The position numbers and the translations under genes were made by a program. A DNA stretch of 64,000 nt from Bdellovibrio sp. BCCA (lineage in GTDB: Bacteria > Bdellovibrionota > Bdellovibrionia > Bdellovibrionales > Bdellovibrionaceae): contig NZ_JBBNAC010000001.1 of the NCBI RefSeq assembly GCF_037996825.1, positions 3,658,001 through 3,722,000 of the forward strand. The letters run 5' to 3'. A model generated the notes under the pieces. It saw only the letters and a list, made by a program, of their open reading frames with translations, did not search any database and had not been told where the DNA came from. This document shows, in pieces, positions 1 to 64,000 of the stretch (position 1 is the first letter of the stretch; the number at the start of each line of letters is the position of its first letter).

Positions 1-1640
1 GTATTCTTTCCGGAATCCCACGCCATAATATCTTGTGTGTCATCCTTGCGATAAAAGTTAAATGGCAAGTGTCTCCAGTGTTCAAAGTTAGGAGCTGAGT
101 CGCCGTAATAAACGCCGTTAGGATCTGGAATAGGAGGATTGTAATTGTTTGAGCCTTGCCACAAAGGATCGAGCTTATAAACTGCTTGTCCATATTGGAA
201 TAAAGCACGTCTACTTTTCAACCCCCACTGATCGCCAATAAAACGACTGTAGTTTGCTGCGCGAGATGGATCGGCCGGATCTCCGATATTTCCGACATCA
301 ATAACTCTCGGTGGGATATTAGGATCCAGCTGACTTGATCTTGCCAACTGATCCGAACCTTTGCTCGGAACTTGTTTTGATCGCCAAGTTCTACCAACCC
401 ATGGACCAATTCGTCCCCCGAAGGGTTTATAAAATGCTCGCGCTTTTAGCGTCACAGCTCCAAATGGAGAAAATGGAATATTCGGCTGCGTTGTAGCGGA
501 CACTCCGACATAAGCCATACAATAAGGATTTTTTTCGACACCAACTGAGAAATTATAAGGACTTTCTAATGGTGGTGCAGCAACACGAATAAACTCGGCA
601 ATCTCATCGATCTCTGAGGCGAAAATAGTATTTTTATAGTGCGTCGGCTTATTGTCTTTTTGCAGCATCATCTTTTTCGGACGAATCGTATTAGAAGCGC
701 CTTCGCAGACAGTATCTACATAGACAAAACCCGGAGCAATTTTTATCGGAACCAACCACTTCGGTGGAGCACCGGACTGAACACCAGATTTATTGCAGTT
801 TGGATTTCCAAGAGAATTATAAATTTCGAAAGTTTCATTCTTCTTCATGGAATCAAGATTCGCGGAAGTCAGATTGTTGAAGAGCGTCTTTTTGATTCCT
901 TCACGGACACTTTGACCATCAATATCATAAAAGTCAGCTTTAGGGTCATCGGGGCTCATTGCTCTTGCGAGATAGTTGATGAACTCCATACGGCTGGCTT
1001 GGTCAATATTATAGCCAACTACAAAGCTACCTAAAATTTTATAATTGAACGAGCCAAAGTCTCTGCAACGCTCAAAGGCTTTACTTCGCATTTGTTCAGA
1101 CAATGTTCGAACAGATCTACTCACGTTAGGTAAGTCGATGAAAACAGGAGGCGGAGTGAAAATTTTAATTCCGCTGAGGTTCTTCAGTGATTTACAAGTA
1201 TTCTCTTCGGGCGGCATTGGCTTGAAAGGGATATACGTGATGCAGAATGCAGGGGCATTATAAAAATCTTCCGCCGACATATTGATGCCGTCCTCATCAC
1301 TTCCCTTGAGGCCTCTTGTCACTTTATCAAATGGATGTTCCTCGAAATCCCCGGCACTCCCCAACATGCGGTAACGCCACGTTAACAACTTCCAGCTTTG
1401 ACGGATTTGATAATTGGTATGAGCAATGACGTTCATGCCTTCAGCTTGTTTCATCGCTCCGTAGTAAGCGGCAAGATCCACCGAGTTTTGCAGATTGATT
1501 TTGTGATGCACGAGCAAACCGACATTGATAACCATCGCAAAAAATAAAAACAAAATTTGGAAAATCAAAGCGATGAAAAGAGCGACTTGCCCTTTGCGGT
1601 TGTTAAGATTCTGCGTAAATGTGCTTCGTTTGTTTAACAT
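1..1640 (-). CDS. TadE/TadG-like envelope protein, 3' end outside window
   Basis: The minus strand is open from an ATG at 1638-1640 to the window edge (546 codons plus two bases), so the C-terminus is missing. The start reads MLNKRSTFTQNLNNRKGQVA and is followed by one hydrophobic helix at about residues 19-41. An N-terminal RKGQ-type stretch before a single helix and a long extracytoplasmic part is the layout of TadE/TadG-like (Flp pilus assembly) proteins. The rest is predicted periplasmic, with scattered Cys and Pro/Asn-rich loops, and shows no catalytic motif I recognise. A weak GAGAGAA lies about 12 bases upstream. In Tad systems such pseudopilin-like proteins sit in the envelope. The TadG assignment is inference; membership of a single-pass envelope family is firmer. 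Confidence 0.7.
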   Translation of the reverse strand, partial: MLNKRSTFTQNLNNRKGQVALFIALIFQILFLFFAMVINVGLLVHHKINLQNSVDLAAYYGAMKQAEGMNVIAHTNYQIRQSWKLLTWRYRMLGSAGDFEEHPFDKVTRGLKGSDEDGINMSAEDFYNAPAFCITYIPFKPMPPEENTCKSLKNLSGIKIFTPPPVFIDLPNVSRSVRTLSEQMRSKAFERCRDFGSFNYKILGSFVVGYNIDQASRMEFINYLARAMSPDDPKADFYDIDGQSVREGIKKTLFNNLTSANLDSMKKNETFEIYNSLGNPNCNKSGVQSGAPPKWLVPIKIAPGFVYVDTVCEGASNTIRPKKMMLQKDNKPTHYKNTIFASEIDEIAEFIRVAAPPLESPYNFSVGVEKNPYCMAYVGVSATTQPNIPFSPFGAVTLKARAFYKPFGGRIGPWVGRTWRSKQVPSKGSDQLARSSQLDPNIPPRVIDVGNIGDPADPSRAANYSRFIGDQWGLKSRRALFQYGQAVYKLDPLWQGSNNYNPPIPDPNGVYYGDSAPNFEHWRHLPFNFYRKDDTQDIMAWDSGKN

Positions 1641-1762
1641 CTGTGTTTAAACATTCTCTCGTAGGATTGCTCTTGAGGCAACAACTCGACCTCTAAAACT
1701 TTGACTTGTTCTATAGTGAGATGACAGACTTTTGGACATAGTTCTACGAAGGGAACTCGACG

Positions 1763-2647
1763 ATGGTCCGATTCATGCTCGCCTTGCTTATCAGTTTTTC
1801 CGTATTGAGAGCTTCAAACGCTCAGGCGGATATTTTGTTTGAGGGATATTCGAAAATTCTCTCTGGAGAGCAACACATTGGTTACGTCATCAGCCGTTAT
1901 GAATTTGACGCTAAGAAAAAACAATTCATCTCTACTTATTTCCTGAAAACCGGAAAGGGCCCCACTGAAGTCACTGAGAGCTTGAAGGCTTACGCTGACG
2001 CCGAACTAGGTCCCATTTCATATGAGTACACGACACTCGCGGGCAAAGAGAGCAAAACGATTGATGCGAAATTCAAAGCTGGAAATCTCAGTGCCGTCGT
2101 CAAACATAACGGCAAAATTCAACGAATCGAAAAGAAAGTTCCTAAAGGCACATTCCTTTCTACTTTCCTTGTGTATTTGATGTTGAAAAGTAAAGAAGGC
2201 CTAAAATCGGAAACAAACTACGAATATCAAGCCATCGCCGAAGAAGATGCTGCCATCTATAAAGGCCAAGCTCTGGTCGGAAAAGAAGAAACTTTCAACG
2301 GGTTTAAAGCTTTTAAAATTCTTAACACCTTCAAAGACATTAAATTTCTAAGCTACGTCAATGAACGCGGTGAAGTTCTTGGCACAAATGCCATGGGCCA
2401 AGGTATCACGACAGAACTTGTAGGCACACCTTCTGAGGCGACAGCGGGACTTCCTTATAGCCCCACTCTTTTGAAAACACTTTTTGGTTCTGTTCCTGAG
2501 GGACAAGCCAACGTCGTTGTCAGATCAGCCAAACTAAAAGAGGCTGAATCAAAAGCACCCGCACCATCCAAGCAGATGGGAGTGCCCCAAGGACAAGGAA
2601 TTATTCTTAAAGCTCAACCTGAGAAAGCGGATAGTAAAGGACATTAA
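1763..2647 (+). CDS. secreted protein of unknown function
   Basis: 294 residues. Residues 1-22 form a Sec signal peptide (hydrophobic MLALLISFSVLRA, then SNAQA before a likely cleavage site). The mature part alternates short hydrophobic and charged stretches, as in a beta-rich periplasmic protein, and ends in a low-complexity Ala/Pro/Lys tail (about 262-294). An AAGGGAA Shine-Dalgarno lies 8-9 bases before the ATG. Only 2 bases separate its stop from nagZ, so the two are probably co-transcribed, which hints at an envelope or peptidoglycan role. I do not recognise the family. Confidence 0.8.
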   Translation: MVRFMLALLISFSVLRASNAQADILFEGYSKILSGEQHIGYVISRYEFDAKKKQFISTYFLKTGKGPTEVTESLKAYADAELGPISYEYTTLAGKESKTIDAKFKAGNLSAVVKHNGKIQRIEKKVPKGTFLSTFLVYLMLKSKEGLKSETNYEYQAIAEEDAAIYKGQALVGKEETFNGFKAFKILNTFKDIKFLSYVNERGEVLGTNAMGQGITTELVGTPSEATAGLPYSPTLLKTLFGSVPEGQANVVVRSAKLKEAESKAPAPSKQMGVPQGQGIILKAQPEKADSKGH

Positions 2648-2649
2648 GC

Positions 2650-3762
2650 ATGAGCATGAATCACATCATTGGTCAGCATTTCTTCATTGGCGTTTCTGGA
2701 CACGCTCTGACTGCTGACGAAAAGAAATTCATCGTAGATAACAATATTGGCGGTGTTTGCCTTTTTGGACGAAATGTCGCTGACCCAAAACAAGTTCACG
2801 ATCTGTGCGCGGAAATTCAATCTCTTCGTCACAAACAAGCTGACAAAGCTCCTCTTTTTATCGGGATTGATATGGAAGGTGGACGTGTTCATCGCTTGAA
2901 ACCTCCTTTCACTGTGTGGCCTCCGCTTCGCAAGCTCGGAGATCTCGATGCACCGACGGTTTCTTTCCATTTTGCGAATCGAATGGGACAAGAATTAAAA
3001 GCTGTTGGCATTAATTTGGATTTTGCTCCCTGCGTGGACGTGTTTACAAATCCCGCAAACACGGTGATCGGAGATCGTTCGATCAGTTCCGATCCAGAGA
3101 TGGTCGCGAAACATGCTTCTGCGTTGGTGCGCGGTTATATCAAATCAGACATCATCACATGTGCAAAACACTTCCCTGGTCATGGCAACACCATCATTGA
3201 TAGCCACGAAGATCTTCCAGTTGAAAACGTCGATATGGCTCGTCTTGAATCTTGTGAGTTGATTCCATTCAAAAAAACATTCAAGGCTCGTGTCGACATG
3301 GTCATGACTTCGCATATTAAATTCCCGAAGATCGATCCCGAGTGGCCTGTAACTTTGTCTGAAACTTTCATACAAAAAATTATCCGTGATGAGTGCCGCT
3401 ACCGTGGTTTGATCATCACTGATGACCTAGGAATGAAAGCGATGACAAAACATTATGGAATTGAAGAGGTTCCAGTGCGCGCATTGAAAGCCGGCGTTGA
3501 TTTGCTTTTGTATTGCAATGACCCTGAGGTTCCACCTCAGGCTTTCGAAGCCGTTCTTGAAGCGACAGCACAAGGTTCTTTGCAAAAAACAGATTTAGAA
3601 GCGAGTTACCGTCGCATCATGGATCTTAAAAAAGCAAAGATCACTCAACCCGATCCACTTCCCATGTCTGAAGTCGTCAACATTGTGGGACATCCTGACC
3701 ATTTAAAAATCGCCTCTGCGATCGCCAACGGCCAAATCCCCGACGGCCTTCTTCCAGAGTAA
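2650..3762 (+). CDS. nagZ: beta-N-acetylhexosaminidase (NagZ family, GH3)
   Basis: 370 residues with the whole GH3 catalytic domain and no signal peptide, as expected for the cytoplasmic NagZ that removes N-acetylglucosamine from anhydro-muropeptides in cell-wall recycling. Visible motifs are GIDMEGGRVHRL (72-83), the signature KHFPGHG (173-179), the acid/base Asp-His pair in DSH (184-186), and TDDLGMKA, where D258 is the expected nucleophile. In a predator it could also process prey wall fragments, but that is inference. The gene lies 2 bases after a secreted protein and is followed by a strong hairpin shared with the convergent operon. Two Met codons lie close together (M1, M3), so the exact start is uncertain by two codons. 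Confidence 0.93.
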   Translation: MSMNHIIGQHFFIGVSGHALTADEKKFIVDNNIGGVCLFGRNVADPKQVHDLCAEIQSLRHKQADKAPLFIGIDMEGGRVHRLKPPFTVWPPLRKLGDLDAPTVSFHFANRMGQELKAVGINLDFAPCVDVFTNPANTVIGDRSISSDPEMVAKHASALVRGYIKSDIITCAKHFPGHGNTIIDSHEDLPVENVDMARLESCELIPFKKTFKARVDMVMTSHIKFPKIDPEWPVTLSETFIQKIIRDECRYRGLIITDDLGMKAMTKHYGIEEVPVRALKAGVDLLLYCNDPEVPPQAFEAVLEATAQGSLQKTDLEASYRRIMDLKKAKITQPDPLPMSEVVNIVGHPDHLKIASAIANGQIPDGLLPE

Positions 3763-3765
3763 AAA

Positions 3766-3789
3766 AAGGCCTGGTATATACCAGGCCTT
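3766..3789 (-). terminator. palindromic rho-independent terminator between nagZ and the Rhs operon
   Basis: A perfect 24-base palindrome with arm AAGGCCTGGTAT is flanked on the plus-strand left by seven A residues (3761-3767). Read on the minus strand, the hairpin is therefore followed by a T-tract, which fits termination of the four-gene minus-strand operon. On the plus strand the trailing sequence is only weakly T-rich, so termination of nagZ is less certain. Confidence 0.8.
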
Positions 3790-3804
3790 CTGAAGTCTTT
3801 ACTT

Positions 3805-6264
3805 TTAGTACTTAAATTCGTTTCCAAGAAATGATGCCGGCCTCATTACTTCAATCGGAGTGTATGAGTCTTGCCATGTACCATCTCCAATAGTTCCCAG
3901 AGTTCCGCTTCCCCAACAATAACCCTTACCCTCCGCAACAGTACAGTGGCCATAATGATCAGCATCTATACTTGTAGCTCCCACTATTCCGCTCATCAAT
4001 GTAGGAGTAGTTACATTGAATGTAACTCCATCGCTTGGCAGTGCAACATATCCCCAGTAATAGGCAGAGCCATTCTTAACTGCACTTACGGAGTTCGTAT
4101 AAGCATCGATATCTGTCACGCCTGCGCCCATCCCGATGGGAGTTACTGGAGAAGAAGCGGAACCGACTTGATTTGGGTCTCCCAACTGTCCACTACTATT
4201 TAAACCTACACATTTCGCAGCCCCATTATTTAATATACAAGTCGAATTCATACTGGCCACAATTTTCGTAACATTGGTACCCAGCTGGGTTCCCTGAATC
4301 GGTGTCAAACTCGCAGTCGTATTTCCATTTCCTAAGGTATAAAACGTATTTTTTCCCCAGCAGTACGGTGTACCGTTATCATTTATGGCACAACTGTGTG
4401 TATGTCCTACCGATACTTGTTTTGGATTTGTAAATGTGACTAATGTAGGTGAACTTCTGTTAACTTTGTCACCAACACCTAACTGGCCTTCATTATTGCT
4501 ACCCCAACAAAAAAGTAGTTTTGTTGGGGGATTTACTAGGGTGTTGTTGGTTATCGCACATGCCGCATTGAAACCTACATTGACAGCCAAAACATTGTTT
4601 AACGCAACTTTTGTAGGAATTGGATAAACGCCTCCAGTAAATCCCTGGCCTATTTGGCCATTGTTGTTATTTCCCCAACAATAGAGCTCGCCCGCTTTAA
4701 CCGCACAGGCAAATCCTACTCCGACACTAACCGATTGCACACCTGCAGACATTCCTCGAACTGCAGTCGGTACATTTCTGTTATCTAGATCACCAAGACC
4801 TAATCTGCCAAAAGTATTACTTCCCCAGCAGTAAAGAGCTCCACCTCTAATGCCACAAGCCGCTTTCTCGCCCACCGATATGCTTTCCCAAACAACGGGA
4901 GTGACGCCATTATCAAGCAATGTGACTCTGACGGGCATATATTGGCCGGTAGCAATACCGCCACCGGAAACATTGTGTGAAATTAAATGAACAGCATTAC
5001 CGTCCTCTAAATGATCATCAACCGTATTAACGCTAATTTTTTGAGGCACATTCCAGTTACTAGTTGTAAAGGTCAATGTAGCCGTACTAGCCCAGGGGGC
5101 ACCGCCAGAACTTGATAATGTAATGTCCGTTGTTGGAGAAGTTGCCACTACTGTTACATTTGAAGTCGGTTGAGACACCAAAGATACATTGTAAGAGCTT
5201 TTACTGCCCTCATAAATTTCCAAGTTGTCTTTACTTAACACTATACTCGGCTGCTCAACACTTATCGAAAGAGCCGTTTCACCGATAAATATTTTTAAGC
5301 TGTCTAATACGTCCGAAAACGCTGTGACAATCATGCTGAGGTCATCAATCTCACTCTGATAATATGCTATAAGGTTAGGATCAGTCGCCTTATTCTTCGC
5401 ATCAACCATTTCCGATTTTCGAACAAATCCAGCAGAAACAGCATCACTTAGAGACTTTCCATCTCTTTTGTTTCGAATTGTTAAGCTTGCTTTAACCTCA
5501 TGAGTACCAAGAGTCAGTTTCGTCGATGGAACAGAAATTAAAAAGGACGATGAAGAATTTGGTGTAGATGTCAAAAGATTGCCGTCCACCTTAGAAGTCA
5601 GAAGCAACTCCATTTCCTTAATGTCATAGCCAAGGGCAGAGGCAACAATATTTGCATTCACGCTTGCACTTTGGCCCAATGAATAGGTGTTGTTTAGATG
5701 ATCCGCCGTCAACAAAAGAGAAGATACTATCTTTTTTCTTGCCAGGGCTGCTGTGGCGGAAACATTTATCTCTTTAGTTTCAACTAACGTTCTATGTGAA
5801 GAAAGCTGAGATAGCAAAGATTGCTTCAGTTGATTATTGTTGTCTATTGCCTGTTGCAAATTAATTTTTTTTGCGGGATTTGTTTCCTCGACAAGTAAGC
5901 TGCTAAGCTTATTGTTTTCTTGATCTAAACCAGCAATGCTAGACAAAATATCTTTTGCAACCTGCTTTTTCTGAATATAAGCGTCAACATGAAAAACCGT
6001 TTGTCCAGCTGATGTAATTGCTGGAGTAACCGCAGCTGCCTCAAAGTCAGCGAACTTCGTTAATTTGATCGCAGCGCCTCCCCATGTTCCAGTCATATAT
6101 ATTTCAGAGTCAGGATCAGTAGGGCTGGTTTTTATGGATGCCATCAAGACGACCTTTTCTCCGACTTGATATTGAGATTTATTTGTGCGCAATTCAATAA
6201 ACTGTGGATTAACCGCAAAGGCTTGCGAAACAAATAGGAAGATAATTAAGAAGATTGATTTCAT
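3805..6264 (-). CDS. exported RCC1 beta-propeller protein with Calx-beta-like domain
   Basis: 819 residues. The Sec signal peptide is 1-17 (FLIIFLFVSQAFA). Residues 20-170 form a beta-rich domain interrupted by a helical, Gln/Asn-rich hairpin (about 100-160), then a further Ig-like stretch (about 190-285), a Calx-beta/cadherin-like segment (about 340-452), and a C-terminal propeller (about 459-805). The propeller has seven blades, each with a C-W-G or similar core (LYCWGSN, LYCWGNN, LFCWGSN, PYCWGKN, KCVGLN, YYWGYV, YCWGSG), and most blades have a second Cys, so disulfides are likely. RCC1 propellers are protein-interaction platforms, and export points to the surface or periplasm. It overlaps the upstream gene by 4 bases (ATGA). 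It is the last gene of the Rhs operon. The partner is unknown. Confidence 0.85.
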   Translation of the reverse strand: MKSIFLIIFLFVSQAFAVNPQFIELRTNKSQYQVGEKVVLMASIKTSPTDPDSEIYMTGTWGGAAIKLTKFADFEAAAVTPAITSAGQTVFHVDAYIQKKQVAKDILSSIAGLDQENNKLSSLLVEETNPAKKINLQQAIDNNNQLKQSLLSQLSSHRTLVETKEINVSATAALARKKIVSSLLLTADHLNNTYSLGQSASVNANIVASALGYDIKEMELLLTSKVDGNLLTSTPNSSSSFLISVPSTKLTLGTHEVKASLTIRNKRDGKSLSDAVSAGFVRKSEMVDAKNKATDPNLIAYYQSEIDDLSMIVTAFSDVLDSLKIFIGETALSISVEQPSIVLSKDNLEIYEGSKSSYNVSLVSQPTSNVTVVATSPTTDITLSSSGGAPWASTATLTFTTSNWNVPQKISVNTVDDHLEDGNAVHLISHNVSGGGIATGQYMPVRVTLLDNGVTPVVWESISVGEKAACGIRGGALYCWGSNTFGRLGLGDLDNRNVPTAVRGMSAGVQSVSVGVGFACAVKAGELYCWGNNNNGQIGQGFTGGVYPIPTKVALNNVLAVNVGFNAACAITNNTLVNPPTKLLFCWGSNNEGQLGVGDKVNRSSPTLVTFTNPKQVSVGHTHSCAINDNGTPYCWGKNTFYTLGNGNTTASLTPIQGTQLGTNVTKIVASMNSTCILNNGAAKCVGLNSSGQLGDPNQVGSASSPVTPIGMGAGVTDIDAYTNSVSAVKNGSAYYWGYVALPSDGVTFNVTTPTLMSGIVGATSIDADHYGHCTVAEGKGYCWGSGTLGTIGDGTWQDSYTPIEVMRPASFLGNEFKY

Positions 6265-8543
6265 TTTGCACTCCCAAAAAATGATTTCTTATTTTTCAGA
6301 TTCAATACACTGGGAACAACGTTAGCTTTTAGGACATACTTGAATGGCGTTGTATAACCGGAAACATTAATTTGAACTTCATCCAGCAAAGTTCCCGCCG
6401 TAGACGATGATCTTACGTACGATGTAACATCCATATTTGTCTGCAAATAGTCAATAGAGCCAATCGCACATGGTGTAGACTCTCTTACGCTCCAACTAAA
6501 ATTATTTGTAGTTCCCTCAACGATACTTGAGACCTCATACAATCCATAAGGCAATACTGTTCCAAAAAAATCGTTGAGAAAGTCTGGATAAAGCACAGGG
6601 CCGTAACTTCCTACCACAATATCTCCAAAATTTAATTCTTTAGAATAGCTGTTTGGAGCTGGTAGTTTTGCCGTTTTAAGAATAAATACTTTTGATGACT
6701 CCCCCGGTATCGCATCCCACTCAAAAATCGCCTGCGCAGTCTCAGCGCCATTGAAATTTCCCGGACTCACATTTATTGGAACTTCAACTTCGCAGCCAGA
6801 ACAAATATGCAATCCAGATGGTGGAATGCTCATCGAAAAAATTCCGGAAGTTCCTCCCATATGAGTAATTTGGGGAGGCGAAGTAATAGTATAACTCGTG
6901 TTGGAAGTATTACGAATTCTAATAATTGTAGCGCTTGGAGTATCATATGTGCCATATAGCCCGATAGGGCTAATACCTGCTAAAACATCTAAATTTTGAT
7001 CTCCTGACCATTGCAGAGAGTTGATTTTACCAAAGAATGAAAGGCTTGAAGGAACCGCTGGAACAATACTAACGTGTACAATTTTTCTTGAAGTAACAGT
7101 TCCTTTCAAAATGATGGGAATGTCGACTCTCAATTCTGAATTTCCAGAATAAGCTACGGAGAATTGAAAACCCATACAAGAGCGTGCATTAATACTCCCT
7201 TGACGGCTTCCATTAACTAGAGAAAAACCCGAACCTAAAATTTGATATGAGGCTTCGGTCGGCAAGTTGTTACAAGCTCTGAACATTCCGATATAAAACT
7301 CTCCTGAAAGAGCCGAACCTGCAATATTCAAGGGCGTAATTGTTAAAGCGTCGATGGCTCCAACCGTAATCACGGTTAAAGAAGGAACACTCTCTAATGT
7401 ACCATTAGAGACAACCAAAGAAATCACATAACTTCCCGAAGTTTGTGCCAAGAACGTTGGATTCACAACACTAGAATCATTAAAAACTCCGTCCAAAGCT
7501 GTGGCTCCCTCAGGTTTTGAAACGACTGACCAACTATAGGTAAGATTCTTGCCACGTTCATCGTATGATTTAGAGCCATCAAGCTGCGCAGAAACTCCTG
7601 ACTGCACATTTTGAGGAAAGCCCGCAAAAGCTACAGGATGGATGTCACCCGACGGCCCCGAAAAGTTTCCGTCTAATGCATAAAACGCATTTTTTAAAAT
7701 CGTACTAGCAGTCTCTCCATTTATTGTTTTCGTAACAACGATATCCTGCATACCATCCGGAATACTTGGAGCAATAAAACTGATTTGATTGTAAGAACGG
7801 GTCAGTTGGGATTCGTCCAATGTAATTCCAGCTATCGTTAATGAATCGACATCCTCTAGGTTTCCTCCGTTTACTTTTATTTCATATCCTCCTGCAATAG
7901 AACCGAATCTTGGTTCACACTCATTTATACGCGGATAAACTGATCCCGAACTTGGAACAACGGTAAGCTTCTCTGTCTTATTTGCGACAGGTCTTTTTAA
8001 AGAATTTAATGTAGTTTCCAAATCTATTTTTTGAGTGTTCTTTTGATCAAGCGTTGCTTGGAGTTGATTTTTTTTATCAATATCTGTTTCACGAGCAATA
8101 TCGTTTGTAAGTTTATCAATCTCCCGATTTAGTACAATCAATAGGTCTCTTGCCTGCTGACTAGCATTGAAGTCTTCAATGAATGCCGAAACTTCGATCG
8201 TATGTTCGCCATTCGAGTGGAATATCACTGGAGCGGAAATCCATAATGTCTCAGAACGATTATTAATTCTAACTTCTCTTCCGTCTATCTTTAGGCTAAC
8301 GATCGATCTAACAGTTTTATTTCCTTCAAAATCAGTAGACAGCTCGACAAACACCGTCACCTTTTCTCCCTGTTCGGGTTGCGCAGGCGAAAAGCGAACA
8401 CTAGCAATTGAATATGATACTGACTGATTAAGTTTTTTTAAAAACTTTGAAAATTGTATTGGATTAGAAGTTTGCAAATTCGGGCTTCGTGCCATTGCAA
8501 AGCTTCCCCACAAGAGTATCCCCATGGTAATTAACCTAATCAT
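6261..8543 (-). CDS. exported multidomain IPT/TIG and PKD protein
   Basis: 760 residues. The start is fixed by a strong AAGGAGGAG just before the ATG and by a signal peptide (1-18, ending AMA). Domains in order: an Ig-like fold (about 42-122) split by a charged helical hairpin (about 126-185, rich in Asp, Lys and Gln), an IPT/TIG domain (about 203-290, with GGYEIKVNGGNL), a PKD domain (about 302-395, with LDGSKSYDERG and YSWSV), and further beta-sandwich repeats to the end, including an Asn/Cys-containing anchor-type module (about 590-700). The N-terminal domain resembles that of the next gene. No enzyme motif is visible; the architecture suggests a surface or adhesion role. It begins 23 bases after the putative immunity gene and overlaps the RCC1 gene by 4 bases. 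Confidence 0.83.
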   Translation of the reverse strand: MIRLITMGILLWGSFAMARSPNLQTSNPIQFSKFLKKLNQSVSYSIASVRFSPAQPEQGEKVTVFVELSTDFEGNKTVRSIVSLKIDGREVRINNRSETLWISAPVIFHSNGEHTIEVSAFIEDFNASQQARDLLIVLNREIDKLTNDIARETDIDKKNQLQATLDQKNTQKIDLETTLNSLKRPVANKTEKLTVVPSSGSVYPRINECEPRFGSIAGGYEIKVNGGNLEDVDSLTIAGITLDESQLTRSYNQISFIAPSIPDGMQDIVVTKTINGETASTILKNAFYALDGNFSGPSGDIHPVAFAGFPQNVQSGVSAQLDGSKSYDERGKNLTYSWSVVSKPEGATALDGVFNDSSVVNPTFLAQTSGSYVISLVVSNGTLESVPSLTVITVGAIDALTITPLNIAGSALSGEFYIGMFRACNNLPTEASYQILGSGFSLVNGSRQGSINARSCMGFQFSVAYSGNSELRVDIPIILKGTVTSRKIVHVSIVPAVPSSLSFFGKINSLQWSGDQNLDVLAGISPIGLYGTYDTPSATIIRIRNTSNTSYTITSPPQITHMGGTSGIFSMSIPPSGLHICSGCEVEVPINVSPGNFNGAETAQAIFEWDAIPGESSKVFILKTAKLPAPNSYSKELNFGDIVVGSYGPVLYPDFLNDFFGTVLPYGLYEVSSIVEGTTNNFSWSVRESTPCAIGSIDYLQTNMDVTSYVRSSSTAGTLLDEVQINVSGYTTPFKYVLKANVVPSVLNLKNKKSFFGSAK

Positions 8544-8566
8544 TTCTCCTCCTTGGATACGATTAT

Positions 8567-8938
8567 TTATTTTTTAAACTTCAAACTTTTCCAAAAATTA
8601 TAAGTCCGACGAAAAAGCCTATTTAAAATCGGACGAGGAGATTTATCCGGATGCTTCCGATAATACTCTTTTCGATCGATTGCATCTCTCAAGGAGTTTA
8701 TAAAAGCATCGACTATATCCTCTTCATTTTTAAAGTCATAAATTTCAAACCTTCTATCGTACCACTCCGATGAAAAATCGGAATCACCGGTATCATAGAT
8801 CCAAAACCTATAGTCAGAAATTTTACCAGTGATATATGGTTTATTATTATCATTCGATAAATATCGGATTTCGATTTCAAGTTCAGTAGACAAATCTTCT
8901 AATCGTTTCACGTATTTTTTTTGAATTTCATTTTTCAT
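8567..8938 (-). CDS. probable immunity protein for the upstream Rhs toxin
   Basis: 123 residues, cytoplasmic (no signal peptide), with a basic C-terminus (PILNRLFRRTYNFWKSLKFKK region). The ATG overlaps the Rhs stop codon as ATGA (8935-8938), which indicates translational coupling. A small unrelated gene directly behind the variable end of an Rhs protein is the standard position of a cognate immunity gene in polymorphic toxin systems. The sequence is rich in aromatic residues and Asp/Glu in the middle (YRFWIYDTGDSDF). I recognise no named immunity family. The function is inferred from position only. Confidence 0.65.
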   Translation of the reverse strand: MKNEIQKKYVKRLEDLSTELEIEIRYLSNDNNKPYITGKISDYRFWIYDTGDSDFSSEWYDRRFEIYDFKNEEDIVDAFINSLRDAIDRKEYYRKHPDKSPRPILNRLFRRTYNFWKSLKFKK

Positions 8939-11900
8939 AGAGGTCCCAAGTCAAGGAAGTCTATATGTCCATTCTTAATACCAGGCACTCCTTTTCGTTC
9001 AAGCCACTCAATCACTTGGCCGGATGCCCTGAATACTTTATTGCCACCATTTCTGCCTAAACCGATTCTTAAGTATCTATTGGAATTTGCGAGCTTACAT
9101 ACAGGTCCCGCAGCTGCTGCACTTCCCACGGCGGCAGGAACACCTATCAATTCATCTAGCGCCGCGCCTGGCGTGTCCAGATCAGTGGAATATAGAACTC
9201 CCAACGCGACACCAACAATTACTGGAATTGCAAATTTGCCATTTGGATCAATGAAATTTACCGGATCTGAAAAGGAATAACCATAAAGATTTGTTTCAAC
9301 TCCTGGAACTTTTCCAACTGTGTTTAAATATCCGTACAAATTTACTCCACCACCGTTGAATAAAATTGGATCTTTACTCGTCCACCGCCCAATTTCAGGA
9401 TCATAATCACGTGCGCCAAATTTTAATAAGTTAGTTTTTTCGTCATAAATTCCACCTGCGAATCCATATGGTTGGAATCCAACGTTGGTATTTGACAAGA
9501 TTTTACCCCATTCATTGTATTCAATTTGTTGTACGGGAACGCCACTTTCGGCATTTACCACAAGACGAGGCGATCCAAGATGATCTTTAAGAATTCTATA
9601 ATATTTATCGTGAACCCGCATAAAGTCAGGAGAACTCGAGTGAGAAGAATAAAAAAACTCTTTCACTTGCTTAGTCTTTTCATTTATTTGCATTGCGATT
9701 TGGTTTTGTGACTGAAAAATATTTCGATATATTTTCTCATCGTTTAAAAAACCAAAAATTCTACGCCCCGCCGAATCAATTTTATACTGAACTTTTTCTC
9801 CAATCCCTAAATGTATTTCATTTAATTCTCCGAATTGGTCATAATTATAAATGTCTTTGGATAACACACCTATTTGTTTTGAAATTAAATCTCCGTTGGA
9901 ATTATAAGAAAATGAAGTGGATCTAAAACTAAGAATTCTATCTTGATCATCAAACGTCGAAAAAAAAGAAATCCCTCCGATAACTCCTGATATTCGATTT
10001 CCATTGGCATCATAAACATATTTACTGTATGTAGAATTATTTTTCTTAACTTCAATGAGTCGGCCCGAACTGTCGTAAAGGTATTCGAATTCTGTTGTTC
10101 GACCTAAAATTGTCTCAATTTTCCCAATAATTCTTCCAGTTAAATCTCTCCTTAGTATATATGAGTATAAATCCTGAGAAGGGCCTGCCTGTGAGTTGAA
10201 CGTAGAAGTGTACGATTCTAAGTCTCCATACTGATCATACGTTCTAACATCAGCAATGCCTCGCAATTGTGTCGATTTCAACCTTGCCGAATCGGAATAA
10301 TAGGCAATGCTCATGGGGCCTATACTCTTTATTTTTCCGATATTGTTATATGCGTAATTGACCTTGGACGATGTCAACAATGTATCTGCATTTACCACGC
10401 GCCACAAAAGACGCAATTCATTATCGCGCTCAAACAATATACTTGAAAATCCTGAAGTATCGGCTTGTCTTTCGGAACGAACTATTTCTCCAGCATAAGA
10501 ATATTCGGTTTTTATTCCGCTAATTGCACGTACTGATTTTATTCGTTCTGAATTAGGAAAATAAGTGTATTCTTCTTTCGCAAAGCCGGACTGGAAATTT
10601 GAAAGCAAGCCTGAAATTGAATCATAGTTATAAATAAGAGCTTTTCCGTCGGGCCGCTGAATGCTGGTCACCTGCTTATCCAAATTGTATGTATAGCGTA
10701 TACTAGAAGAATTCCCTCCTATTTGCGGAGCATTATATTGCGCAACTAAGTCCATTATATTAATAGTAAACTCATGCCGCGATCTTCCTGGAGGAGTTAT
10801 GCTAACGAGATTTCCATTTACGTCGTAGTCATAACTTGTCTCTCTCCCATCTGAAAAAACCTGTTTTTTTACTCTACCTACTAAGTCATACTGAAATGCC
10901 GTCTCTTCATTTCTAGCATTTTTGATTTTCTCGAGGAAACCATTTGAGCTGTAAGTAAAATTCGTAGCTTTTTTCGCGCCTTGCTTCAACTCAGATAAGC
11001 GACCACGCAAATCGTAAGAATATGTCCAGGGAATGTCGTTAGCATATTGAGATTTTATTGGCCTCTCATACGAATCTAAAGTTGTTGAAGTAATAACACC
11101 GTTAAAGTTTTTAAAAGAAAGAATTTTGGAGGAGGAATTATAAACATTCTCTTGAGTCATTCTAAAGTTATCTACAACTTTAGTTGATATTGTTTTCAAT
11201 GTGGAAAAAGAAAATGGATTCGAGAGCGACGAGGGCGTTACTTCATAAGTGAAGGTCGTTAGATTACTTTTGCGACCAATAAAGTCAGTTTCTCTTGCCA
11301 AAACTTTTTTTATACTCCCAAATCTGATGTCATCTGAGACCTCTCTGTTTTGGCTTCCAGTATAACTTTGAAAAAAAGTGCCACCATTTGAATATGATTT
11401 CTGTAAATCTGATTCACCCGACGGCTGGGTTTCAATACTTGAGTAGCTGTTATCGACCTCATTTACATTGAAATTATATGTCCAAGTTCTACCCATCTTT
11501 GATTTTTTGGTAATCTGGTTACCCGACCATTCCAAATTTAAGGAAAAATCCCAAGAAGGACCTGCACTATCCCTATCAGAGGCCAGTCGTCCCGATTCCG
11601 TATACGTCATTTCAGAGAACTGACCATTTGGTCTATAAAATCGTTTCATCAGTTCTGTATTTGAATAGTAAGTGATTTTATATTTCTCATTATTAGGATT
11701 TGTGACGGTCGCTATCAAGCCATTAGCTCCAGTAGTAACCTGAGTCTCTTGCCCATATGGTGATTGAATAGTTGTCAGTCGTCCGGAAGAGTCTCGAAGA
11801 AATTTTGTTTCATTTCCAAATGCATCTGTAATTTTTGATAGCTTCGAAGAAGAATCATACGAAAATTTGTACTTTTCATATCCAGTTAGTTCGCTTCGTG

Positions 11901-12672
11901 TTTTTAAGTGCCTACCAGAACCATCGAAAACGTAGACCTCGCCATTGCTAACCACAGAGTCATTTCCATCTCCATAGTTTGCATAACTCTTCTCGACAGA
12001 GTTTCCGTTTCCAGTGAACAGTCTCTGGTTCACGCGGTCATAGTAGTGAACTATATCGACAGTCCAAGCTTCGGGATTAAAAGATGGACCTCGATGAATT
12101 TTTGGGTATGAGGTAATAAAATCTAAGGCGTACCCGGAAGAGTAATAGAGATTAAAATTTGTACCCACTATTGGAATTAACTCTCCAACAGTTAGATTAT
12201 CTACGTTTATAATTGAACCATTTGACTCACGTGTGCACTCGCCAATTGGTTCGTTATATGCCAAACCCGTGCCCTCGAAGGAAATATCTGTGGTGCTAGA
12301 ATGCGGAACTCCGTCTTCGTCTACCCCAGTTAACGTGGCTTTATATACAGCCTGATAAGTTTGAGCAGCTGTTGGTTTAAATCTTGCGATAAAGGTACAT
12401 TTTTGGCCTGGATTTAAACTCCTTCCTGCGCAGTTATTACTTATTATACTAATTGAAGAAGATGTCGAGATTGCGGACCACGCGATACTAAATGTAGCCG
12501 TACCAGTATTTTGAATAAATCCTTCAAGTTCTGACGAGTTGTACAAATAGGTGACGGGAAATCGATATTCGTTATCAGCGAGATTTGATGAGATCAATGC
12601 ATCTTTTTTAGAAGATGCAAAGCAAGATAAAGTTGTAACCAACAATAGGAAAGAATAAGGAATGTATTTCAT
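8935..12672 (-). CDS. Rhs/YD-repeat protein with variable C-terminal domain
   Basis: 1245 residues from the ATG at 12670-12672, chosen because GTGGAG lies 6-9 bases upstream and the product then begins with a signal peptide (MKYIPYSFLLLVTTLSCFA). An in-frame ATG 36 codons upstream would bury that peptide. After a choice-of-anchor/ASPM-like beta domain (about 35-140, ending FEGTG) come many YD repeats (forms such as YDSSGRLIEV and YDANGNRI) that build the Rhs shell. The core box is RDYDPEIGRWTSKDPI, then NLYGY, then FIDPNG. The last 100 residues differ from the core: a hydrophobic stretch, a Gly/Ala linker, then a polar end (NRYLRIGLGRN to HIDFLDLGPL) that would be the toxin. There is no PAAR or VgrG domain, so Sec export rather than a T6SS is suggested. 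By eye the gene is more AT-rich than its neighbours. Confidence 0.88.
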   Translation of the reverse strand: MKYIPYSFLLLVTTLSCFASSKKDALISSNLADNEYRFPVTYLYNSSELEGFIQNTGTATFSIAWSAISTSSSISIISNNCAGRSLNPGQKCTFIARFKPTAAQTYQAVYKATLTGVDEDGVPHSSTTDISFEGTGLAYNEPIGECTRESNGSIINVDNLTVGELIPIVGTNFNLYYSSGYALDFITSYPKIHRGPSFNPEAWTVDIVHYYDRVNQRLFTGNGNSVEKSYANYGDGNDSVVSNGEVYVFDGSGRHLKTRSELTGYEKYKFSYDSSSKLSKITDAFGNETKFLRDSSGRLTTIQSPYGQETQVTTGANGLIATVTNPNNEKYKITYYSNTELMKRFYRPNGQFSEMTYTESGRLASDRDSAGPSWDFSLNLEWSGNQITKKSKMGRTWTYNFNVNEVDNSYSSIETQPSGESDLQKSYSNGGTFFQSYTGSQNREVSDDIRFGSIKKVLARETDFIGRKSNLTTFTYEVTPSSLSNPFSFSTLKTISTKVVDNFRMTQENVYNSSSKILSFKNFNGVITSTTLDSYERPIKSQYANDIPWTYSYDLRGRLSELKQGAKKATNFTYSSNGFLEKIKNARNEETAFQYDLVGRVKKQVFSDGRETSYDYDVNGNLVSITPPGRSRHEFTINIMDLVAQYNAPQIGGNSSSIRYTYNLDKQVTSIQRPDGKALIYNYDSISGLLSNFQSGFAKEEYTYFPNSERIKSVRAISGIKTEYSYAGEIVRSERQADTSGFSSILFERDNELRLLWRVVNADTLLTSSKVNYAYNNIGKIKSIGPMSIAYYSDSARLKSTQLRGIADVRTYDQYGDLESYTSTFNSQAGPSQDLYSYILRRDLTGRIIGKIETILGRTTEFEYLYDSSGRLIEVKKNNSTYSKYVYDANGNRISGVIGGISFFSTFDDQDRILSFRSTSFSYNSNGDLISKQIGVLSKDIYNYDQFGELNEIHLGIGEKVQYKIDSAGRRIFGFLNDEKIYRNIFQSQNQIAMQINEKTKQVKEFFYSSHSSSPDFMRVHDKYYRILKDHLGSPRLVVNAESGVPVQQIEYNEWGKILSNTNVGFQPYGFAGGIYDEKTNLLKFGARDYDPEIGRWTSKDPILFNGGGVNLYGYLNTVGKVPGVETNLYGYSFSDPVNFIDPNGKFAIPVIVGVALGVLYSTDLDTPGAALDELIGVPAAVGSAAAAGPVCKLANSNRYLRIGLGRNGGNKVFRASGQVIEWLERKGVPGIKNGHIDFLDLGPL

Positions 12673-12944
12673 CACAAACTCCACGAGTGCTTCCTGTTTC
12701 TCGAAATGACAAGATGCCCATAAGAAATTTATAAAAATATTCTGTTTATAGAACGATAAGAAAAGTATGAAGAAACGCAATCGCTATTTTTTAATGGCTT
12801 TTTTAAAATGATGAAAACATATGCAGATTATGAGCCATATCAAATAAATTGGAGTTTACAGTTTTTCTTTTGTTTAATTTTTGTTGATGCACTTCATAAA
12901 CATTCTTTTATTTTATCGGAAAATGGCTCGACTTAAGTATTGAA
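12673..12944. other. AT-rich intergenic region upstream of the Rhs operon
   Basis: No gene is seen here. The sequence is clearly AT-rich by eye and separates the divergent Rhs operon and TonB-like gene. On the minus strand there are TATAAA-like hexamers around 12728-12745 that could be -10 elements for the Rhs operon. No convincing -35 partner was found, so no promoter is called. Confidence 0.4.
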
Positions 12945-13092
12945 CATCATCATGTCTGGATCTCCAGTGATGAGGACTGACAATCGCGCGAACAGGTCTG
13001 TAGTTATTTCAGACCCTCCTAAACCCATCTGCAACTGAGGGCCACCTAGAGTGGCCCGGGAATTGATAATGCATCTCCTGATATCACAGGAG
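12945..13092 (+). promoter_or_regulatory. structured leader with Shine-Dalgarno inside a hairpin
   Basis: Four hairpins follow one another before the TonB-like gene. (1) CATCA/TGATG (12948-12952 with 12968-12972) continues past a 3-base bulge into CTGG/CCAG. (2) GGTCTG/CAGACC lies at 12995-13015. (3) GGGCCAC/GTGGCCC lies at 13039-13057 with loop CTAGA. (4) CTCCTG/CAGGAG lies at 13075-13092. The last arm contains the AGGAG that serves the ATG at 13098, so folding would hide the ribosome-binding site. None is followed by a T-tract. I match it to no known riboswitch class. Candidate cis-regulatory RNA. Confidence 0.5.
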
Positions 13093-13097
13093 TACCT

Positions 13098-14468
13098 ATG
13101 GGTTTTAATATGGACGACGACAAGTCAAATAATAAGGATCAGCTGAGTCTTTTTGACTTTCAGATACCCAAGGCAGACTTCGTTCCTGCGAAAAAAGAAG
13201 AAGGTTCCGCGGCCATTGATTTTGATATTTGGATGATGGCTCATCGCGAACCAGAGCAAAGCAAAACATCTCGCTTTATGACGGTCTCTGCCGTTGTTCA
13301 TGCCGCAGCGATTTTGTTGGTCGCTATGATGACCGTGCCTCTTGTTGAACAAGCAAAAACTGAAACCATCACGATTGAAATTGAAGATGTTAAACCGCCA
13401 GTAAGAATGGCGCGTGGTGCACCTGTACCGCCAACTCAAGGTGGAACTCCGGCAAAAGAAATAACTCCTGTTGTTGAAAAACTGGAGGACGCGGGCAGCC
13501 CTAACGACGTTATTGTTGCAAAACCAAAGGCCACTTCCAAAGCAGTAGCAAAGGCGAAAGCCGCGACTCCAAAAGCGAAAGCTTCTGCAAAAGTCGCTGC
13601 CCATGCCACTCCCAAGGCAGGCGTTGCCAAAACGGCGGGAAGAAGTATTGCCCCTAAAGCAACGATGAAAGCTGTTCCAATGACTATCGATGATATCGAT
13701 GCTCCGGAACTCGATGAAGGCGAAGTTGCCAATGCCAAAGTCGCCTCTCAAATGAACGAGGACTTCAACGAAGATTTTGAAAACATCGATAACTCAAGAA
13801 GAGCGGCTCTTGAAAAAGAAAAGAAATCCATGGATGCCATGGCCGCCGCTCTCGCAGCAGAACAAGATGAAAATCTGAACGCCCTTGACGAGGCAAATAA
13901 AGAAGAGGCTTCTCGTTTAGCGGCAGCACAGGATTCTTTACGTAAGAAAAATGCCAACGCCATTGCCTCGGCTTTGGCTTCTGAAAAAGCCGCCGCCGCT
14001 GCTGCAGCTCGTGAAGCCGCAGCTCGCGAAGCCGCTGCAAAACGCGCAGGACTTGGTGGAAACGGAAATGGTCTTGGCACTAAAGAAGGTTCTGGCGCAG
14101 GCAACACGGGTTCTCAAGGCCCAGGGACTCAGGTCGCAGGAATGCCGCAAGGAGTTCGCAGCTTGGATCAACTTCGTCAAATGCCTGGAAATCCACGTCC
14201 ACAGTATGATCGCGAAGAGCGTCGTCGTGGTGACCAAGGTAAGGTGGCTTTCGTTGCTTACATCAGCAAAGAAGGTTACCCAAGTCAGTTCAGAATGATT
14301 TCATCGACTGGATTTAGAAACTTGGATTCAAAAACTTTGGCCGCTCTAAAAAAATGGCGCTTCTATCCTGGACAAGAAGGATGGGTTGAGCTTCCATTCC
14401 GTTGGGACTTAAAAGGTGGTATTCAAGAAGACGGCGGATTGTTACGTCGAAGTGTAAGCCGTCGCTAG
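13098..14468 (+). CDS. TonB/AgmX-like energy-transducing envelope protein
   Basis: 456 residues in the layout of TonB-type proteins: a cytoplasmic N-terminus of about 58 residues, one transmembrane helix (about 60-82, VSAVVHAAAILLVAMMTV), a Pro/Lys/Ala-rich periplasmic region, a long Ala/Glu-rich coiled-coil segment (about 225-325), a Gly-rich linker, and a C-terminal domain (about 370-445) with the TonB-like pattern of a polar strand, then LDSKTLAALKKWRFYPG. The unusually long cytoplasmic part is more like the AgmX/GltJ-type proteins of gliding and predatory bacteria than E. coli TonB. No exbB/exbD partner is nearby. The AGGAG start signal lies in a hairpin of the leader. Confidence 0.75.
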   Translation: MGFNMDDDKSNNKDQLSLFDFQIPKADFVPAKKEEGSAAIDFDIWMMAHREPEQSKTSRFMTVSAVVHAAAILLVAMMTVPLVEQAKTETITIEIEDVKPPVRMARGAPVPPTQGGTPAKEITPVVEKLEDAGSPNDVIVAKPKATSKAVAKAKAATPKAKASAKVAAHATPKAGVAKTAGRSIAPKATMKAVPMTIDDIDAPELDEGEVANAKVASQMNEDFNEDFENIDNSRRAALEKEKKSMDAMAAALAAEQDENLNALDEANKEEASRLAAAQDSLRKKNANAIASALASEKAAAAAAAREAAAREAAAKRAGLGGNGNGLGTKEGSGAGNTGSQGPGTQVAGMPQGVRSLDQLRQMPGNPRPQYDREERRRGDQGKVAFVAYISKEGYPSQFRMISSTGFRNLDSKTLAALKKWRFYPGQEGWVELPFRWDLKGGIQEDGGLLRRSVSRR

Positions 14469-14477
14469 TTCGAAAAC

Positions 14478-15518
14478 TTATTTCATGTAAGTGACACTAT
14501 AGAGGGACTCTTTGAGTTCCTCTTTTGTTATCCAGATATTGCCTTGTTCGCAGCGATTGCGAAATTTCGGATAGTACGTCGAGCAATCACTTCCCCAGGT
14601 ATTGCGAATCAAATAATGACATTGACCTTTGATCATACGACGAGCTGCAATCACGCTGGAGTGATCCGCGTGTTTATTATCTCCGCCTTCATCGGGAGGC
14701 ATGATTGTATAAGCGTTGTAACCAATCGCTGACACGCGACCGTTTTCTAACGCCGAATCAATGGTCGCGAAAAGTTTTGCGGCGCCCTGGTCTTTTGTGA
14801 TTTCACCTTTTTTGATGCGCTCTTCGTATTGAGCTAAATCATCACCGAATTTCACCATCACCGGGATTAAAGGCACGGGCCAAGGCTTGCGCTGACAGCG
14901 CTTATCAAGCTCTGTCTCATAAACATCGGCCATCGCTACCGAAAGCGGATCGACGATTGCCGAAGTAAAGTCTGTTTGCGGTCGAAACAGAGGGCATCGA
15001 TTGACGTCTTGATAGCTTTTATTTTTCTTGTAGTGCACGCGCGCGATATTTTTTAAAAACTTCATTTGATTGTCTTCAGTAGACGGAAAGTTTTTTTCTG
15101 CACACATGCCTTTGGCATTCGCAAGCAAGATTGTTGTATCTTCTTGGCCACCAGTATCAGTAAGACCCGCTGAATTTAAAATATTTTGCGGATCATATTT
15201 TCCCGCAGATTCTTTGCGGTGTGTTTGCACGCGGTTGTAGAAATCTGGATTTTCCTGCAAATAATTTTTCACTTCCGGTCGAGAAGAATGTTCGAGCTGA
15301 TAAGGGTCCGCCAGAATAAACGTCGATGCGATATCAGTAGCAGAAACTCTTTGTTTGACCCTTTGAGAAATTAAATCGGCCGAAGTGTAAGCAAAACACC
15401 AGCTAAGCTCACCCTGATCGCGGTTAGGCCCCAGCTCGGATCGATAATCGATACTGGAACACGACTCTTTGGCGTGAGCGATGGAGATAAAACTAAGAAC
15501 GATCAGAAAAGCCTTCAT
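14478..15518 (-). CDS. papain-like (C1) cysteine protease, exported
   Basis: 346 residues with a signal peptide (1-16, LIVLSFISIAHA). The papain-family active site is present: oxyanion Gln35 in RDQGELSWCFAY, nucleophile Cys41, His286 in DHSSVIAARR, and Asn306 in LIRNTWG. Six or more Cys in the C-terminal part (CHYL, SDCS, NRCEQ) suggest disulfides. It is longer than minimal papain, with an insert between the Cys and His lobes. An exported protease fits degradation of prey or extracellular protein. It is convergent with the TonB-like gene, 9 bases away, with no clear hairpin between. Confidence 0.85.
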   Translation of the reverse strand: MKAFLIVLSFISIAHAKESCSSIDYRSELGPNRDQGELSWCFAYTSADLISQRVKQRVSATDIASTFILADPYQLEHSSRPEVKNYLQENPDFYNRVQTHRKESAGKYDPQNILNSAGLTDTGGQEDTTILLANAKGMCAEKNFPSTEDNQMKFLKNIARVHYKKNKSYQDVNRCPLFRPQTDFTSAIVDPLSVAMADVYETELDKRCQRKPWPVPLIPVMVKFGDDLAQYEERIKKGEITKDQGAAKLFATIDSALENGRVSAIGYNAYTIMPPDEGGDNKHADHSSVIAARRMIKGQCHYLIRNTWGSDCSTYYPKFRNRCEQGNIWITKEELKESLYSVTYMK

Positions 15519-15580
15519 ATACCAAGGACTTATCGGATCTCTCCGGGAGGACTTTAAGAATCCAGAAGAATCCGGGAAAC

Positions 15581-15612
15581 AAAAAAAGCCCTTGGGAGCG
15601 ACCCAAAGGCTT
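15581..15612 (-). terminator. rho-independent terminator of the 42-residue gene
   Basis: AAGCC and TTGGG on the left pair with CCCAA and GGCTT on the right around loop AGCGA, with one mismatch. A run of seven A precedes it on the plus strand, giving a T-tract on the minus strand directly after the hairpin. It sits 28 bases beyond the stop of the small basic gene. Confidence 0.8.
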
Positions 15613-15639
15613 ATCTAAGTACTTAAAATCAATAAGCAA

Positions 15640-15768
15640 TTAGTCTTTAAAAAGCACTTTCGCAGACTTAGTAGTGCCTTTAGTGCGCACAGCTGCTTTA
15701 CGCTTTTTACCGCTTGTCGATTTTTTCTTTTCGCGGATGTATTCAAGTTTTTTTGTTTTAGAAGCCAT
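15640..15768 (-). CDS. small very basic protein, 42 residues
   Basis: The ATG at 15766-15768 has AGGAGAG upstream at a good distance, and a terminator follows the stop, so a real short transcript is likely. The product starts MASKTKKLEYIREKKKSTSG and is rich in Lys, Arg, Ser and Thr throughout (GKKRKAAVRTKGTTKSAK), ending VLFKD. There is no hydrophobic segment. Nucleic-acid or ribosome binding is a plausible guess from charge alone. I do not recognise a family. Confidence 0.75.
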   Translation of the reverse strand: MASKTKKLEYIREKKKSTSGKKRKAAVRTKGTTKSAKVLFKD

Positions 15769-15804
15769 GGTCTCTCCTGAGTTTTTAACGGAACGAGTTA
15801 ATTA

Positions 15805-16629
15805 TCAAAACGGAATCTCCAAGTCAACCGAATGGCGGTAATCTCCCGAGATTTGCGGATTTCCCTGATAAGCATAGTTTAAAGCGAATCTAGGGCCTTT
15901 AAAACCCACTCCCGCGGTAATAAGTTCCCTTTTATCATCCGTATCGTTGGAATATCCAAAGCGCGTAATAATAAATTGATTCACGTAGGTCTCGATCCCG
16001 GCCATATAAACCGACTCGGAAGTGGCATCGAGGCGGAAGCGCACCATGGCCTGGTAGATATAATTAAATCCCCCGCCCACTGAAGTTTTGGGGCGAAATG
16101 CTTCCGGGATGTCTTTGTTTTCCCCAAAAATATTGTAGACCACCAAGGCCCATCCAATGTTTGCTTTCGGAGTATAAATCAACCCCAAGTCGCCGTTCAC
16201 CTGACGATAAGAAGAGTTCGGAATTTTGAATTCGAAGTAGTGACCCGTAACTCCTAAAGCCCATTTATCAACAACGAACTCTGCTAAAGACATATTGATG
16301 TCGCTGAACTTTAGTTCTCCCTGTGGAACGTCAGAATTTTTTTGCACGTATCCCAAAGCAGCTGGCAAAAAACTTTCCGGAGAGTTGTCACTCAACGTGA
16401 TGGCGAATTCGTCTTTGGCAAATGACGAGAAAAGATAGTGACCTCTTAAGTGCACCAAAGTTCCTGGATTCAAAAAAGAAGCATCGCCTGCTTCCACCGC
16501 CGCACGTCCAGTTCCGCCCGTCGCTGCGGAGATTGAGGAATTATAAACTTGGGCCGACGCTGTGTTCACGATAAGATAAACAAATAAAAAAACAGGAAGT
16601 TTTTTAATTAAGCTCAAAGGATGGGGCAT
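15805..16629 (-). CDS. outer-membrane beta-barrel protein (PorV/FadL-like)
   Basis: 274 residues. The signal peptide is about 1-26 (VFLFVYLIVNTASAQ). After it comes a Gly/Ala-rich start (SAATGGTGRAAVEAGDASFLNPG) seen in PorV/UPF0164-type and FadL-like barrels, then alternating strands and a C-terminal HSVDLEIPF ending in Phe, as in outer-membrane beta-signals. A GAGGTG precedes the start. The start codon CAT overlaps the start of the divergent M23 peptidase (CATG at 16627-16630), so each 5' region lies inside the other gene. The substrate is unknown. Confidence 0.75.
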   Translation of the reverse strand: MPHPLSLIKKLPVFLFVYLIVNTASAQVYNSSISAATGGTGRAAVEAGDASFLNPGTLVHLRGHYLFSSFAKDEFAITLSDNSPESFLPAALGYVQKNSDVPQGELKFSDINMSLAEFVVDKWALGVTGHYFEFKIPNSSYRQVNGDLGLIYTPKANIGWALVVYNIFGENKDIPEAFRPKTSVGGGFNYIYQAMVRFRLDATSESVYMAGIETYVNQFIITRFGYSNDTDDKRELITAGVGFKGPRFALNYAYQGNPQISGDYRHSVDLEIPF

Positions 16630-17734
16630 GACTTTTCACCTCGCAAGTATCGTGAGTGCGTTTCTTTTAGCATTCACATCCTACCAATCGGTCCAGGCCG
16701 GAGCCAACACTTTTACTGCTAAACCTGTGCGTCTTGGCGACAATCTTCTTTCTATTTTACGCCAACAAGGATTCTCGGAAAAACAACGCGAACAAGTTCT
16801 CGCTTCCGATAAAGGCCTTCGCAATTTATTTCTCACTCTCGATACTCGATATCTTGTTAGAAAAGCCGGAAATGAAGTTGAGCTTCGCATGTTTGATTCG
16901 CAAACTTCAGCAGCCTTTCGCATTCTCAAAAAAGGAACGAACGTTCAAGCAGGCGCTTACAAACCAAATTATAAAACAACTTATGCTCGCGTTGACGGTC
17001 GCGTGTATGGTTCTCTTCTGGGCAGTGTGCTTGCGAAAATCAACAGCAATTGGGTTGCGACTCGGTTTATGGATGCCTACGTTTTTGATATGGCTTCATC
17101 ACGTGATGTGACTCGCGGCGCACGCTTTTGGTTTACGGTGGAAAAGAAATATGAAGCCGGTCAGTTTGTAAAATACGGTGAGGTTCTGCAGACTTCGCTA
17201 GAGATCAATGGTTCACCTGTTCAGAAAAAGTTTGTGCGTTACAAAGACGGCGGCGTCTTTTTTAGTGCTCAGGATTTGATTGAAGATCGTCCTTTTTTTG
17301 CACCGGTTGAATATATCAAGGTGGCAAGTCGTTTTAAACCCAATCGTCTTCACCCGATCACGGGCCGCTTGCAACCGCATTTAGGAATTGATTTTGAGTT
17401 GCCAGTGGGTGAACCCGTTTTTGCTCCTCGAAAAGGAACTGTGGTGCGCTATGGGCATAATCACGCCGCCGGAAACTATATCGTGCTTTTACATTCCAAC
17501 GGCATGGAGACGGCTTACAATCACCTTTACCGCATCGATAAAAAAATCCGTCAGGGTCTGAAGGTCAATGTCGGGGAAAAAATCGCGGAAGTCGGTTGCA
17601 CGGGTTACTGCACGCGAGCGCATTTGCATTTCGCCGTAAAGAAAAAGGGCCGAATGGTCGACCCTATTAAATACATCAAATCTTATCCGCCACAGATGGA
17701 GCGCCTCTTAGAGGAGCGCGTGGCTAGTAACTAA
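16628..17734 (+). CDS. M23 (LytM-type) metallopeptidase, exported
   Basis: 368 residues with a signal peptide (1-24, SAFLLAFTSYQSVQA), an N-terminal region (about 30-225) and a C-terminal LytM domain (about 240-350). The zinc ligands are H251 and D255 in HLGID and H334 in HLHF, with a further catalytic H332 and H298 in YNHL. All key residues are present, so it can be a peptidoglycan endopeptidase. Such enzymes act in wall remodelling, including of prey walls. The ATG shares bases with the start of the divergent barrel gene. The stop overlaps that of the convergent lipoprotein gene by 4 bases. Confidence 0.9.
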   Translation: MTFHLASIVSAFLLAFTSYQSVQAGANTFTAKPVRLGDNLLSILRQQGFSEKQREQVLASDKGLRNLFLTLDTRYLVRKAGNEVELRMFDSQTSAAFRILKKGTNVQAGAYKPNYKTTYARVDGRVYGSLLGSVLAKINSNWVATRFMDAYVFDMASSRDVTRGARFWFTVEKKYEAGQFVKYGEVLQTSLEINGSPVQKKFVRYKDGGVFFSAQDLIEDRPFFAPVEYIKVASRFKPNRLHPITGRLQPHLGIDFELPVGEPVFAPRKGTVVRYGHNHAAGNYIVLLHSNGMETAYNHLYRIDKKIRQGLKVNVGEKIAEVGCTGYCTRAHLHFAVKKKGRMVDPIKYIKSYPPQMERLLEERVASN

Positions 17735-19014
17735 TCACGAGTACATACAGTTACAAAATGCATACATTTACTTGTTGGTGTAGCGCCACCGTAACTGCCG
17801 TTTGGACGGAAGCATTCTTTTGTTAAGTCGTATTCAACTTCGGCAAAGCCTTTGGCTTGAAGATTTTCTTCTTTATAGCAAGAAATACCATTCTTAGGAA
17901 CAACACAACCACGAAGCGGATTGACATCCCACTGGTCCGAGCGCAAATGGCGACGCATAATACTGAGTTCACTACGAACAGTAGGATCTTTCATCTGCGC
18001 GTAAGTAAGAGCTGGGCAAAGTGACGCTGCATCTTGAGAGCGAATCACAGCGTACTTTCTATTGCAGTTCCAGCTTTTCGCTCCGACACCTGGTGAAGCA
18101 AGATCGGTCTCAATTAATTGTGCAAGAACGTGATTTGGATTTGTGGCCGCTCCGCCCTGAGCTGGGTATGGAGTGAAGGTCAAACTATAACCTTTCCCAT
18201 AAGCAGTTTTCACAGGATAAGAGCTGCTTGGAGAACGCACTTTATAAACTTCTTCAGCATTCGCTGGCATGTACGTCAAAGCCAAGATTCCGGAACTCAT
18301 AAAGATACCACGGAACTCTTCCGCCAAAGCTTCACTGGAGTTAAAGCTGATTCCCGAATCCATCACACGTTGCTCTGGAGAGAACGGGAAATAGTTGGCT
18401 GTGAGTCCCTTTTGAACTTCGTCGTTTTGATTTGCCGTCAAGAAAGAATCCATCACCAATGCATCTGTCAGAGTTCCTACCATCGGAATAATATCGGACC
18501 ACAACGTCACTTGACTGTTCGTCGTGTAAACGTCTGTGAGACTGTTTTTCACGCGAATACCCACTGTTGGAACCGAGCCTGCATTTGCAGGTGAATCTTG
18601 CAAAAGTTCTTTATATTGATTCAATGACAAAGAAGTTGCTGGATAAATAGGTTTAAAATTTTGATCGGCGTAAGCGAAGAACTCATCTTTGATTTTAATT
18701 CCGCCCGTTGTAAAGGCGCCCGCTTGAAGAGATGTAAATGCTTTATTGTTACGGAGATGAGTTTCAGCACAAGAATTATAAGTGATCGTGTCAAAGCCCG
18801 CATCGTACGCAAACGGAATGCTCGTCACTTTTGAGGCCGTAGTTGTGCCATACTTGGCAGTTAAGGCGGCATCTGACATACCTGCGTCTAGAGTGCTATC
18901 CAAGTCAGAATCGAATCCTGCCTTACCGCAGTTTTGAAACGACACGACAAGAATAAAGGAGGCAACAATGCCGCTGGCGGCTCGCCATGTCGTCTTGTTA
19001 AAACGTACTTTCAT
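17731..19014 (-). CDS. lipoprotein of unknown function
   Basis: 427 residues from the ATG at 19012-19014, chosen because GGGGAG stands 6 bases upstream; an in-frame ATG 6 codons earlier lacks this. The N-terminus MKVRFNKTTWRAASG is followed by a hydrophobic stretch and lipobox VSFQNCGKA, the style of many Bdellovibrio lipoproteins. The mature part is mixed, with several Cys near the C-terminus (CVVPKNGISCYKE, ECFRPNG, CMHFVTVCTRD) that could form disulfides. No enzyme motif is seen. The stop overlaps that of the M23 gene (CTAA at 17731-17734). Confidence 0.82.
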   Translation of the reverse strand: MKVRFNKTTWRAASGIVASFILVVSFQNCGKAGFDSDLDSTLDAGMSDAALTAKYGTTTASKVTSIPFAYDAGFDTITYNSCAETHLRNNKAFTSLQAGAFTTGGIKIKDEFFAYADQNFKPIYPATSLSLNQYKELLQDSPANAGSVPTVGIRVKNSLTDVYTTNSQVTLWSDIIPMVGTLTDALVMDSFLTANQNDEVQKGLTANYFPFSPEQRVMDSGISFNSSEALAEEFRGIFMSSGILALTYMPANAEEVYKVRSPSSSYPVKTAYGKGYSLTFTPYPAQGGAATNPNHVLAQLIETDLASPGVGAKSWNCNRKYAVIRSQDAASLCPALTYAQMKDPTVRSELSIMRRHLRSDQWDVNPLRGCVVPKNGISCYKEENLQAKGFAEVEYDLTKECFRPNGSYGGATPTSKCMHFVTVCTRD

Positions 19015-19173
19015 GGAATCTCCCCTAAACACTAGACTACCATCTCCTTTTCGGCAGATTCACAAAAAACCACAGACCTTCTCACACTGAGACACCCTTA
19101 GCATTTCCATGAGAATCCATAGCCCCTGTCGTTAAGTGTTGTCTTAGAGTGAAACGTCTGAGATTTATTAAGT

Positions 19174-20058
19174 ATGTCGAAGATTAAAAAAGCCATCATC
19201 CCAGCCGCAGGTCTAGGTACTCGTTTTTTACCTGCCACTAAAACAGTTCCTAAGGAGATGCTCACTATCGTGGACGCTCCGATCATTTTATACGTGGTGG
19301 AAGAGGCTGTCCAAGCGGGCATTGAAGATATCGTTCTTATTGCCGGTCGTGGAAAACATGCGATTGAAGATTTTTTTGATACTTCTTATGAGCTTGAAGA
19401 CAAACTTGCGAAAGACGGCAAAGAAAAACTTCTTGAGCGTGTTACAAAAATTCGTGAAAAAGCCAACATCATCAGCATTCGCCAAAAACAGGCGATGGGC
19501 TTGGGTCACGCCGTTCTGTGTGGTCTTCCCATTATTGGGAAAGAACCTTTTGCCGTTCTTCTAGGCGATGAAATCACAATGGGTTTTCATGGTGAACCGA
19601 ATGTGACTTCTCAACTTGTCAGTTCTTTTGAAGAAACCGGCACTTCGACAATCTCTGTGATGAAAGTTTCTGAAAAAGATGTTTCCAAATACGGAATTGC
19701 AGAAGTTGAAGAAAACCCAAAAGGGTTTTTCAAAGTCACATCTTTGATTGAAAAACCAAAGCCAACGGAGACAAAAAGCCGTTGGGCTTTGCCAGGTCGC
19801 TATGCTTTCGACAATAGCATCATGGATATCCTTCATTCAGCGAAACCGACATTGAATGGAGAAATTCAACTAACGGACAGTATGAAAGTTCTTTGTCAGT
19901 CCAAAGGGCTGAATGCGATGACTTTCACTGCAAAACGCTATGATGCCGGTGATAAAATCGGTTATCTTCAAGCCAACATCGAACTGGCATTGCAAAATCC
20001 AGAGTTGGGTGCGGATCTTAAAAACTACATCTTGCACTTGGCGCAGAATCTGAAATAG
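19174..20058 (+). CDS. galU: UTP-glucose-1-phosphate uridylyltransferase
   Basis: 294 residues, the normal length. It makes UDP-glucose from UTP and glucose-1-phosphate in the cytoplasm for envelope polysaccharide and lipid synthesis. The nucleotide-binding signature AAGLGTRFLPATKTVPKEML is at residues 10-29, followed by the typical EEAVQAGIEDIVLI, GLGHAV, LGDE and GEIQLTDSM motifs. I recognise the family with confidence. There is no strong Shine-Dalgarno (AGTATG context), and the promoter is not identified. The next gene starts 8 bases downstream. Confidence 0.95.
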   Translation: MSKIKKAIIPAAGLGTRFLPATKTVPKEMLTIVDAPIILYVVEEAVQAGIEDIVLIAGRGKHAIEDFFDTSYELEDKLAKDGKEKLLERVTKIREKANIISIRQKQAMGLGHAVLCGLPIIGKEPFAVLLGDEITMGFHGEPNVTSQLVSSFEETGTSTISVMKVSEKDVSKYGIAEVEENPKGFFKVTSLIEKPKPTETKSRWALPGRYAFDNSIMDILHSAKPTLNGEIQLTDSMKVLCQSKGLNAMTFTAKRYDAGDKIGYLQANIELALQNPELGADLKNYILHLAQNLK

Positions 20059-20066
20059 GAAAATTT

Positions 20067-20921
20067 ATGAAGAAGTTTTTTGTTTCTTTAGTACTTTCTC
20101 TTTGCGGACCAAGCCTGGCGATGGCCTACATTATTCCTACGCGCACAATCTTGCAAAAAACGGCAGAGAACGCAGGTTCAGGAATCTATGCAATCGAACA
20201 AGAAGTGCAATTTTCTAATGGCGAAGAAACTGTCGCCGTAAAAGAAACTTGGTTGATCGACAGCGATCGCACGATGCGCCTCACTGTCACGGGTGCTAAA
20301 GATCTGCAAAACAGTTTTAAACTTCAGTACATCTATAACGGCGGACAAAAATGGAGCATGACGAATAATAATCGCGCAAGCTCGAAGGTTCCGGATGATT
20401 TCTTGGAAAAGTTTTTGAACTTTAGAAATCCAGAAATTTTCGCCAACACTTTAGCGCACTTTAAAATGATTCCGGCTTCAGCATTTCAAAAGAAACCTGT
20501 TGGAAAAACAGGCGCTGATTTTAAAAACGAACCGGAATCATGGGTTCGCTATTCTCGCACGGGAGGCGTTGTGAATTACGCCTTGGGAATTCCGACTCCT
20601 GTGGACCAAGAACAAAACTATCCTGGTATCTGGATTGAGCAAGATCAATTTGTCGTTCGCAAGCTTCGCCTGCCTTCACAAGTTGAGATGAGTGCGAATA
20701 ATTACAATCAATTCGCGCGAGGTCTTTCTTATCCTCGTGCTCGCACGATTCGCTGGGGCAACAACACCGTGACGATTCGTTTGATCAGTGCTTCGGCTCG
20801 CCCGCAAACGGCGGTGAATTTGTTCCAACCTTCGTCATTGGATGCCAATCTGAAATGGGATGGAATTAATTCTTTACCTGCAAAAGACGTTATCACGGAG
20901 TTCTACACGAGGTTTCGATGA
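20067..20921 (+). CDS. periplasmic protein, possibly LolA-like fold
   Basis: 284 residues, signal peptide about 1-20 (VLSLCGPSLAMA). The body has alternating polar/hydrophobic strands (VKETWLIDSDRTMRLTVTG, LQYIYNGGQKW), which suggests a LolA/LolB-like beta fold, but no signature confirms this. It lies 8 bases after galU and overlaps priA by 4 bases (ATGA), so all three are probably on one transcript. Function not recognised. Confidence 0.75.
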   Translation: MKKFFVSLVLSLCGPSLAMAYIIPTRTILQKTAENAGSGIYAIEQEVQFSNGEETVAVKETWLIDSDRTMRLTVTGAKDLQNSFKLQYIYNGGQKWSMTNNNRASSKVPDDFLEKFLNFRNPEIFANTLAHFKMIPASAFQKKPVGKTGADFKNEPESWVRYSRTGGVVNYALGIPTPVDQEQNYPGIWIEQDQFVVRKLRLPSQVEMSANNYNQFARGLSYPRARTIRWGNNTVTIRLISASARPQTAVNLFQPSSLDANLKWDGINSLPAKDVITEFYTRFR

Positions 20922-22957
20922 GTTCTACTCAGCTATGGAGAGTGGCTGTTGATGCTCCTCTTCCAGAAGCTTTGACTTATAGCTTTGCAGAGCCTCTTCA
21001 GCGCGGTCAGCTTGTCAACGTGCCGCTGGGCCGACGCAAAGTGAAGGGTTTAGTTCTAGGGCCCACCGACAAAGTTCCTGATTTTGAAATTAAAAGTATT
21101 GATTCTATCGATGAAGAATACGGTCCACTTCCAGAGCAATTTGTAAAATGGCTGGAATGGCTTGCGCAGTACTATATTCATCCCGTGGGACAGGTCGTAC
21201 AGTCAGCATTTCCTCCCCTGCGCAAAACGGATAAACAACGACAGTCGAAAAGACCTCCGGTTATTCCACAGCTTGAAAGTGATTCAGCTTTGGATTTAAC
21301 CGACGAGCAGCGTGAGTGTTTTGAAAACATCTCAAAACAAACAGGCTTTGCCACGCATTTGGTTTTTGGTGTGACGGGCTCAGGAAAGACGGAAGTTTAT
21401 CTGCGCCTTTTAGATAAAGTTTTAAAAGAAGGAAAACGCGGAATCGTTCTTGTTCCTGAGATTTCTTTGACACCGCAATTGATTCAACGATTCGCGCGTC
21501 GCTTTGGCGATAAAATCGCGGCCCTTCATTCACAGCTTACGGATCGCGAAAGAACCAATCAGTGGTGGGATATCGTCGAAGGACGAAAGTCAATTTTGAT
21601 TGGTGCCCGTTCTGCCTTGTTTTGTCCTGTTGAAGATTTGGGAATCATCATCGTTGATGAAGAGCACGAACCTAGCTTTAAACAAGATGAAAAATTAAAA
21701 TACAACGGTCGCGATGCCGCTGTGATGCTGGGTAAGCTGATGAACTGCCCTGTCGTTTTAGGATCAGCAACGCCGAGCCTTGAAACCTGGAAGAATGCGC
21801 AAGAAGGAAAATACCAACTGCACACACTTCGTCGCAGAGTTGCCAATCGTTCTCTTCCTGATATTGAAGTGATTGATCTTCGCCATCAAAAATCCGATGA
21901 CGAAGAAAAGAAAAAGATCATCGACAAATATTCTCACCTGCCATTTTGGTTAAGCCCCGCACTTTACGAGCGCATGGGCGAAGTTTTAGAGCGCGGTGAT
22001 CAGGCGGCGTTATTCTTGAATCGTCGCGGAATCGCGCAAATGGTGGTCTGTCCAGCCTGTGGTCACACGCGCGAATGTCCGAACTGTGATATTTCTTTAA
22101 CGTTGCATGCGCATTCACACTTGGTTTGTCACTATTGCGACTATCACGAAAATTTCAAAACGAAATGTCCCGATTGCAAGGAAGGTGAATTGCAAGCGAT
22201 TGGTTTAGGAACCGAGCTTGTTGAAACGGATCTTGCTCGCTTGTTCCCAGGGAAAACAATTGCGCGCGCGGACCGCGATGAAATTCAAAGTCGTGCAGAT
22301 CTTGAAGACCTCATAGCGAAAATGGAATCTGGAGAAATTGATATTCTCGTTGGAACACAGATGATCGCCAAGGGTCTCGATTTTCCGAAACTCAAACTTG
22401 TAGGCCTTGTGCTTGCTGACGTCGGATTCAACCTCCCCGATTTCCGGGCGACCGAAAGAAGTTTTCAACTGATCACGCAAATGAGCGGCCGCAGCGGTCG
22501 TCACGTCAAAGAGGGTGAAAGCCCGGGACTCGTGATTATTCAGACCTTCAACGTCGAGCATGACAGCATCACGTTCGCTCGGAATCATGATTACGAAGGA
22601 TTTGCTCAGCACGAATTAAACATTCGCTCACAATTAAGCTATCCACCTGTTGGACGTTTGGTGAGTTTCCGTATTCAAGGAACTCACTTGGGAAAGGTCG
22701 AAGAGACCGCCGGACTTTTAGCGAGAAGAGCTTATGCCTTGAAAGCGCAGTTTCCTCAATACAACTCCATTGAAGTTTTAGGGCCTGCTGAGGCTCCGCT
22801 TTCGAAGTTACGGGGGCAGTTTCGCTTTCATCTTCTTATCAAAACCACTCAAGTGGCTGCCGCAAATCCCTTTTCAAGACAGTTATTGGGCGATCAAGAG
22901 TGGGTTCCGTCAGGAATTAAAATATTAATCGATATCGATCCAATGAGTTTGCTTTAA
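20918..22957 (+). CDS. priA: primosomal helicase PriA
   Basis: 679 residues, slightly shorter than E. coli PriA (732). It restarts stalled replication forks by loading the replicative helicase. Walker A GVTGSGKT is at 151-158, followed by the DEEH box, GSATPS and SGRSGR motifs. The zinc-binding module (CPACGH, CPNCD, CHYCD, CPDCKEG) with eight Cys sits between the helicase lobes. All catalytic motifs look intact. The start overlaps the preceding stop by 4 bases, which suggests coupling. Confidence 0.95.
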   Translation: MSSTQLWRVAVDAPLPEALTYSFAEPLQRGQLVNVPLGRRKVKGLVLGPTDKVPDFEIKSIDSIDEEYGPLPEQFVKWLEWLAQYYIHPVGQVVQSAFPPLRKTDKQRQSKRPPVIPQLESDSALDLTDEQRECFENISKQTGFATHLVFGVTGSGKTEVYLRLLDKVLKEGKRGIVLVPEISLTPQLIQRFARRFGDKIAALHSQLTDRERTNQWWDIVEGRKSILIGARSALFCPVEDLGIIIVDEEHEPSFKQDEKLKYNGRDAAVMLGKLMNCPVVLGSATPSLETWKNAQEGKYQLHTLRRRVANRSLPDIEVIDLRHQKSDDEEKKKIIDKYSHLPFWLSPALYERMGEVLERGDQAALFLNRRGIAQMVVCPACGHTRECPNCDISLTLHAHSHLVCHYCDYHENFKTKCPDCKEGELQAIGLGTELVETDLARLFPGKTIARADRDEIQSRADLEDLIAKMESGEIDILVGTQMIAKGLDFPKLKLVGLVLADVGFNLPDFRATERSFQLITQMSGRSGRHVKEGESPGLVIIQTFNVEHDSITFARNHDYEGFAQHELNIRSQLSYPPVGRLVSFRIQGTHLGKVEETAGLLARRAYALKAQFPQYNSIEVLGPAEAPLSKLRGQFRFHLLIKTTQVAAANPFSRQLLGDQEWVPSGIKILIDIDPMSLL

Positions 22958-23003
22958 TTTCTGCACTTTCCTAAAATAGAAAAATCAAGGAAACTCAACT
23001 GGA

Positions 23004-23840
23004 ATGATTCAATGCCCTCGCTGCGGAATACAAGTTACTGAGCTTCATCCTGTCGACCCAGAGTTAATCGGAAAACTTCAGGCGGCTGGTGAAACCAATT
23101 TGCCACCTCAAGTGTGTGCAGGTTGTATTTCTGATTTGCGCCGAACTTTGGCGACAAGCAGTGGCGGCATTTTGATGCAACAAGAGCGCGCCAAGGAACA
23201 ACACCGCCTGCAACTTTGGAAAAGCCGTGTGATGCTGATTAAAAAAGCCCGCATGTGCATGACTCAAAAACTTTATTCTGAAGCGGCGGTCTCTTACGAA
23301 AAGTATCTGAAAATTTTAGATATCGTTTTTGATGTAAAAAAAGGCGAACGTCTAAAGCCGGAAGCTTTTAAAGAAAGTGCGCGCACAACAGAGTTGACCG
23401 TGGTCGCATCCGTGTACTGGGATCTTTTGCGGATTTATGATTCTCATGACAAATATGCGGATCGCATGGCCAACGCTGCAAAACAACTGGCGATGTTTGT
23501 GCAATTCACTCCGATCTATCCGGATATTATCCGCAAGGCAGAGTCTTTTCAAAAGACAGCGCGCAATCCGCAAATCGTTAAGCAGTTTTTAAAAATGTCG
23601 GACAAAGAACGTCCACGTTGCTTTATTGCAACCTCGGCTTTCGACAATCCACTTGCAGCAGAAGTTATGACTCTGCGAGAGTTCCGCGATTTTACTCTTC
23701 GCAATTCTGCTTGGGGTCGCAAATTTATTGTGCTTTATTATCAGCATTCTCCTCGCATTGCTTGCTTACTCGATAAGCATCCGCGGTTCAAACCCGCAGT
23801 CAGAGCACTTCTCCGCATTTTGATTAAATGCGTTAGCTAA
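23004..23840 (+). CDS. zinc-ribbon and CFI-box C-terminal protein
   Basis: 278 residues without signal peptide. The N-terminus has a zinc-ribbon-like arrangement (CPRC at 4-7, CAGC near 38). The centre (about 65-195) is helical, possibly TPR-like. The C-terminus starts RCFIATSAFDNPLA and continues with EVMTLREFRDFTLRN and YYQHSPRIACLL. This matches the pattern of proteins with a CFI-type C-terminal box (CFIATAAYG..., LRxFRD, YYxxSP), found in varied bacteria with unclear function. The combination with an N-terminal ribbon and helical centre is what I see here. Function unknown. Confidence 0.75.
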   Translation: MIQCPRCGIQVTELHPVDPELIGKLQAAGETNLPPQVCAGCISDLRRTLATSSGGILMQQERAKEQHRLQLWKSRVMLIKKARMCMTQKLYSEAAVSYEKYLKILDIVFDVKKGERLKPEAFKESARTTELTVVASVYWDLLRIYDSHDKYADRMANAAKQLAMFVQFTPIYPDIIRKAESFQKTARNPQIVKQFLKMSDKERPRCFIATSAFDNPLAAEVMTLREFRDFTLRNSAWGRKFIVLYYQHSPRIACLLDKHPRFKPAVRALLRILIKCVS

Positions 23841-23895
23841 AGTTTCGCGTCTTTGAGGCTTGCAAAGCCCGTCCTTTATGAGGGAAGGTATTTGC

Positions 23896-25041
23896 ATGGC
23901 TCATATCTACGATTACGCAATTATTGGAAGTGGTTTAACTGGTCTTAGCATCGCCGCAGCTCTCAGCCGCGAGACAGACAACATCGCGCTTATTGAAGCT
24001 GCCGATGTGGCGTTTGGTACAAACAAAAAAGTAAATTTCCCGACAGGTCCGATTAACAATGGACTTCGTTTTGTACCGGATTCAGTTCTTTCCGAAAAAG
24101 CTATGCGCTTTCTTGAAAATGTTTTGAACAAAAAAGTCATCGCCGACATTTCTGAAGAAGCGCCGATCACTTACGAAGCTGGCGGTTTTAAAACTTTCTT
24201 GGGCTTTGGCGACAATCCGCCTGCGTTTTACGAGGAACTTTCTTACTTCACTTCAAGCAAACGCATCGATTTGGCTTCGCAGCCTTTTGAGTGGACACAG
24301 GCACTTTTTGAGCAATTCAAAGGTGACTTCATGCCACGTTCTTATGTGACGAAATTTCATCAAGAAGGCGACAAGGTTTCTCACATCACAATCAACGGTT
24401 CTAAAACTTTGCAGGCACAGAATTTTATTTTTGCAGGCACTGTAAAAGACCTTGGCGTGCTTTTACCGGAAGATTCTATTTCTACACGTGCACGTTCTAA
24501 GCTTTCAAAAAACACTTATTGGACAGCTCTATGCTTGGATGTTTGTCATAGCAAAGAAGTGACAGATTCAACAGCGATGCACATCCTTAACGGCACAACT
24601 CAAGATGAAATCGGTCCATGTGCTGGTCGCTTCCTTCCAGCTGTTGAAGTCGAAGGTCAGAAACTTCAAGCGTCTCAGTGGATGACATTTATCGAACAAG
24701 AAGTGACGGAAGATAGCGAAGTGGTCGGCATGGCTTTGAAAAAAATCAAACGCCAAATCAAGCGCGCTTATCCTGAAGCTTTGGACAATATTAAACTTGA
24801 AAGAATTTTTGTCGCCCCGATTATCGCAGGAAACGGCGATATCAAGTTGAGCGCAAACTTAACTATTCCTGAGTTGGAAAATCTTTGGATTGCCTCGTCA
24901 ACTGTGAACGAACAAAAGAATTTGGTCGGCGCACTTTTGCAAGCTGAAATGATTGTGGCTTCTCTGGGTTTCCGTGTGGAAGCCTCTGAAGAAGTTCCAA
25001 TGAATTACGAAGAAGAAACTCCGCAAGAAGCTTCTCTTTAA
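23896..25041 (+). CDS. FAD-dependent oxidoreductase (NAD(P)-binding Rossmann)
   Basis: 381 residues from the ATG at 23896, preferred because AGGGAAGG lies 7 bases upstream and MAHIYDYAIIGSGLTGLS gives a typical start; a longer in-frame start 12 codons before has no such site. The dinucleotide-binding GSGLTGLS motif with a Glu (LIEAADVAFG) about 25 residues on points to an amine-oxidase-like or related FAD flavoprotein. No substrate motif allows a narrower call. Its stop overlaps that of the convergent histidine kinase (TTAA at 25038-25041), inside an inverted repeat. Confidence 0.7.
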   Translation: MAHIYDYAIIGSGLTGLSIAAALSRETDNIALIEAADVAFGTNKKVNFPTGPINNGLRFVPDSVLSEKAMRFLENVLNKKVIADISEEAPITYEAGGFKTFLGFGDNPPAFYEELSYFTSSKRIDLASQPFEWTQALFEQFKGDFMPRSYVTKFHQEGDKVSHITINGSKTLQAQNFIFAGTVKDLGVLLPEDSISTRARSKLSKNTYWTALCLDVCHSKEVTDSTAMHILNGTTQDEIGPCAGRFLPAVEVEGQKLQASQWMTFIEQEVTEDSEVVGMALKKIKRQIKRAYPEALDNIKLERIFVAPIIAGNGDIKLSANLTIPELENLWIASSTVNEQKNLVGALLQAEMIVASLGFRVEASEEVPMNYEEETPQEASL

Positions 25042-25048
25042 GCTTCTT
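25025..25048. terminator. bidirectional hairpin at convergent stop codons
   Basis: Arms AAGAAGCTT (25025-25033) and AAGCTTCTT (25040-25048) pair perfectly over a 6-base loop that includes the overlapping TAA stops of both flanking genes. There is no T-tract on either side beyond a few T. It may act as a shared terminator or transcript end, with modest confidence. Confidence 0.4.
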
Positions 25049-26381
25049 CTAAAGGCAGGGAGAAGGAGAACGTCGTTCCCTCTCCCACTTTGCTGTCGAC
25101 AGAAATCTGTCCGCCCATCAACTCGATTAAATTTTTTGAAATCATCAAACCCAGTCCCGAGCCACCGTACTTGCGAGAGATCGAGGGATCTTCTTGGTAG
25201 AAACTTCTAAATAATTTTTTGATGTTATCGTAGTGAATGCCCTTGCCGGTGTCTTTTACATTCCAGCGATACACACGGGCCTCGCGATCTTTGCGAACCT
25301 CGATGCGAACTTTCCCGCTGTCTGTGAACTTCACGGCATTGCTGACTAAATTCGTCAGCACTTGGCGGAGTCGATACGAATCTCCCAGAGTGTGATTGGG
25401 AATTCCTTCATCCATGGCGAGCTCTAACTCCAAACCTTTTTCCATGCATTTCACAGAAAACATCTTGTGGATATCTTGGTGGAGTTCTTTGAGATCAAAA
25501 CGATGGTGATCAATTTGCAAAAGGCCGTTTTCAATTTTTGAAATATCCAAAATATCATTAATCAGATGCAAGAGAGTATCCGAGCAGCGATGAATCGTTC
25601 CGATGTACTCCCGCTGTTCTTCATCCAAGGTTGTGTCGCGCAAAATATCGGAAAACCCCAGAATACTATTTAAAGGTGTGCGAATTTCGTGGCTCATATT
25701 GCTTAAGAAATTTGATTTGAGAGAAGCAAAACGCAAAGCCTCTTCGCGAGCTTCGATAAGTTGAAATTTTGAGAACGCCATCTCTCGCAATTCTGCGCGA
25801 ATGCGTTGAATGCCTAAGCCTAAAATGATGTTCTCAAAGAAAACCCAACCAGCATGTTCAATCCACCGCCACTCGACATCAGCACTTTCTCCATAAACGG
25901 ATATTGGAAGTAAAACTCCGCGCAGCCCGTGATCAATCACCACGATCGCCGCAGCCACCCACAAAACCGGGATATCCATATAAAAAGCTAAAGCCGCTAG
26001 TGACACAAAGACGTGAAAGTGCGTTTCGATTCTTCCACCGGTGAGATATATAAGGAGGATTGAAAAACAGACCTGGGCAATTGCGATAATGTAGCGGGTG
26101 ATTTTCTGACCGGGCAAAACCCACGCACAATATATAGGAGGAAGGGCGAAAAGACCGCCGAAGACCAATCCCACTAAAGCGTTTTCCAGAGACCCGCTGA
26201 ACTGCCCTACCCATGTAAAAGGCGTGATGCTTGCGCCCAGAAAAACACAGCTAACCCATTGAATTAGCATAAGAAATGCAAACGCTCGATCGACACGAAT
26301 GCCGATTTCATGCATTTGCTGCTGGAATATTTTTTCTACTTCCGGATGATTTCGTCCGAGTTCTTGACCTGTCATTCCCAT
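25038..26381 (-). CDS. membrane-bound sensor histidine kinase
   Basis: 447 residues. The N-terminus carries about five membrane helices (about 31-195) with a conserved-looking GGRIETHFHVFVSL loop between helices (115-128), a feature of a group of sensor kinases. Next come a short coiled coil and the HisKA domain with H-box SNMSHEIRTPLNS (phospho-His H231), then the ATPase domain with VLTNLVSNAVKFT, DTGKGI and KYGGSGLGL. No receiver domain is fused and no response-regulator gene is adjacent, so it is an orphan kinase here. The ligand is unknown. All catalytic motifs look intact. Confidence 0.88.
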   Translation of the reverse strand: MGMTGQELGRNHPEVEKIFQQQMHEIGIRVDRAFAFLMLIQWVSCVFLGASITPFTWVGQFSGSLENALVGLVFGGLFALPPIYCAWVLPGQKITRYIIAIAQVCFSILLIYLTGGRIETHFHVFVSLAALAFYMDIPVLWVAAAIVVIDHGLRGVLLPISVYGESADVEWRWIEHAGWVFFENIILGLGIQRIRAELREMAFSKFQLIEAREEALRFASLKSNFLSNMSHEIRTPLNSILGFSDILRDTTLDEEQREYIGTIHRCSDTLLHLINDILDISKIENGLLQIDHHRFDLKELHQDIHKMFSVKCMEKGLELELAMDEGIPNHTLGDSYRLRQVLTNLVSNAVKFTDSGKVRIEVRKDREARVYRWNVKDTGKGIHYDNIKKLFRSFYQEDPSISRKYGGSGLGLMISKNLIELMGGQISVDSKVGEGTTFSFSLPLEEA

Positions 26382-26668
26382 ATTCGCCTACGTTCCTTAG
26401 TGGGACTTCCCCGTACCTATCGGCCGTGACTCGCGGCGCCTAAACAAACTTTAATGATGGGCCGTCAAATGTAATAAAGCTGTTTCAGAAAAGGACTGGC
26501 CTAAAGACTTCTTGCGCAGTGTGACCCACTATGATATCCCCAGAATCCAACAATAAAGCACTCGTGAGTATTAACTGGTCCCTCAAGTACTGAAAAAGAG
26601 GGTCTTCCGGCGAAAAAAAGAAGCTGGCTCTGCTGACGAGGACGATTAACCAGAAAGGAAGTACTGCC

Positions 26669-27604
26669 ATGGCACAAGTGACCATGAAAGAAATGTTAGA
26701 CGCTGGCGTCCACTTCGGACATCAAACTCAGCGTTGGAACCCAAAAATGAAACCTTATGTTTACACAGCTCGCGGAGGCATTCATATCATTGACCTTCAA
26801 AAGACTGTTGTACGCGCTAACAAAGCTGCTGAGTTCGTAAAAGAAGTTGCTGCTAACGGTGGTCGTTTGATCTTCGTTGGAACTAAAAAGCAAGCTATCG
26901 AACCAATCCAAGAAGCTGCAGCAAAATGCGGTCAGTACTACGTAACTAAGCGTTGGTTGGGTGGTATGATGACGAACTTCGAAACGATCAAATCTTCTAT
27001 CGATCGTCTTCGTAAGATCGACACAATGAAAGAAAAAGGTGAATTCAACTACCTTACTAAAAAAGAACGCGCGAAGCTTGAAAAAGAATATCTTCGTTTG
27101 ACTGAGTTCTTGAACGGTATCCGTGACATGAAGGAAATGCCTTCTGCTATGTTCGTAGTAGATCTTCCTAAAGAACACATCGCGGTTGCTGAAGCAAAAC
27201 GTTTGGGCATCCCAGTAGTTGGTATCGCTGATACAAACTCTGATCCTGAATCTATCGAATACGCTATCCCAGGTAACGACGATGCTATTCGTTCAATCAA
27301 ATTGTTCGCAAACCTAGTTGCTGAAGCTTACCTAGAAGGTTCTAAAACTTGGGAACAAAAACTTCGCACAATGACAGACAAACAATCTGACGTTGCTAAA
27401 GAAGCTAAAGCTGAAGGTAAAGAAGAAGCTCCGAAACGCCGTGGCGCTCCTAAAGCTGGTGCGAAAGAAGCTCCTAAGAAAGGTGCTGGCCCTGCGGTTG
27501 TTAAAGCCACTAAATCTCGTAAACTTGTTGCTGCTGGTACAGCGGAAGAAGTTGAGATCCAAGCTGAGCTTGAGAACAAAGAAGACGATTCAGCGGCTGA
27601 GTAA
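26669..27604 (+). CDS. rpsB: 30S ribosomal protein S2, with long C-terminal tail
   Basis: 311 residues; the core to about residue 237 follows S2 (VTMKEMLDAGVHFGHQTQRW, GGIHIIDLQKT, KRWLGGMMTNF, NSDPESIEYAIPGNDDAIRS). The last 70 or so residues form a Lys/Ala/Glu-rich, disordered-looking tail, longer than E. coli S2 (241). An AGGAAGTACTGCC stretch gives the ribosome-binding site. It heads the tsf-pyrH-frr-uppS-cdsA-rseP cluster, the usual bacterial arrangement. It is essential for 30S assembly. A 287-base gap upstream holds no gene; it probably contains the promoter and leader, but I could not define them. Confidence 0.97.
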   Translation: MAQVTMKEMLDAGVHFGHQTQRWNPKMKPYVYTARGGIHIIDLQKTVVRANKAAEFVKEVAANGGRLIFVGTKKQAIEPIQEAAAKCGQYYVTKRWLGGMMTNFETIKSSIDRLRKIDTMKEKGEFNYLTKKERAKLEKEYLRLTEFLNGIRDMKEMPSAMFVVDLPKEHIAVAEAKRLGIPVVGIADTNSDPESIEYAIPGNDDAIRSIKLFANLVAEAYLEGSKTWEQKLRTMTDKQSDVAKEAKAEGKEEAPKRRGAPKAGAKEAPKKGAGPAVVKATKSRKLVAAGTAEEVEIQAELENKEDDSAAE

Positions 27605-27625
27605 TCATCAGCTGAATGAAGTAGC

Positions 27626-27646
27626 AAGGGTGGCTTAGCCACCCTT
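27626..27646 (+). terminator. hairpin between rpsB and tsf, attenuator-like
   Basis: AAGGGTGGC and GCCACCCTT form a perfect 9-base stem with loop TTA, followed by a weakly T-rich tract (CTCTTTG). It could partly stop transcription between the S2 and EF-Ts genes and let tsf levels be set separately, as in other bacteria. The weak T-tract leaves this uncertain. Confidence 0.6.
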
Positions 27647-27678
27647 CTCTTTGTCCGCCTTCTCGTTTTTTGATCTTT

Positions 27679-27684
27679 TATAAT
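27679..27684 (+). promoter_or_regulatory. possible -10 element of a tsf promoter
   Basis: A perfect TATAAT lies 29 bases before the tsf ATG, downstream of the hairpin. The TTGTCC at 27651-27656 is 22 bases away, too far for a normal spacing, so only the -10 match supports the call. Confidence 0.35.
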
Positions 27685-27712
27685 TATCTTTATTATTGAA
27701 GGAGACTTCCTA

Positions 27713-29357
<1,645 letters not shown>

Positions 29358-29366
29358 GAGACAACT

Positions 29367-29927
29367 ATGGCTATTGCTGATGTAAAAAAGAATGCGCAAG
29401 CAAAAATGGAAAAGACTTTGGCGGCTTTAGGTGAAGAGCTTAAAAAAATCCGCACAGGTCGCGCACAAGTTTCTATGCTTGATAATATCCGTGTGAATTA
29501 CTACGGAACTCCATCTCCTCTTTCTCAAGTAGCTTCAATCTCTACTCCAGATGCGAAATCTTTCTTGATCGCTCCTTGGGAAGTTTCAATTCTTAAAGAT
29601 ATCGAACAAGCGATCATCAAGTCTGAGTTGGGCATGGCTCCAATGAACGACGGTAAAGTGATTCGTTTGAAAGTTCCAGATTTGACTGAAGAACGTCGTA
29701 AGGACCTTGCTAAGCAAGTAAAGAAAATCGCTGAAGAAGCGCGCGTGGCTGTTCGTATGGCTCGTCGTGATGCCAATGATGAAGTTAAAAAACTTCAAAA
29801 AGATAAAGCTGTCAGCGAAGACGAAGGCAAAAAGGCCGAAGCAGACATCCAAAAAGTAACTGACGATTTCATCAAAAAAGTCGATCAAGTTGCGGATGAA
29901 AAAGAAAAGTCTATCTTGACGATCTAA
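29367..29927 (+). CDS. frr: ribosome recycling factor
   Basis: 186 residues, as in E. coli (185). It splits post-termination ribosomes together with EF-G. The characteristic segments are seen: the start ADVKKNAQAKMEKTL, KIRTGRAQVSML, YYGTPSPLSQVASI, and the helical end with RDANDEVKKLQKD. An AGGAGACAACT lies just before the ATG. It stands 9 bases after pyrH and 2 bases before uppS, consistent with one operon. Confidence 0.96.
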   Translation: MAIADVKKNAQAKMEKTLAALGEELKKIRTGRAQVSMLDNIRVNYYGTPSPLSQVASISTPDAKSFLIAPWEVSILKDIEQAIIKSELGMAPMNDGKVIRLKVPDLTEERRKDLAKQVKKIAEEARVAVRMARRDANDEVKKLQKDKAVSEDEGKKAEADIQKVTDDFIKKVDQVADEKEKSILTI

Positions 29928-29929
29928 TC

Positions 29930-30670
29930 TTGCAGTCGATGAATTTGCCTAAGCATATTGCAATTATTATGGATGGTAACGGTCGCTGGGCTCAGCTCAA
30001 GCGCCGTCCCCGTACGTTTGGGCATATCAAAGGAACTCGCGTCGCGAAAAAAATCATCACAGCTTGTTCGCGTCGCGGGATTAAAAATCTGACTCTTTAC
30101 GCTTTCAGTACAGAAAACTGGTTTCGCCCTCAGGCGGAAGTCAGTTTGTTGATGCAAATCTTGCGTCGTTACCTGAAGCGCGAAACTGAAAATCTTGTTA
30201 AAGAAAATATTCGTTTCTCTGTGATCGGCGATACGAGCCGCATTCCAGCGGACGTTGCTAAAGCGATTGAAAATTCGATCGAAGCCACAGCTCAGTGCAC
30301 AGGCCTGCATTTGGTCTTTGCCTTGAGCTATGGTTCTCGTCAGGAAATCACCGATACTATGCGCGAGATCGCTCGTCGTGTGGAAGCGGGTGAGCTTTCT
30401 GCGGATGACGTGGATGAGTCGTTGATCAATTCAACACTGAGCACTTATCCAACTCCAGATCCTGATTTGATCATCCGCACGAGCGGTGAACAAAGACTTT
30501 CAAATTTTCTTTTGTGGCAAGCTGCGTACTCTGAGTTTTATTTCACAGATGTATTGTGGCCTAACTTCACGGAGTCTCATCTTGATGAAGCCCTGGCGGC
30601 TTTCTCCATGAGACAACGCCGCTTCGGCAAGGTCTCATCGAATGACAACATGGAAAAGTTTTCTAACTAG
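29930..30670 (+). CDS. uppS: undecaprenyl diphosphate synthase (cis-prenyltransferase)
   Basis: 246 residues from a TTG at 29930, with an in-frame ATG at 29939 as the equally likely start; neither has a strong Shine-Dalgarno. The enzyme makes the C55 lipid carrier for peptidoglycan and other wall polymers. Diagnostic motifs: HIAIIMDGNGRWA (catalytic Asp), LTLYAFSTENW, LHLVFALSYGSRQEI, and PDPDLIIRTSGEQRLSNFLLW. The stop overlaps cdsA by 29 bases. In many bacteria dxr sits in this cluster; none is found in this stretch. Confidence 0.94.
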   Translation: MQSMNLPKHIAIIMDGNGRWAQLKRRPRTFGHIKGTRVAKKIITACSRRGIKNLTLYAFSTENWFRPQAEVSLLMQILRRYLKRETENLVKENIRFSVIGDTSRIPADVAKAIENSIEATAQCTGLHLVFALSYGSRQEITDTMREIARRVEAGELSADDVDESLINSTLSTYPTPDPDLIIRTSGEQRLSNFLLWQAAYSEFYFTDVLWPNFTESHLDEALAAFSMRQRRFGKVSSNDNMEKFSN

Positions 30671-31475
30671 AGCCGCGTCGGCTTTGGTCGCACTCGCTAT
30701 TATTATTGGTCTTTATGTCGGCTGGGCCGTTGATGGTCTTAAAATCACTGTGGGATTTGCAGTGATTGTGGGTGCATGGGAACTTTTGGGAATTCTTTTT
30801 CAGAAAGAAAACTCGGTTGTTGTTAAAGCTTCGTTTTTTGTTTTGTCTTTGCTTGTATTTGCAGCTTCCACAATTTCCTTAAGCTCGGGATCTTTGGTTT
30901 ATTCATTGTCTTTAATTGCGATGATCATCATCGTGCTTCTTTCGTCCCATAAAAAAGGTGATTTGCTTTACATGTCCGGCGTACAAGCGCGCGCGGCTTT
31001 GGGTCTTTTCTATGTCGGTCTTCTTCCTTCATTTGCTTATCGTATTTTAGATCAGGCTTACGGCATTTCTTGGTTCGTGTTTTTACTCGCGGTTGTTTTT
31101 GCGGGCGACACCATGGCGTATGTTTTTGGTGTGCTGATTGGCAAACATAAGGTCATGCCTTCTGTGTCCCCGAAAAAAACATGGCAAGGATCTATCGGCG
31201 GCATTGTCGGATCATTGATCGCGGGATTTGTTTGTTGGCATTTCTTGTTTCCAGAGCAGTCTTTAGGAATTTTCTTAGTTCTTTCAGCTCTTTCAGGTTT
31301 CGTGGGACAGTTCGGAGATTTCTTCGAATCTCTCTTAAAACGAGTCGCTGAAGTGAAAGATTCTGGGAAAATCATGCCAGGCCACGGCGGCGTATTGGAT
31401 CGTATTGATGGAGTCCTATTCGCAAGTCCTGTTATTCTCACGGGAATTTTGATTCTGTCTCATCTTTCGTCATAA
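30642..31475 (+). CDS. cdsA: phosphatidate cytidylyltransferase
   Basis: 277 residues with many membrane helices. It makes CDP-diacylglycerol, the precursor of membrane phospholipids. The family signature near the C-terminus, KIMPGHGGVLDRIDGVLF, is intact. The GDTMAYVFG and SPKKTWQGSIGG motifs are also present. The start MTTWKSFLTRAA overlaps the end of uppS by 29 bases, which suggests translational coupling. It is followed by rseP after a 75-base gap. Confidence 0.94.
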   Translation: MTTWKSFLTRAASALVALAIIIGLYVGWAVDGLKITVGFAVIVGAWELLGILFQKENSVVVKASFFVLSLLVFAASTISLSSGSLVYSLSLIAMIIIVLLSSHKKGDLLYMSGVQARAALGLFYVGLLPSFAYRILDQAYGISWFVFLLAVVFAGDTMAYVFGVLIGKHKVMPSVSPKKTWQGSIGGIVGSLIAGFVCWHFLFPEQSLGIFLVLSALSGFVGQFGDFFESLLKRVAEVKDSGKIMPGHGGVLDRIDGVLFASPVILTGILILSHLSS

Positions 31476-31550
31476 GAGAAAAGTCTGGCCCCAAAGCAAA
31501 ATCACTTTAATTCTCTGGCCCAGTTCCCCTGTGCCATTTAGAATATTTGA

Positions 31551-33224
31551 ATGAATATTTTTTCTTATCTTCAATCAGGCTTATCCGCGATCATTCCATT
31601 TGTAATCTTGCTCGGCATTTTGATCTTCGTGCATGAACTTGGACACTTCCTTGTAGCACGTTGGTGTGGAGTGCGTGTTGAAGTTTTCAGCCTTGGTTTT
31701 GGTAAAAAACTTTTGAAATACAAAAAGGGCGACACTGTTTACGCCCTTTCCATGATTCCTCTTGGCGGTTACGTCAAAATGTTTGGTGAACAGCCAGGGG
31801 ACCATATTGCTGAAGAAGATAAAAAGCATTCTTTCACGCACAAAAACGTGTGGCAGAGAATCGCGGTTGTTCTTGCCGGTCCTTTGATGAATTTCTTTTT
31901 TGCGATCGTGATCTTTTTTGCGGTGGCTTTGATCGGTGAAGATGCAAAGACTCCTGTGACAGGTGATATTGCGGCTTCCTCCCCTGCTTATGCGGCGGGT
32001 TTCCGCTCTGGCGATAAAATTGTTTCTATCAATGAAAAGCCTGTGACGACTTGGGAAGATTTTCAAAAAGGTTTAAGCCTTAAAGAAAATCATGATCTTC
32101 ACATTGACGTCGTTGTGCAACGTGAAGGCACTGGCGAAGAAGCGAAAATCGCAACGACAGCCAAAGCAGAACCAAATCCAAATGTTCTTAGCAGCTTTGA
32201 ATTCATGGCGAATGTCGATGGCCTGACTCCTTATTCTGCAGGAACGACAATCGGTGTTCTTGGTGGGTCTCCTTTGGCGGCTTTGGGTCTTAAAACGGGT
32301 GACACAATTACCTCTTTGAACGGTCAAAAAGTTTCTTACTGGAGACAGCTTGAGCCGGCACTTGAAAAGTTGAACACCAAAGAACCTTTGACGATTGAAG
32401 TTTTGGGAATGCGTGAAGGTGACAAGGTTGAAAAACCAATCACTGTGACATTGGCTCCTCTTGAGTCGATGAAAACGTTCACAATGCAAGGCTTGGGGCT
32501 TGAAAGTTCGGAGCTTTATTTAAGTAAAGTGATCGATGGATCTCCTGCACAGGCAGCCGGTCTTCACGCTATGGATCGTCTTGTTACAATCAATGGTGTG
32601 AAATTGCAGAAATGGGATGACGTAATTTCAAATATCAAATCTTTTGATGGAAAAAATCCTGTCGATATTTCTGTTCTTCGCGATGGCCAAACTGTGAGCT
32701 TGAAAATCACTCCGAAGATGACGACACAGATGTTGCCAACTGGAACTGAAGAGAAGCGTTATACAATCGGTATTGCTCCAATTGCAAATATCGCAGCTCC
32801 TGAGTTGATGGTTCTTCGTACAAGCAATATCGGTGATGCTCTAGTTCGCGGCGTGCAAAAAACTTGGGACGTGTCAGTAATGACAGTCATGAGTTTTGTT
32901 CGTTTGTTCCAGGCAAAGATCTCTCCGAAAAACATTGGTGGTGTGATCTCTATCGGCCAAGCAGCGAGTGAAACTTTCAAGATTGGTATCACTCAATTCT
33001 TGCAGATGATGGCGATTATCTCTGTGAATCTATTCATCTTAAATTTGATGCCTGTGCCAGTGCTTGACGGTGGACACTTGGTGTTCTACATCATCGAGAT
33101 TGTTAAAGGTGCGCCTCTCAGCATGAAGAAAATGGAAGTTGCACAACAAGTGGGCCTTGCGATCCTCATGAGTTTGATGATCTTTGCCCTCTTTAATGAC
33201 TTCACTCGTTTATTGGGATTATGA
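31551..33224 (+). CDS. rseP: RIP site-2 metalloprotease with three PDZ domains
   Basis: 557 residues, clearly longer than E. coli RseP (450). Zinc-binding HELGH is at 28-32 in the first membrane helix, with LDGGH at 505-509 in the third; D506 is the expected ligand. Three PDZ-like repeats lie between (about 135-205, 228-302 and 315-390), each with a G-x-x-x-GD or similar opening (FRSGDKIVSINEKPV, LKTGDTITSLNGQKV, LHAMDRLVTINGVKL), whereas E. coli has two. It cleaves membrane anti-sigma factors and signal-peptide remnants. No clear Shine-Dalgarno is seen before the ATG. The stop overlaps tsaB by 4 bases. Confidence 0.93.
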   Translation: MNIFSYLQSGLSAIIPFVILLGILIFVHELGHFLVARWCGVRVEVFSLGFGKKLLKYKKGDTVYALSMIPLGGYVKMFGEQPGDHIAEEDKKHSFTHKNVWQRIAVVLAGPLMNFFFAIVIFFAVALIGEDAKTPVTGDIAASSPAYAAGFRSGDKIVSINEKPVTTWEDFQKGLSLKENHDLHIDVVVQREGTGEEAKIATTAKAEPNPNVLSSFEFMANVDGLTPYSAGTTIGVLGGSPLAALGLKTGDTITSLNGQKVSYWRQLEPALEKLNTKEPLTIEVLGMREGDKVEKPITVTLAPLESMKTFTMQGLGLESSELYLSKVIDGSPAQAAGLHAMDRLVTINGVKLQKWDDVISNIKSFDGKNPVDISVLRDGQTVSLKITPKMTTQMLPTGTEEKRYTIGIAPIANIAAPELMVLRTSNIGDALVRGVQKTWDVSVMTVMSFVRLFQAKISPKNIGGVISIGQAASETFKIGITQFLQMMAIISVNLFILNLMPVPVLDGGHLVFYIIEIVKGAPLSMKKMEVAQQVGLAILMSLMIFALFNDFTRLLGL

Positions 33225-33925
33225 AAATCTTAGCTATGGAAACCAGCACTCTCGTAGGGGGAGTCGCTGTGGTTATTGATGGAAAAGTTGTCGCAGAGGA
33301 AAATTCTTTGCGACAAAAATCCCATAGCGAAAATATCAGCCCCTTCGTCGACCACTGCCTTCTTAAAGCCGGAATCAAATTAGAAGACATCGATGTGTTT
33401 GCCGTGGGCCAAGGTCCTGGTAGTTTCACAGGTATTCGTATTGCTGCGAATGCCGGAAAAACTTTTGCTTACAGTTTTAATAAACCGATGGTGACGATTG
33501 ATTCTTTGATGTTGCTAGCTCACCAAGCCCGGTCTTCTTCAAAGCCGGTTTTAGCTGCGATCAACGCTTACAAGAATATGGTGTATATGGGTCTTTTTGA
33601 TGTCCGTGGTGACGAACCAAAGTACATCAAAGGTCCTGACGCTGTTCCTGTTCGCGAGCTGAAAAACCACATTCAGCAAGAATGTGTTATGGTCGGAGAC
33701 GGCTGGGAAGCTTATCACGAGTATTTCCCGGAAGAACTTTCATCAAAAATTTCTCGTGATTCCAACTTCCCTGATCATCCACTTGCTTCTACTTTAGCAA
33801 TGATGGCCGAACAGCGTGCGCTGAAGGGTCAAACCTTGGACTGGAAATCATTCGTTCCCCTTTATATTCGTGCCTCTGAAGCCGAAGAGACAAAAAAAGG
33901 AATTTTAATCTCTCCGCTGAAATAG
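33221..33925 (+). CDS. tsaB: tRNA threonylcarbamoyladenosine protein TsaB
   Basis: 234 residues, close to the family length. TsaB is a scaffold partner of TsaD in making t6A37 of ANN-decoding tRNAs. It starts ILAMETSTLVGGVAVV, and has the GQGPGSFTGIRIAAN motif typical of the family. It lacks the metal-binding HxxxH of TsaD, as expected. The ATG lies inside the stop of rseP (ATGA), and the following gene starts 10 bases away. Confidence 0.9.
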   Translation: MKILAMETSTLVGGVAVVIDGKVVAEENSLRQKSHSENISPFVDHCLLKAGIKLEDIDVFAVGQGPGSFTGIRIAANAGKTFAYSFNKPMVTIDSLMLLAHQARSSSKPVLAAINAYKNMVYMGLFDVRGDEPKYIKGPDAVPVRELKNHIQQECVMVGDGWEAYHEYFPEELSSKISRDSNFPDHPLASTLAMMAEQRALKGQTLDWKSFVPLYIRASEAEETKKGILISPLK

Positions 33926-33935
33926 AGGATACATC

Positions 33936-34907
33936 ATGGAAAGAGATCTTCAAAAAGCTTATCTAGAGTCTTTGGAGCGCAAAGCTCACTCTGAAAAAAC
34001 AACGGACACGAAATTGTGGGTTGTCGCTTCCGGTAAAGGTGGCGTCGGAAAGACTTTTGTATCTTCGAGTCTCGGCATGACTCTTTCTAAACTTGGTCAC
34101 TCTGTTGTCATCGTTGACTTGGATTTGAGCGGCGCAAATATTCACACGTCGTTGGGACTTCCTCCTTCGCACATGAACATTCGCCACTTCTTTGAAGGCG
34201 TAAAAACTCTTCAGGAGCTTGTGATTCCAACTCCATTTCCTCACCTTTCTTACGTTCAAGGTTTTTGGGATTCATGGACTCCGACTGATTTTTCTTACAA
34301 TCAAGTTCATACTCTTTTGCCAGAAATCAAAAAACTTCGTGCTGACTATGTGATCGTGGATTTGGGTGCCGGTGCTTTGGAAGCTCATTTGGAACTTTTC
34401 AAAGCGGCTGACGAGAAGTTCTTGATCACAACTCCAGAACCCACAAGCATCGAGAAAACTTATCGTTTTATTGAAGCTTTTGTTTGCCATTCGCTTCGTG
34501 AGAATTCAACTCCGGATGCTTACGGCAATATGATTTCTACTCTTCGCAATCATCGCCAAAGAACTTTGGAAAAACCTTTTTCATTCCGTTCGTATTTGAA
34601 AGAGCAAACCGGAGTTCAATATGATTTCTTTGAAGCTCTTTCTTCAACACCCGTTCGTTTGGTTGTGAACTCGATTCGCAGTCAGACAAATTCTGAATTG
34701 GGTTATTCAATTAAGAGTGTTTGCAACAAGTACTACGACTTAGGTATTGATTACCTCGGTGCCATCGATTACGACAATGCGGTGTGGCAGTCGATCCGCA
34801 GTCGTGAGCATGTCTTGGTCTCTCAGCCATTCACTCCACTTGCGGGACAATTTTTAGCTACGTGCAAACAACTTATTGATCCAGAGGAGCTTCGCGCCGT
34901 AGTATAA
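33936..34907 (+). CDS. MinD/FlhG-type ATPase
   Basis: 323 residues. The deviant Walker A motif ASGKGGVGKTF (31-41) with the extra Lys is intact, followed by VIVDLDLSGANIHTSLGL and the Walker B region (YVIVDLGAGAL). MinD/FlhG/ParA-like ATPases position cell structures or control flagellar number. No C-terminal amphipathic helix is obvious, so MinD itself is less likely than the FlhG or orphan MinD-like type. It is 8 bases upstream of an unusual J-domain/HTH gene, which suggests a joint role. Confidence 0.88.
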   Translation: MERDLQKAYLESLERKAHSEKTTDTKLWVVASGKGGVGKTFVSSSLGMTLSKLGHSVVIVDLDLSGANIHTSLGLPPSHMNIRHFFEGVKTLQELVIPTPFPHLSYVQGFWDSWTPTDFSYNQVHTLLPEIKKLRADYVIVDLGAGALEAHLELFKAADEKFLITTPEPTSIEKTYRFIEAFVCHSLRENSTPDAYGNMISTLRNHRQRTLEKPFSFRSYLKEQTGVQYDFFEALSSTPVRLVVNSIRSQTNSELGYSIKSVCNKYYDLGIDYLGAIDYDNAVWQSIRSREHVLVSQPFTPLAGQFLATCKQLIDPEELRAVV

Positions 34908-34915
34908 TAGCTACG

Positions 34916-35542
34916 ATGGAAGCAACGTCTCGTTATAACTATTATGAAATTCTGGAACTCACGGCGAACGCACCTCAACACGAGGTGACGACCGCTTACG
35001 AGCGTGCCCGTGCGACTTACTCTGGAGAAAATCCTGCAATCTACACGATTTTCTCTGAACAGGAAGCTCGCCAGCTTTTAGTTTTAATCGAAGAAGCTTA
35101 CCAAGTTCTTGGAAATAAAATTCTTAGAAACATTTATGATCAGCGTTTGCTGAGTGGCCGCTCTTCTTTGAACGATTTGACTTACGAATCGATTCTTGAG
35201 GCGAGCAAACAAGTTTTTCCAGAACCAAAAGCTGAAAAACCTGCAGCTGCCTATAAAAAAGATGAATCGTTTGAAAAAGAAATCGCGGCTCGTGAAAACT
35301 GGGACGGCGCTTTCCTTAAAAAAGTGCGCGAGTACAAGCAGCTTTCCACTCAACGTCTCAGCGAAATCACGAAAATCAATTCTTACTATGTAACTGCTGT
35401 TGAAAACATGGATCCGGCAAATCTTCCGGCAGTGGTTTTCGTAAGAGGCTACGTCGTGCAAATCGCAAAAGCCTTGGGTCTTGACGATAAAAAAGTCGCA
35501 GACTCTTACATGAAAAACTTCAAAGGTCTTGGAAAACAATAA
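34916..35542 (+). CDS. degenerate J-domain plus HTH protein
   Basis: 208 residues. Residues about 6-75 resemble a DnaJ domain (YNYYEILELTANAPQHEVTTAYERARATY, LIEEAYQVLGNKILRNIYDQRL) but the HPD motif needed to stimulate Hsp70 is missing; the place is filled by SGENP. After a Lys/Glu/Pro-rich linker, about 125-200 match the RodZ-type HTH_25 domain (LKKVREYKQLSTQRLSEITKI, NLPAVVFVRGYVVQIAKALGL). The fusion and its position behind a MinD-like ATPase suggest a scaffolding or regulatory role. The stop overlaps the rluD-type gene by 14 bases. Function not established. Confidence 0.8.
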   Translation: MEATSRYNYYEILELTANAPQHEVTTAYERARATYSGENPAIYTIFSEQEARQLLVLIEEAYQVLGNKILRNIYDQRLLSGRSSLNDLTYESILEASKQVFPEPKAEKPAAAYKKDESFEKEIAARENWDGAFLKKVREYKQLSTQRLSEITKINSYYVTAVENMDPANLPAVVFVRGYVVQIAKALGLDDKKVADSYMKNFKGLGKQ

Positions 35543-36536
35543 ATCTTCTCAAAAACTTTCAATGTCAGCCACCGCCGACATGCATGGACTTCGTCTTGAT
35601 AAAGCATTGGCTTTGATCGAAGAAGTAGGCACTCGCTCACGCGCAAGTCACTTGATTGAAACTTCGTCTGTTCTGCTGAATGGAAAAATCGCCAAAGCTT
35701 CCGCTTCAGTAAAAGAAAATGATCTGATTGAAATTTCTTTGCCGGAACCTGAGCCCACAGAGCTTCAACCTTACGATTTGAAACTTGATGTGCTTTTTGA
35801 AGATGAAGATTTGATCGTCATCAATAAACCTGCAGGCCTTGTTGTTCATCCGGCCGCAGGACATGCGCACGATACTTTGGTGAATGCGCTGCTCGCTCAC
35901 ACCGATGATCTTTCCATGAAGTTTGGCGAAGAACGTCCTGGCATTGTTCACCGTTTGGATAAAGAAACCAGTGGTGTGATCGTCGTTGCAAAGAATGATA
36001 AAACACATGAAGCACTGACGGCTCAGTTTAAAGAACGTAGCACTCACAGAATTTATTATGCAGTTTGCATTGGAACTGCGCGAACGTTATCTGGAACTTT
36101 TAAAAGTTATTTAGCTCGTCATCCTGTGGATCGCAAACGTTACGCTTCTGTTCTTGGTGATGATCGCAGACCTTTGCAAGATCAAGAAGATCCGCCTCTC
36201 ACCGGCAAATGGGCTGTGACTCATTTTGAGGTTCTGAATCGCAAAAGCGGTCTTAGTTATTTGAAACTTAAACTTGAGACAGGACGCACTCATCAAATAC
36301 GTGTGCATCTTTCAGAAAATGGTCTTCCCATTGCGGGAGACGCACTTTATGGGGCCGACAAAAAAGTAAAAAATGTCGAGGCCAGGGTTATCCAAGAAGA
36401 TATTCGGAGTTTACCACGCTTTTTGCTTCACGCTGCTGAATTGGCATTTACTCATCCCCGCACTCAAGAGAGAATGTCCTTTAAGAAGGATTGGCCGGAA
36501 GATATTCGACGTCTTTTGGATAAATGGGGACTGTGA
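35529..36536 (+). CDS. rluD: RluA/RluD-family pseudouridine synthase
   Basis: 335 residues. The N-terminal S4 domain (LRLDKALALIEEVGTRSRA) binds RNA, and the catalytic domain holds HRLDKETSG with catalytic Asp144, plus the VVHPAAG and GRTHQIRVHL motifs. E. coli RluD modifies helix 69 of 23S rRNA; the choice within the family is inferred. The start is a TTG (35529), 14 bases inside the preceding gene; an ATG 11 codons on is the alternative. The stop lies 2 bases before the likely start of pgeF. Confidence 0.9.
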   Translation: MENNKSSQKLSMSATADMHGLRLDKALALIEEVGTRSRASHLIETSSVLLNGKIAKASASVKENDLIEISLPEPEPTELQPYDLKLDVLFEDEDLIVINKPAGLVVHPAAGHAHDTLVNALLAHTDDLSMKFGEERPGIVHRLDKETSGVIVVAKNDKTHEALTAQFKERSTHRIYYAVCIGTARTLSGTFKSYLARHPVDRKRYASVLGDDRRPLQDQEDPPLTGKWAVTHFEVLNRKSGLSYLKLKLETGRTHQIRVHLSENGLPIAGDALYGADKKVKNVEARVIQEDIRSLPRFLLHAAELAFTHPRTQERMSFKKDWPEDIRRLLDKWGL

Positions 36537-36538
36537 AG

Positions 36539-37237
36539 ATGAATTTGGAACAAACTCAATTTGGATATGAAATGCGCACGCCGCATATCACGGTCTTTAT
36601 GGGCGGTGTTCAATCTCAACTTCCGCAACTCACACCCGCTTATCCTGATTACAAACTTGTGCGCGTAAAACAAATCCACTGTGATGCGGTTGTTGAAACC
36701 ACAAATCCTGAACAGGATTATCAAGTCATTGCTGACGCTCACTTTACTCGTGAAAAAAATCTCGCACTGTGTGTGATCACGGCGGATTGCGTACCTGTGT
36801 TTCTTTATGATCATCCGACAGGAATGATCGCCGGAATTCATGCCGGCTGGCGCGGCGTTGCTGCGCGAATCATTCCAAAAACAATTCAGAAACTTGTTAG
36901 CGAAGGGGCCGTTGCCAATCGTTTAAGTGTGATTATCGGACCGCATATTCAAAAACAAAGTTTTGAAGTCGGCATTGATGTGCGCGATCAGATTCTTTCA
37001 AGCCTGGGGCCGTTAAGTCCTGCTGAAAGAAATATTTATGCAGAATCTCTTTCACCGACGAAGGCTCTTGTAGATTTAAATCAAGTCGTTCGCACTCAAT
37101 TGCAACAAGAAGGTGTCGAACTTGATAATGTTTTTGCTTTGCACATTGATACTGTGACAGATCCACTGTTTCACTCACATCGCCGCGATAAAGAAAAAGC
37201 CGGAAGACAGATTAGTTTTATCTGCCGCACTTCATGA
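36539..37237 (+). CDS. pgeF: PgeF/YfiH-type polyphenol oxidase family protein
   Basis: 232 residues from the ATG at 36539, chosen for the GGGGA 8 bases upstream and the 2-base gap to the preceding stop; an upstream in-frame start at 36524 is possible. The LACC1/YfiH family signature is seen in VITADCVPVFLYD and GIHAGWRG, with Cys and His of the metal site. E. coli YfiH was shown to edit peptidoglycan precursors and related proteins act on purine nucleosides, so the reaction here is not settled. The 4-base overlap with the next gene suggests coupling. Confidence 0.85.
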   Translation: MNLEQTQFGYEMRTPHITVFMGGVQSQLPQLTPAYPDYKLVRVKQIHCDAVVETTNPEQDYQVIADAHFTREKNLALCVITADCVPVFLYDHPTGMIAGIHAGWRGVAARIIPKTIQKLVSEGAVANRLSVIIGPHIQKQSFEVGIDVRDQILSSLGPLSPAERNIYAESLSPTKALVDLNQVVRTQLQQEGVELDNVFALHIDTVTDPLFHSHRRDKEKAGRQISFICRTS

Positions 37238-37812
37238 TTTTGCCTCAAGAGTTTTATTTTGAAGACACGACCTCCGTTGCAAAAGCTCTGCTCGGAAAAG
37301 TTTTGCACATCAAATCTGGTGGAAAAGAACACAAAGCTCGTATTGTCGAAGTGGAAGCTTACTTAGGCGTTGAGGATCCTGCTTGCCACACTTTCGGAGA
37401 TCGCAGAACCCAACGGACCAAGTCTATGTATTTAGACGGCGGGCATTCTTATGTGTATCTGATTTACGGAATGTATCACTGTTTAAATTTCGTGACTCGC
37501 ACAACAGAACATCCCGAAGCAGTTTTAATTCGCGCCGTTCAACCTTTTGAAGCCGATCACTATCCTAAGAAAAAAGATTTGAAAACCAACGGCCCCGGAA
37601 AGTTATGCAAGCACTACGGCATCACCAAAGAGCACGATGGTCTCAGACTCTGGAAAAAGAATTCTGAACTCTATGTTAGCGACGACGATTTCAAGGTCGC
37701 TCCGAAACAAATCGTCGCCTGCCCCAGAATCGGCGTCGACTACGCCGGAGAAGCCGCAAAATGGCCTCTCCGCTTCTATCTTAAAGACAATCTTTTTATC
37801 TCTAAAAAGTAA
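37234..37812 (+). CDS. mpg: 3-methyladenine DNA glycosylase (AAG/MPG family)
   Basis: 192 residues, the usual size of the bacterial AAG-type enzyme. It excises alkylated and deaminated purines in base-excision repair. Motifs seen are VEVEAYLG, DPACHTFGDRRTQRT, YVYLIYGMYHCLNFVT, and VLIRAVQP. The catalytic Glu lies in EVEAY. It ends in RFYLKDNLFISKK as expected, so the gene is complete although a toxin-like remnant follows directly. Starts inside the pgeF stop (ATGA). Confidence 0.9.
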   Translation: MILPQEFYFEDTTSVAKALLGKVLHIKSGGKEHKARIVEVEAYLGVEDPACHTFGDRRTQRTKSMYLDGGHSYVYLIYGMYHCLNFVTRTTEHPEAVLIRAVQPFEADHYPKKKDLKTNGPGKLCKHYGITKEHDGLRLWKKNSELYVSDDDFKVAPKQIVACPRIGVDYAGEAAKWPLRFYLKDNLFISKK

Positions 37813-37970
37813 ACTGTCCGATATCAGATATTATTACTCCCAACAAAAAGAAGCACGGGCCTAAAAGATTCAGAATAGATGGAAAGACTGATGCCGGGAG
37901 ATCTCTTCGGATTATTTTTCAAGATTTGGGAAGCTGCAAAGCGCGAATTATTACTGGATGGGATATATGA
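37806..37970 (+). pseudogene. remnant of a BrnT-like toxin gene
   Basis: An open frame without a start codon ends in TGA at 37968-37970. The translation TPNKKKHGPKRFRIDG then continues with DGKTDAGRSLRIIFQDLG and ARIITGWDI, resembling the C-terminal half of a BrnT/RelE-fold toxin (the GRxLRVIF strand and the ITARxA-type end). The N-terminal half is missing, replaced by the end of the DNA glycosylase gene. The order toxin then antitoxin and the ATGA overlap are those of brnT-brnA. Family assignment is by pattern only. Confidence 0.5.
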
Positions 37971-38128
37971 AAAAGATTAAGTCGAAAAACTATAAATACA
38001 ATCCCAACGAGTGGGACGATTCTAAGTCAGAAAAGGTGGCGAAACAAAAAGGAGACGTCGGATATCAGACACTTCTTAAAATTTGGATCGCCGAACGTTT
38101 GGACCAAGAACTTCGTGCAAAAAGGTAG
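37967..38128 (+). CDS. small BrnA/CopG-like antitoxin, orphaned
   Basis: 53 residues (MKKIKSKNYKYNPNEWDD at the start; GYQTLLKIWIAERLDQEL near the end). A basic-acidic N-terminus and a C-terminal GYQT-hydrophobic helix are typical of BrnA-type and related ribbon-helix-helix antitoxins. It begins within the stop codon of the toxin remnant (ATGA), so it would have been coupled to it. It ends with a normal TAG at 38126-38128. It is too short to be certain, but the codon frame is intact throughout. Confidence 0.55.
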   Translation: MKKIKSKNYKYNPNEWDDSKSEKVAKQKGDVGYQTLLKIWIAERLDQELRAKR

Positions 38129-38145
38129 GTCGGGAAAGACCCGTC

Positions 38146-38664
38146 TTATTTAAAGTTGCACTCTTCTGGTGAATACACCATCGGCATGTCGTAGTTCATG
38201 CCTTCAAAGTTAAATGAAAACGTCACTTGATAGGACTTGAATGTGTATTCGTAAACTTTGGTTTCGATCACACGGGTCACGAGGCTGTATCCTTTGATGT
38301 CCAAACCATTGATCTCAATCGCGTCACCTGAACCGCAGGAATACAAACCCGGTCCGAAGTTTTCACATTTGTCAGACTTAAAGCGAACAGTGAAAGTATC
38401 GCCGAGCTTTTTCATCAGGTTTGCTTTCTGCTGCAGATAAGGAAAATCAGACGCCAGCACGACACCTTGATGAATCGGCATTGTTTTCGCTCCAAAATGG
38501 TGAACAACTTTGAGTTCTGTCAGAGGTTCACTTTGAGAGCCGTTGGACTTTACATAAAACGTCGTACTTGGAAGCTCCGTCATACATGTAAACTCAGGAC
38601 CAACGTTTGATTTTGCGAATGAAAATCCTGGCAATAACATCGCGATCACAATAAAAAATCTCAT
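38146..38664 (-). CDS. secreted protein of unknown function
   Basis: 172 residues with a signal peptide (1-17, FIVIAMLLPGFSFA). The mature part is beta-rich and holds Cys residues (FTCMTE, DKCENFGPGLYSCGSG, EECNFK) that may form disulfides in the periplasm. It is convergent with the small antitoxin gene and starts 106 bases from the divergent TrhA-like gene. I do not recognise a family. Confidence 0.75.
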   Translation of the reverse strand: MRFFIVIAMLLPGFSFAKSNVGPEFTCMTELPSTTFYVKSNGSQSEPLTELKVVHHFGAKTMPIHQGVVLASDFPYLQQKANLMKKLGDTFTVRFKSDKCENFGPGLYSCGSGDAIEINGLDIKGYSLVTRVIETKVYEYTFKSYQVTFSFNFEGMNYDMPMVYSPEECNFK

Positions 38665-38770
38665 CTTGAACCCCTCTGAAAGATTTTATCAGCTGCAATT
38701 TTTTCTCTATCAGTGATACCATTTATGGAAAGAACTGGAACGTTCTTTTTAGAAAGAGGCACGTTAAATA

Positions 38771-39400
38771 ATGATACCGCAAGTCCAATACGGCGAACGA
38801 TTCAATACCTTCTCTCACGCTCTAGGAGCATTTCTTACGCTTATTGGTTCGGTTCTTTTGCTTTATCTTGCGGCCTACAAACAAGATACGTGGCGTCTTT
38901 TTTCATTTGGAATTTACGCTGTGACGACAGTCGGCCTTTACTGCATTTCCACTATTTATCACGGCTCTAGCGGGCAAAAAAAAGACTTCTTCCGCAAACT
39001 TGATTACATCGGAATTTATTTAAAGATCGCAGGCAACTACACGCCGTATGCAATTTTAGCATTGCGTGGAAAAACAGGCTGGGCGGTTCTTGGAGTTGTT
39101 TGGGCTCTCGCCGTCGTTGGAATTTTGTGGGAACTTGTTGTCGCTCCGAAAAATCGCAGCATGTCTTTAGCAATTTATGGAATTATGAGTGTCACCGTTC
39201 TTCCCGCACTCAAACAATTGATGGACGCTGTTCCTCCAATGGGATTTGCGATGATCATGGCGGGATTTACTTCTTATGCGATCGGCGTTTATTTCTTTTT
39301 CAACGACGAAAAAATCAAACACGGCCACGGCATGTGGCATCTTTGCGTAATGGGCGGAACCGCATTCCAGTACCTTTGCGTTCTGCTTTATCTCACTTAA
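38771..39400 (+). CDS. trhA: TrhA/hemolysin III-family membrane protein
   Basis: 209 residues with seven predicted membrane helices. The start QVQYGERFNTFSHALGAFL and the conserved STIYHGS, FFRKLDYIGIYLKIAGNYTP, and GHGMWHL motifs (His/Asp cluster of a metal site) identify the PAQR/hemolysin III family. Members include E. coli TrhA (YqfA), linked to membrane energetics; haemolysis itself is not established for most. A hairpin terminator follows 32 bases after the stop. Confidence 0.9.
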   Translation: MIPQVQYGERFNTFSHALGAFLTLIGSVLLLYLAAYKQDTWRLFSFGIYAVTTVGLYCISTIYHGSSGQKKDFFRKLDYIGIYLKIAGNYTPYAILALRGKTGWAVLGVVWALAVVGILWELVVAPKNRSMSLAIYGIMSVTVLPALKQLMDAVPPMGFAMIMAGFTSYAIGVYFFFNDEKIKHGHGMWHLCVMGGTAFQYLCVLLYLT

Positions 39401-39431
39401 ATTTTTTGGAAATTAAGACCCTAGAAACTAC

Positions 39432-39454
39432 AAAACCCGCATCTAGCGGGTTTT
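39432..39454. terminator. bidirectional terminator between trhA and tRNA-Phe
   Basis: AAAACCCGC and GCGGGTTTT form a perfect 9-base stem with loop ATCTA. A T-tract on the plus strand and an A-tract on the left make it work in both directions, for trhA on plus and for tRNA-Phe on minus. Confidence 0.8.
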
Positions 39455-39458
39455 AAAA

Positions 39459-39534
<76 letters not shown>

Positions 39535-39586
39535 ACGGAAATCAAGAGACCAAATGTGTATCTTTTGGCCCCTATGATGTCAACAA

Positions 39587-40750
39587 TTAGGCTTTATCAA
39601 AGGCAGATTTTAAATCAGCGAGTAGATCATTCAGGTCTTCAACTCCTACAGAGAGGCGAATGAGCGAATCATCAATACCCAGAGCCTTACGATTCTCTGG
39701 CGGAACGGAGGCATGCGTCATAATTGCAGGGTGTTCTATCAAGCTTTCAACCCCACCTAAGCTCTCGGCCAAAGAAAAAACATTCACATTTTCCAAGAAC
39801 TTACGAGCCGATTCCAAGCCGCCCTTGATGTAGAACGTGATCATGCCGCCGAAACCATGCATTTGTTCTTTCGCCAAAGCATGTTGAGGATGACTTTCAA
39901 GACCCGGATAAAGAACTTTTTCCACTTTCGGGTGAGACTCCAAGAATTTCGCAACGGCCATCGCGTTTTCCTGGTGCGCCTTCATACGAAGAGGCAAAGT
40001 TTTCAAACTTCTTAAGCACATGAATGAATCAAACGGACTTTGCGTTCCACCCATACCATTGCTTAAGAACGCCATTCTTTCTGCAATATCTTCACGAGAC
40101 GTCACTGCAATACCGCCAACCACGTCACTGTGACCACCGATATATTTTGTAGCGGAGTGAACAACGATGTCTGCTCCCAATTCCAATGGTCTTTGGAAGT
40201 AAGGACTCATGAATGTGTTATCCACAGCCACGATGATCCCTTTTGTTTTCGCAATCGCTGCGATTCTTTTGATATCAACAAGTTTTAAAGTAGGATTCGT
40301 CGGAGTTTCAAGCCATACCAATTTTGTATTTGGTTTTACGGCTTTCTCAAAGTTTTCTACTTTTGTTAGATCCACGAATGAAAATTCCATTCCATCGTGT
40401 TTCAAAATTTTATCGAACAAACGGAAAGTTCCGCCGTACATGTCATCCATCGCGACAACATGGTCGCCCGCTTTAAGTAGATGCAAAACTGTTGTCGTCG
40501 CTGCACAACCAGAAGCGAATGCGAAACCGTACTTACCGCTCTCAAGACTTGCCAAGCAATTTTCATAAGCGCGGCGAGTGGGGTTGTGTGTGCGTGTGTA
40601 CTCCCAACCTTTGTGCACGCCAGGTGATTCTTGTACATAAGTCGAGGTCAAATACACAGGAGTCATGATCGCCCCTGTTGTTGGATCAGGAGCTTGTCCT
40701 GCGTGAATAGCACGTGTTGAAAAACCTAGGTTCTCTGTTACTTTTTTCAT
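39587..40750 (-). CDS. cystathionine gamma-lyase/synthase family PLP enzyme
   Basis: 387 residues, the normal size. Family motifs are present: TPVYLTSTYVQ, YTRTHNPTRRAYE, GCAATTTVL, ETPTNPTLK, and PLP-binding K202 in HSATKYIGGHSDVVGG. The family includes gamma-synthase (metB), gamma-lyase and beta-lyase, which sequence alone separates poorly. Because its neighbour is a cystathionine beta-synthase-like enzyme 7 bases upstream, a gamma-lyase role in reverse transsulfuration (homocysteine to cysteine) is likely. Cytoplasmic. Confidence 0.85.
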   Translation of the reverse strand: MKKVTENLGFSTRAIHAGQAPDPTTGAIMTPVYLTSTYVQESPGVHKGWEYTRTHNPTRRAYENCLASLESGKYGFAFASGCAATTTVLHLLKAGDHVVAMDDMYGGTFRLFDKILKHDGMEFSFVDLTKVENFEKAVKPNTKLVWLETPTNPTLKLVDIKRIAAIAKTKGIIVAVDNTFMSPYFQRPLELGADIVVHSATKYIGGHSDVVGGIAVTSREDIAERMAFLSNGMGGTQSPFDSFMCLRSLKTLPLRMKAHQENAMAVAKFLESHPKVEKVLYPGLESHPQHALAKEQMHGFGGMITFYIKGGLESARKFLENVNVFSLAESLGGVESLIEHPAIMTHASVPPENRKALGIDDSLIRLSVGVEDLNDLLADLKSAFDKA

Positions 40751-40757
40751 CTCACAC

Positions 40758-41807
40758 CTATTTTTTAGAAAGATTTTTTAAAGCATCCGCTGCTGAAATC
40801 ACGCGGTTGAATGCATTTTTCGTGTCTTCAGCTTTTAAGAAGCCATTTTCGATCATCCAAGTGTCGTTAAAGGCTTTGCTCAAATATTGACGACCACTGT
40901 CAGGGAAAATCACAACGATGTTCGATGGTTTTTCCATTTTTTCAGAAGCTTTGATTGCAGCAACTAGTGCCGTTGCGCTGGAAGGACCTACCAACAGGCC
41001 TTCTTCAGACACCAAACGACGAGTCATCGCAAATGCTTCCGGATCACTTACGCGAATGAAACCATCATAAATATCCAAGTGAACGTTTCCAGGAAGCATG
41101 TCCTCCCCGATTCCTTCCACTTTATAAGACCCAGGAGGATCGACGATCTTTTTATGATAATAAAGATCATACAAAATACTGCCGATCGGATCTGCACAGA
41201 TCACTTTCACGTCTGATTTGTGTTCTTTTAAATATTTCGCACAACCCGAAAGAGTTCCGCCTGTTCCCGCGCCACCCACAAGCATGTCGATCTTTCCATC
41301 CATTTGCTTCCAAATTTCTGGACCTGTCGTTTGATAATGACGAGTTGGGTTATCAGGATTGAAGAATTGGTTCACCAAGAAAGCTCCCGGAGTTTCTTCA
41401 GCGATTCTTTTTGAGACGGAGTAGTGACTCATTGGATCTTCAGGTTCCACCATCGGTGTGATCACCACTTGAGCGCCATACGCACGCAAGATCGCACGTT
41501 TTTCATCGCTCATTTTTTCTGGCATTACGAAAATACATTTATAGCCTTTAACAGCTGCTGCCAGAGCCAATCCCACACCTGTGTTTCCGGAAGTGGCTTC
41601 AACGATGACGCCGCCTGGTTTTAGATCGCCTCTTTTTTCGGCCTCTTCAATCATCGCTACGGCCACGCGGTCTTTAATGCTGCCACCTGGGTTGAAGTAC
41701 TCAACCTTCGCGAAAAATTTGTGCTTAGAGCCTTTTGTGACGTTGTGAAGAGCCACCATCGGAGTGTTTCCGATAGTATCCAAGATCGAATTATAGATTT
41801 GTGACAT
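40758..41807 (-). CDS. cystathionine beta-synthase-like PLP enzyme
   Basis: 349 residues with no CBS regulatory domains. Motifs: NPGGSIKDRVA with PLP-Lys K45, SGNTGVGLA, GGAGTGGTLSG and the C-terminal FPDSGRQYLSKAFND. The stretch VEGIGEDMLPGNVHLDIYDG is the type seen in cystathionine beta-synthases, whereas O-acetylserine sulfhydrylases normally lack it. With the next gene it would turn homocysteine and serine via cystathionine into cysteine. The call over cysteine synthase is an inference from these motifs. Confidence 0.82.
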   Translation of the reverse strand: MSQIYNSILDTIGNTPMVALHNVTKGSKHKFFAKVEYFNPGGSIKDRVAVAMIEEAEKRGDLKPGGVIVEATSGNTGVGLALAAAVKGYKCIFVMPEKMSDEKRAILRAYGAQVVITPMVEPEDPMSHYSVSKRIAEETPGAFLVNQFFNPDNPTRHYQTTGPEIWKQMDGKIDMLVGGAGTGGTLSGCAKYLKEHKSDVKVICADPIGSILYDLYYHKKIVDPPGSYKVEGIGEDMLPGNVHLDIYDGFIRVSDPEAFAMTRRLVSEEGLLVGPSSATALVAAIKASEKMEKPSNIVVIFPDSGRQYLSKAFNDTWMIENGFLKAEDTKNAFNRVISAADALKNLSKK

Positions 41808-41813
41808 GATTTA

Positions 41814-42023
41814 CTATCTTTCTAAGTCTTTTCTTCTGTTGGAAGGAAGAATAACTGAATTCATGGACTGCAAAACTGTATTCATTTGAGTCATCGGGTC
41901 CACAGAATAGGTCATACCAAGTTCGGTAGTAAGCTGCTTTACAAGTTGACGGCTGGGTTGATCCTTCATCAACTCATCCACCAATTTCGCAAGAGCGGCT
42001 TTCTTTTTATCGAGCTGTGCCAT
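41814..42023 (-). CDS. small protein of unknown function
   Basis: 69 residues. GGAGGATAAGCC sits before the ATG, a strong start signal. The sequence MAQLDKKKAALAKLVDEL continues helical and charged, with no signal peptide, Cys or hydrophobic helix. It stands 6 bases before the cystathionine beta-synthase-like gene and 27 bases after the TadC-like gene, so it is part of the same minus-strand run. No family recognised. Confidence 0.7.
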   Translation of the reverse strand: MAQLDKKKAALAKLVDELMKDQPSRQLVKQLTTELGMTYSVDPMTQMNTVLQSMNSVILPSNRRKDLER

Positions 42024-42050
42024 GGCTTATCCTCCAACAGGGCCACTCTA

Positions 42051-42488
42051 TCACCCCCCTCCGAAAGAGTGAAAAAAATTTTTCAGCAGCGGTCCAAAAA
42101 GGAGCATCAAAAAGGCGGGAAATTGAAATAATAAGAGCGGGATGAGCATTATAAATGGCAGTTGTGCAATTTTATTTGTGATTTCCTCATGACATGCCTC
42201 CACCATTTCTTCTTCTAAGCGCATTAAAACGCCGTGGATGGACTCACCGCGAAGTCCGCGCTCCAAAATTTGCAAAAGAGTGCGCCGATGCAGCGAAACC
42301 ACGGCCTGCAAGCATTCGCGGGTGTCTTGTCCCTGTTGTAATAGCGCAAGCCAGCGAGTGACAACCGTTGCAAATTCACCTTCGCCCTTTTTTATATATT
42401 GAAGAACACCTTGTTTGACCGATTGACCCTTTTCAATGGAGCGTTTTACGCACATTAAAAGCTCTAGTGGTGGTGCTATACCTTCCAT
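42051..42488 (-). CDS. TadC-like secretion/pilus membrane protein, short
   Basis: 145 residues from the ATG at 42486-42488, chosen over an upstream one because GGAGGAGGA lies just before. Composition: helical cytoplasmic part (about 1-100) with LRGESIHGVLMRLEEEM, then a hydrophobic end (about 105-135, LPFIMLIPLLLFQFPAFLMLLF). This is the F-domain (T2SSF) layout of TadC, but only about half the usual length. It overlaps the partner TadB-like gene by 13 bases. Weak single-family assignment. Confidence 0.6.
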   Translation of the reverse strand: MEGIAPPLELLMCVKRSIEKGQSVKQGVLQYIKKGEGEFATVVTRWLALLQQGQDTRECLQAVVSLHRRTLLQILERGLRGESIHGVLMRLEEEMVEACHEEITNKIAQLPFIMLIPLLLFQFPAFLMLLFGPLLKNFFHSFGGG

Positions 42489-43213
42489 TTCATCCTCCTC
42501 CCCGTTAAAAATATCCACAAAAGACCGCTGATAAAGATTATGAAGGACATCAAAATAAGATTTCGGTGGTCCTTAAATCCAAATTGCACAATTACAAAAG
42601 TTAGAAGCGCAAGATAAAGCGCGGTGACAATTATCGCCTGCATTTTTATTTGCTGCGTGACCTGTCCAGACCTACGTCGAAAATCTTCGAGCATCTTATA
42701 TTCTCTGCGAAGCGCGCGAACTTGTTCCACGCAACGAGTTTGCGAGCGATCAATTTCCAAAAGCTCTTCGCGGAAATCCTTGAGCAGAGCGGATTTCATG
42801 GCGATGACATTTTCCGACATCGCCAGTGATTCAAAAACTTCCATGAGTTGAAGGCGCACCCAACCGGTTTGATTTTCGATCGCAGCATGAAGAGAAATGC
42901 GGAAAGATTTTCCCGTTTGCAGCCCCAAGATCACGCAATCAAGCAACGGAATCAGTGCGCTTCGCAGTCTTTTTAATAAGAAAAAACGCAAAATGTTTGG
43001 AAAAAACTTTAAAGTTATTAAAAGAATGCCGATGAAAAGCCAGCATGTGGCGGCGGAGGTGCTGCTGAACGTGATGAAGCAGATCAAAACAAGGTTTGAA
43101 GTCGAAAGAAGACGAACCAATTGTTGAGAGAACGCGAAATCGCGCGCCATGATTGAAAGAATTCGATGAACGAGCATATGTCCGAGCATCGAAATCGAAA
43201 AAACAATAAGCAA
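42476..43213 (-). CDS. TadB-like secretion/pilus membrane protein
   Basis: 245 residues from a TTG start at 43211-43213, preferred because GGAGG lies 6 bases upstream; upstream in-frame codons would add over 50 residues of poor sequence. N-terminal helices (about 1-60), a charged cytoplasmic helix domain (about 80-185, with LLKDFREELLEIDRSQTRC), and two C-terminal helices match the TadB F-domain pattern. With the TadC-like gene it forms a pair; no other tad genes adjoin. A link to the TadG-like gene at 1-1640 is possible but not shown. Confidence 0.65.
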   Translation of the reverse strand: MLIVFSISMLGHMLVHRILSIMARDFAFSQQLVRLLSTSNLVLICFITFSSTSAATCWLFIGILLITLKFFPNILRFFLLKRLRSALIPLLDCVILGLQTGKSFRISLHAAIENQTGWVRLQLMEVFESLAMSENVIAMKSALLKDFREELLEIDRSQTRCVEQVRALRREYKMLEDFRRRSGQVTQQIKMQAIIVTALYLALLTFVIVQFGFKDHRNLILMSFIIFISGLLWIFLTGRRMKWKV

Positions 43214-43359
43214 AGGGCACCTCCATGAACACGAATGCTCGCAAAAAATATGCAAGGTAAATTTTTTGTTGACGGCGCTGGTCGAATTGTGAAGACTTAA
43301 GGTAAGTAAAGTTTTTAAGTTAAGAAACAACAACAACGTTTGCATCCTAGGAGGAGCAC

Positions 43360-43470
43360 ATGGCAAAGAAAGCAGCAAAAAAAGCTACTAAAAAAGCAGC
43401 TAAGAAAACTACTAAGAAAGCCGCTAAGAAAACTACAAAAAAAGCTACTAAAAAAGCTTCTAAGAAGTAA
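43360..43470 (+). CDS. lysine-tetrad histone-like peptide, 36 residues
   Basis: AGGAGGAGC stands before the ATG and a strong terminator follows, so a short transcript is well supported. After MAKK the whole protein is eight tetrads of two small residues followed by KK: AAKK, ATKK, AAKK, TTKK, AAKK, TTKK, ATKK, ASKK. This is the type of repeat seen in the lysine-rich tails of bacterial H1-like proteins. It would bind DNA or RNA by charge; that role is inferred. Nothing else in the gene. Confidence 0.8.
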   Translation: MAKKAAKKATKKAAKKTTKKAAKKTTKKATKKASKK

Positions 43471-43500
43471 TTCTTACGGAACTAGTTTAGTTCTTAACGA

Positions 43501-43530
43501 AAACCCCAGAGGAAACTCTGGGGTTTTTTT
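43501..43530 (+). terminator. rho-independent terminator of the lysine-tetrad gene
   Basis: ACCCCAGAG pairs with CTCTGGGGT over a GAAA tetraloop, followed by a seven-base T-tract. It begins about 30 bases after the stop codon. Confidence 0.9.
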
Positions 43531-43533
43531 ATT

Positions 43534-43676
43534 TCCGGATATCGACCGGAGATCCGCTGTGGGAGCGGGTTCTACGACGGACGTCGTTTCACTGAACCGC
43601 CTCTATTTGATTTGAATTTCACACGAAAAATTTTGCTTCGTTGGTTGAATCCTGAATTGCGTTGCAATTCAGGATT
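43534..43676. repeat. cluster of three inverted repeats
   Basis: Three dyads fill a gap without genes. (a) TCCGG/CCGGA at 43534-43550. (b) ACGACG/CGTCGT at 43574-43587, enclosed by GCGGGTTC (43565-43572) and GAACCGC (43594-43600) with a bulge. (c) AATCCTGAATTGC/GCAATTCAGGATT at 43648-43676, a perfect 13-base stem with loop GTT. No T-tract follows (c). The function is unknown: a structured RNA, an operator or a mobile repeat are all possible. Confidence 0.55.
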
Positions 43677-43737
43677 GGAAAGTATTTTGGGTTCCATGCT
43701 GCTTTGGAGTGCCGGTGACCCTTTTTAATGAAAGGAC

Positions 43738-44550
43738 CTAGAAGTAGTAAATCGCTCCAACAGAACCATTTGGTAACAGCATTGAGCGATTTATTTCGTA
43801 CATCGCCGTCAATTCACCGAAAAAGGAAATGCCTGCGAAGTCGCCAGAAAGCTGGTTGTACTGCAAACCGAGTGACGCATTCACAAAATCCGTGCCAAAA
43901 CGGCCTTCTTTTTTCTCATTATCGCTCAAAACACGGTCCAGAATGTTGGATTTGCTAAGGTCATCACCTCGTCCACGTGAATTATACCACCGTGAATAAC
44001 CCACAGAAGTGTATGGAGCTAAATAGTCGCCATCAAAAGCATGTTTCCATGCAAGTTGAAACGAATTATATCCGGGACCTGTGCCGAATCCCGCAAGAAC
44101 TCCATCAGCATCTTCGAAATTAAGTTCCATATTAAATCCGACGACGCCCAAAGTTCCACCCACAGCCATGCCCGCACCGACTTTACGGTCCGCGCGCATT
44201 TTTAATGTGGAAGGATAAGAGAAGCTGTTTGTGCCGGAATAATAAGTGTTCGTTGCACCCGGAATGGAATGAAGATCGACATTTTTATTTGTTGGAGCTG
44301 GTGCTGGCGCCGTCATCGCAGAATTTCCGCCACCTTCTTCAATCACAATCGCACCTTGATGAGGAAGATTGTCAGGGTCTACCGCTTGTTGATTTTGATT
44401 GCGCATATTGCGGCTGTATTCCACTTCGATAGAGCGGGATTTTGCCTTGATCGTGTTGGGATCAGAACCCAGGTTCAGGGTTGCAGCTTGGGCTTGCGTC
44501 AAGCCAAGGAAAAGAATGGCTCCCCCGAAACACGCTGAAAGTTTAAACAT
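43738..44550 (-). CDS. outer-membrane beta-barrel protein, in MCE operon
   Basis: 270 residues. The signal peptide is 1-22 (GGAILFLGLTQAQA). After a polar, Pro/Gln-rich N-terminal section (about 40-90) come amphipathic strands (GVVGFNMELNF, YNSFQLAWKHAF, YLAPYTSVGYSRWY) ending in GSVGAIYYF, a typical outer-membrane beta-signal. GGGAGG lies 5 bases before the ATG. The start is 22 bases downstream of the MlaD-like gene, so it could be the outer-membrane partner of the MCE transporter. That is inferred from position. Confidence 0.7.
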   Translation of the reverse strand: MFKLSACFGGAILFLGLTQAQAATLNLGSDPNTIKAKSRSIEVEYSRNMRNQNQQAVDPDNLPHQGAIVIEEGGGNSAMTAPAPAPTNKNVDLHSIPGATNTYYSGTNSFSYPSTLKMRADRKVGAGMAVGGTLGVVGFNMELNFEDADGVLAGFGTGPGYNSFQLAWKHAFDGDYLAPYTSVGYSRWYNSRGRGDDLSKSNILDRVLSDNEKKEGRFGTDFVNASLGLQYNQLSGDFAGISFFGELTAMYEINRSMLLPNGSVGAIYYF

Positions 44551-44572
44551 AGGACCTCCCTTTTACGGAGAT

Positions 44573-45349
44573 CTAAAAAATGCGGGCTTTTACGCCTTCT
44601 TCTTGGAAGAACTTTTTAAGTGCGGGACCATCAAGAGGTTCCAATCTAAAAAGGAGCTTATGAACGAGGTCATAAGTTTCTTCCGCTTTCTTAGATCTCA
44701 AGTTGTTTGTCATGTACGCCATGTCATCGCTGATTTTGACCGCATTATCAAGCAATCTAGCCACTTCACGATTTTTTGTCGTTTTATCTAAAAGCGCCAG
44801 AGTTTTATTGAAGTTTGTCGTAAGTCGATCCAGCTGTTGGATCATATTCGTCACGGATCCTTCGTTTTTTTCCACCAAATCAATAATTTTTCCGGCCAAT
44901 CCGTAACTTTGCGAGATCAATTGATCAATTCTTGGAGGATCTTCACCGCGAACATAATCTCCGGCAGAAAATTCGGAAGCTTCTGCTGTTCCCGGAGAGA
45001 TTTCCAGAAACTTTTCCCCAATCACACCGGCTAAGTTGATGAAGAATTTGGAATCTTTACGGACACTGGTCCAGGCTTTTTTATCAATCGTGATTGTCAG
45101 GCGCAGTTTCACTTCTTCACCGTTGGCCATTTTATAAGACGGATCAAAAGTGATCGCTTTTACTTTGCCCACTTTAATTCCCATCACGCGAACAGGAGAA
45201 CCTTCTTCGATACCACCGGCATAGTTGTACATGACGTTGAGTTCTTTTGCGTTTGAGAATGGAGAAATGAAACCCATGAAGTAAGCAAACACCACAATCA
45301 GTGCCACCGAGACAAGAGCCAGCAAACCCACCTTGGTTTCAACCTTCAT
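44573..45349 (-). CDS. mlaD: MCE-family lipid transport protein (MlaD-like)
   Basis: 258 residues. One N-terminal membrane helix (about 8-28) is followed by the MCE domain (about 36-130, with GIEEGSPVRVMGIKVGKVKAI and FINLAGVIGEKFLEISPG), then a long coiled coil in the periplasm (about 140-250). MlaD-type proteins form hexameric rings that carry phospholipids between membranes. Last of the mlaF-mlaE-mlaE-mlaD run, 29 bases after the second permease. The gene name reflects family and not a shown E. coli function. Confidence 0.88.
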   Translation of the reverse strand: MKVETKVGLLALVSVALIVVFAYFMGFISPFSNAKELNVMYNYAGGIEEGSPVRVMGIKVGKVKAITFDPSYKMANGEEVKLRLTITIDKKAWTSVRKDSKFFINLAGVIGEKFLEISPGTAEASEFSAGDYVRGEDPPRIDQLISQSYGLAGKIIDLVEKNEGSVTNMIQQLDRLTTNFNKTLALLDKTTKNREVARLLDNAVKISDDMAYMTNNLRSKKAEETYDLVHKLLFRLEPLDGPALKKFFQEEGVKARIF

Positions 45350-45378
45350 ACAACGTCCTTCTGACCGGTCACGCCGGA

Positions 45379-46098
45379 TTAGTAAAGATAGCTAAAAGTA
45401 TAAGATAAAATAAAATCAATCACAATAATTGCAATCGAAGCCACGACCACAGTGTTAGTTGTCGCGCGTCCCACACCTTCTGCACCCGATTCACAACGAA
45501 ATCCATAGTAACAAGCGACGAGAGGAATCACTCCACCGAAGCAAGCGCCTTTAATGGTCGCAAAAATAATATCTTTGAACTGCACAAAGCGATGCATAGA
45601 GGTCAAAAACATCGAAGGAGTGTATCCCAAGTAGGACTGACTCACGGCCATTGCCGCAAAGATGCACGTCATGTTCGCAATCACCGTGAGCATCATGCCG
45701 CCAAGAACACAGGCCAAAAATCTTGGGACAACGAGGTAATTCACAGGATCAATACCGAGCATTTTTAGTGCATCGACTTGTTCTGTGATTTGCATTGTTC
45801 CTACTTCAGAAGCATATCCAGCGCCCACCCGTGAGGTAAGAAGCAACGCTGTTACGACCGCACCCAGTTCTCTTAAGATAAGCAATGCTGCAAACCCTGG
45901 AACCATAGAGTCGTTTTGAATCACCAGTTTCATATGAAACGACGACTCAAGAATTGTAACTACGGCTGCAAAAGAAACGCAGAAAACAATGATAACTAAG
46001 CTTTTATTCGCAACAAAATGGAGCTGCTGGAAGAACTCTTTTCTACGAAAAGGAGGCATAAAAAGACCAGTCAAAGTTTCTGCAATAAGAGCAATCAT
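45379..46098 (-). CDS. mlaE: MlaE-family permease (second copy)
   Basis: 239 residues with five to six membrane helices; the DUF140/MlaE pattern is clear (LRELGAVVTALLLTSRVGAGYASEVGTM, EQVDALKMLGIDPVNYLVVPRFLA). Overlaps the first permease by 4 bases. Two adjacent permease copies suggest a heterodimeric transporter as in the YrbE1A/YrbE1B pairs of actinobacterial MCE loci; that is inferred. The last strand lies 29 bases before the MCE gene. Confidence 0.88.
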   Translation of the reverse strand: MIALIAETLTGLFMPPFRRKEFFQQLHFVANKSLVIIVFCVSFAAVVTILESSFHMKLVIQNDSMVPGFAALLILRELGAVVTALLLTSRVGAGYASEVGTMQITEQVDALKMLGIDPVNYLVVPRFLACVLGGMMLTVIANMTCIFAAMAVSQSYLGYTPSMFLTSMHRFVQFKDIIFATIKGACFGGVIPLVACYYGFRCESGAEGVGRATTNTVVVASIAIIVIDFILSYTFSYLY

Positions 46099-46874
46099 GA
46101 GCGATATCCTCTTATCATTGTCAGAACAATTTCACCGATAAAACTTGTGAGCCAATCCATCACCACAATACAAATCATTGTCGCAACAGCCGTGGAGACG
46201 ACCGAACGTCCTACGCCTTTTGCTCCGCCTGATGTTGTAAAACCTTTGTAAGTGCAAATGGTCGCAAGCACGACAGCAAACGCAAAACATTTAATAAGAC
46301 CATTTAAAATGGAAATCGGGCTTACGATCAACGGCACATGACGGAGATATTCTTCAAAATTAACTCCGGCAAAAGCTTGTCCCATCAGCATTCCACCAAA
46401 GACGGACATTATAAGGCCTGCTCCGAGTAGAAAAAAACTTGAAATAATAATGCCGATAAATCTTGGAACAATGATTTCTTGAAGAGGATCAGCCCCTAAG
46501 CAGCGAACTGCGTCGATTTGCTCTGTTACGCGCATGGTTCCTAGTTCGGCAGATGTAAATGCACCGACTTTTCCGCTGAGCATGAAGGCAATTAAAAGAG
46601 GTCCTACTTCGCGGAATGTTCCGCTGGTGGCAAGGCCACCCAGGTAGCCAAGAGCACCGAACTCTTTCATTTGCATAGCAAATTGCACCGTCATGATGGC
46701 GCCCACAAAAAAACCTGCCATCGCTGTATTTGCAAAACTGTCGGCTGTGACTTTCCAAATCTGCTCGAAGACTTCGTGCGATTTGATCTTCTTCACAAAC
46801 ATTGTTCTCAGGATTTTTTGCAGAAAAAGGAGTGCGCCCCCGATTTCATCTAAAATAGATATGAAAACGGTCAT
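46095..46874 (-). CDS. mlaE: MlaE-family permease (first copy)
   Basis: 259 residues with helices typical of MlaE (TVQFAMQMKEFGALGYLGGLA, LIAFMLSGKVGAFTSAELGTMRVTEQIDAVRCLGADPLQEI). An N-terminal amphipathic helix precedes the membrane part. It overlaps both the ATPase gene before (4 bases) and the second permease after (4 bases). It is similar to but clearly different from the second copy. Part of an inner-membrane phospholipid transporter. Confidence 0.88.
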   Translation of the reverse strand: MTVFISILDEIGGALLFLQKILRTMFVKKIKSHEVFEQIWKVTADSFANTAMAGFFVGAIMTVQFAMQMKEFGALGYLGGLATSGTFREVGPLLIAFMLSGKVGAFTSAELGTMRVTEQIDAVRCLGADPLQEIIVPRFIGIIISSFFLLGAGLIMSVFGGMLMGQAFAGVNFEEYLRHVPLIVSPISILNGLIKCFAFAVVLATICTYKGFTTSGGAKGVGRSVVSTAVATMICIVVMDWLTSFIGEIVLTMIRGYRS

Positions 46875-47602
46875 GCGCTAAAAACCTCTGCTAAGAAATC
46901 TTTCACCAGAGGATGTTCCGAGCGTTTTAATTCTTCAGGCGTTCCCAGCGCAACAATTTGTCCTTTATCAAGAACCACAATCCGATCGGCGATGGAAAGC
47001 GCACAATTCATATCGTGACTGACCACCATGGATGTTGTTTTAAGCTCTCGTGAAAGATCATAGATCAATTGATTCACGGCTGTTGTCGTGACCGGATCTA
47101 GACCTGTGGTGGGTTCATCGAACAAAAGTATTCTGGGCTCTAAAGCCACCGTACGTGCAAGACTCACACGCTTTTGCATTCCGTAAGAAATTTGCGCGGG
47201 TTTTTTCTTTTCAATGCCAGCAAGATGCACAAGCTTTAAAGCCTTTGTGACTTTTTCGCGAATGGTTTCTTCGTCCAATTGATAATGGCGACGAAGTCCA
47301 AAGGCTACATTTTCGTAAACTGTAAGAGAGTCAAAAAGAGCGGGATGCTGAAACACCATTCCGCATTTTTTGCGGATAGGAAGATATTGTTCTTCGCTGA
47401 ATTTTGAAACTTCTTCGCCGTCGATCCAGATTTCTCCCTCGTCAGGAGTCATCAGCCCTACAAGATTTTTTAGAAGGACGGATTTACCTGTCCCGGATGT
47501 CCCCAAGATGAAAATGATTTCGCCCTCATGGATTTTTAGACTTAATCCATTAAGAACTGTTCTTGTGCCAAATCTCTTAACGAGGTTCCTAAATTCAATC
47601 AC
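46871..47602 (-). CDS. mlaF: MlaF-family ABC ATPase
   Basis: 243 residues. Walker A GTSGTGKS (34-41), ABC signature YGMQKRVS, Walker B ILLFDEPTTGLDP and H-loop (SHDMN) are all present, so it should hydrolyse ATP. It would drive the two MlaE permeases. The stop overlaps the first permease by 4 bases (ATGA-like). The start lies 49 bases from the end of the broken lipoprotein gene; there is no strong Shine-Dalgarno. It belongs to the lipid transport operon. Confidence 0.92.
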   Translation of the reverse strand: MIEFRNLVKRFGTRTVLNGLSLKIHEGEIIFILGTSGTGKSVLLKNLVGLMTPDEGEIWIDGEEVSKFSEEQYLPIRKKCGMVFQHPALFDSLTVYENVAFGLRRHYQLDEETIREKVTKALKLVHLAGIEKKKPAQISYGMQKRVSLARTVALEPRILLFDEPTTGLDPVTTTAVNQLIYDLSRELKTTSMVVSHDMNCALSIADRIVVLDKGQIVALGTPEELKRSEHPLVKDFLAEVFSA

Positions 47603-47651
47603 CTAGTTATGTTAGATGGGCTCAAGATCGTGGGTCAACTCACAATATGGA

Positions 47652-48584
47652 TCATTCGCACTTCTTCACTGCTACTTTTACGAATTCATTTCTATCAAGA
47701 TAACTGCGAGGATTGGTCATGACACCGCATTGACCGAAGCCTTCAAAGTAAACTGTCAGTCCGCCGTTTCGCCATTGATCAATTTTATCAACAATAAGTG
47801 AACTCATGTTACCTTCTGCGGATTCAAAAGAACATTTTCTCCCCGGAACGGGTGAGGGTTGATTGCGTGTGGGATTGCTCAAGCTTTGCGCCATGCAATT
47901 TCTTAAGTTTTCACGAATGACTTGAGCGCGCTGATAAACTGCCGGCAAAGTGTAGTTTGTTCCGTTGTAAAGTGCATCGTAATACTCTTTGGGATAGACA
48001 CCGCCCGATTTGAAACTCGCGTCTCCGCGGCAAAAAGCGTAACGGGCTTCTCCGATTTCAAGGCCAAAATAAGTTTAGAAATCTTTTGAAGCCCCATTGT
48101 AATACAGACTTCCAAACGCGTTTTGCTGTGACGTTGGATCGTGAAGCAGTGATTGAATGGTTGCAAACTGAGTTCCTTCAAACGCCGTGTCTGGATAATC
48201 AGTGGGCGAACACTGAATCAGGCGCGCTAAAAGTTGCTCTTTTGTTGGCGGAATATAACCCGACGGATCACTTTTGTTGGGAACCGAGCACCCTGCTGCC
48301 ATGATATTTAAAAGCTCTTCTGCTTTTCTAGAAAGAAGAGGTGGAGGGTTCACAGCCTCTGTCGAATTGCAGCTTAAACAAGATAAAACATTTTCACCCG
48401 CAACGGAGCATGTTCCACTTTTAAGAACCATTGTCGGTTGCGGTGCCAAAACAGGAGGAGTGATTGACGGCACAGACAGCCGGCCTTCCGACTGATTGCT
48501 AGAAAAGAGCAGCTGATTATTGCATCCCACTAAAGAAACCGAACTTGCCATCACCACCGATACGAACAGATCACGTGATCTCAT
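47652..48584 (-). pseudogene. lipoprotein gene interrupted by an in-frame stop
   Basis: The ATG at 48582-48584 has GGAGGACGTT upstream, and the product has lipobox VSLVGCNNQ. The frame stops at 48075-48077 with TAA after NGASKDF. The same frame then continues, open, to a TGA at 47652-47654, with coding-like text (TYFGLEIGEARYAFCRGD, then LPAVYQRAQVIRENLRNCMA and a C-terminal VAVKKCE). A single base change (TAA from TAC or TAT, Tyr) would restore one protein of about 310 residues. The downstream half has Cys residues that pair with those in the first half. Sequencing error or stop readthrough remain possible. Confidence 0.7.
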
Positions 48585-48596
48585 AACGTCCTCCAA

Positions 48597-48833
48597 GTGG
48601 GCTTGTTTTCAAAGTCTGTTCCTATATGTGAGCCAATAATTTTTCTGCAAACCCTTGTTTCATTGGTAAAAATTCAAAATGAGACGAACGCGAGTGTTCG
48701 CTTTTTTGTAGAGAACTTTTAAAGTGTCGATCTTGGCGACGGTTCTTCGAAGATTGATAAGAAATTTAACGTGCGCCGAGCTTACAAATAATTTTTTGCA
48801 ACACGAGTTTCCGTTTTCAGAGGGAAAATGCCG
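48597..48833. other. intergenic gap with a short hairpin
   Basis: No gene seen in the 237 bases between the broken lipoprotein and the PLD-family gene. On the plus strand CGAAC-GCGAGT-GTTCG (near 48690) is followed by CTTTTTT, resembling a terminator, but no plus-strand gene precedes it. The rest is AT-rich without recognisable sites. Confidence 0.4.
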
Positions 48834-48846
48834 CTATTTTTCGGCA
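48825..48846 (-). terminator. possible terminator at the end of the PLD-family gene
   Basis: TGCCG and CGGCA arms (48829-48833 and 48842-48846) enclose the stop codon of the gene; four A residues on the plus side give a short T-tract on the minus strand. It is short and of modest confidence. Confidence 0.4.
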
Positions 48847-49802
48847 AAGTTATAGACACTGCGATGGTCGTTGATCTGTTTTTTAAGCTCTTTCAAAAGA
48901 TCCCGAGCCAGTTTTGGATTTTTCAAATGAATGTAGAGTTGCGGATGAATTTTTACATCTTCGACAAGCCAATTTCCCGTTCCAAGTAAAATTTCTTTTT
49001 CATCCTTAATAAGATATTTTGAGTGTGTAAAAAGATGACCGGGACCGAAATGAAGATCGGTAATTCCGGCTTTTATGAGCCTCATGGCCGTATCACGTGT
49101 GCGCCGCACGTACCAAAGAGCAAAACTGTTATGATGATGAATAAAGCCTGAGATTTTGATACCTCTTTGAGCCGCGCGAATAAAAGCCTTTTCAATCTCA
49201 GAATGAATAAAGAAGTAAATCGAAAAATCCAAAGAGGTTTTGGCCGTATCAATCATTTCAATAAGGACGTCTTTAAAATCTCCATCGGCCAACATCGGTG
49301 AATCAAGTTTGATTTCTCCGTGATGTCCACCGTTCCAAAGATGCATGAAGTATTGATCAAATACTTGAGCGGTGTGCGGATCATCGATGAGTAAATTTGT
49401 CTCGTAGTTTTTAAGAATGCTTTGATTTGTTAAATTGGTTGAACCAAAAAGCAGATAGCGATTGTCGACGCAGAAACCTTTAGCATGGGTTGAACCATAC
49501 ATGATTTCTATTCCCGCTTTTTCCAGAAAATCGACCGTGGTTTTATTGCGGGTCACGGTTTCTCTGAGCCCCTCGACATAAAGACGAATGGAGATCTTCT
49601 TGCCATATTTTTTCTTAACTTCGACGAGTTTTTCGGCGATTTTATAAGGAGCATTTTTTGTGGATAAGATTCCTTTGGCACTGCCAATGGCAAACGAATA
49701 AGCCAGAATATCAATGTTTGAACGCGCCCGATCTAGAAGATCCAAAAGAACCGGCAAATAAGCTTCATTTAAAACAAGTTTTATATCTGTTTTTTGTGCC
49801 AT
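48834..49802 (-). CDS. phospholipase D-like (PLD superfamily) protein
   Basis: 322 residues with both HKD-type motifs: H106-x-K108 in THAKGFCVDNRYLLFGSTNL and H260-x-K262 with D267 in THSKYLIKDEKEILLGTGNW. The two copies suggest an active phosphodiesterase of the PLD superfamily (phospholipase, nuclease or cardiolipin-synthase-like). No signal peptide or membrane helix is visible, so the substrate is open. The ATG follows the PolX stop without a gap, so the two genes are co-transcribed; this supports a nucleic-acid substrate but does not prove it. Confidence 0.85.
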   Translation of the reverse strand: MAQKTDIKLVLNEAYLPVLLDLLDRARSNIDILAYSFAIGSAKGILSTKNAPYKIAEKLVEVKKKYGKKISIRLYVEGLRETVTRNKTTVDFLEKAGIEIMYGSTHAKGFCVDNRYLLFGSTNLTNQSILKNYETNLLIDDPHTAQVFDQYFMHLWNGGHHGEIKLDSPMLADGDFKDVLIEMIDTAKTSLDFSIYFFIHSEIEKAFIRAAQRGIKISGFIHHHNSFALWYVRRTRDTAMRLIKAGITDLHFGPGHLFTHSKYLIKDEKEILLGTGNWLVEDVKIHPQLYIHLKNPKLARDLLKELKKQINDHRSVYNFAEK

Positions 49803-51533
49803 TTAATCATATCCAGACTGGAAAATTTGTTTAAGTTTTGTAAGAGGCAAAGTGTTTATGACGTCTTTCTTTTCAAGCCATCCGCGACGAGCCTGACCGA
49901 CTCCATATTTCATTAGGTTTAGCTGATTGACGCTGTGAGAATCCGTGGAGATCGCGATTTTGACTCCCAGGTCTTTCGCCATTCGGCAAAGAATGTCTGA
50001 AAGATCCATCCGCTCTGGTTGAGAATTAAGTTCCAAGACGACGGATCGCTCTTTGGCGGCTTTCATGATTTTTTCGATATTCATTGCGGAAGGTTCGCGT
50101 TTTCCGATCAATCTCCCTGCCGGATGCGCAAAGATTCGAAGGTGGGGATTCTCCATCGCGCGCAAAATACGGTCGGTTTGTTTTTGTGACGACAGTTGAA
50201 AATACGAATGAATGGCGCCGACTGTGTAGTCTAATTTTTCTAGAACATCATCGGGTAAATCAAGACGGCCGTCCTCAAGAATATCCACTTCGACGGATTT
50301 TAAAATCGTTATCCCCTGAATTTCTGCATTCAATTTATCAATCTGATCGATCTGTTTTAAAAGCTGCTTTTTATCGAGACCGTGCGCTACCGCCATTCGG
50401 CGAGAATGATCCGTGATCCCGATGTAAGCGTAGCCCAGTTTCTTAGCAGCCAAGGCCATCTCTTTTAAAGAGTTGCGCCCGTCGCTAGCCGTCGTATGCA
50501 TGTGCAAATCACCTTGCAGATCTTTTATCTGAATCAGATGGGGTAGCTGTCCTTTCAGTGCCGCTTCGATCTCCCCTCTATTTTCCCTTAACTCAGGCTC
50601 GATGTAGGGAAGCTTTAGGAGTTCATAGATTTCTTCTTCTTTTGCAGAGACAATGCTTTTTTCGCCTTTGAAAACTCCGTACTCATTGATCTTAAGACCC
50701 CTTTTTAAGGCTCTCGCACGCAAGGCGATGTTGTGTGCTTTTGAGCCCGTAAAATAAAGCAAAGCGGCTCCGTAACTGTTGTTATCAACGACGCGAAGGT
50801 CGACTTGCAAACCGGATTTCAAATTCACCGTAGATCGTGTTGAACCCTTTGAAATGACTTTTGCGATATTTTCAAATTTTAGAAAATGCTCCATGACCGG
50901 CTGGCTTTTTTTCGCCGTCACCAGAATATCAAGATCTGCGACGACCTCTTTTCTTCGTCGGAAACTCCCCGCCACTTCCAGTTTTTGTAGACCCGGTGCC
51001 TGCGAAAGATAGCGCGATAATAAATTTGCGGCCTCTTCCGCCTCTAAGAGCAAAACATGTTTTTTCTGTTCTTGTTGAATTTTTTTAATACCTTCCAGAA
51101 TTTCCGCACGCGTTTTTTCTCCGAACCCGCGCACCTTCAGGATTTCATTGCTTTCAGCTACTCTTTGCAGATCTTCAAGGCTTTTGATTCCCAATTTTTC
51201 ATGCAGAATTTTGACCCGTTTGGGTCCCAGCGTGGGGATTTTTAAAAAATCCAATAAGAACTTCGGCGTTTTTTCTGCGGCTTCATCGAAAGCTTGCAAG
51301 TGTCCTGTTTGCACAATCTCTTCAATTTTTGAGGCGAGATCTTTTCCTATGCCGGGATATTCGTAAAGTTTTCCGTGAGCCTCAATCACGTCGGCAACAT
51401 TCTGCGAAAGTTCTATCAGAGTGCGCGCTGCTGTTCGATAGGCGCGAATGCGAAAAGGATTGGCTCCTTGAATTTCAAGAAGATCCGCCAGCTCATTGAA
51501 TGTCTGTGCCACTTCCGCATTTTGAATCGCCAT
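49803..51533 (-). CDS. polX: PolX-type DNA polymerase/PHP protein
   Basis: 576 residues from the ATG at 51531-51533; a TTG 7 codons upstream is possible. Three parts: helix-hairpin-helix region (about 1-150, GIGKDLASKIEEI and LGPKRVKILHEKLG), polymerase-beta-like nucleotidyltransferase (with GSFRRRKEVVADLDILV, Asp200/202 and Asp245 as metal ligands) and a C-terminal PHP domain (DLHMHTTASDGRNS from 343, GITDHSRRMAV). Such PolX enzymes fill short gaps in base-excision repair and PHP adds 3'-5' exonuclease activity. All catalytic residues look intact. PLD-family gene follows at once. Confidence 0.92.
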   Translation of the reverse strand: MAIQNAEVAQTFNELADLLEIQGANPFRIRAYRTAARTLIELSQNVADVIEAHGKLYEYPGIGKDLASKIEEIVQTGHLQAFDEAAEKTPKFLLDFLKIPTLGPKRVKILHEKLGIKSLEDLQRVAESNEILKVRGFGEKTRAEILEGIKKIQQEQKKHVLLLEAEEAANLLSRYLSQAPGLQKLEVAGSFRRRKEVVADLDILVTAKKSQPVMEHFLKFENIAKVISKGSTRSTVNLKSGLQVDLRVVDNNSYGAALLYFTGSKAHNIALRARALKRGLKINEYGVFKGEKSIVSAKEEEIYELLKLPYIEPELRENRGEIEAALKGQLPHLIQIKDLQGDLHMHTTASDGRNSLKEMALAAKKLGYAYIGITDHSRRMAVAHGLDKKQLLKQIDQIDKLNAEIQGITILKSVEVDILEDGRLDLPDDVLEKLDYTVGAIHSYFQLSSQKQTDRILRAMENPHLRIFAHPAGRLIGKREPSAMNIEKIMKAAKERSVVLELNSQPERMDLSDILCRMAKDLGVKIAISTDSHSVNQLNLMKYGVGQARRGWLEKKDVINTLPLTKLKQIFQSGYD

Positions 51534-51566
51534 AGAATATTCTTCGCGGATCAACCGCTAAGAATA

Positions 51567-52322
51567 TTAAGCCATTGTCGTAAGAGGACCCTCAAGAAGA
51601 CCTCTGACAAACTGGTGCACGCGCGGGTCTTTGTGATTTTGTGTTTCTTCAGGAGTTCCAGTGATGATGAGTTGTTGGTCCATCACAACACCGATGCGAT
51701 CTGCCATTTGGTAAGCGCGATTCATGTCGTTCGTAATCGCCACAATCGTCGAACCTTTTTCAGCTTTGAGTTTCAAAATGAGTTCGATGATTTTTTTCGA
51801 AGTGATCGGATCAAGTCCCGCTGTCGGATCATCGTAGAAAATAATCTCTGGATCTAGAGCCAGCGCTCTAGCAATTCCGAGGCGCTTTTGCATCCCACCG
51901 CTGATTTCATCGGGATAAAGATCGCGTGCGTGCGGAATTCCGACCACATCCAAGAAAGTCTCAGCTCTTTTTGTTATTTCCCATTCCGTGAGTTTTGTGG
52001 TCTCGCCTAAAGGAAAGCTGATGTTTTCAACGCAGGTCAATGAGTCAAAAAGAGCGTTCTTTTGAAACAAAATTCCCATCTTTTTAAGCAGCGGCAAACG
52101 CTCTTTGGGACTTAGCGTCATCCACTCTTTCTGTTCGATAAAAACTTTGCCATTCTGCGGAGTTATCAAGCCTGACATGGTTTTTAGCAAGGTCGTTTTG
52201 CCCTGCCCGCTCGGACCCACAATTACGAAGGACTCGCCAGCGGCAATATTGAGATTCACTTGCTTTAAAACAACATGATCTTCAAAGGCCACCGTAATGT
52301 CTTGCAGGCTGATGATGCTCAT
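51567..52322 (-). CDS. MCE-type ABC ATPase, second locus
   Basis: 251 residues. Walker A GPSGQGKT (36-43), signature SGGMQKRLG, and a Walker B of IIFYDDPTAGLDP in which the usual catalytic Glu is Asp. It is closest in pattern to MlaF-type ATPases, like the one at 46871-47602, but no permease or MCE gene adjoins; it precedes polX by 33 bases. It could supply the second half of a heterodimeric ATPase for the two-permease MCE operon. Function inferred from family. Confidence 0.8.
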   Translation of the reverse strand: MSIISLQDITVAFEDHVVLKQVNLNIAAGESFVIVGPSGQGKTTLLKTMSGLITPQNGKVFIEQKEWMTLSPKERLPLLKKMGILFQKNALFDSLTCVENISFPLGETTKLTEWEITKRAETFLDVVGIPHARDLYPDEISGGMQKRLGIARALALDPEIIFYDDPTAGLDPITSKKIIELILKLKAEKGSTIVAITNDMNRAYQMADRIGVVMDQQLIITGTPEETQNHKDPRVHQFVRGLLEGPLTTMA

Positions 52323-52462
52323 CGGGTCGTCCAGTTCTTGCTCTCTAAGGTCTCTGCGCCGAGCAGTAAATCTTGTTTCTATATATGATTTGATATTGAA
52401 TGTGTCATCGAACGCAAGTTTTAAATTTTTCCATTCATTTTGAAGCCTTAAGGAGATTAGTC

Positions 52463-53407
52463 ATGGCTCACAAAAGAAATAAAATTGCCGTTATCGGCGC
52501 AGGATTCGTAGGTTCAACAACTGCTCACTGGGCAGCTCAAAAAGAACTTGGCGATGTTGTTATCTTGGACATCAATGAGGGCGCAGCTATCGGTAAGGCG
52601 TTGGATCTTGCTCAAGCAGGTCCGATCGAAATGTTTGATACAAAAATCAAAGGAACTAACAAGTACGAAGACATCGCTGATTCTGATGTTGTGATCATCA
52701 CTGCAGGTATGCCACGTAAACCAGGCATGAGCCGTGACGAGCTTGTTGGTATCAACGCGAAAATCGTAAAAGATGTTTGCGAAGGTGTTAAGAAGTACGC
52801 TCCAAATTCATTCGTGATCGTTGTTTGTAACCCAATGGACGTTATGGCTGTTTACGCAAAACAAATCTTGGGCTTCCCTCGTGAGCGCGTTCTTGGAATG
52901 GGCGGTTGCTTGGATTCAGCTCGCTTCCGTGAATTCATCGCTGAAGAGTTGAACGTGTCTGTGAAAGACGTAACTGGTATCGTTATCGGTAACCACGGTG
53001 ACGCGATGATGCCTCTTGTTCGTCAAGCTTCTGTATCTGGTATTCCTCTTACAGAACTTCTTCCTGCAGATAAAATCGCAGCGATCGTGGCTCGTACAAA
53101 ACAAGCGGGTGCTGAAATCGGCGGCCACTTGAAAACAGGTTCTGCTTACTACGCTCCTTCTCGTGGCGCCGTTGAAATGGCAGAAGCCATTCTTAAAGAT
53201 CAAAAACGCGTTCTTCCAGTAGCTGTTGAGTTGACTGGTGAGTTCGGTGTTAACGAAGGTTTGATGGTTGGTGTGCTTGCAACTATCGGCGGAAAAGGTA
53301 TCGAAAAAGTTCACAAGTTCGAAATGAACCCAGCTGAACAAGAAGAATTCAAAAAATCAGTAGACGCAGTTCGCACACTTGTTTCTGCTCTTAAAAACGT
53401 TCAGTAG
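52463..53407 (+). CDS. mdh: malate dehydrogenase (LDH-like)
   Basis: 314 residues from the ATG at 52463 with AAGGAG 7 bases upstream; a longer in-frame start lacks such a site. NAD-binding IAVIGAGFVGSTTAH, catalytic region GGCLDSARFR and GNHGD with the active His, and RKPGMSRDEL (substrate Arg loop with the MDH-type sequence) point to malate over lactate dehydrogenase. It is the first gene of a TCA run with sucC and sucD. Reaction: malate to oxaloacetate with NAD. Confidence 0.94.
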   Translation: MAHKRNKIAVIGAGFVGSTTAHWAAQKELGDVVILDINEGAAIGKALDLAQAGPIEMFDTKIKGTNKYEDIADSDVVIITAGMPRKPGMSRDELVGINAKIVKDVCEGVKKYAPNSFVIVVCNPMDVMAVYAKQILGFPRERVLGMGGCLDSARFREFIAEELNVSVKDVTGIVIGNHGDAMMPLVRQASVSGIPLTELLPADKIAAIVARTKQAGAEIGGHLKTGSAYYAPSRGAVEMAEAILKDQKRVLPVAVELTGEFGVNEGLMVGVLATIGGKGIEKVHKFEMNPAEQEEFKKSVDAVRTLVSALKNVQ

Positions 53408-53422
53408 TCTGGAGTTATCAAG

Positions 53423-54589
53423 ATGAATATTCATGAGTATCAGGCCAAAGAGATCCTCAGAAAATTTGGAGTGGCGACTTTAAAAGGTAAAATCGCTCAC
53501 TCCCCTGAGGAAGCTGTGGCTGCAGCAAAAGAAATCGGTGGAAGTCTTTGGGTCGTTAAGGCGCAAATCCACGCTGGTGGCCGCGGTAAAGGCGGCGGTG
53601 TTAAGATCGCAAAAACTTTGGATGAAGTGGGCGAGCTTACAAAAAAAATGATCGGCATGACTTTGGTGACTCACCAAACAGGCCCTGAAGGTAAAGTTGT
53701 TCAGAAAGTTTACATCGAACAAGGTTGCAACATCGCTAAAGAATACTACGTTGCTTGCTTGATCGACCGTGCAACTGGAAGAGCGGCAATGATGGCTTCT
53801 TCTGAAGGTGGCATGGACATCGAAGAAGTGGCTGAACACAATCCAAATGCGATCAAGAAAGTAGATATCGATCCAACAATCGGTTTGGCTGCTTTCCAAG
53901 CTCGTCAATTGGCTTTCGATATCGGCATGTCTCCTGAGATCGTCAATAAAGCTGTGAAGTTCTTTACAGGTCTTTACAACGCGTTCATCACGACAGACTG
54001 CTCGATTGCTGAAATCAATCCGCTTGTCGTGACTAAAGAAGGTGATGTTCTTTGCTTGGATGCGAAAATGAACTTCGACTCCAACGCTCTTTACCGTCAT
54101 CAAGACATCGTTGAGATGCGCGATTTGAACGAAGAAGAACCTTCTGAGATCGAAGCTTCTAAATTTGACCTTGCGTTCATCAAGCTTGATGGAAACATCG
54201 GCTGCCTAGTGAACGGTGCGGGTCTTGCGATGGCGACTTTGGATATTATTAAACTTCACGGCGCTTCTCCTGCGAACTTCTTGGACGTAGGCGGCGGTGC
54301 TAATAAAGAAAAAGTAACAGCGGCTTTCAAAATCATCCTTAAAGATCCAAACGTAAAAGGGATCTTGGTGAACATCTTCGGTGGTATCATGAAATGTGAC
54401 ATCATCGCAGAAGGTGTGGTTGCAGCTTCTCGCGAATTGGGTCTGAAAGTTCCACTTGTTTGCCGCCTTGAAGGTACAAACGTAGAACTTGGTAAGAAAA
54501 TCTTGAAGGAAAGTGGTTTGAACATCACTCCTGCAGATGACCTCACAGATGCTGCGAAGAAAATCGTAGCGGCAGTTAAAGGACAATAA
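53423..54589 (+). CDS. sucC: succinyl-CoA synthetase beta subunit
   Basis: 388 residues, the normal length. ATP-grasp fold with [19 protein letters not shown] at the start, [13 protein letters not shown] (nucleotide loop), and [17 protein letters not shown] near the end. Works with SucD to convert succinyl-CoA to succinate with ATP formation. 15 bases after mdh, 2 bases before sucD; probably one transcript. Confidence 0.96.
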
Positions 54590-54591
54590 CG

Positions 54592-55461
54592 ATGGCTATT
54601 CTTATTAACAAAGACACAAAAGTTATCTGCCAAGGTTTCACTGGCGCCCAAGGCACTTTCCACTCTGAGCAAGCGATTGCTTACGGAACTAAGATGGTTG
54701 GTGGTGTGACTCCGGGTAAAGGTGGCACAACTCACATCGGTCTTCCTGTTTTCAACACAGTTCACGATGCGAAAGAAAAAACGGGCTGTAACGCTTCTGT
54801 TATCTTCGTTCCACCTCCATTTGCAGCAGACTCTATCATGGAAGCTGTTGATGCTGAGTTGGATCTTGTGATCTGTATCACTGAAGGCATTCCAGTTTTG
54901 GACATGGTGAAAGTAAAGAAATTCATGCAAGGAAAGAAAACTCGCTTGGTAGGTCCAAACTGCCCGGGCGTGATCACTCCTGGCCAATGTAAAATCGGTA
55001 TCATGCCTGGTCACATCCACATGCCAGGTCGTATCGGCGTTCTTTCGCGTTCTGGCACATTGACTTACGAAGCCGTTGGTCAATTGACAGCATTGGGACT
55101 TGGCCAATCTACTTGCGTAGGTATCGGTGGTGACCCAGTGAATGGAACAAACTTCATCGACGTTCTTGAAATGTACAATAAAGATAAAGACACTGACGCC
55201 GTGATCATGATCGGTGAAATCGGTGGTTCTGCAGAGGAAGAAGCTGCGGATTACATCAAGCGCGAATTCAAAAAACCAGTCACTGCATTCATCGCGGGTG
55301 CGGCAGCTCCAGCGGGTAAACGTATGGGCCACGCCGGCGCGATCATCAGCGGCGGCAAAGGCACAGCAGAAGCGAAGTTCGAAGCTTTGTTGTCTGCAGG
55401 TTGCAAAATTTCTCGTTCACCTGCTGATATGGGTGTGACGTTGAAATCTATGTTGAAGTAA
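54592..55461 (+). CDS. sucD: succinyl-CoA synthetase alpha subunit
   Basis: 289 residues, the normal length. Begins [21 protein letters not shown], and carries CoA-binding GNPVT-type sequences and the phosphorylated His in [19 protein letters not shown]. Together with SucC it makes the TCA-cycle ligase. Follows sucC after 2 bases; a hairpin and T-tract come about 30 bases after the stop. Confidence 0.96.
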
Positions 55462-55491
55462 TTCTTCGACTAGAAAAATCTTTAAGATTTG

Positions 55492-55523
55492 AAAACCCGC
55501 GGTGGAGACATCGTGGGTTTTTT
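55492..55523. terminator. terminator shared by sucD and the convergent binding-protein gene
   Basis: AAAACCC pairs with GGGTTTT around a partly paired inner part (GCG with CGT). A T-tract follows on plus. The A-tract on the left makes it usable on minus too, where it overlaps the end of the binding-protein gene. Some mismatches. Confidence 0.65.
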
Positions 55524-56262
55524 ATTTTGAAGTTGCGCCGTATTTCTTGAAAATCGCCTCAAGTTTTCCATTGGCTTTGATTTTATCAATGGCGGCGTTA
55601 AGTTCTTTTTCTGTGACACGTCCCTTACGACTGATTGAGCATACCACCGGATATTCCTGCATGAAAAGTCGCTCGCGGTTGATTTCAAACTTGGGATTTT
55701 CCAGCTTAAAATAATCGATGAAGAGTTCATCTGTAACGACATAAGAAAGTCGTCCATGAAGAAGCTTTTTTAGGTTGGCCTCTTCACTGGGACTGTCTTC
55801 TCTTTTAAGCTGCTTTGACTCGAAAAGGGGATCTAATTTTGGATACACATACTGCAAGATTGTTCCGATCGTCTTCCCCTTAAGATCACTCACCTTTTTT
55901 GGCATTGGTGCCGGCCCAAGAATCACTTCTCTTTTAGTGAAAAGTGGTTTTGAAAAATCCAAGGCATCTTGGTTGCTCGCCCACGCCTTGCTAGTATAAC
56001 AAAGAACATCCATTTGACCTTTAAGGAGATAACCATCAAGACGGTAACGAGTGATGAGACTTAGCTCTGCTTTTCTTCCCATGGCTTCTGCAAGGGCCAC
56101 TGTGTAGTCGGCAACGAGACCTTTTGTCTCTCCGACTTTGCCGCTATATAAGAGCGGCGGCGCTAAGCCCGCAGGCAATCCTCCGCGTAGAGCTGTCTCG
56201 TCAGCAAATGCGAAAATAGACATTGTTGATATGAGGAAGGCCAATACTAAAGCGGTTCGCAT
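55522..56262 (-). CDS. periplasmic solute-binding protein (family 3-like)
   Basis: 246 residues from the ATG at 56260-56262, chosen because a signal peptide (ALVLAFLISTMSIFAFA) follows; an upstream in-frame ATG would bury it. The mature part shows the SBP family-3 pattern (LVADYTVALAEAMGRKAELSL, DLKGKTIGTILQYVYPK, NAAIDKIKANGKLEAIFKKYG). There is no transporter gene nearby, so it may be a sensor-type or orphan binding protein. Cys are absent from the mature core except two. No clear Shine-Dalgarno. Confidence 0.8.
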   Translation of the reverse strand: MRTALVLAFLISTMSIFAFADETALRGGLPAGLAPPLLYSGKVGETKGLVADYTVALAEAMGRKAELSLITRYRLDGYLLKGQMDVLCYTSKAWASNQDALDFSKPLFTKREVILGPAPMPKKVSDLKGKTIGTILQYVYPKLDPLFESKQLKREDSPSEEANLKKLLHGRLSYVVTDELFIDYFKLENPKFEINRERLFMQEYPVVCSISRKGRVTEKELNAAIDKIKANGKLEAIFKKYGATSK

Positions 56263-56442
56263 TGAATCAGAGTGCCGCAAAAGCCGACGATTATCAAAAA
56301 ATTTATCACGTATGAAATCAGTGGGTCCTAGGGGGGATCCTGACCAAATCAGAACAATAAACGCCATGTAAACTTCACAACCGCACTACTCTTTCGGGCG
56401 TTCGCAATGTACAAAGCCCCATCAAAACAAATGGAGGTTTTT

Positions 56443-56817
56443 GTGAAGTCGGTTGCTTTCGTTGTCCTTTCTTTATTCCTTTCTGCATCTAGTTTCGCTG
56501 AACAGCTCGAATTGCCTTTAGAGCCAAGACAATGCGTGACTCTTGATCAGGCAAAAACGGCTTTGAATAATTATCTTTCTCCGCTTGTAGGTCGCTCTTT
56601 GAATGATGATTTTTATTGGATCATCGACGGCGAATTTATCCTTACAAAAGACGACGTGAAACGTGCGTTGAAGTCTTTAAGCTGGGATTCAAAGTCTTTC
56701 AAATATCAGACGGCTGCCATTGTTGACGGTTACTGTGCTGCTGGCGCTTCATGCTGGGGTTGGTACACTGTGGACTGCGCTGGAAAGATCGATGCCCTCG
56801 TTGATGGCGAAGACTAA
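56443..56817 (+). CDS. small secreted protein, unknown function
   Basis: 124 residues from a GTG at 56443, preferred because GGAGG lies 5-6 bases upstream and a signal peptide follows (KSVAFVVLSLFLSASSFA). The mature part begins EQLELPLEPRQCVTL and ends in a Cys-containing section (GYCAAGASCWGWYTVDCAGK) that could hold disulfides. No family recognised. A weak hairpin follows. Diverges from the binding-protein gene by 180 bases; the promoters are probably there but not identified. Confidence 0.7.
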   Translation: MKSVAFVVLSLFLSASSFAEQLELPLEPRQCVTLDQAKTALNNYLSPLVGRSLNDDFYWIIDGEFILTKDDVKRALKSLSWDSKSFKYQTAAIVDGYCAAGASCWGWYTVDCAGKIDALVDGED

Positions 56818-56834
56818 TTGGTGAAAATATTTCA

Positions 56835-56854
56835 GGGCTCCTGCTTCGGAGCCC
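56835..56854 (+). terminator. weak terminator-like hairpin
   Basis: GGGCTCC and GGAGCCC pair over loop TGCTTC, about 17 bases after the stop of the small secreted-protein gene. No T-tract follows (CTACACTCC), so a role as terminator is not firm. Confidence 0.4.
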
Positions 56855-56919
56855 TACACTCCCTGTCAAAGAGCAGAATATGATTGTCTTGTGTTGCGCC
56901 TTCGTAATTAAACTGGGGC

Positions 56920-58596
56920 ATGAAGACATACATTCTTGCAATGTTCACATTTCTGCTTTCAATTTCTGCAAATGCTTACACGCCCGATTGGTCTGAAGGC
57001 ACACTGATTCCAGAAGGTGGCCGCGAGAATATCTATCAGTGGTCCGACACTGACTTTCTTCACTACAAAAATCAAGGCAAGATCCACACCCAGATTTATC
57101 CTGTGACTGTGACGGGAATGCTGCCTCCTTATGCTCCGATTAAAAAACTGATTGATGAAGACTCCAACAATCCATTTAAAAAATGGCTGCAAGGAATTCT
57201 TCAAGGAATCAGCGGATATAAAACATTTAACGACGTCCTTAAAAACTTAGGTCTTCACCCTTATCCAAAACAAACAGACGACGGCGTTTATTCTGTTCCA
57301 TATCCCAACAATATTCGCCCCGATGAGTTGATGGGTTTTGGTCTTATTGAAAGAAATGGCGCCAAAGGCTTTACATTTAGCTGTGCGGCCTGCCACTCAA
57401 GCAACCTTTTTGGTAAAACAGTTCTCGGAATGACGAATCGTTTTTCTAGAGCCAACGAGTTTTTCATTAAAGCAAAAAGAGTCATGGCCGTTTCTGATCC
57501 GCTTATTTTCCAAGCCTACACGGGCGCAACGACGGCGGAAAGAAAACTTCTTGAAGAGTCGATGGGAAATTTGCGATTCGTGTCTTTAAAGCAGCCGATC
57601 GCTTTAGGACTTGATACGTCTTTGGCTCAAGTGAGTCTCTCACTCAATCGTCGTTCTAAAGATCCTTATGCAAGTTACAGCGAATGGTATGCAACCTTCC
57701 CTCGTCATGATGCGATCTTGGATAACAACCCTGCCGATTCGAAACCTGCGGTGTGGTGGAATTTAAAATATAAAAATCGCTGGCTTTCTGACGGAAGCGT
57801 TTTGAGCGGCAATCCTATTTTCACCAATATTATTTGGAATGAAATCGGTCGTGGAGCTGATCTGGTCAAACTTGAAAAGTGGCTTGATGAAAATAGCCAC
57901 GTGATTGAAGAACTTACGACGGCTGTATTCTCAATCCAGGCGCCCCTTATCACTGACTTTATTCCTGCAGAAAAAATTGATTTGGGTCGCGCAAAACTAG
58001 GCGAGCAAGTTTTCAATACAAACTGTGCGAAATGCCATGGTCACTATGACAAGGCTTGGAATGTGGCAGGTTCGGAAGCGCTTCCACTCAAGGACCAACT
58101 TAAGACTGTGCAAGTTCGCTACAAAGAAAAAACTCCTGTGGTGGATGTCGGTACGGATCCCTATCGCCGTCTTGGAATGAAGTCTTTGGAACAACTCAAT
58201 GATTTGGCGATCTCTAAAAAGAATGGCATCGTGATCAAAGCCCAACCCGGTTATGTGCCGCCGCCACTTGTGGGTATTTGGGCAAGATGGCCTTACTTCC
58301 ACAATAACTCCATTCCAAATCTCTGCGCGCTTCTTACGCCTTCTCAAAGAAGACCTGTGGCTTACTACTCTGGAGAAGCCAACAATCCGGCGACAGATTT
58401 TGATCTTGAGTGCAACGGTTACCCATTGGGAGATAAGACTCCGAAAGTATGGATGACCCGTGACCATTATTTTGACACTCGCAAAAAAGGCCTGAGCAAT
58501 GCTGGCCATGACGAGCGTATTTTCATCAAAGACGGCAAAGAGATTTTGTCTAAAGAAGATAAAAAGAACCTCATCGTCTTCTTGCAAACCCTATAG
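56920..58596 (+). CDS. dihaem cytochrome c, exported
   Basis: 558 residues, signal peptide 1-19 (LAMFTFLLSISANA). Two haem c-binding motifs: CAACH (C155, C158, H159) and CAKCH (C369, C372, H373). The size and the layout of two haem domains, with the second like the C-terminal haem domain of cytochrome c peroxidase-like and RoxA-type oxygenases, suggest a periplasmic or outer-surface redox enzyme. No specific substrate is evident. A perfect 12-base hairpin follows the stop codon by 6 bases. Confidence 0.85.
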   Translation: MKTYILAMFTFLLSISANAYTPDWSEGTLIPEGGRENIYQWSDTDFLHYKNQGKIHTQIYPVTVTGMLPPYAPIKKLIDEDSNNPFKKWLQGILQGISGYKTFNDVLKNLGLHPYPKQTDDGVYSVPYPNNIRPDELMGFGLIERNGAKGFTFSCAACHSSNLFGKTVLGMTNRFSRANEFFIKAKRVMAVSDPLIFQAYTGATTAERKLLEESMGNLRFVSLKQPIALGLDTSLAQVSLSLNRRSKDPYASYSEWYATFPRHDAILDNNPADSKPAVWWNLKYKNRWLSDGSVLSGNPIFTNIIWNEIGRGADLVKLEKWLDENSHVIEELTTAVFSIQAPLITDFIPAEKIDLGRAKLGEQVFNTNCAKCHGHYDKAWNVAGSEALPLKDQLKTVQVRYKEKTPVVDVGTDPYRRLGMKSLEQLNDLAISKKNGIVIKAQPGYVPPPLVGIWARWPYFHNNSIPNLCALLTPSQRRPVAYYSGEANNPATDFDLECNGYPLGDKTPKVWMTRDHYFDTRKKGLSNAGHDERIFIKDGKEILSKEDKKNLIVFLQTL

Positions 58597-58602
58597 AAAT
58601 CA

Positions 58603-58636
58603 ACATTTTCCCCGGGCTTATCCACGGGGAAAATGT
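58603..58636 (+). terminator. strong hairpin after the cytochrome gene
   Basis: ACATTTTCCCCG (58603-58614) and CGGGGAAAATGT (58625-58636) form a perfect 12-base stem with a 10-base loop. No T-tract follows; T and A runs lie inside the stem. It is a likely transcript end or stabiliser rather than a classic terminator. Confidence 0.5.
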
Positions 58637-58725
58637 CATGTCGATCCTTTAAACAGCCTAAGAATTCTTTTCTGAAAATATTTCGGAGGCCCACCGTTAT
58701 CAGCGGTTGTGATAAAACCTCCCAT

Positions 58726-59490
58726 ATGACAAAGACATTCGCCTTTATCATCACAGCTGCGCTTTTTTTAGGTTCTCTGACGACCCTTGCGGCTGAAGAA
58801 AACCAATACTCTCGCGGTCTCATTATCGCCGTAGACACTCGCGATCATGCGCAGTGTGAGATGGCGCAAAAAACTGTGCAAGGTATGACAACGGCCAAGG
58901 TCACTCAAGTCTGTGCACAAGACGGTCGCAATCCTTATGCGGTGATCATTATCACAGTACCTATGAGCGAGTTCGATTATTCAAATGCGACATCGCCTGC
59001 CTTTGGTGCGAAGGTTTCATTAACAGCCATCAACAACCCGCAATTGGGAACAATGTTTATTTATCCGCGTGCTCATTATACGGATCAATACTTCCACGTG
59101 ATGTCCCGTCGAGAAAAAGCCAGCATCACTATTTTTAGACAAAGTGATTTCGGCGATATGGATTTCCGCCGCGAGAATGCTTTGTTGTTGGCGTTCCTTT
59201 TAAAATCGAATTCGAGTCAACAGACTTCAAAAAAGATCGCGTCTTCAGTGGGTAAGAGATTAGTTTTTAATCGCGGATCTTTTGATATGAACGAATCTCA
59301 GTACCGTTCTCAGGCAACAAAGGCCGCAAGTATTATGGATTCTATCAATGGCACCATTCAGGACGCCATCAACACGGATCGCGCCTCTCTTAACCTTTTC
59401 ATGCCACCTAAGACGTGCCGCAAGGACACAGGTCCTTGTCCCAACGGTGACGGTTACGGCTTCGGTTTAAGCGTCACAATTCGCTTCTAA
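58726..59490 (+). CDS. secreted protein of unknown function
   Basis: 254 residues from the ATG at 58726, chosen because a signal peptide (TFAFIITAALFLGSLTTLAA) follows; an upstream in-frame ATG adds 31 residues of unlikely sequence. No clear Shine-Dalgarno lies before it; a CCTCCC sits there. The mature part is mixed, with Cys pairs (AQCEMA, TQVCAQDG, KTCRKDTGPCPN) likely disulfide-bonded. It ends GFGLSVTIRF, a possible barrel-type C-terminus. No family recognised. Confidence 0.7.
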   Translation: MTKTFAFIITAALFLGSLTTLAAEENQYSRGLIIAVDTRDHAQCEMAQKTVQGMTTAKVTQVCAQDGRNPYAVIIITVPMSEFDYSNATSPAFGAKVSLTAINNPQLGTMFIYPRAHYTDQYFHVMSRREKASITIFRQSDFGDMDFRRENALLLAFLLKSNSSQQTSKKIASSVGKRLVFNRGSFDMNESQYRSQATKAASIMDSINGTIQDAINTDRASLNLFMPPKTCRKDTGPCPNGDGYGFGLSVTIRF

Positions 59491-59524
59491 AATTTGCATA
59501 TATAGCCCGCAGCAGCAATAGTCG

Positions 59525-59556
59525 TTGACAGTCGACCTAGCGAGCCTTTATTTAAT
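59525..59556 (+). promoter_or_regulatory. possible sigma70-type promoter before a small secreted gene
   Basis: TTGACA at 59525-59530 is a perfect -35 match; 17 bases on, TTATTT (59548-59553) is a weak -10, with TTTAAT at 59551-59556 as alternative. It lies 20-50 bases before the ATG at 59576. Confidence 0.35.
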
Positions 59557-59575
59557 CTCCTCCGGGAGATCTAAG

Positions 59576-59878
59576 ATGAAGAAATTATTGGTTTTTGCCC
59601 TGCTTGCGGCAAGTCCAGCAATGGCTGGTAGAATGGACGAAATTGTTATCATGACGCTTGAAAGTGTCGAGGCCACTTTGGGTCTTGCAGGCGGTCCTGA
59701 GTTTCCGTTCACAGTTAAGTACCAAGATTTCACCAAAGCGGCTCCAGGTCGCGATCTAGCGGTGAAAACGGAAATCGTTGTTCCTAACCAAGATGGAACA
59801 AACCAAGAGTGGACATGTGTCACTCAATTCGTTAAAACTCCCACGTTCTTTAAAGTTTCAGAAACAGATTGTAATTAA
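59576..59878 (+). CDS. small secreted protein, unknown function
   Basis: 100 residues from the ATG at 59576, with GGGAGATC just upstream. The signal peptide is 1-17 (LLVFALLAASPAMA). The mature part is compact with beta-like strands and two Cys near the end (WTCVTQF and DCN). A TTGACA promoter-like element lies 50 bases upstream. It stands 12 bases before ndk, so both may be transcribed together. No family recognised. Confidence 0.7.
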   Translation: MKKLLVFALLAASPAMAGRMDEIVIMTLESVEATLGLAGGPEFPFTVKYQDFTKAAPGRDLAVKTEIVVPNQDGTNQEWTCVTQFVKTPTFFKVSETDCN

Positions 59879-59890
59879 CAAGGAGATACC

Positions 59891-60316
59891 ATGGCTATCG
59901 AACAAACATTCTCAATCATTAAGCCAAACGCAATGAAGAAAAACGCGATCGGCGACATCATCAGCATGTTTGAAGCAAACGGTTTGAAAATCGCTGCTGC
60001 AAAAATCACTATCCTTTCTAAAGCTAAAGCTGAAGAGTTCTACGCTGAACACAAAGAGCGTCCTTTCTTCGGTGAGCTTGTTTCTTTCATGACTTCAGGC
60101 CCAGTTTGCTTGATGTGCTTGCAAGGTGAAAACGCAGTTTTGAAAAACCGCGAAATCATGGGTGCTACTGATCCTAAGAAAGCTAATCCTGGAACAGTTC
60201 GCGCTAAATTCGGTGACAACGTTGGTGAGAACGCAGTTCATGGTTCTGACTCTGCAGCTTCTGCAGCTCGCGAACTTGCTTTGTTCTTCGAAAAACAAGA
60301 AATCTGCAACGTATAG
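59891..60316 (+). CDS. ndk: nucleoside diphosphate kinase
   Basis: 141 residues, the normal size. It transfers the terminal phosphate between NTPs and NDPs. The start [20 protein letters not shown] and the active-site region [20 protein letters not shown] with the phosphorylated His are intact. AAGGAG precedes the ATG. A GC-rich hairpin follows in the 5' part of the next gene. Confidence 0.96.
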
Positions 60317-60341
60317 TTCTAAACTGAAATTGCGATATTAA

Positions 60342-61523
60342 ATGTCTGCAAAATCAAACAAGGGGGGAGCGCAAGCTCCCCTTCTTGGTTCAAAGATCAG
60401 ATTGAATATTGAGAAACTCGCCATTGGTGGTGCTGGAGTCGCTCGACACGAGGGCATGGTCGTCTTCGTTCCTCAAGCAGCGCCCAATGAAGAAGTTCTT
60501 GCCGAAGTGACTTTGGTCAAAAAAAATTTCGTCGAAGCCAAGCTCGTTGAAGTTTTAAAACCCAGTCCTTTTCGTCGTGAACCGCCTTGCCCTGTCGCCA
60601 ATGTCTGTGGCGGTTGCAACTGGCAACACATCACTGAAGATGAACAGCGCCGACAAAAAGAAAAACTTGTTCTTGAGACTATTCAAAAATTCAACCGTGG
60701 GGTTGAGTTTGAATATCTTCCGATTCAGGAAAGTCCGCGTGTTTTAAGATACCGCAACCGCATTCAGCCAAAGTTTAAACACAACCGTTTTGGTTTTTTT
60801 GCACGCAATTCTCACGACATTGTTGAGATCAACGATTGTCCAATTACGGAAAGTGCGCTCACTGATAAGTTCGACGAAGTGAAGGCGTGGTTGAAAGAAA
60901 AAAACTCTAAGGATCTGCAACGTCTTGAGATGTACATCTCGGAGGAAGGTCCTGTTCGTTATGGGCTTATCAACGAAGATGATGACGGAATCGGCTTTTC
61001 TCAGGTCAATCGCTTCCAAAATGAAGACCTAATTCACACGGCTTTATCGTGGGCGGGTGAGGAAAAGTACGAGCAGGTGTTCGATCTTTATGCCGGGTCC
61101 GGAAACTTCACTTTTCCTTTTGCTCAAAAATATCCCGAAGCTCAAATCACGGGTGTGGAATTAAACCCTAAACTTGTCGAACGAGCAAAATCTCGCATTC
61201 AAAGTCAGCGTGTGAAGTATTTCCTTTCAGACGTAGAAAGCTACATGCGCAGGGCTTCTATCGGAAAACAGGACCTGGTCCTGCTCGATCCGCCTCGCGC
61301 TGGAGCTAGCGAGCTTATTATGCGTACACTCGCAGCGGCTCAGCCAAAAAAGATCATCTACATCAGCTGCCATCCGGTCTCTTTAGCGCGTGATCTTAAC
61401 TGGTTCTTTGCTTGGTCACAGAAACTGGGCACTCGAATGAAGCTCACTCGGGTTCAAGCCTTCGAGATGTTCCCGCAGACCGACCATGTTGAGACTATTG
61501 CAGAGCTCAGGGTTGACTCTTAG
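60342..61523 (+). CDS. TrmA/RlmD-type RNA m5U methyltransferase
   Basis: 393 residues. TRAM domain (about 15-75, LNIEKLAIGGAGVARHEGMVVFVPQAAP), then CPVANVCGGCNWQH (four Cys of an Fe-S cluster as in RlmD-type enzymes), and the methyltransferase fold with DLYAGSGNFTFPFA, LLDPPRAG and the catalytic Cys in YISCHPVSLARDL. Which rRNA or tRNA uridine is modified cannot be told from the sequence. The first 20 codons include a strong hairpin (GGGGAGC/GCTCCCC, GCAA loop), so an alternative TTG start after it is possible. Confidence 0.88.
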   Translation: MSAKSNKGGAQAPLLGSKIRLNIEKLAIGGAGVARHEGMVVFVPQAAPNEEVLAEVTLVKKNFVEAKLVEVLKPSPFRREPPCPVANVCGGCNWQHITEDEQRRQKEKLVLETIQKFNRGVEFEYLPIQESPRVLRYRNRIQPKFKHNRFGFFARNSHDIVEINDCPITESALTDKFDEVKAWLKEKNSKDLQRLEMYISEEGPVRYGLINEDDDGIGFSQVNRFQNEDLIHTALSWAGEEKYEQVFDLYAGSGNFTFPFAQKYPEAQITGVELNPKLVERAKSRIQSQRVKYFLSDVESYMRRASIGKQDLVLLDPPRAGASELIMRTLAAAQPKKIIYISCHPVSLARDLNWFFAWSQKLGTRMKLTRVQAFEMFPQTDHVETIAELRVDS

Positions 61524-61546
61524 TCTTCAAATGATACCTTTTTAGC

Positions 61547-62317
61547 ATGCGTAAATGGATTCTCGCACTGTGCACACTTTCCATGCTGAGCTGCGCCGTT
61601 TTATCGGGCTGTGCCACTTGGGGAGAAGATAAAAAGAAAGCCGATCTTCACCTTCGTTTGGGAACTTCTCAACTCGAAAGTGGCAACTATCCCTACGCTC
61701 TTCGCGAGCTTCTTGAAGCCGAAAAATTGGATTCAGAAAATCCGGTCACGCAAAACAACCTAGGCCTCGTCTACTTTTTCCGCGAACGCTATGATCTTGC
61801 AGAGAAGCATCTTCGTAAAGCGATCGCGATGGATGAAAAGTACACGGAAGCCCGCAACAACCTTTCGCGCGTTTTGATCGAAGAAGCTAAATACGCGGAA
61901 GCTGAAAAAGAGTTGCGCGTTGTTTTAAACGACCTCACTTATCCAAGTCCCGACAAAGCGTACATCAACTTGGGGCTCGCGAAATTTAATCAAAAAGATT
62001 ACGTCGCTGCTCGCAATGCTTTTTCAAAAGTGCTGAACAAAAATCCTGATGATTGTATTTCTAGCACATACTTCGGTCGCACGTTTTTTGAGACTGAAGA
62101 TTATTCTAGAGCGGCAGAAACTTTGGATCGCGCAATCGGTTTCTGCCAAAAGAATTTGTACGATGAACCTCACTACTACAGTGCCTTGGCTTACTACCGT
62201 CTTGGCGAAAAATCGAAATCGGTGGCTCGCTTTGAAGAGTTGATTAAGTACTATCCGGATGGGAAGTACCGTGAGAAAGCCAAAGGAATGCTCAGCTTGA
62301 TTCGAAAGGGACATTGA
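61547..62317 (+). CDS. TPR lipoprotein (PilW/PilF-like)
   Basis: 256 residues. Lipobox VLSGCATW at about 18-25, then five or more tetratricopeptide repeats (about 35-245; NPVTQNNLGLVYFFRERYDLAEKHLRKAI is typical, with several more). In type IV pili, PilF/PilW-like TPR lipoproteins help assemble the outer-membrane secretin. It overlaps the next gene (TGATG), which encodes a RodZ-like protein, so they are likely translated together. That pairing is seen in other bacteria, but the exact role here is inferred. Confidence 0.85.
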   Translation: MRKWILALCTLSMLSCAVLSGCATWGEDKKKADLHLRLGTSQLESGNYPYALRELLEAEKLDSENPVTQNNLGLVYFFRERYDLAEKHLRKAIAMDEKYTEARNNLSRVLIEEAKYAEAEKELRVVLNDLTYPSPDKAYINLGLAKFNQKDYVAARNAFSKVLNKNPDDCISSTYFGRTFFETEDYSRAAETLDRAIGFCQKNLYDEPHYYSALAYYRLGEKSKSVARFEELIKYYPDGKYREKAKGMLSLIRKGH

Positions 62318-63462
62318 TGAAAAAGACTGGTGAAATTTTAAAGAAAGCCCGCGAGGAAAAAGGCCTTTCTCTTCATGAAATTGGTCTTTCTTTAAAAATT
62401 AACAGCAAGGTTTTAAAAGCCATCGAAGAGGGCGACGATGCTCATCTTCCGGCGAAGACTTTTTTACGTGGCTTTGTACAAAGTTACGCAAACTTCCTTC
62501 ATCTTGATTCCGAAAAAGTTCTTGAGGTCTTTTATGAAGAGATGGGTTCGACTCGTCCGAAGCCTTACATCCGTCCTCACGATGGTGAAAAAGCGGAAGT
62601 AAAAGAAGAAGCTGCGACAACGACAGCAACGTCGGCTCAGGCCTCCACATCCACTGCAACACCTGCTGCGAAAACAGAAACTTCTGAAGCCACTGTGACT
62701 CCGATTCGCAAAGCGACTCCTCCGCCAAGTTCTTCTGATGGAATGCAGTCTTTGCGTGAAAATAAATCGAGCAAAACGATTATCATTGCGGTGATTGGTG
62801 TGGTCCTTGTTGGTCTGATCCTTTTCACTAAGAAAATGATCGATAAGTATTCAAAAGAAGCTGAAGTGCCAAGTGGCGAGGTGGCGCAAACAATTGAAGG
62901 TGCTACTCCAGTTACTGAGGAAACTCCAACTCTGGTTGAAAATGAATCCGCAGACAAAAAAGAAACAACAAGCCCTCTTGGCAATTTGACAACGGCTCCA
63001 ACACCTTCGGCTCCGGCTTCATTGCCTTCGCCAACACCTACTCCGGTAAAACCAATGACGGCAGCCACTCCAGTTGCGACTCCAACTCCGTCGCCGACTC
63101 CGGTGACCAAACCAAGTCCAACCCCAACACCTGTGGCAAGTCCTTCACCTTCTCCAACGCCTTCAGCAACACCTGTTGCAAGTCCATCGCCAACACCAAC
63201 ACCGAAGCCAACTCCAAAAGAGGAAAGCAATAAACCTGTTGAGTTGATTGTGGAAGCTTTGGATACAGTGGAGATTGAATACGCTTCTCCAACTGGTAAA
63301 CCGCAAAAAATCAAACTTTCGGCGGAACAAGTTCATACTTTCAAAAGTAAGAGTGGTTTAAAAATTAATTTCTCTAACGGTGGTGCCGTAAACTTGATCC
63401 TGAATGGAAAAGAAGTCGGCATTCCGGGAGACCTTGGTAAACCTATCAAGTTGAGCTACTAA
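62317..63462 (+). CDS. rodZ: RodZ-like cytoskeletal protein
   Basis: 381 residues from the ATG at 62317 with AAAGGGA just upstream; a TTG one codon before is possible. Layout: N-terminal HTH_25 (about 5-75, LKKAREEKGLSLHEIGLSLK), a Ser/Thr/Ala linker, one membrane helix (about 153-171, TIIIAVIGVVLVGLILF), a periplasmic Pro/Thr/Ser-rich repeat (about 225-302) and a C-terminal beta domain (DUF4115-like, about 305-381). RodZ links MreB to the wall synthesis machinery. The Pro-rich spacer is long. Follows the TPR gene with TGATG overlap. Confidence 0.85.
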   Translation: MKKTGEILKKAREEKGLSLHEIGLSLKINSKVLKAIEEGDDAHLPAKTFLRGFVQSYANFLHLDSEKVLEVFYEEMGSTRPKPYIRPHDGEKAEVKEEAATTTATSAQASTSTATPAAKTETSEATVTPIRKATPPPSSSDGMQSLRENKSSKTIIIAVIGVVLVGLILFTKKMIDKYSKEAEVPSGEVAQTIEGATPVTEETPTLVENESADKKETTSPLGNLTTAPTPSAPASLPSPTPTPVKPMTAATPVATPTPSPTPVTKPSPTPTPVASPSPSPTPSATPVASPSPTPTPKPTPKEESNKPVELIVEALDTVEIEYASPTGKPQKIKLSAEQVHTFKSKSGLKINFSNGGAVNLILNGKEVGIPGDLGKPIKLSY

Positions 63463-63464
63463 GC

Positions 63465-64000
63465 TTGAAAGATTTCCGTCGCATTTGGGGCTTAAGCCTT
63501 TTCGTTAAACTGATCCTTGCGGCACTCATTCCTTTGAGTGCCGATGAAGCTTATTACTGGGTGTGGGCGCAGCGCCTGCAACTAAGTTACTTCGATCATC
63601 CACCAATGGTGGCGTGGTTGTTTTCCATCGGACATTTCCTTGAGCCCTTTGCAAATGCTGTTCGCTGGCCGGCTGTGATTTTAGGTCATGGCATGTTGGC
63701 CGTCTGGTACTTGATTCTGAAAGACCGCGTGGATTTTGCGAAAATCAGAACGTGGACTTACCTGGTTTTATTTTCTCCCCTTCTTGGTTTTGGCTCTTTG
63801 ATCGTGACACCTGATTTGCCTGTGATGTTCTTTTGGTCACTGGCGATTCTTTTCGCTTTGAAAGCTTTGGAAGAAAAATCTTTGCTCGCGTATTTGGGTT
63901 TGGGCGCAGCTCTTGGTTTAGGATTTTGCTCGAAATATCATATTGTTCTTTTTGTTCCCTGCCTGCTTGTGTTTCTTTTTGTCGAAAAAAAATGGAAAGA
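63465..64000 (+). CDS. GT39/ArnT-type glycosyltransferase, 5' part
   Basis: Partial: 178 codons and two bases, then the window ends. Start is a TTG two bases after the rodZ stop; no strong Shine-Dalgarno. The product shows a membrane helix, then LSADEAYYWVWAQRLQLSYF-DHPP (the DE...YFDHPP motif of GT39/ArnT-like enzymes) and further helices. Such enzymes transfer sugars from lipid carriers in the membrane to envelope targets. Substrate not visible from this portion. It looks co-transcribed with rodZ. Confidence 0.8.
   Translation, partial: MKDFRRIWGLSLFVKLILAALIPLSADEAYYWVWAQRLQLSYFDHPPMVAWLFSIGHFLEPFANAVRWPAVILGHGMLAVWYLILKDRVDFAKIRTWTYLVLFSPLLGFGSLIVTPDLPVMFFWSLAILFALKALEEKSLLAYLGLGAALGLGFCSKYHIVLFVPCLLVFLFVEKKWK

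Follow-up and report, generated by a model that had tools for sequence, protein, structure and literature searches.

How Rhs and teneurin-like toxins that leave the cell by the Sec pathway arrive at their target cells is an open question, for which conserved exported partner proteins would give named candidates. The question is raised by a stretch of 64,000 nucleotides from Bdellovibrio sp. BCCA (contig NZ_JBBNAC010000001.1, positions 3,658,001 to 3,722,000; hereafter the window), where an Rhs gene stands together with a small gene and two genes for large exported proteins. A previous sequence-only reading of the window had described four minus-strand genes separated by 4-base overlaps or a 23-base gap, closed by a palindromic terminator and with signal peptides on three of the four products. 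The gene arrangement and the terminator were confirmed, the Rhs, IPT/PKD and RCC1 identities were recovered by Pfam, and the signal peptides were found as signal-peptide-like starts by hydropathy. The features of the set are:

8935-12672, minus strand: Rhs gene, 1245 aa; signal-peptide-like start, choice-of-anchor-D-like N-terminus, YD shell, Rhs core and variable tip.
8567-8938, minus strand: small gene, 123 aa, without signal peptide; predicted immunity protein.
6261-8543, minus strand: A-type partner (IPT/PKD gene), 760 aa; signal-peptide-like start, module, TIG/IPT, PKD and further beta domains.
3805-6264, minus strand: B-type partner (RCC1 gene), 819 aa; signal-peptide-like start, two modules, beta region and RCC1 propeller.
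3764-3791, minus strand: intrinsic terminator at the end of the operon, formed by a 12-pair hairpin with T-tract; part of the island described below.
12673-12976, minus strand: island upstream region, presumed promoter region on the basis of the island boundary.

The Rhs and small genes, as well as the IPT/PKD and RCC1 genes, share ATGA overlaps (8935-8938 and 6261-6264), and the gap between the small gene and the IPT/PKD gene (8544-8566) contains AGGAGGAG, a strong ribosome-binding sequence. The hairpin at 3791-3764 was the sole strong terminator in our hairpin scan, where the number of terminator-like hairpins was near chance (10 observed, 6.6 expected). Promoter-like matches upstream of the Rhs gene were not above chance. 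From the gene spacing it follows that the four genes make up one operon-like unit, predicted to be co-transcribed. The Pfam scan of the encoded proteins gave RHS repeats with a YD-shell, PKD with TIG, and RCC1; the Rfam scan of the window gave tRNA only, and PADLOC returned nothing useful.

The Rhs protein carries the RHS/YD repeats of Rhs polymorphic toxins (PF05593, E=3.9e-30; PF25023, E=3.1e-32), followed by a core and a tip:

9238-9519, minus strand: Rhs-associated core, aa 1052-1145; TIGR03696 E=8e-19; ends in PVNFIDPNG.
8938-9237, minus strand: Rhs C-terminal tip, predicted toxin, 100 aa long, behind the core motif.

The core motif PVNFIDPNG (PxxxxDPxG) is intact at position aa 1137, and the tips behind it differ at every locus compared, which is the combination of core and variable tip found in polymorphic toxins. 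The window tip had no match to a known toxin family in Pfam and none in plasmids, while the tip of one other locus weakly resembles YkuD. A homologue of the window tip was found as an orphan in genome G017 (42% over 43 aa, score above all 2000 shuffles), downstream of an Rhs gene array and followed by a gene distantly related to the small one (L145, about 1600-2216). Aligned globally, the gene behind this orphan tip and the 123-aa protein scored 27, against a shuffle maximum of 17 (n=2000); in local alignment 21 of 2000 shuffles reached their score. As the similarity is weak, the immunity reading leans mainly on position, and by its place behind the tip the 123-aa protein is probably the immunity protein. 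This part of the island is therefore ordinary, with the small gene in the usual immunity slot. A match to the small gene in G026 (E=0.009) was dropped, as no tip adjoins it. Elsewhere, one Rhs gene (L044:2697-6878) has two core signatures with tips in succession, a mark of tip exchange, and in G010 (L046:12538-13742) IS3-like transposase genes lie at the 3' end of an Rhs gene and remove its tip.

The two partners are less ordinary, and they share a module of about 150 residues. It opens every one of the 24 A-, B- and X-type proteins from eight Bdellovibrio loci, and short A-type proteins (183-186 aa; L048, L049) consist of almost nothing else. In the window it is found as follows:

7953-8414, minus strand: module of the A-type partner, aa 44-197, by alignment and HMM; hairpin 125-151/155-181 in a low-confidence model.
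5752-6201, minus strand: module copy 1 of the B-type partner, aa 22-171; AF2 pLDDT mostly 75-95; strands and helices 100-126/130-156.
5254-5721, minus strand: module copy 2 of the B-type partner, aa 182-337; HMM E=7e-12; same fold in the model.
3844-4881, minus strand: RCC1 beta-propeller region of the B-type partner, about aa 462-807; PF25390 E=1.8e-44, PF00415 E=1.5e-38.

In the AlphaFold model, the B-type N-terminus folds into two tandem Ig-like sandwiches, each with a pair of 27-residue helices inserted before its last strand. The same helical hairpin appears in the model of the A-type protein, which is poor overall (pLDDT 47), hence we used its module region only. For the 24 module proteins Pfam gave scattered, mostly coiled-coil-type matches and no consistent match to one domain model; sequence searches of the PDB likewise matched chiefly coiled coils. 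For the B-type N-terminus Foldseek returned only generic Ig tandem matches, and fold comparison of a single module copy found Ig-like sandwiches and GlgE domain N, the latter among the better matches (Z 9.5, rmsd 2.5, 94 residues), a likeness that is to be read as a resemblance of predicted fold, not of function. As judged from sequence and model, the module appears to be a so far undescribed domain, predicted to fold as a beta sandwich into which a helical hairpin is inserted.

Further we wanted to know whether the partners keep company with Rhs genes. Among 141 genomes of the order, full module matches were found in eight clusters only, in seven Bdellovibrio genomes (7 of 24 in the genus), and in these seven genomes every module match falls inside the clusters; matches in G046, G051 and G069 were partial and isolated and were left out of the cluster count. 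An Rhs gene adjoins the partners in 7 of the 8 clusters. In G013 and G009 it is cut by contig ends, and its end lies at the start of the partner contig. The cluster of G023 (L048:6179-14010) has no Rhs gene nearby; it has a 1053-aa module protein followed by a small exported protein. In the last large gene of this cluster a PEGA domain and a D,D-peptidase-like motif (HxxGxxxD, HxH) are joined to the module, the motif seen by eye only; Pfam, NCBIfam and PDB gave no match at this C-terminus. In L045 the Rhs gene is divergent from the partners, so the single transcript is not universal, and its B protein is without RCC1.

A tree of 27 Rhs proteins placed the 7 cluster proteins together with 2 solo proteins (G014 and G019, which have Rhs without partners) and split them by a 100/99 branch from the other 18, all solo. 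None of 500 label shuffles was as clustered on this tree as observed. Scanning named genomes with the IPT/PKD protein alone found nothing; the same scan with the family alignment found B. bacteriovorus strain kdesi and eleven loci, which match mostly around the PKD region. No relative was found in viral contigs.

Beyond the order, a search of the phylum (369 genomes) found full modules in three distant families. In G354 an Rhs gene adjoins a module-PKD-LamG gene, and in G303 module genes are present with no full Rhs gene seen adjoining. Two loci of G184 have the genes in the order A, B, Rhs, and here the module is part of the Rhs protein, along with PKD, transthyretin-like (TTR-like) and NHL-like domains and RHS repeats. 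At L174 the module-bearing Rhs protein matches TEN_NHL at E=3.2e-6, just under the cut-off. The teneurin-like Rhs genes of this kind lie at L174:4785-11477 (minus strand) and L175:8627-13531 (plus strand), the latter apparently frameshifted or split. As the module is fused to Rhs in one lineage and encoded by a separate neighbour in another, the products may be expected to work together, for which this is strong, though indirect, evidence. The sequence-only reading had taken the two exported proteins as partners of the Rhs protein, and their co-occurrence in other genomes speaks for it: confinement to clusters, a single Rhs clade, and recurrence and fusion in distant families argue strongly, if indirectly, that A and B belong with the Rhs protein.

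The operon also takes up most of one further feature:

3762-12976: low-GC island, 9,215 bp; exactly the operon with about 300 bp upstream and the terminator.

One empty site (L166) is continuous in blastn across window positions 3761/12977, and a second (L167) is nearly continuous across the same point, in agreement with the first. The two sites thus define 3762-12976 as a precise 9,215-bp insertion. The sequence-only reading had overlooked this insertion, as well as the module common to both partners and the probable immunity role of the small gene. GC content within it is 0.36-0.45, mostly about 0.40 or less, versus 0.42-0.49 in the flanks, and nothing in the empty-site sequences corresponds to the terminator at 3764-3791. 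Both flanking genes (2650-3762 and 13098-14468) were found in 24 of 24 genus members searched, and in many Bdellovibrio genomes they adjoin, about 125 bp apart. No integrase gene was found within the island. Judged from these junctions, the four-gene island is mobile among genomes. The site, behind a nagZ-like gene, is an insertion hot spot; it is vacant in many genomes, and in G006, G009 and G012 (L160-L162) it holds an unrelated 7-kb cassette with nuclease, ligase and helicase-like genes.

The sequence-only reading had suggested a different delivery or surface system, and as far as difference from the T6SS and from Tc toxins is concerned this held up; the delivery or surface role itself stays a proposal, to which we return below. 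Delivery of the window Rhs protein by a T6SS seems unlikely, because no VipA/TssB sheath gene was found in the host genome (4.01 Mb, two contigs), with a positive E. coli control. T6SS Rhs effectors have a PAAR or VgrG-linked N-terminus; the window protein gave no PAAR match and has a signal-peptide-like start instead. In Tc (ABC) toxins, with their TcB-TcC cocoon, an Rhs shell is used with a beta-propeller, as in the window set. They differ in that the RCC1 propeller of the island is a separate gene and that the window Rhs protein has neither SpvB nor an in-chain beta-propeller by Pfam at E up to 0.1.

Closer likenesses are found among toxins exported by Sec. WapA is a wall protein of Gram-positive bacteria. 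WapA-type toxins, placed in the T2SS/Sec class by a survey of polymorphic toxins that describes Sec-dependent Rhs toxins as well as beta-propellers as repeats in toxins (PMC3482391), resemble the window Rhs protein in signal peptide, Rhs repeats, variable tip and adjacent small gene; the island adds two dedicated exported partners built on a shared undescribed module. The closest recent description is that of bacterial teneurin-like proteins (TLPs), which are exported YD-shell toxins with PxxxxDPxG, a polymorphic C-terminal domain and a downstream immunity gene (PMC13018210); the window Rhs protein is predicted to be like them in this, with its small gene as the putative immunity gene. No delivery machinery was apparent for them in that paper of 2026, and searching its text turned up neither RCC1 nor a gene cluster. 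The window Rhs protein has the YD-shell and no TEN_NHL match, and as NHL was not found it is not a TLP, with its superfold of FN-plug, NHL and YD-shell in a single chain, by the definition of PMC13018210; the adhesion-type domains of the island are instead on separate exported partners. By their domains, the G184 proteins do look like TLPs, in a phylum that is not among the six named in that survey. In Bdellovibrio itself, the hit locus Bd0108/Bd0109 (PMC4267844, PMC3818213) also pairs an exported Rhs protein with an exported partner gene, but Bd0109 has no core and tip and Bd0108 is a disordered protein of 101 aa. A short Rhs protein by Tad-pilus-like genes in the host genome (L053:5509-7215, G000:C1:112 kb) is a likely Bd0109 orthologue. 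We found no paper linking Rhs with RCC1 in Bdellovibrio.

On this basis we consider it fairly probable that the product of the island is a polymorphic Rhs toxin, exported by Sec, together with dedicated partners by which it is kept at the surface and target cells are bound. The Rhs, A- and B-type proteins would be exported by Sec, A and B separately, and the Rhs shell would enclose its own tip, to be released by self-cleavage at the PxxxxDPxG motif, while the 123-aa protein would neutralise the tip in the cytoplasm. Outside the inner membrane A and B would assemble with Rhs via their modules, and the hairpins in these might come together in a helical bundle. As binding heads, the RCC1 propeller and the PKD/IPT domains would anchor the complex at the surface and attach it to the target cell. 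The sequence-only reading had thought of prey interaction; rivals or kin are equally possible as targets, and competing Bdellovibrio and other bacteria come into question as well as prey.

The same gene set could be read in other ways. The partners might be dedicated periplasmic chaperones or outer-membrane carriers of Rhs that make no contact with a target. Short A-type proteins that are nearly all module are what one would expect of a chaperone or adaptor, and periplasmic chaperones often have Ig-like folds; however, RCC1, PKD, IPT and LamG fused to the module resemble externally displayed binding domains, and we regard this reading as rather unlikely. It also seems unlikely, and we would give it little weight, that A and B are independent surface adhesins for attachment to prey or in biofilms, merely co-located with an ordinary Rhs toxin-immunity pair. 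The mobility of the island, its insertion at a hot spot, the partners without Rhs in G023 and the clade Rhs proteins without partners in G014 and G019 would all agree with it. It fits poorly with the finding that all strong module genes of the genus lie in clusters, 7 of the 8 having an Rhs gene from a single clade, that these clusters keep their gene set at differing chromosomal places, and that G184 has Rhs chains with the module fused into them.

A signalling or host-interaction factor in place of a toxin, with the partners as a predation surface structure, has its precedent in Bd0109, an exported Bdellovibrio Rhs protein without toxin tip that is linked to pili and growth switching (PMC4267844), and the host genome holds its likely orthologue. 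In the window Rhs protein, unlike Bd0109, the core cleavage motif is present and a tip of 100 aa follows it; the tips differ among loci, one of them weakly YkuD-like, and a small gene stands behind the tip, which makes such a role very improbable.

Returning to the surface-bound toxin, we speculate further, and with less than even confidence, that A and B make up the apparatus for delivery or targeting that has been missing for Sec-exported Rhs and teneurin-like toxins of the Bdellovibrionota, an island-borne surface complex on the hairpin-Ig module with exchangeable heads (RCC1, PKD, LamG) and tips. The tie between partners and Rhs in synteny, co-phylogeny and gene fusion makes the delivery question testable in a genetically tractable predator. 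The analysis also brings a domain not described before, and it puts the Bdellovibrionota among the phyla with teneurin-like Rhs proteins, here ones that bear the module.

Proteins with RCC1 repeats are also encoded elsewhere in the host genome, on the second, 209-kb contig (G000:C2, L054) and at C1:1092, 3144 and 3277 kb. The RCC1 paralogues were set aside as relatives of the B-type partner, as their similarity is confined to the RCC1 region. Bdellovibrio RCC1 proteins carry annotation as RTX toxins (PMC5941755).

Follow-up and report, generated by a model that had tools for sequence, protein, structure and literature searches.

A conserved -24/-12-like element, a helically phased upstream box and a ribosome-binding-site hairpin before a TonB-like gene of Bdellovibrio: a candidate composite promoter

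Introduction

Hiding the ribosome-binding site of a message is one way of controlling translation. In the lysozyme gene e of phage T4 and in the fold-back inhibition of IS10, the ribosome-binding site is hidden only in run-in or early transcripts. In translational riboswitches and RNA thermometers a hairpin also pairs the Shine-Dalgarno sequence (SD), and these systems are recognised by a conserved structured aptamer or sensor upstream of that hairpin. At the level of DNA, the sigma54 (RpoN) promoters follow the consensus TGGCAC-N5-7-TTGCT (PMC12316311), and their activator sites usually lie 100-150 bp upstream (PMC7057263). The RpoN protein of B. bacteriovorus HD100 is encoded by bd0843 (PMC3464611).

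This study addresses the leader of a TonB-like gene in Bdellovibrio sp. BCCA, in a window of 64,000 nucleotides (the whole stretch of DNA analysed). The leader (12945-13092) precedes a gene for a TonB_C-domain protein of 456 aa (13098-14468, + strand; PF03544, E 6.7e-12; TIGR01352), which has an orthologue in 24/24 genomes of the genus. Like the sigma54 promoters, the candidate tonB-like promoter has GG-N10-G spacing, GGC and TTG halves and an upstream phased site, in a genome with rpoN and sigma54 activators; unlike them, it has A at position -12 (elsewhere T or G) in place of C, and its upstream box lies at about -73 rather than at the usual 100-150 bp (PMC7057263). As in T4 gene e and IS10, transcripts from upstream carry an inverted repeat over the SD, and the 5' arm of this repeat would be removed by the predicted own start; here, however, the gene is a chromosomal envelope gene with a -24/-12-like promoter, and the start site is a predicted one. 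The hairpin pairs the SD, as in riboswitches and RNA thermometers, but unlike these the leader has no conserved upstream structure, no Rfam match, and conserved blocks with the behaviour of DNA sites. A literature search on the leader or the promoter found no report, and the main text of the attack-phase start-site map (PMC3627812) makes no mention of TonB.

Results

Hairpins of the leader

Four hairpins had been described in the leader by a sequence-only reading, and all of them are found there. H1 lies at about 12947-12973 (TCATCA/TGATGA with CTGG/CCAG), H2 pairs GGTCTG (12995-13000) with CAGACC (13010-13015), H3 (13039-13057, + strand) pairs GGGCCAC (13039-13045) with GTGGCCC (13051-13057), and H4 pairs CTCCTG (13075-13080) with CAGGAG (13087-13092), 5 bases before the ATG at 13098. 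Each hairpin is present, but the set is no more stable than chance: the fold of 12945-13120 has -51.9 kcal/mol (z -1.19), and 22/200 shuffles are equally stable. H4 is absent from the minimum free energy (MFE) structure of this stretch, in which other pairs form instead, and present in the centroid. Across genomes, H4 recurred with compensatory changes, but H1-H3 were not conserved. The H2 pairing (at least 5/6 bp) occurs in 3/22 genus sequences and the H3 pairing (at least 6/7 bp) in 2/24 genus genomes, H3 overlapping the -24 element described below. H1 is located upstream of the conserved block A, and the place equivalent to it is the coding end of the upstream gene where that gene is nagZ-like. 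The three were rejected as conserved structures on these grounds.

A search of the Rfam families with the leader gave zero matches, in line with the earlier failure to recognise a known family, and a riboswitch or other Rfam family was accordingly rejected. The RNAalifold consensus structure of the genus upstream regions (G013 and G015 left out) contains weak pairs around the start codon only. In the MFE fold, AAACCCAT (13021-13028) pairs with the region of the start codon; by eye, this pairing is seen upstream in G014 as well but not in general, and it was rejected as chance. An intrinsic terminator between blocks A and B was found in only 3/47 sequences (G008, G016, G045), so attenuation is not a general feature. 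The proposal that the leader has the layout of a translation-controlling riboswitch or thermosensor was not borne out, as no conserved structured aptamer or sensor lies upstream of the SD hairpin, H1-H3 are unconserved and without an Rfam match, and the conserved blocks behave as DNA sites. The wider idea of a cis-regulatory RNA for the TonB-like gene is supported for the conserved H4, which would hide the ribosome-binding site, but not for H1-H3 or for the conserved blocks. From its sequence, the leader looks mostly like promoter DNA with two phased protein-binding sites, and not riboswitch-like.

Block B, a -24/-12-like element

Alignment of the upstream regions across the genus shows two conserved blocks, A and B, with variable sequence between them. 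Block B of the window, TGGCCCGGGAATTGAT (13052-13067, + strand), is a -24/-12-like core promoter element, with GG at 13053-13054, TTG at 13063-13065 and A as the -12 base at 13066. Its conserved sequence, TGGCCYRGGAATTGATARTGC, begins at 13052 and is near-identical at the TonB_C gene in 21/24 genus genomes, with altered versions in G004, G013 and G015. Outside the genus the block shrinks to GGC[CA][CT]-N5-TTG, which is the spacing of sigma54 promoters, and its form GG-N10-G has the -24/-12 geometry of a sigma54-dependent promoter. Scored against the sigma54 consensus, block B of the window gave p=0.002. Scores of p<0.05 were obtained in 24/24 genus upstream regions and in 36/57 from outside the genus, where start codons were hand-picked and true orthology is uncertain for some of the distant matches; the reversed-region control gave 0/24 and 1/57, respectively. 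The protein had a match in 95 genomes of the order, and 81 sequences were scored; seven matches were excluded as near a contig end or short (G054, G057, G085, G108, G120, G122, G127), and seven others had no choosable start codon or the contig ended (G066, G069, G091, G093, G095, G106, G118).

The -12 base is A in 22/24 genus genomes, G in G015 and T in G013, and thus not the canonical C, which occurs in the distant relatives G107, G094, G133, G090, G031 and G037. Outside the genus, position -11 is mostly A by column frequencies. The canonical sigma54 form is enriched in the genome of the window (26 vs 9 for the backward-read pattern), whereas the variant carrying A or T at -12 shows no enrichment (29 vs 24), so the tonB-like promoter is atypical even in its own genome. 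This genome contains rpoN and at least 12 strong sigma54-activator domains. In other families, block B occurs without a recognisable block A.

Block B was also considered as a widespread operator, and this was rejected: across 66 genomes of the family, the sites that differ by no more than 1 mismatch are nearly all at the TonB_C gene leader, namely in 21 genus genomes, plus one site in G054, and all remaining rows have 2 mismatches. G003 carries the block B leader on two contigs. Blocks A and B were also compared by eye with the consensus sequences of heat-shock, FliA, ECF and Fur sites, and these readings were rejected, as none fitted consistently across genomes. The FliA consensus reported for Bdellovibrio is TTAAG-N16-CCGATA (PMC3627812).

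The geometry of block B alone places the predicted transcription start at 13078 (+ strand), with an uncertainty of about 3 bases. The spacing of the -24/-12 element thus predicts that transcription would start inside the leader, a case that the sequence-only reading had named as speaking against its own proposal. In the genus of G055, G051 and G028, block B is close to the ATG, with the predicted start 2-4 bases before it and no clear SD, and these messages are possibly leaderless.

Block A and its distance to block B

Block A (12977-13010, + strand) is seen in the genus alignment and, by eye, as a similar block before a second gene, and is probably an activator site. Its palindromic core, GTAGTTATTTC (GWA-N5-TWC), lies at 13000-13010, 53 bp from the GG of block B. 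The palindrome was searched for freely, 25-135 bp upstream of block B, in 51 family sequences; block B was absent from 3/54 family sequences (G029, G035, G039) and was assigned by hand, in a GGTC form, in G013, G026, G042 and G046. The search returned 43 matches in 41/51 sequences, of which 34 lie 51-54 bp from block B; the other nine are at 62-63 bp (five), 73-74 bp (three) and 92 bp (one). A control palindrome of the same composition gave 12 scattered matches. Set against a period of 10.5 bp, the nine deviant distances would align by chance with a probability of about 2e-5 (about 1e-5 without the two extra sites of G100), the deviants being partly non-independent and the period being suggested by part of the same data. 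The sequence of G048, obtained after the phasing prediction was fixed, fitted it; palindrome scoring of G027 and G046 came at a later stage. Judged by these comparisons, the quantised distance is DNA helical phasing, which keeps A and B on one face of the helix.

Upstream of the tonB-like gene of G100 there are three GWA-N5-TWC palindromes, at 52, 73 and 92 bp from block B, an arrangement that would suit several activator dimers with about two helical turns between neighbours.

Hairpin 4 and transcripts from upstream

The anti-SD arm of H4 (CTCCTG, 13075-13080, + strand) and its SD arm (CAGGAG, 13087-13092, + strand) were assessed by folding against shuffles and by compensatory changes. The stretch after TTG beats 95% of its own shuffles in 16/24 genus genomes (window p=0.043), and in 2/26 sequences outside the genus; G035, G053 and sequences without a block B match were left out of this test. 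The two arms have changed jointly, with CTCCTG/CAGGAG, CTCCTCT/AGAGGAG, GACCTTTG/CAGAGGTC in G004 and TTCACC/GGTGAA in G013, G015 being excluded from the alignment. On the protein tree, the difference between the first two pairs looks like one change on one branch, so the compensatory changes are few events and not many. The hidden ribosome-binding site of the sequence-only reading is upheld by this recurrence across the genus, and comparison of the arms indicates that H4 is real and under selection.

Opening of the SD costs a median of 6.9 kcal/mol when the run-in arm is present, vs 3.0 with shuffled arms, and 2.3 kcal/mol in the predicted native transcript, vs 2.6 shuffled. The contrast between native and run-in messages is significant in 14/24 genomes and not in 10/24, and in a longer run-in transcript the cost is at least 2 kcal/mol above the native one in 21/24 genomes. 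Because the start predicted from block B falls in the 5' arm of H4, the SD would be hidden in run-in messages and not in native ones. The native start is placed in this arm by block B geometry alone, and the result for the window flips if it lies 3 bases earlier, when the native mRNA also hides its SD (7.7 kcal/mol). The SD pairing that a run-in filter would need in upstream-derived transcripts is conserved in 16/24 genus genomes.

A source of such transcripts is suggested by the neighbouring genes. A co-directional upstream gene, presumably nagZ-like in most genomes, ends 105-226 bases before the ATG in 20/23 genomes (G003 is cut by a contig end), and is lacking in G000, G006 and G020. The window is an exception, its upstream RHS-repeat gene now being on the opposite strand. 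This gene, for an RHS/YD-repeat protein (8935-12672, - strand), occupies the place that a co-directional nagZ-like gene has in most of the genus. On the other side, a gene for a secreted 346-aa protein (14478-15518, - strand), with no Pfam or NCBIfam match, is convergent to the tonB-like gene.

A second gene with the same layout

A search pattern that joins box A to block B by a fixed gap, allowing no more than 1 mismatch, matches the tonB-like leader and a second place in G000, G001, G003, G014 and G019. When box A was lengthened and 2 mismatches were allowed, G006, G008, G009, G015, G016 and G017 also showed the second place. By eye, comparison thus shows a second, unrelated gene with the A-B layout at equal spacing in 11/24 genus genomes; the patterns used a fixed gap, and other spacings would escape. 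We take the second gene to encode a secreted coiled-coil protein of about 158 aa in the five genomes examined, and the gene next after it in the genome of the window to be tatA-like. By eye, the block A of the second gene resembles that of the tonB-like gene along some 30 bases, and no SD hairpin like H4 is seen; position -12 holds T or G and not C. In G000, the second candidate A-B promoter, at 842-1700 of the locus L258 (C1:2065288 onward), stands before the coiled-coil and tatA-like genes, a possible two-gene envelope regulon.

Discussion

Our best reading is a composite sigma54-type promoter combined with a filter of transcript origin, to which we would give an even chance. Comparison establishes that A and B are conserved, that their spacing is phased, that a second gene shares the layout and that H4 is under selection; the nature of the sigma factor, the place of the start, the regulator and the filtering of run-in messages are inferred. 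A regulator would bind box A, whose palindrome has its centre about 73 bp before the start, and activate RNA polymerase, most likely in its sigma54 form, at element B, with A and B held on the same face of the DNA. Transcription would start near 13078, within the 5' arm of H4, and the native mRNA, free of most of the anti-SD arm, would therefore be translated. Run-in transcripts from the upstream gene would carry the whole arm, folded over the SD, and stay untranslated. This reading is favoured by the sigma54-like block B in 24/24 genus genomes and 36/57 sequences beyond, the canonical -12 C of distant relatives, the phased block A, the second gene with equal layout, rpoN and the sigma54 activators, H4 with its re-paired arms, the SD opening costs and the co-directional upstream gene in 20/23 genomes; it is opposed by the A at -12, a form not enriched in the genome, box A at about -73, the hidden native SD of the window if the start lies 3 bases earlier, the lack of a significant contrast in 10/24 genomes, the oppositely oriented upstream gene of the window and a second gene without an SD hairpin.

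The same blocks can be read differently. Block A could be a sigma70-type promoter (CTGACA, followed by a TG and an A/T-rich -10), from which a leader of about 90 nt would run with H4 as a translational riboswitch, thermosensor or protein-bound operator and block B as a conserved RNA motif. Many genus genomes do have CTGACA and an extended -10-like TG before an A/T-rich run, H4 shows compensatory changes, and the A-B spacer forms a somewhat more stable fold than its shuffles (6/24 genus genomes at p<0.05). However, the T expected at -7 is unconserved, the -35-like hexamer is absent in several genomes, the A-B distances track the DNA helical repeat, block B is found without a recognisable A in other families, H1-H3 are not conserved, and the same layout precedes a gene without an SD hairpin; we consider this reading unlikely. 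A different sigma factor, or two transcription factors, could instead bind this promoter DNA, with GG-N10-G as a formal likeness to sigma54 promoters and H4 perhaps still filtering run-in transcripts. The A or T at -12, the mostly A at -11 outside the genus, the lack of genome-wide enrichment of this form and a second gene that also lacks C at -12 agree with such non-sigma54 proteins, but sigma54 would account for the two halves, the distance between them and the canonical C of several relatives, and we regard the involvement of such other proteins as improbable.

The role of H4 may also be other than filtering. As an inverted repeat straddling the predicted start, it could be the DNA operator of a repressor, or could stabilise the native mRNA as a hairpin at its 5' end. 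Its 3' arm, however, is nearly always the SD, the joint change of the arms suits RNA pairing better than a fixed protein site, and the predicted start falls within the 5' arm rather than at the end of that arm, so that either role seems very unlikely.

The composite sigma54-type promoter can be extended to a promoter class special to the Bdellovibrionales, which we put forward tentatively, at somewhat short of an even chance. Such promoters would have a -24/-12 element without C at -12, helically locked to a palindromic activator box that precedes the start by about 73, 83 or 94 bp, and would drive a small envelope regulon of the TonB-domain protein and the secreted coiled-coil protein beside a tatA-like gene. 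The tonB-like start would lie inside a hairpin that hides the ribosome-binding site, with only transcripts from its own promoter being translated.

The A-B spacers of about 53, 63 and 74 bp offer a clean comparative example of helical phasing of DNA in the course of evolution. If the proposed model is true, a predatory bacterium would have a tightly gated envelope regulon, in which a phased activator and a core promoter are joined by an added translational check that rejects run-in transcripts, and it would become testable what RpoN (bd0843 of B. bacteriovorus HD100; PMC3464611) does in envelope functions.
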